Source: Candidatus Sediminicultor secundus (lineage in GTDB: Bacteria; Atribacterota; JS1; SB-45; 34-128). From it: a stretch of DNA of 11,548 nucleotides. Positions 1 to 11,548 of this stretch are shown in pieces (within the stretch, counting starts at the first letter, position 1; each line of letters begins with the position of its first letter). A model generated the notes under the pieces. That model worked only from the letters and a program-made list of their open reading frames with translations. It was not told the DNA's origin and made no database searches. A program made the translations under genes and the position numbers. The DNA lies in the NCBI GenBank assembly GCA_002849045.2, contig NCRO01000089.1:1-11548 (forward strand). Reading direction: 5' to 3'.

Positions 1-2
1 GA

Positions 3-1237
3 GTAAAACCTATAATTGGATGTGAAATGTATGTTGCCCACCAAAGTAGGCTTGATAAATCCTCTCAAAGAAAAGAAACCCCTCATCATTTAATACTGCT
101 GGTTAAAAACAATGAGGGCTATAAGAATTTAATAAAGTTAGTCACTTTATCTTATCTGGAAGGTTTTTATTATAAACCAAGAATTGATAAAGAAATATTA
201 AGGGAACATAGCAAAGGATTAATTGCTCTTTCAGCCTGCTTGAAAGGAGAAATCTCTCAATGCATTTTACAGAAAAATATTAAGAAAGCAAAAGAAGTGG
301 CACTTGATTTTTTAGATATTTTTGGAGAAGATAATTTTTATTTAGAATTACAAAAAAACGGTATTCCCGAACAGGAAATTGTAAATGAAAATCTCATTAA
401 GATAAGCCAGGAACTCTCTATTCCTGTAGTAGCGAGTAATGATATTCATTATATACATAAGGAAGATGCTCGAGCCCACGAAATTTTACTTTGTATCCAA
501 ACAGCTACCAATTTAAGTGACCCTAAACGTTTAAAATTTGCTACCGACGCATTTTACTTTAATTCTCCAGAGGAAATGAATAAAAATTTCTTAAAAGTTC
601 CTCAAGCCCTCGAAAACACTATCCGAATTGCCGAGAAATGTAATTTGGAAATAGATTTTAGGCACGCTCAATTGCCAGAATTTAAAGTTCCCTCTGAAGA
701 TAACATTAATACTTATTTAAAAGAGCTTTGCTATAAAGGGCTTAATGAGAGATATTCTGAGGTTACAAAACAATTAGAGGAGAGATTAGAGTACGAACTT
801 TCGGTTATTAAAAAGATGGAATTTGAACCTTATTTTCTAATTGTGTGGGATTTTGTAAGATATGCCAAAGAAAAGGGAATTATGGTGGGTCCTGGCCGAG
901 GTTCAGCAGCAGGGAGCTTAGTTGCCTATTGCCTGAATATTACCAATATTGATCCCATAGCATATGGATTGCTGTTTGAAAGATTTTTAAATCCTGAAAG
1001 AATCAGTATGCCAGATTTTGATATTGATTTTTGTTATGAACGAAGAGAAGAAGTAATCGAGTATGTTTCTAAAAAATATGGTAATGATAAAGTTGCTCAG
1101 ATAATTACTTTTGGTACTATGGCAGCCAGAGCTGCTGTTAGAGATGTAGGAAGAGCATTAGGAATTCCCTATGCTCGAGTGGATACTATCGCTAAAATGA
1201 TCCCCTGGGAACCCAATATTACCATAGAAAAGGCCTT
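3..1237 (+). CDS. dnaE: DNA polymerase III alpha subunit, amino-terminal part (5' end outside window, 3' end cut at a chimeric junction)
   Basis: Replicative polymerase catalytic subunit. The frame is open from base 3 and begins inside the PHP domain with [12 protein letters not shown], so about 60-70 N-terminal residues, including the first HxHxxxS metal motif, lie left of the window. The rest of the PHP domain follows ([10 protein letters not shown], then [15 protein letters not shown] near 436-481). The palm comes next, with [14 protein letters not shown] near 890-930 and PDFDIDF at 1011-1031, which carries the two catalytic aspartates of C-family polymerases. Homology continues through [13 protein letters not shown] and ends at 1237. 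Beyond that the frame reads antisense uvrB (F-R-D-L-S-P) to a stop at 1274, which is not DnaE. The missing remainder is at 9365-11548 on the other strand, overlapping this piece by 113 identical bases. Identification is secure; the break is probably an artefact. Confidence 0.95.
1125..1237 (+). repeat. 113-bp inverted repeat, left copy (dnaE overlap)
   Basis: Bases 1125-1237 are the exact reverse complement of 11436-11548 (paired positions sum to 12673). Identity ends at 1237/11436: the next base inward differs, with uvrB sequence following here and dnaE sequence following at the right copy. Both copies encode the same stretch of DnaE, from A-R-A-A-V-R-D-V to T-I-E-K-A. It is therefore the overlap between two pieces of one gene, not a repeat with its own function. 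Confidence 0.97.
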
Positions 1238-2305
1238 CCGAGACTTATCGCCCGCAAACATACCTCTTAATTGAGGAATAGTAACGTGGGATTCGTCAAT
1301 AAACATCATGAAATCAGAAGGAAAATAATCTAACAGAGTTGCCGGGGGTTCTCCTAATTCTCTTCCGCTAATATGGCGAGAATAGTTCTCAATTCCACTG
1401 CAATATCCCACTTCTTTTAACATTTCTAAATCATATTTAGTTCTTTGTTCTAATCTTTGAGCCTCTAAGAGCTTTCCCTCTTTCTTAAAATATTTTAATC
1501 TTTGTCTTAATTCTTCTTCAATAGATAAAATTGCTCTTTCTAATTTATCTTTAGTGGTAACAAAATGTTTTGCAGGATAAACTATCAATTTATCTCTTCT
1601 CTTTATAACTTTTCCGGTTAGAGGGTCTATCTCGGAAATTGCTTCTATTTCATCACCCCATAACCCTATACGAAAAGCATATTCTAAGTAGGGAGGAAAT
1701 ATTTCAATTACATCTCCTCTAACTCTAAAACATCCACGGTGAAAATCAATATCATTTCTCTCGTAGTGTATATTTATAAGTCTTTCTAAAATATTATCTC
1801 TTTTGATAATTTCGTTCTTACTAATTTTTAATACTAATTCTTGATAATCTTTGGGTGAACCTAACCCGTATATACAAGATACACTGGCGACGATAATCAC
1901 ATCTCTTCTTTCTAAGAGGGAACTGGTAGCAGAGAGTCTTAAGCGGTCAATCTCTTCGTTTATAGAGGAATCTTTCTCTATATAAGTATCTGTTCTCGGA
2001 ATATAAGCCTCAGGTTGATAATAATCATAATAACTTACGAAATATTCCACTGCGTTATCAGGAAAAAACCTTCTAAACTCACTGCACAATTGAGCAGCTA
2101 AAGTTTTATTGTGCGAGATAACCAGAGTGGGTAATTGAACTTTTTGAATTACATTTGCCATAGTAAAAGTCTTCCCTGAACCAGTTACTCCCAGTAAAGT
2201 TTGATATTTGTAACCATTATTTATACCCTCTACCAATTTTTTTATAGCGTGGGGCTGGTCACCCTGAGGGGGATAATCAGATACCAAATTAAATTTTTGA
2301 ACCAT
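1238..2305 (-). CDS. uvrB: UvrABC excinuclease subunit B, truncated after about 356 codons by the junction
   Basis: DNA damage-verification helicase of nucleotide excision repair, acting with UvrA and UvrC. The start is set at ATG 2305, which has AAAGGTG (2318-2312) six bases upstream. An in-frame GTG at 2314 lies inside that ribosome site and is unlikely to be used. Visible motifs are [15 protein letters not shown] at residues 7-21, Walker A GVTGSGKT at 39-46, the beta-hairpin region [13 protein letters not shown] at 91-103, the Y-box area near 310, and Walker B DESH at 337-340 followed by [16 protein letters not shown]. UvrB is normally about 660 residues. Helicase motifs IV-VI and the C-terminal UvrC-binding UVR domain are missing because dnaE sequence replaces uvrB from 1237 leftward. 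The family expects S-R-K-E-T-L here, whereas the window reads S-R-K-A-F-S. It is the last gene of a leftward series, 471 bases after ade. Confidence 0.95.
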
Positions 2306-2394
2306 TTGCAGCACCTTTTAAAAACCTACAACTATAATTAAAATTTAAAACTCGCTTTGGATCTCAAATAATTATACATTTATTATACCGCATT

Positions 2395-2455
2395 GCGTAT
2401 CGAGTATCGAGTATCGCGGACAAGAACAGTGATGAGTAATCTGTAATAAGTAATT
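2395..2455. repeat. Degenerate 7-bp tandem repeats between ade and uvrB (first block)
   Basis: Two heptamer runs are visible. Bases 2395-2415 hold GCGTATC followed by two GAGTATC units. Bases 2428-2455 hold AGTGATG, AGTAATC, TGTAATA and AGTAATT in one phase. They sit in the 470-base uvrB-ade spacer (2306-2775), which has no credible gene. An open frame at 2364-2549 on the minus strand simply reads through these repeats and the hairpin element beside them. Confidence 0.75.
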
Positions 2456-2456
2456 T

Positions 2457-2567
2457 GTAGGGGCACGATGCTTCGTGCCCAAGGTAAACCCTGCTTAGTA
2501 GATACTCACTTAGCAGGGTAAACAAAAGATAATAAAACAGGAAGGGCACAATTCATTGTGCCCCTAC
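2457..2567. repeat. MITE-like or REP-like hairpin element bounded by GTAGGGGCAC and GTGCCCCTAC
   Basis: This 111-bp element has 10-bp perfect terminal inverted repeats. Each end is itself a hairpin: GGGCACGA-TGCT-TCGTGCCC at 2461-2480 and GGGCACAA-TTCA-TTGTGCCC at 2544-2563. A third hairpin in the middle pairs ACCCTGCT (2488-2495) with AGCAGGGT (2512-2519). There is no coding capacity. A second element with the same end sequence and the same multi-hairpin plan lies at 8857-8953. This fits a dispersed non-autonomous or extragenic palindromic repeat. No clear target-site duplication is seen. Confidence 0.75.
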
Positions 2568-2589
2568 ACCTGAATCTTATTTTTTTCAC

Positions 2590-2670
2590 GCGATATACGA
2601 TACACGATATATAAAAAAAAGTTTTGAGTTTTGAATTATGGTTTTTCGCTTTTAGCTTTAAGTTTTTAGC
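2590..2670. repeat. Degenerate 7-bp tandem repeats between ade and uvrB (second block)
   Basis: Bases 2590-2610 read GCGATAT, ACGATAC, ACGATAT. After an A-run, bases 2622-2670 are seven in-phase T-rich heptamers: TTTTGAG, TTTTGAA, TTATGGT, TTTTCGC, TTTTAGC, TTTAAGT, TTTTAGC. The 7-base spacing holds although the units have diverged. Confidence 0.75.
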
Positions 2671-2709
2671 TATACACCGATAATTTAAATCTGGAAAATT
2701 ACATTTAAA

Positions 2710-2758
2710 ACTAACGACTATTCACTATTCACTAACGACTAATACATTAATGACTAAT
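2710..2758. repeat. ACTAACG/ACTATTC heptamer array next to the ade stop codon
   Basis: Bases 2710-2744 are five in-phase heptamers: ACTAACG, ACTATTC, ACTATTC, ACTAACG, ACTAATA. Weaker units CATTAAT and GACTAAT continue to 2758. The array ends about 18 bases before the ade stop codon at 2776-2778. The 17-mer CTATTCACTAACGACTA at 2725-2741 recurs exactly at 5723-5739 and, inverted, at 5319-5335. Confidence 0.85.
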
Positions 2759-2775
2759 TTAATTGGTTAATCAGC

Positions 2776-4488
2776 TTAATCTAAAAATAAATCTACGATT
2801 TTTGAATTATTAACATCTACCAAGCCTTTATTGGTTATTTTAAGATGGGGGGCTACCTCTAAAGATAGGAAGGCGATACTCATAAAAGGATTATCTACTT
2901 TGACCCCTAAATTTTTTGCAGTTCTATAAATAGAATCTAAATTTTCTTTCACCTCTAATAAAGGTCTATCTGACATCAAACCAGCAATAGGCAAAGGCAA
3001 GGAATCTACTATTTTTTCATTCACTGATATTGCTAATCCGCCTCCCATCTTAGCAATAGCTGCCCCGACATTTAACATATCTTTATCATTAGTACCCACA
3101 ATTATAATATTATGGGAATCATGGGCAACAGACGATCCTAATGCACCTTTTTTCAGGCCAATACCTTTAACTAAGCCTACACTTACTTTTTCTGAAGCAT
3201 GATGTCTCTCTACTACAGCAATTTTTAAAACATCCCGCTTGGCATCAGAAACCACAAAGCCTTCTTCGATTTTAGGAACTTCTACATTTTCTTCAGTAAT
3301 AATTTGACCGGGAGTAATTTTTATAACTCTGCATTTATTACCTCTTACTGGAATCTTGAAATCTTCAGGGTAAAGCCACTTGATATTAATTGATCCTCTA
3401 ATAGATACCTCCAATGGTTTGGGACTTAGCTTTGATAACTCCCCGTTTTCGGCAACCAATTTTCCATTATTAAAAACTTTAAGGATGTTAAAATCTTTAA
3501 AATTATCAAAAACAACCAAATTAGCCACATAACCAGGAGCAATTGCACCTAAGTTTCTTAGTCTAAAATATTCAGCAGTATTCAGGGTGGCCATCCTTAT
3601 GGCGGTAACAGGATCTATGCCCTTCTTTATGGTAGTTTTTATAATATAATTAATATGCCCCTCTTCAATTAAATCTTTGGGGTGACGATCATCACAACAA
3701 AAGAAACATCTCCTGGAATTATCAGGATTTATAAGTGGTAAAAGGTCGATTAAATTTCGAGTAACTGACCCTTCTCTCAACATAATATACATACCTAATC
3801 TCAATTTTTCTTTAGCCTCTCCTACTGTAGTACATTCATGGTCAGATCTTATTTGAGCGGAAACATAGGCACAAAGATCCTTGCCGGATAAATTAGGAGC
3901 ATGTCCGTCAATGCATTTTTTTGAGCACACTGCTATTTTATCTAAAACCTCAAGAATTTGGTTTAAAACTCCCGGAAAATTCATCATCTCTCCCAGCCCT
4001 AAAACCCATTTTTCGTCTAAAAGGGGAAATAAATCATTTACGCTAAGATTTGCACCAGAAGTTCCTAAAGATGAAGCAGGAACACAAGAAGGAAGCATCA
4101 TAAAAATATTTAAAGGATTATACTTGCTGGATTCTAACATATATCTGATACCTTCTAAGCCTAAAACATTGGCAATTTCGTGAGGATCAATAATTACTGA
4201 AGTTGTTCCCATTGGCACTACAGTTTTGGCAAATTCTGAAATTTTTACCATAGAACTTTCTAAGTGAATATGACCATCCATAAATCCGGGGGACAAATAA
4301 CAATTAGAGATATCTATTTCCTTGTCGGCGTAATATCCTTCCCCTAATCCTACAATCATATCCTTATAAATTGCAACATCGGAAGTATATATTTCTCCGG
4401 AAAAAACATTTATTATCTTCCCATTTCTTAATAATAAATCTGCTTTTTCCTCTCCTCGAGCAACTTTAATAATTTCAGCAAGATTCAT
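2776..4488 (-). CDS. ade: Adenine deaminase
   Basis: Metal-dependent amidohydrolase converting adenine to hypoxanthine and ammonia in cytosolic purine salvage. ATG 4488 is chosen because AAGGGGTG (4502-4495) lies six bases upstream; the in-frame GTG at 4497 is part of that ribosome site. The 570 residues match the usual family length. Motifs in order are LLRNGKIINVFSGE near 19-32, the metal-binding strand PGFMDGHIHLESSM at 67-80, DPHEIANV at 101-108, GHAP at 195-198, SDHE at 215-218 and CCDDRHP at 264-270. The beta-sandwich return GAIAPGYVANLVVFDNF and the family's C-terminal domain follow, with VAHDSHNIIIVG and GGGLA segments. It lies between coaE and uvrB, separated from both by repeat-filled spacers, so tight operon coupling is not evident. 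All expected motifs are intact, and I see no frameshift. Confidence 0.95.
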   Translation of the reverse strand: MNLAEIIKVARGEEKADLLLRNGKIINVFSGEIYTSDVAIYKDMIVGLGEGYYADKEIDISNCYLSPGFMDGHIHLESSMVKISEFAKTVVPMGTTSVIIDPHEIANVLGLEGIRYMLESSKYNPLNIFMMLPSCVPASSLGTSGANLSVNDLFPLLDEKWVLGLGEMMNFPGVLNQILEVLDKIAVCSKKCIDGHAPNLSGKDLCAYVSAQIRSDHECTTVGEAKEKLRLGMYIMLREGSVTRNLIDLLPLINPDNSRRCFFCCDDRHPKDLIEEGHINYIIKTTIKKGIDPVTAIRMATLNTAEYFRLRNLGAIAPGYVANLVVFDNFKDFNILKVFNNGKLVAENGELSKLSPKPLEVSIRGSINIKWLYPEDFKIPVRGNKCRVIKITPGQIITEENVEVPKIEEGFVVSDAKRDVLKIAVVERHHASEKVSVGLVKGIGLKKGALGSSVAHDSHNIIIVGTNDKDMLNVGAAIAKMGGGLAISVNEKIVDSLPLPIAGLMSDRPLLEVKENLDSIYRTAKNLGVKVDNPFMSIAFLSLEVAPHLKITNKGLVDVNNSKIVDLFLD

Positions 4489-4505
4489 ATTAATCACCCC
4501 TTTTT

Positions 4506-4540
4506 TCGTATATCGTATATCGTATTTCGTATTTCGTTAA
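4506..4540. repeat. TCGTATA/TCGTATT heptamer array just upstream of the ade ribosome site
   Basis: Five consecutive in-phase heptamers: TCGTATA twice, TCGTATT twice, then TCGTTAA. The array begins four bases from the ade Shine-Dalgarno sequence (4495-4502). On the other strand the unit reads TATACGA, the same word seen as TACGATA at 9084-9097. Confidence 0.9.
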
Positions 4541-4570
4541 AAACCTATACTTTATTCGCTATAAAATATT

Positions 4571-4647
4571 CTGAATACTGACTACTGGCTTCTGAATTCT
4601 ATACTATTTACGAGATACGTATTAGGCTTTTATCTTCTATCTTCTTA
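4571..4647. repeat. Phase-continuous CTGAATA/CTGGCTT and CTTCTAT heptamers between coaE and ade
   Basis: Eleven heptamers can be read in one phase: CTGAATA, CTGACTA, CTGGCTT, CTGAATT, CTATACT, ATTTACG, AGATACG, TATTAGG, CTTTTAT, CTTCTAT, CTTCTTA. A short run of AACT/AACC tetramers follows at about 4655-4676. The middle units are weak. The 204-base spacer 4489-4692 otherwise holds only the ade ribosome site. Confidence 0.7.
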
Positions 4648-4692
4648 ACCAGGTAACTAACCAAACAACTAACTAATTTTACCCGCTATACG

Positions 4693-5304
4693 CTAATAAC
4701 GAGATACAAGTTTTTTCCATATTTTTTCAACTTGTTTCTTCGTTTCATCCAGTGAATTACTATTGTCGATCACATAGTCAGCCATTTTAACTTTTTCTTT
4801 CATTGGCATTTGAGATTTTATCCTCTGTAAGGCTTCTTCTTTAGATAAATTATTTCTCTTAATTATTCTTTTTATCTGTTCATCTTCATCTATATATACA
4901 GCTATTATCTTATCCATTAATCTATCTATCTTGGCTTCATAGATTAACGTAGCATCTATAATTAATATTTTTTCCTGGTTGTGGGTTTTATTTCTTGCTA
5001 AATTTATCTCTTTTTTAATCAATTTTATTATTTCAGGGTGAGTAATTTCATTTAATTTCTTTAAGAGAGTCTGGTTTGTAAAGACTATTTTACCTAATTT
5101 TCCTCTATCAATAGTCAGGTCATTTTGTAAAATACCTTTCCCAAACAATCTAGTTATTTTTTTCCAGGCAGGTCTATGGGGTAAAATTACACTATGACCA
5201 AGTTTATCAGCATCAACAATTTTGGCACCTAAATCTTTAAACATTGATGCTACTGTACTTTTACCACCTACAATTCCACCTGTGAGACCAACAATTAATG
5301 CCAT
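4693..5304 (-). CDS. coaE: Dephospho-CoA kinase
   Basis: Phosphorylates the ribose 3'-hydroxyl of dephospho-CoA with ATP, the last step of coenzyme A synthesis. The 203 residues are the normal family length. The P-loop GLTGGIVGGKST spans residues 6-17; it satisfies GxxxxGK[ST], although the usual serine of GGIASGKS is glycine here. IVDADKLGH at 29-37 is the substrate-binding DAD motif. THPEIIKLIKKEI and ILIIDATLIYEAKIDRLMDKIIAVY match the lid and second core segment, and NNLSKEEALQRIKSQM matches the adenine-clamp region. The ribosome site GGGAGG (5314-5309) is four bases before ATG 5304. The final codons V-S-R-Y-stop are written in GTATCTCG-type repeat sequence, so the spacer repeats appear to reach into the gene's end. 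A polA-coaE neighbourhood is common in Gram-positive-type genomes, where mutM often lies between them. Confidence 0.95.
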   Translation of the reverse strand: MALIVGLTGGIVGGKSTVASMFKDLGAKIVDADKLGHSVILPHRPAWKKITRLFGKGILQNDLTIDRGKLGKIVFTNQTLLKKLNEITHPEIIKLIKKEINLARNKTHNQEKILIIDATLIYEAKIDRLMDKIIAVYIDEDEQIKRIIKRNNLSKEEALQRIKSQMPMKEKVKMADYVIDNSNSLDETKKQVEKIWKKLVSRY

Positions 5305-5318
5305 GATTCCTCCCTTAA

Positions 5319-5396
5319 TAGTCGTTAGTGAATAGTCGTTAGTATTAAATGCAAAATAAATTAGTCGCTAGTGAATAGTGAGTAGTCGTTAGCTAG
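5319..5396. repeat. TAGTCGT/TAGTGAA heptamer array, inverted copy of the 5722 array
   Basis: Bases 5319-5346 read TAGTCGT, TAGTGAA, TAGTCGT, TAGTATT. After 15 unrelated bases, 5362-5396 read TAGTCGC, TAGTGAA, TAGTGAG, TAGTCGT, TAGCTAG. This is the reverse complement of the ACTAACG/ACTATTC family. It fills the spacer from just upstream of the coaE ribosome site to the last codons of the four-helix-bundle remnant. Confidence 0.9.
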
Positions 5397-5652
5397 TATT
5401 TAGTTTCTTAATTAAACTCATAGTCATTTTACTAATCTCATCAATTTCATTTAGTAATTTATCAGCTTCCTTGTTTTCAAAATATCTCAGTCGTAAGGCA
5501 ATAATAATTTGAGTAGAAAGTTCGGCACAACTCCCCAGAGAGATAAACAGGAATTGTTTATATTCTTTATTAGAGAATCTTGCAAATCCTTCTGCTATGT
5601 TTGAAGGAATTGAAACAGCTGACCTTCTTAGCTGACTGGTCAATCCGTATAT
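5389..5652 (-). pseudogene. Four-helix-bundle (23S rRNA intervening-sequence, S23 type) protein, 5'-truncated remnant
   Basis: The translated frame reads I-Y-G-L-T-S-Q-L-R-R-S-A-V-S-I-P-S-N-I-A-E-G-F, the signature of the small helical proteins often encoded in 23S rRNA intervening sequences and scattered in uncultivated bacterial genomes. The second half, with SLGSCAELSTQIIIALRLRYF and a final leucine- and lysine-rich helix, looks complete. Family members are usually about 115-125 residues and begin with a W-Q-K-containing helix. Here homology starts at the conserved YGL, an in-frame stop lies at 5655-5653, and the upstream sequence is AT-rich with no match in any frame I read. The only start candidate is TTG 5643, without a clear ribosome site. 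The last codons and stop come from the repeat array. No rRNA is nearby. Its function, if any, is unknown. Confidence 0.7.
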
Positions 5653-5721
5653 TTAAATCTTTATAGCTTTTTATTTTTATATTATTTATATTTTCTTATT
5701 TTCTTAATCTTTTTACTAAAT

Positions 5722-5756
5722 ACTATTCACTAACGACTAACGACTATTCACTAATT
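5722..5756. repeat. ACTATTC/ACTAACG heptamer array overlapping the polA stop codon
   Basis: Five in-phase units: ACTATTC, ACTAACG, ACTAACG, ACTATTC, ACTAATT. The final unit contains the polA stop codon (TAG on the minus strand, 5753-5751) and the preceding Asn codon. The array is an inverted counterpart of the one at 5319-5346, so the two bracket the four-helix-bundle remnant. Between 5653 and 5721 there is only AT-rich sequence. Confidence 0.9.
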
Positions 5757-8414
5757 TAGTTCTGCCCAATTATTACCCGTCTTCAAATTTACTTTTATAG
5801 GAACAGAAATTTCTAAACTATGTTCCATAATCTCTTTAATGATGGATTTGACTTTTTCTAACTCTGGCTTGTAAACCTCAAATATTAATTCATCATGTAT
5901 TTGGAGTAGTAATCTACTTTTAAATCGTTCTTTTTTAAAAGATTCATCTATTTTAATCATAGCTAATTTTATTAAATCAGCTGCGCTTCCTTGAATTGGA
6001 GCATTAATTGCAATTCTTTCATTAAATTCACGGATATTTTTATCTTTACTGTTTATGCCTTCTAAATATCTCCTTCGATTTAACAGAGTTAATACATAGC
6101 CCTTCTTCCGAGCTTCCTCTTTCTCCCTTTCAATATATTTTTTTACCCCTTGATATCTAAAAAAATAATTATTAATATATTTTTCGGCTTCCTCTCTCCC
6201 TACCCCCAAATTACGCGCTAATCCATAACTGCTCATTCCATAAATAATGCCAAAATTAATTACCTTGGCCATTCTTCTCATCTGCTCGCTAATTATATTT
6301 TGATCAAGGTTAAATATTCCCGAGGCAGTATGAGCATGGATATCTTCATCATTTTTAAAAGCATTAAGCAAACTTTCATCGCGAGATAGATGAGCTAAAA
6401 TACGTAACTCTATCTGAGAATAATCTGCGGATAATAGCCCAAGTCCTTCCTCTGCGATAAAAGCTTTTCTAATTTCTCTCCCCATTTCGGTTCTGATGGG
6501 AATATTTTGAAGATTAGGCTCACTACTGCTTAATCTTCCGGTAGAAGTAACAGTTTGATGAAAAGAAGTATGTATCCTCTTGGTTTTACTGTTAACCAAA
6601 AAGGGTAATTTGTCGATATAGGTATTCTTAAGTTTACCTAATTCTCTATGTTCTAAAATAAAAGATACAATCTTATGCTGGGGAGCTAAAGTATTAAGTA
6701 CATCCGCATTGGTAGAATAGCCAGTTTTTGTCTTTTTTATTACCGGCAATTTTAATCTTTCGAAAAGTACAACACTTAACTGTTTAGGAGAATTAATATT
6801 AAATTCCGTTCCAGATAAATTATAAATAGTTTTTTTCAACTCTCCGAGACGGGTATCTACTTGTTGGGACATCTCTTTTAAAAAATCAATATTCACTTTA
6901 ATGCCATTGATTTCCATATCTCCTAATATTTTTACTAAAGGCATTTCTATTTTTCTAAACAATGAAATTAAATTTTTTTCTTCCATTTTTTCTTCTAAAA
7001 TATCTTTTAATTGTAATATATTTTGAGCGTTCTCGCAAGCATCTTCTATACTCATAATGGTATTTTGTTTGCCTTCTTTATTTTCATTATTTTTTAAATA
7101 TTTTAAGTATTCCCAAAATAAATTTCTTAAATTATAATTCTCACTTGAAGGATTTAACAAATAAGCAGCAATCATAGTATCAAAATTATTTCCTTCTATT
7201 ACAACTTTATGCCTACGAAGTACTATGAAATTAAATTTAAGGTTATGACAAATTTTAATAATTCCTTGGTTTTCGAAACAGGGACGCAATTTATTTAAAA
7301 CTAATTCGAGAGAAAGACATTTGGAATTTTCTATTAAATTTAAAACAAATAACGGGATATAATAATTTTCATTATCTTTGAAATTGAGGGCAATTCCTAA
7401 AATATTTGATGAAATAGCATTGTCTGAGGAAGCTACCAAATAGAAAGAAAAATATTTTCTTTCTATAATTTCATTAGTTAATCCTACTAATTTTTCTTCA
7501 GTGTCAATTAAATTGAATTTCAAATTGGCCTTTTCATGATTAATTTGAGGAATAATCTTTTTTAATAGATTTTTAAATTCTAATTTTTTAAATATTTTCC
7601 ACAATTCTTCGTAATTTGGTGATTTAACTCTAAAAGAATCAAAATCATACTCCATAGGAACTTCTCTCACAATAGTAGCCAACATTTTACTCATTTTAAT
7701 CTGATCTTCGTATTCTCTTATCATTTCTCTCAAAAATTTTTTAGAAATTTTTTCAGTATTGTTTAAAATATTTTCTACACTGCCAAATTTTTTAATTAAA
7801 GCTTGAGCAGTCTTTTCTCCTATGCCCGGAACACCCGGGATATTATCGGAAGAATCTCCCTTTAAGGCTAAAATATCCACTATTTTCTCAGGATCTACTC
7901 CATATTTTTCTCTGATAGTTGCTTCATCATAAATTTTAACCTCAGTTACTCCCTTGATAGTAGTCATTATCTTAGTATGGGGAGAGATAAGTTGAAAAGC
8001 ATCTTTATCTCCAGTAACAATAATCGTATTACAATTTTTTCTTTCTGCTTCCTTTGCTAAAGTACCAATAACATCATCTGCCTCATAACCTTCTTTAGAA
8101 CAAATGGCAATATTATAATTATTAATAATTTCTTTAATTAGGGGAATTTGGCTAATTAATTCGTCGGGCATTTTCTTCCGATGAGCTTTGTATTCTTTAA
8201 ACTCCTTATGCCGAAAAGTTGGAACAGGGGTATCAAAGGTAATTACTATATATTCTGGTTTTTCTTCTTCTAATAACCTGATTAATATCATAGTAAACCC
8301 GTAAACTGCATTGATAACCTGGCCATAAGTGGTAGTTAATTGAGGTAATGCATAAAAAGCACGGTAGAGCAAACCTTGCCCATCAACCAAAATAAATTTT
8401 TTCCTTTTATTCAT
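5751..8414 (-). CDS. polA: DNA polymerase I with 5' nuclease domain and degenerate 3'-5' exonuclease domain
   Basis: Fills gaps during Okazaki-fragment processing and excision repair. It has 887 residues, the usual length. The 5' nuclease spans about 1-290: FILVDGQGLLYRAFYAL, EADDVIGTLA at 111-120, GDKDAFQL, and GDSSDNIPGVPGIGEKTAQAL with its helix-hairpin-helix at 186-206. The proofreading fold follows at about 295-480, but exo I reads FSFYLVAS (Y325 and V327 replace the catalytic Asp and Glu) and exo II reads HNLKFNF (N395 replaces Asp). Only D458 of exo III remains, so proofreading is probably lost, as in Taq and Bacillus-type enzymes. The polymerase core is intact: motif A DYSQIELR at 664-671, motif B R713, K717, F721, Y725-G726, and motif C HDE at 840-842. 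The start is ATG 8414 with a weak GAAGAGAG upstream. The stop lies in a heptamer repeat. polA diverges from the tRNA-Leu promoter. Confidence 0.97.
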   Translation of the reverse strand: MNKRKKFILVDGQGLLYRAFYALPQLTTTYGQVINAVYGFTMILIRLLEEEKPEYIVITFDTPVPTFRHKEFKEYKAHRKKMPDELISQIPLIKEIINNYNIAICSKEGYEADDVIGTLAKEAERKNCNTIIVTGDKDAFQLISPHTKIMTTIKGVTEVKIYDEATIREKYGVDPEKIVDILALKGDSSDNIPGVPGIGEKTAQALIKKFGSVENILNNTEKISKKFLREMIREYEDQIKMSKMLATIVREVPMEYDFDSFRVKSPNYEELWKIFKKLEFKNLLKKIIPQINHEKANLKFNLIDTEEKLVGLTNEIIERKYFSFYLVASSDNAISSNILGIALNFKDNENYYIPLFVLNLIENSKCLSLELVLNKLRPCFENQGIIKICHNLKFNFIVLRRHKVVIEGNNFDTMIAAYLLNPSSENYNLRNLFWEYLKYLKNNENKEGKQNTIMSIEDACENAQNILQLKDILEEKMEEKNLISLFRKIEMPLVKILGDMEINGIKVNIDFLKEMSQQVDTRLGELKKTIYNLSGTEFNINSPKQLSVVLFERLKLPVIKKTKTGYSTNADVLNTLAPQHKIVSFILEHRELGKLKNTYIDKLPFLVNSKTKRIHTSFHQTVTSTGRLSSSEPNLQNIPIRTEMGREIRKAFIAEEGLGLLSADYSQIELRILAHLSRDESLLNAFKNDEDIHAHTASGIFNLDQNIISEQMRRMAKVINFGIIYGMSSYGLARNLGVGREEAEKYINNYFFRYQGVKKYIEREKEEARKKGYVLTLLNRRRYLEGINSKDKNIREFNERIAINAPIQGSAADLIKLAMIKIDESFKKERFKSRLLLQIHDELIFEVYKPELEKVKSIIKEIMEHSLEISVPIKVNLKTGNNWAELN

Positions 8415-8441
8415 AACTCTCTTCTTTCGTTCTATTTTTTC

Positions 8442-8470
8442 TTGACAATAAATATCACTTAACCTATAAT
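8442..8470 (+). promoter_or_regulatory. Consensus sigma70-type promoter for tRNA-Leu
   Basis: TTGACA at 8442-8447 and TATAAT at 8465-8470 are both perfect hexamers, separated by exactly 17 bases. Predicted initiation at about 8476-8478 leaves a leader of roughly 15 bases before the mature tRNA at 8493. The -35 box lies only 27 bases upstream of the divergent polA start codon, so polymerase bound here could interfere with a polA promoter in the same gap. I could not identify a polA promoter. Confidence 0.88.
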
Positions 8471-8492
8471 TTTTAAACAGAGATGCACATAT

Positions 8493-8581
8493 GCCGAAGT
8501 GGCGAAATTGGTAGACGCACTGGACTCAAAATCCAGCGAGCCTCACGGCTCGTGTCGGTTCGACTCCGACCTTCGGCACCA
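8493..8581 (+). tRNA. tRNA-Leu (anticodon CAA)
   Basis: This 89-base class II tRNA has an encoded CCA end (8579-8581). The acceptor stem GCCGAAG pairs with CTTCGGC (8571-8577), with discriminator A8578. The anticodon stem CTGGA/TCCAG encloses the loop CTCAAAA, giving anticodon CAA at 8527-8529, which reads UUG. The long variable arm pairs CGAGCC with GGCTCG, as expected for leucine. The T arm GTCGG/CCGAC carries the TTCGACT loop. It is the only complete rightward gene in the window and has its own promoter. Confidence 0.97.
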
Positions 8582-8586
8582 TCATT

Positions 8587-8682
8587 TCGTATCTCGTATC
8601 TCGTGAATCGTATCTCGTAAAAAAGAATTCAGAAAATAGGAGTCAGAAATAGGAATATACCTCGTATTTCGTATCGCGTAAG
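8587..8682. repeat. TCGTATC, AATTCAG/AAATAGG and TCGTATT heptamers downstream of tRNA-Leu
   Basis: Bases 8587-8621 read TCGTATC twice, TCGTGAA, TCGTATC, TCGTAAA. Bases 8626-8653 read AATTCAG, AAAATAG, GAGTCAG, AAATAGG, the reverse complement of the CTGAATT/CTATTTT family. Bases 8662-8682 read TCGTATT, TCGTATC, GCGTAAG. They open the 518-base tRNA-to-DUF2007 spacer (8582-9099), in which I see no gene. Bases 8683-8856 hold only isolated GCGTATC and TACGATA words and a possible old hairpin repeat at 8709-8749. Confidence 0.85.
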
Positions 8683-8856
8683 AGAAATAAAAAGTAATTC
8701 ACTCCAATTGTTATTACGAATCCTAATTCTATCAGGACGTGGTAATCCCTTTTTCGCATTGCGTATCACGCTACTTAATATACGATACAAATCCATCTAA
8801 TTTAGTTAATAATTCAAAACATTTTTATATAAAGTATCACTTGTTTTTATAATTTT

Positions 8857-8953
8857 GTAGGGGCACGATTCATCGTGCCCCTACTTCAACAGGAGAGACA
8901 CCTGCTCTACGATTTTATATTGATTTTTAAGGGCGTATGCAATACGCCCCTAC
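8857..8953. repeat. MITE-like or REP-like hairpin element, second copy (GTAGGGGC...GCCCCTAC ends)
   Basis: This 97-bp element has 8-bp perfect terminal inverted repeats identical to those of the 2457-2567 element. The left hairpin (8857-8884) is a perfect 12-bp stem GTAGGGGCACGA with a TTCA loop. The right hairpin pairs GGGCGTAT (8931-8938) with ATACGCCC (8942-8949) around GCA. A short CAGG/CCTG pairing lies between them. It is non-coding. The two copies share end sequence and plan but differ in hairpin interiors. Confidence 0.75.
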
Positions 8954-8959
8954 TTTTTT
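8931..8959 (+). terminator. Possible rho-independent terminator formed by the right end of the hairpin element
   Basis: The 8-bp GC-rich stem at 8931-8949 is followed by CCTAC and then T6 (8954-8959) with a further pyrimidine-rich tract. This resembles an intrinsic terminator for rightward transcription coming from tRNA-Leu, 350 bases upstream. The five bases between stem and T-run weaken it. No comparable structure is seen for leftward transcription of the DUF2007 gene. Confidence 0.3.
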
Positions 8960-8976
8960 CTCTCTCTTATTTTTTT

Positions 8977-9104
8977 TACTATATACTATATACTATATAC
9001 TCAATGCTCGATACTATCTTATCTTCTGGCTCCTAGATTCTGGCTACTGGCTTCTATTTTTTCCTTATTCACTACATACTATATACGATATACGATATAC
9101 TAAT
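8977..9104. repeat. Long heptamer tract TACTATA to CTGGCTT to TACGATA, reaching into the DUF2007 stop codon
   Basis: Bases 8977-9060 are twelve heptamers in unbroken phase: TACTATA three times, TACTCAA, TGCTCGA, TACTATC, TTATCTT, CTGGCTC, CTAGATT, CTGGCTA, CTGGCTT, CTATTTT. After a short phase slip, 9070-9104 read CACTACA, TACTATA, TACGATA twice, TACTAAT. The last unit contains the TAG stop codon (9102-9100) of the small gene to the right. Confidence 0.9.
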
Positions 9105-9327
9105 TATCATCATCTAATAAATCATCATCATAAATCAGGGCTTGATTGATTAAATCAACTGCTTCTTGAGTTTCGCATTTAGGAACTAATATCTCTACGT
9201 TTCCGTTTAATTCATCTTTCCCCACTTCTAATTGGTTTAAAATAGTTGCAATCCCTTTTTCTTTTAACATTTTTTCTAAGTTTCCGGCTAATAAAATATC
9301 CTTAGCGATATAAATAACTTTCCACAT
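9100..9327 (-). CDS. Small DUF2007-like protein (putative signal-transducing family)
   Basis: A 75-residue cytosolic protein with no signal peptide or membrane segment. The pattern WKVIYIAKDILLAGNLEKMLKEKGI, then a variable loop, then G-N-V-E-I-L-V-P followed by a helix T-Q-E-A-V-D-L-I-N matches the small beta-alpha-beta-beta-alpha fold of DUF2007-like proteins. Their biochemical role is not established. The C-terminus is acidic (DDDLLDDDN). ATG 9327 is preceded by AGAGGG (9343-9338) at a longish 10-base spacing. It starts only 37 bases after the dnaE stop and is probably co-transcribed with dnaE. Family assignment is by pattern only. Confidence 0.7.
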   Translation of the reverse strand: MWKVIYIAKDILLAGNLEKMLKEKGIATILNQLEVGKDELNGNVEILVPKCETQEAVDLINQALIYDDDLLDDDN

Positions 9328-9364
9328 TACAAATAAACCCTCTAATAGTAATTTTTATTATTCT

Positions 9365-11548
9365 TTAATATTTTTCTGTCCATATTTTTTCATTTCTTAA
9401 AATTCCACGAATCTCTTCCATAAATTTATCATCAATGTTAACTGAATATTTTTTATCTATGGCATGTAATATAGTTTTATCCTTATCCTTAAAATGAAGT
9501 ACTACTTGACTTTTCCCTGGATAATCGTAAAATAATTCTTTTAACTTTCTTAGAAGATTAGGTTCATTTTTTTCAGTGTTAATCTCGAGATGAAGTTCTT
9601 CAGCAAGATTATTATTCTTCTCTTTTGTTTTAGAAGTAGGTTTTTTATTTTTTATGTATTTTCCTAAAAGAGATATTTTTTCAGCAATAATTTTTGTCTT
9701 TCCTTCTGCCACGTCAAGCCGTCCTTCTGTTATGACAATCTCATCTTTTTTTATCATTTCTTTGTATTTTTCGTAAACCTTAGGAAACGCTATTATCTCT
9801 ACAGTACCCTCTAAATCTTCTAAGGTAATAAATGCCATAAGATTCCCATTTTTAGTGCTCTTTCTTTTAAAATTATTAATCACTCCCGCTAAAACTACTC
9901 TACTTCTATCTGAAAAGTTAGCTAATTCAATTGAGGTAGAAGTTACAATTTTTTTTAATATTTCCTTATAATCATTCAATGGATGATAGGAAATATATAA
10001 TCCTAACATTTCTTTTTCCATAGCTAAGAGTTCATTTTTAGAAAATTCTGATATATCTGGCAATTTATCCTGGTAACTATCGCCATCTTTATCTGAATTA
10101 CTTTTTTCAAAAAGATCAAAGAGTGAAGTCTGCCCATTTCTCTTAGATTTTTGAAATTCTTGCCCGCTTTTTAATGATACATCTAAAACTGCCAATAATT
10201 GGGATCTTTTTGCACCAATAGAATCAAAGGCACCACATTTTATTAAACTTTCAATTACTCTCTTATTCACTACTCTTAAATCCACTCTCTGGCAAAAATC
10301 GAGCAAAGAAGTAAAATTAGAATTTCTTTTACGTTCTCCAATAATAGTTTTTATAGCCTTTTCACCAACATTTTTCACAGCAGCTAATCCAAAGCGAATA
10401 GCCTTCCCATCTACTACGGTAAAATTTACTAAACTCTGATTTATATCGGGAGGCAGTATTTCAATATTCATATTCCGGCATTCTTTTATATATAAAGCTA
10501 CCTTATCGTTATTTCCCATAATACTGGTAAGTAAAGAAGCCATATATTCTATTGTATAATGAGTTTTTAAATAGGCAGTCTGGTAAGAAATAAACGCGTA
10601 AGAAACGCTGTGAGATTTATTAAAACCATATCCGGCAAAATAAGCAATCAAATCAAATATTTCAGCAGCTGTATTTTTTTCAATATTATTTTTTTGAGCA
10701 CCTTTTATAAAAAGTTCTCGTTGTTTTTCCATTACTCCTTTCTGTTTTTTTCCCATAGCTTTTCGTAAAATATCTGCCTGTCCTAAGGTAAATCCTGCTA
10801 ATTCACTGGCAATTTTCATAACCTGTTCCTGATAAACGATTACTCCATAAGTTTCCTTTAATATAGATTCTAATCGAGGATGTGCATACTTTATTTCTAC
10901 AATTCCCTTCTTCCTATTAATGAAATCCTCGATCATACCGCTTCCCAAAGGTCCTGGCCTATACAATGCCAGCAAGGCAGTAATATCTTCTATGTTTTCA
11001 GGTTTTAATCTTTTAACTAAATCTCTCATCCCTTCACTCTCTAACTGGAAAACACCGGCACAGTTTCCTTTAGATAACATCTTGTATACTTTTTTATCAT
11101 CCAAAAGAACCTTGTTTATATCAACCTTTTCTCCTTGAGTATGTTTTATTATTTTTAAAGCATTACTTATAACAGTTAAAGTGCGAAGTCCTAAAAAATC
11201 CATTTTCGATAATCCAAGTTCTTCCAATTCAGCCATAGCATACTGGGTACATATTTCTCCTTCAGCTGTCTTTTGTAGAGGAACGTAATCAGTCAGTGGC
11301 TTTCGAGAAAGAACTATGCCCGCAGCATGAGTAGAAGCATGTCGAGCTAAACCTTCTAAAGAAGAAGCGGTCTCAATCAATTTTTTTATATCCTCATCGT
11401 TTTTCATTAACTCTTTGAGTCGGCTTTCCATCTTTAAGGCCTTTTCTATGGTAATATTGGGTTCCCAGGGGATCATTTTAGCGATAGTATCCACTCGAGC
11501 ATAGGGAATTCCTAATGCTCTTCCTACATCTCTAACAGCAGCTCTGGC
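9365..11548 (-). CDS. dnaE: DNA polymerase III alpha subunit, carboxy-terminal part (5' end continues beyond the window)
   Basis: The frame is open to the last base ([10 protein letters not shown]), so the apparent GTG start at 11494 is only an internal Val codon. The 727 residues cover the rest of the palm with EGVFQLESEGM-type and RPGPLGSGMIEDF motifs (third catalytic Asp region), and fingers containing YGVIVYQEQVM, LRKAMGKKQ and AGYGFNKSHSVSYA. A helix-hairpin-helix region follows (AAVKNVGEKAI, VIESLIKCGAFD). A clamp-binding pentapeptide QTSLF lies at 10132-10118. An OB fold runs from V-V-L-A-G-V-I-N-N to I-T-E-G-R, and the C-terminal domain ends at TAA 9365. Adding the 374 non-overlapping residues from the left piece gives about 1100 residues plus the missing N-terminus, close to the usual ~1150. 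This is the native copy orientation, matching its neighbours. Confidence 0.97.
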   Translation of the reverse strand, partial: ARAAVRDVGRALGIPYARVDTIAKMIPWEPNITIEKALKMESRLKELMKNDEDIKKLIETASSLEGLARHASTHAAGIVLSRKPLTDYVPLQKTAEGEICTQYAMAELEELGLSKMDFLGLRTLTVISNALKIIKHTQGEKVDINKVLLDDKKVYKMLSKGNCAGVFQLESEGMRDLVKRLKPENIEDITALLALYRPGPLGSGMIEDFINRKKGIVEIKYAHPRLESILKETYGVIVYQEQVMKIASELAGFTLGQADILRKAMGKKQKGVMEKQRELFIKGAQKNNIEKNTAAEIFDLIAYFAGYGFNKSHSVSYAFISYQTAYLKTHYTIEYMASLLTSIMGNNDKVALYIKECRNMNIEILPPDINQSLVNFTVVDGKAIRFGLAAVKNVGEKAIKTIIGERKRNSNFTSLLDFCQRVDLRVVNKRVIESLIKCGAFDSIGAKRSQLLAVLDVSLKSGQEFQKSKRNGQTSLFDLFEKSNSDKDGDSYQDKLPDISEFSKNELLAMEKEMLGLYISYHPLNDYKEILKKIVTSTSIELANFSDRSRVVLAGVINNFKRKSTKNGNLMAFITLEDLEGTVEIIAFPKVYEKYKEMIKKDEIVITEGRLDVAEGKTKIIAEKISLLGKYIKNKKPTSKTKEKNNNLAEELHLEINTEKNEPNLLRKLKELFYDYPGKSQVVLHFKDKDKTILHAIDKKYSVNIDDKFMEEIRGILRNEKIWTEKY
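11436..11548 (-). repeat. 113-bp inverted repeat, right copy (dnaE overlap at the window end)
   Basis: Exact reverse complement of 1125-1237. The dnaE frame runs through it without interruption, so this copy sits in its native context. The window stops exactly where the repeat does, which fits a contig end at an unresolved assembly-graph branch. Confidence 0.97.

Follow-up and report, generated by a model that had tools for sequence, protein, structure and literature searches.

Intergenic heptamer arrays in Candidatus Sediminicultor secundus as probable remnants of a small mobile element carrying an S23/IVP gene

The window analyzed here, an 11,548-nucleotide stretch of Candidatus Sediminicultor secundus DNA (Atribacterota; contig NCRO01000089.1), carries tandem heptamer arrays in its spacers, including one next to a tRNA-Leu gene, and the remnant of a small gene between coaE and polA. 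Genes were called with a simple longest-ORF script, and arrays located by an array finder were oriented by GT+AG minus AC+CT, a score that is unreliable in A/T-rich families. The features are as follows, with L numbers denoting loci used for comparison and "arms" the arrays flanking a PF05635 gene.

2389..2416, + strand: array of the CGTATTG/AGTATCG family, the same family as the arms of L281, L303 and L425
2428..2459, + strand: degenerate AGTAATA-like array (compare the arms of L285, L308 and L290)
2591..2609, - strand: short array of the ACGATAT family
2620..2669, + strand (score unreliable in this A/T-rich family): array of the AGTTTTG/TTTTAGC family (compare L430)
2710..2742, - strand: array of the ACTAACG/ACTATTC family
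4506..4537, + strand: array of the TCGTATA family, that of the arms of L286 and L291
4568..4645, - strand: composite array, CTGAATA/CTGACTA/CTGGCTT then degenerate units (compare the arms of L431)
~5317..5755, no strand assigned: decayed PF05635 (S23/IVP) element in the coaE-polA spacer, with inverted ACTAACG/ACTATTC arms around a gene fragment
5317..5396, + strand: AGT-type forward-reading arm region, two adjacent arrays (5317-5343 and 5362-5386)
5389..5643, - strand: PF05635 gene fragment of 84 aa, 5' part lost
5714..5753, - strand: ACT-type reverse-reading arm, adjoining the polA stop codon
8584..8619, + strand: array directly 3' of tRNA-Leu, unit order TCGTATC.TCGTATC.TCGTGAA.TCGTATC
8662..8680, + strand: short TCGTATT array
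8977..9015, - strand: array of the TACTATA/CTCGATA family (compare the arms of L425 and L426)
9023..9100, - strand: composite array, CTGGCTN then ACTATAT/ACGATAT

The original prediction read heptamer periodicity in nine stretches of the window, and at lag 7 each of them scored above all 500 of its dinucleotide shuffles. Pooling the spacers (7 stretches, 1,490 nt) gave a lag-7 identity of 0.448 against a shuffled mean of 0.292 (z 13.6; maximum among 300 shuffles 0.332). Harmonics stood out at lag 14 (z 9.2) and lag 21 (z 5.5), and the coding DNA of the window (9,968 nt) had no lag-7 excess (z -1.7). Five of the six spacer stretches longer than 60 nt gave z 3.1 to 7.9, the sixth (8415-8492) just 1.1, and Tandem Repeats Finder returned period 7, 14 or 21 at the listed window stretches. 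As to their share of the non-coding DNA, heptamers picked up by a stricter array finder cover 162/470, 110/195, 65/446 and 172/519 nt, the 446-nt stretch taking in the small PF05635 gene, and 0 nt in two short spacers. The predicted genome-wide excess was found in samples of two Atribacterota relatives, where intergenic identity at lag 7 was 0.362 and 0.349, compared with 0.304 and 0.309 at other lags and with 0.274 and 0.276 at lag 7 in coding DNA. A clear peak was absent from samples of Omnitrophota, Nitrospirota, Methylotenera, Elusimicrobiota and Spirochaetota; the Bacteroidota sample, of only 744 nt of spacer, gave 0.316 vs 0.278. Orthologous spacers of relatives do contain heptamer repeats, as expected, though their family is often different.

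The fragment at 5389..5643 matches PF05635 with 97.2 bits, well above the curated cut-off of 33.8, and the gene product is a member of the PF05635/TIGR02436 family (S23, four helix bundle protein). A relative, P0001, scores 143.6 bits against PF05635 and 136.5 bits against TIGR02436 (cut-off 24). At the polA-coaE junction of relatives we find a decay series, from an intact gene (L229) through a fragment (L237) to arms only (L233). The L237 fragment is 89% identical to that of the window, whereas PolA is only 73% identical, and the site may have been used twice.

We then compared arms at PF05635 genes across five phyla. Upstream and downstream arms were present at 25 and 23 of 29 genes (one gene counted twice), 26 and 23 of 30, 14 and 10 of 24, 15 and 15 of 26, and 8 and 5 of 13. 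These loci are the best matches, at most 30 per search and near full length, and the rates hold for well-conserved genes. Simulated flanks gave 0-2 arms, other genes of the same loci 18/138 and 33/120, and ParE control genes 0 and 1 of 14; at a further 16 of the 30 ParE loci the script failed to find the gene, and these dropped out of the control. Arm families matched within elements beyond every permutation (0/5000 each) in Atribacterota, Omnitrophota, Nitrospirota and Bacteroidota; the three Spirochaetota pairs gave no significant match. Similarity between arms tracks identity between proteins (r 0.398, 0/2000 permutations). A single gene stands behind L229 and L283, and it is counted under each label in the Atribacterota figures for arm presence, matching and arm-protein similarity. 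Heptameric repeats (STRR) are familiar from cyanobacteria, and the likeness to them that had been pointed out extends to the gene, since in cyanobacterial plasmids the heptamers flank the same small PF05635 gene as the window arrays. The association of gene and arms is present in the four phyla with matched arms and in cyanobacterial plasmids, with arms alike within one element and unlike between elements.

Several further observations bear on this association. Array polarity at PF05635 genes is opposite to that at ordinary genes, GGGAATC arms predicted around PF05635 in a Gammaproteobacterium were looked for and found, and in folds of two elements the arms pair in the predicted structure (z -4.3 and -7.2). 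Among 142 elements, the script placed arms of the expected orientation at 86 upstream and 74 downstream edges. Many PF05635 genes had none by script, and any array at all was seen at just 4 of the 9 near full-length genes of G168 and G243; the array filter removes strong period 1-3 and hides some arms (L442, L447), and the arms of L457 were found by eye after the script missed them. Within 50 Atribacterota genomes, two (G001 and G004) have the ACT pattern without PF05635, and ten have PF05635 without the pattern. An ACT core common to all heptamers fits many Atribacterota and viral arrays and does not fit arms like GGAAGTT, AGCTCTA or GGGTCCA. In viral DNA the first sequence pattern tried gave 0 matches, and one phmmer query recovered no PF05635 relatives in 107 array-rich viral loci.

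Closely related Nostocales plasmids differ by presence of the element, indicating insertion or loss. With 14 of the 44 plasmid records matching PF05635 examined, empty alleles were seen at six of seven sites looked at, and two sites have 5-bp direct repeats, namely site 5 (GTAAT) and site 2 (TTCTA). Part of the TTCTA repeat could belong to the arm. The target lost ~42 nt at site 1 and ~13 nt at site 4. At one site the inserts are 428 and 414 nt, the 14-nt difference lying within an arm, and two filled alleles at another site are a single 7-nt unit apart, which bears out the expected gains and losses in multiples of 7. At L425, unlinked copies in one genome agree from arm to arm only; among 40 of the 331 copy pairs, in which one copy can enter several pairs, 13 have left ends that lie at most 20 nt from the outer arm end in both copies. 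The inverted ends of these copies delimit the moved unit, as in a transposon with terminal inverted repeats. Copies in G168 and G243 showed no delimited element.

We consider it likely that the heptamer blocks of the window represent terminal inverted repeats, intact or leftover, and that these belong to a small mobile element with a PF05635 gene. The element would comprise a ~360-bp PF05635 gene between two inverted arms of one heptamer family, each arm being ~33 bp long and made of 4-5 tandem heptamers. We suggest that the S23/IVP protein, or an enzyme under its guidance, recognizes the period-7 arms, perhaps as a pentamer that forms a ring over some five units, and inserts the element into gene junctions. 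The gene would later decay and the arms persist as inward-facing blocks, which could gain or lose whole units and swap families. On this view the gene-less arrays would be either such scars or REPIN-like non-autonomous copies.

An alternative that we regard as unlikely is that the arrays arise by another process and that PF05635 genes are passengers inserted into or captured by them. Arrays without a gene do greatly outnumber gene copies (in G003, one array pattern has 179 matches and PF05635 genes number 5), and the possible double use of the polA-coaE site points the same way. Facing gene-less pairs are common and do not match significantly in family (12 pairs, 0.409 vs 0.345, 281/2000; second set of 50 pairs, 0.332 vs 0.304, 242/2000); outermost pairs are likewise unmatched, except weakly in one set, so a strict inverted-repeat model for gene-less spacers is not supported. 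Against passengers stand the matching of arms within elements and their divergence between them, the ParE genes without arms, and the empty alleles at site 5, which contain no heptamer array.

Plain replication slippage in 7-nt steps, tolerated between genes, is less probable still. It would account for whole-unit changes between near-identical copies, and 7 nt has been proposed to correspond to a polymerase contact (PMC4692102, PMC4679880). It does not account for the tie to one gene family, nor for the sharp fall in chain length after five anchors (24, 18, 21, 3 and 5 chains for 3 to 7 anchors). Identical ordered unit strings also recur at unrelated places: the order in the array 3' of tRNA-Leu recurs unchanged in the arms of L228 and almost unchanged in Omnitrophota L323 and L328. 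Finally, blocks of ~33 bp, or 4-5 units, read inward from gene edges; of the 38 arrays lying no more than 40 nt from a gene edge in unselected Atribacterota stretches, 35 do so (70 of 120 selected stretches were used, 80 having been listed and 10 from other groups set aside). The original prediction of a process that generates or tolerates 7-bp steps is right about whole-unit copy changes and the genome-wide excess in two relatives, but misses the main structure, which is the typical block size, the inward orientation at gene edges and the gene with mutually matching arms.

Selection of the arrays as regulatory elements, acting as leaders or binding sites before starts and as multi-frame stops or terminators after stops, seems to us very improbable. 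Placement in Atribacterota, with a median distance of 2.5-3 nt past a stop codon and 17-19 nt ahead of a start codon, would suit such roles, and 147 of 170 TAACTGA sets in a Beggiatoaceae genome face the start codon and were interpreted as regulatory (PMC4679880, Table 1). However, the family differs between orthologous spacers, and arrays at tRNA edges also read inward in 13 of 15 cases, though the tRNA-Leu site of relatives supplies seven of the 15, with one genome twice; the two outward arrays both come from one Arg locus, counted two times. We dropped telomere-like capping of DNA ends as an explanation, given the matched arms of gene-bearing elements and the inserts in plasmids.

Several known systems resemble the proposed element in part. 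In Coxiella burnetii, the 23S rRNA intervening sequence with an S23 ORF has a strain-variable number of tandem heptamers just upstream of the ORF, and a mobile origin of such sequences has already been suggested (PMC4990558, citing Burgin 1990 and Ralph and McClelland 1993). The protein family is shared, as is an S23 ORF within paired inverted ends; unlike the rRNA insertions described there (PMC4990558), the elements here are intergenic, occur in at least five phyla and have heptamer arms on both sides. Insertion in rRNA was not seen here: the window copy lies between coaE and polA, and 0 of 17 PF05635 loci scanned contained rRNA, with just three tRNA matches. Published heptamer repeats share the 7-bp unit, and the accounts we draw on leave their function and origin open and make no link to PF05635 (PMC4692102, PMC4679880). 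They include Xanthomonas GGGAATC, with four units commonest and 70 and 75 convergent pairs in two genomes, and Nostoc GGGGA(C/T)T, with few paired repeats reported; the repeats lie 28 nt from the 5' gene vs 160 nt from the downstream gene (PMC4692102). The TAACTGA family shows no simple orientation in Microcystis (PMC4679880, section 10). As in REPIN/RAYT systems (PMC3116915), a rarer gene is tied to a repeat; those systems also have many inverted intergenic pairs of the repeat without the gene, and here facing gene-less pairs are common but do not match significantly in family. The differences are that the ends here are tandem heptamers and not REP palindromes, the protein is a four-helix bundle and not a tyrosine transposase, and a 5-bp direct repeat, a candidate target duplication, was seen at two sites.

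If arms and gene belong together, heptamer-rich genomes are records of a very small, widespread mobile element, and two old puzzles are joined, the abundance of intergenic heptamers in bacteria and the role of the S23 protein in 23S rRNA intervening sequences. The small S23 element may be the origin of many bacterial heptamer repeats, and mobility should be excluded before regulatory or G-quadruplex functions are assigned to them.

A bolder proposal, which we put forward tentatively and with rather less than even confidence, is that the S23/IVP pentamer itself is a new kind of transposase or integration factor whose subunits each read one heptamer. It would recognize the 7-bp period and not a fixed sequence, so that its ends could drift freely and yet stay self-matched. 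Were this true, many heptamer repeats reported since the 1990s would be its ends, and the 23S rRNA intervening sequences its best-known insertions. No catalytic or known transposase family was recognised in the element's protein, and three relatives matched only PF05635 and bAvd, with no tyrosine (REP-associated) transposase. The protein is distantly related to the Avd of diversity-generating retroelements (bAvd, PF22296), P0001 scoring 29.5 bits against PF22296 and 26.7 bits against DivGenRetAVD, below the curated cut-offs of 40 and 80. Reverse transcriptase (PF00078) was found in 7 of the 22 Atribacterota genomes that have PF05635 and in 3 of the 28 that lack it, and was not found in G003 and G007; its presence in the searched genomes, many perhaps incomplete, does not support it as a needed partner. 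The X. campestris protein is reported to be a homopentamer (PMC4990558, citing Lin 2006), and five chains are present in each of the solved structures of relatives, 2gsc and 2rld. Across 141 proteins, Q40, R43, S47, N51, E54, S74 and E77 (L229 numbering) are near-invariant, and because candidate ends, insertion sites and such residues can now be named, a direct search for the element's enzyme is possible.

In the window, lag-7 identity of the spacers is 0.448 where shuffles average 0.292 (z 13.6), coding DNA has no lag-7 excess, and at each of nine stretches where heptamer periodicity had been named beforehand the signal exceeds 500 of 500 shuffles. The original prediction that the periodicity extends beyond the window is borne out in 12 stretches of two related genomes (~236 kb, picked without regard to arrays), where autocorrelation reveals a lag-7 excess in intergenic DNA and none in coding DNA. 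At a threshold of 11, the array finder returned 64 arrays from spacers with their margins (28,274 nt), compared with 2 from simulated spacer and 2 from coding DNA totalling 207,390 nt.

Arrays point inward from gene edges. With forward defined as the GT-type strand, arrays within 40 nt of an edge comprise 35 inward, 1 outward and 2 undecided in the unselected stretches (n=38), 108, 8 and 2 in 70 of 120 stretches selected by pattern (n=118), and 189, 64 and 12 in 107 viral loci (n=265). Ordered pairs within one spacer face each other rather than away by 21 to 0 (n=31), 101 to 8 (n=179) and 74 to 1 (n=119) in the same three sets. The rule is weaker far from gene edges, with inward/outward counts beyond 120 nt of 1/4, 31/16 and 6/5, respectively; of six exceptions scored as adjacent arrays, a single A/T-rich composite family is involved in four, and in another a 68-codon ORF separates the arrays. 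Chains of [AC]GT anchors at 7-nt spacing number 24, 18, 21, 3 and 5 for three to seven anchors in the unselected sample; the viral loci give 54, 64, 64, 13 and 16, plus a tail of longer chains. Most Xanthomonas arrays are reported to have four units (PMC4692102), and the TAACTGA sets number 19, 2 and 1 for four, five and six copies, respectively (PMC4679880).

The window contains dnaE (split), uvrB (cut), adenine deaminase, coaE, a PF05635 fragment, polA, tRNA-Leu and a 75-aa ORF, and the PF05635 fragment is enclosed by inverted arrays of one family. Genes of this family occur in five phyla, at up to 11 copies per genome in Atribacterota, and in none of 14 control genomes. One heptamer pattern is present in 14 of 50 Atribacterota genomes, and PF05635 in 12 of these 14 against 10 of the 36 without it (Fisher p 0.0003, uncorrected for kinship).

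PF05635 genes, flanking arrays and arm similarity by phylum
Phylum; genomes with PF05635; array upstream; array downstream; arm similarity within vs between elements (pairs); permutations
Atribacterota; 22/50; 25/29; 23/29; 0.651 vs 0.319 (21); 0/5000
Omnitrophota; 58/97; 26/30; 23/30; 0.592 vs 0.202 (20); 0/5000
Nitrospirota; 32/61; 14/24; 10/24; 0.632 vs 0.196 (10); 0/5000
Bacteroidota; 45/61; 15/26; 15/26; 0.507 vs 0.197 (13); 0/5000
Spirochaetota; 13/60; 8/13; 5/13; three pairs only; 824/5000

Simulated flanks yielded 0-2 arrays, other genes in the same loci had them upstream in 18/138 and downstream in 33/120 cases, and Omnitrophota ParE genes in 0/14 and 1/14. At the 29 Atribacterota genes, the nearest upstream array is forward in 23, reverse in 1 and undecided in 1, and the nearest downstream array reverse in 22 and forward in 1. 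This polarity is the reverse of that at ordinary genes, as expected for cargo. Arms were found upstream in 86 and downstream in 74 of 142 distinct elements, with a median of 33 bp each.

In four phyla, the arms of one element resemble each other and differ from element to element. Across 94 elements, arm similarity correlates with protein identity (r 0.398, 0/2000 permutations, and likewise 0/2000 within phyla), falling from 0.909 above 90% identity (11 pairs) to 0.644 at 70-90% (53 pairs) and 0.20-0.25 below 50%. An Atribacterota element (L228) shares 75 and 74% protein identity with two from Omnitrophota (L323 and L328), with arm similarity of 0.94. The correlation shows joint inheritance of arm and protein, not recognition.

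Genome G007 holds two copies 3.2 kb apart, 95.5% identical over ~500 bp, whose match begins and stops at the outer edges of the arms (-1/+7 and -7/0 nt). Among the best 40 of 331 copy pairs, 13 have the left ends of both copies no more than 20 nt from the outer edge of the arm; right ends are more variable, and some pairs are orthologous, the match continuing beyond. PF05635 relatives are also found in 44 plasmid records, including 17 from Nostoc and 4 from Calothrix. Arrays were called on both sides in 11 of 14 plasmid elements examined, 9 oriented as expected, and the remaining three have heptamer-like arms visible by eye only. Inverted matches within these elements exceed those of permuted partners (38.4 vs 22.2, 0/5000), with the element's own partner topping its row in just 6/14. 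In three cyanobacterial plasmids (L440, L443, L448), the S23 gene lies twice between cas6 and cas4 and once between cas10 and a Cmr3-family gene.

An empty allele was found for six of seven plasmid sites searched. Site 5 is filled in Trichormus and Scytonema (inserts of 428 and 414 nt, GTAAT at both sides) and empty in Nostoc linckia, Tolypothrix and four similar records among the matches listed, with flank identity of 97.6-99.5%. At site 2 the insert is flanked on both sides by TTCTA and is absent from three Nostoc plasmids compared (~90-92% identity in the two measured). Site 1 is empty in two plasmids, with ~42 nt of target replaced, and a third (L497) lacks the gene but carries arm-like arrays. 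Site 4 is empty in Calothrix, the filled allele lacking ~13 nt of target; empty alleles also exist for site 6 and the L447 site, and at the cas6-cas4 site of L440 the one relative compared has another filler. At every site these alleles are compatible with gain or loss alike.

Window PolA shares 90-92% identity with its counterparts in seven genomes from the pattern scan and 73-81% with those in three further ones, all ten being members of the Atribacterota set searched later, and gene order around polA is the same in relatives whose loci extend far enough. At the polA-coaE junction, one relative (L229) has a full PF05635 gene, the window has lost its 5' part, and L237 retains a 3' fragment; in L233, arms belonging to the same family enclose a different sequence, and other relatives have short or different spacers. 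Together with the copy pairs and the plasmid alleles, these comparisons establish the limits of the element, its presence or absence, and its decay. L232 and L233 have a common interior in this spacer and left arms of different families (TAGTATA vs TAGTGAA), which suggests that arms can be exchanged. Heptamer families of the window recur as arms of Atribacterota PF05635 elements:

AGTCGTT/AGTGAAT: arms of L282 and L283
CGTATCT/CGTGAAT: arms of L228
AGTATAT/AGTATCG: arms of L425, L426 and L304
CGTATAT: arms of L286 and L291
CAGAAGC/CAGAATT: arms of L431
AGTTTTT: less clear match, arms of L430
AGTAATA: less clear match, arms of L285 and L308

Two observations are unaccounted for by the element reading: facing arrays without a gene mostly differ in family, and one phmmer query found no PF05635 relative in the array-rich viral contigs (107 loci). 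In viral contigs L028, L062 and L072, several spacers repeat the same centre sequence between facing heptamer arrays, which gives the impression that the entire unit was copied.

If the published GGGAATC heptamers belong to this class, a PF05635 gene would be expected between such arms in a GGGAATC genome. Three consecutive GGGAATC units occur in one of 369 Gammaproteobacteria genomes sampled (G700), and its single PF05635 match (64/106 positions) is flanked by GGGAATCGGCAATGGGGAATCGGGAATCG and, downstream, CGATTCCCTACTCCCCATTCCCGATTCCCG.

We suggest that the S23 protein would recognise the heptamer arms, because the element carries no other gene, a polar residue set is near-invariant in the protein, solved relatives have five chains and the arms about five anchors, and the arms pair in predicted folds. 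No catalytic family was recognised in this protein, and an enzyme may act in trans. In the Coxiella IVS, heptamers adjoin the S23 ORF; the corresponding account cites earlier proposals of IVS mobility (PMC4990558), which is therefore not a new idea. Among open-licence literature we found no paper linking heptamer repeats with PF05635 mobile elements, and within that literature the link of IVS/S23 elements to heptamer repeats in general appears to be new.

The window also carries an exact 113-bp inverted duplicate within dnaE (1125-1237 and 11436-11548). The N-terminal part of dnaE occupies the left end (+ strand) and its C-terminal part the right end (- strand), with uvrB interrupted at the junction, an arrangement that resembles a chimera from assembly or amplification. 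Palindromes of the type GTAGGGGC...GCCCCTAC at 2457-2567 and 8857-8950, present in relatives' spacers too, recall the GTAG-tagged REPs described in PMC3733652. A promoter-like TTGACA...TATAAT lies 5' of tRNA-Leu at 8441-8470, and relatives are similar.
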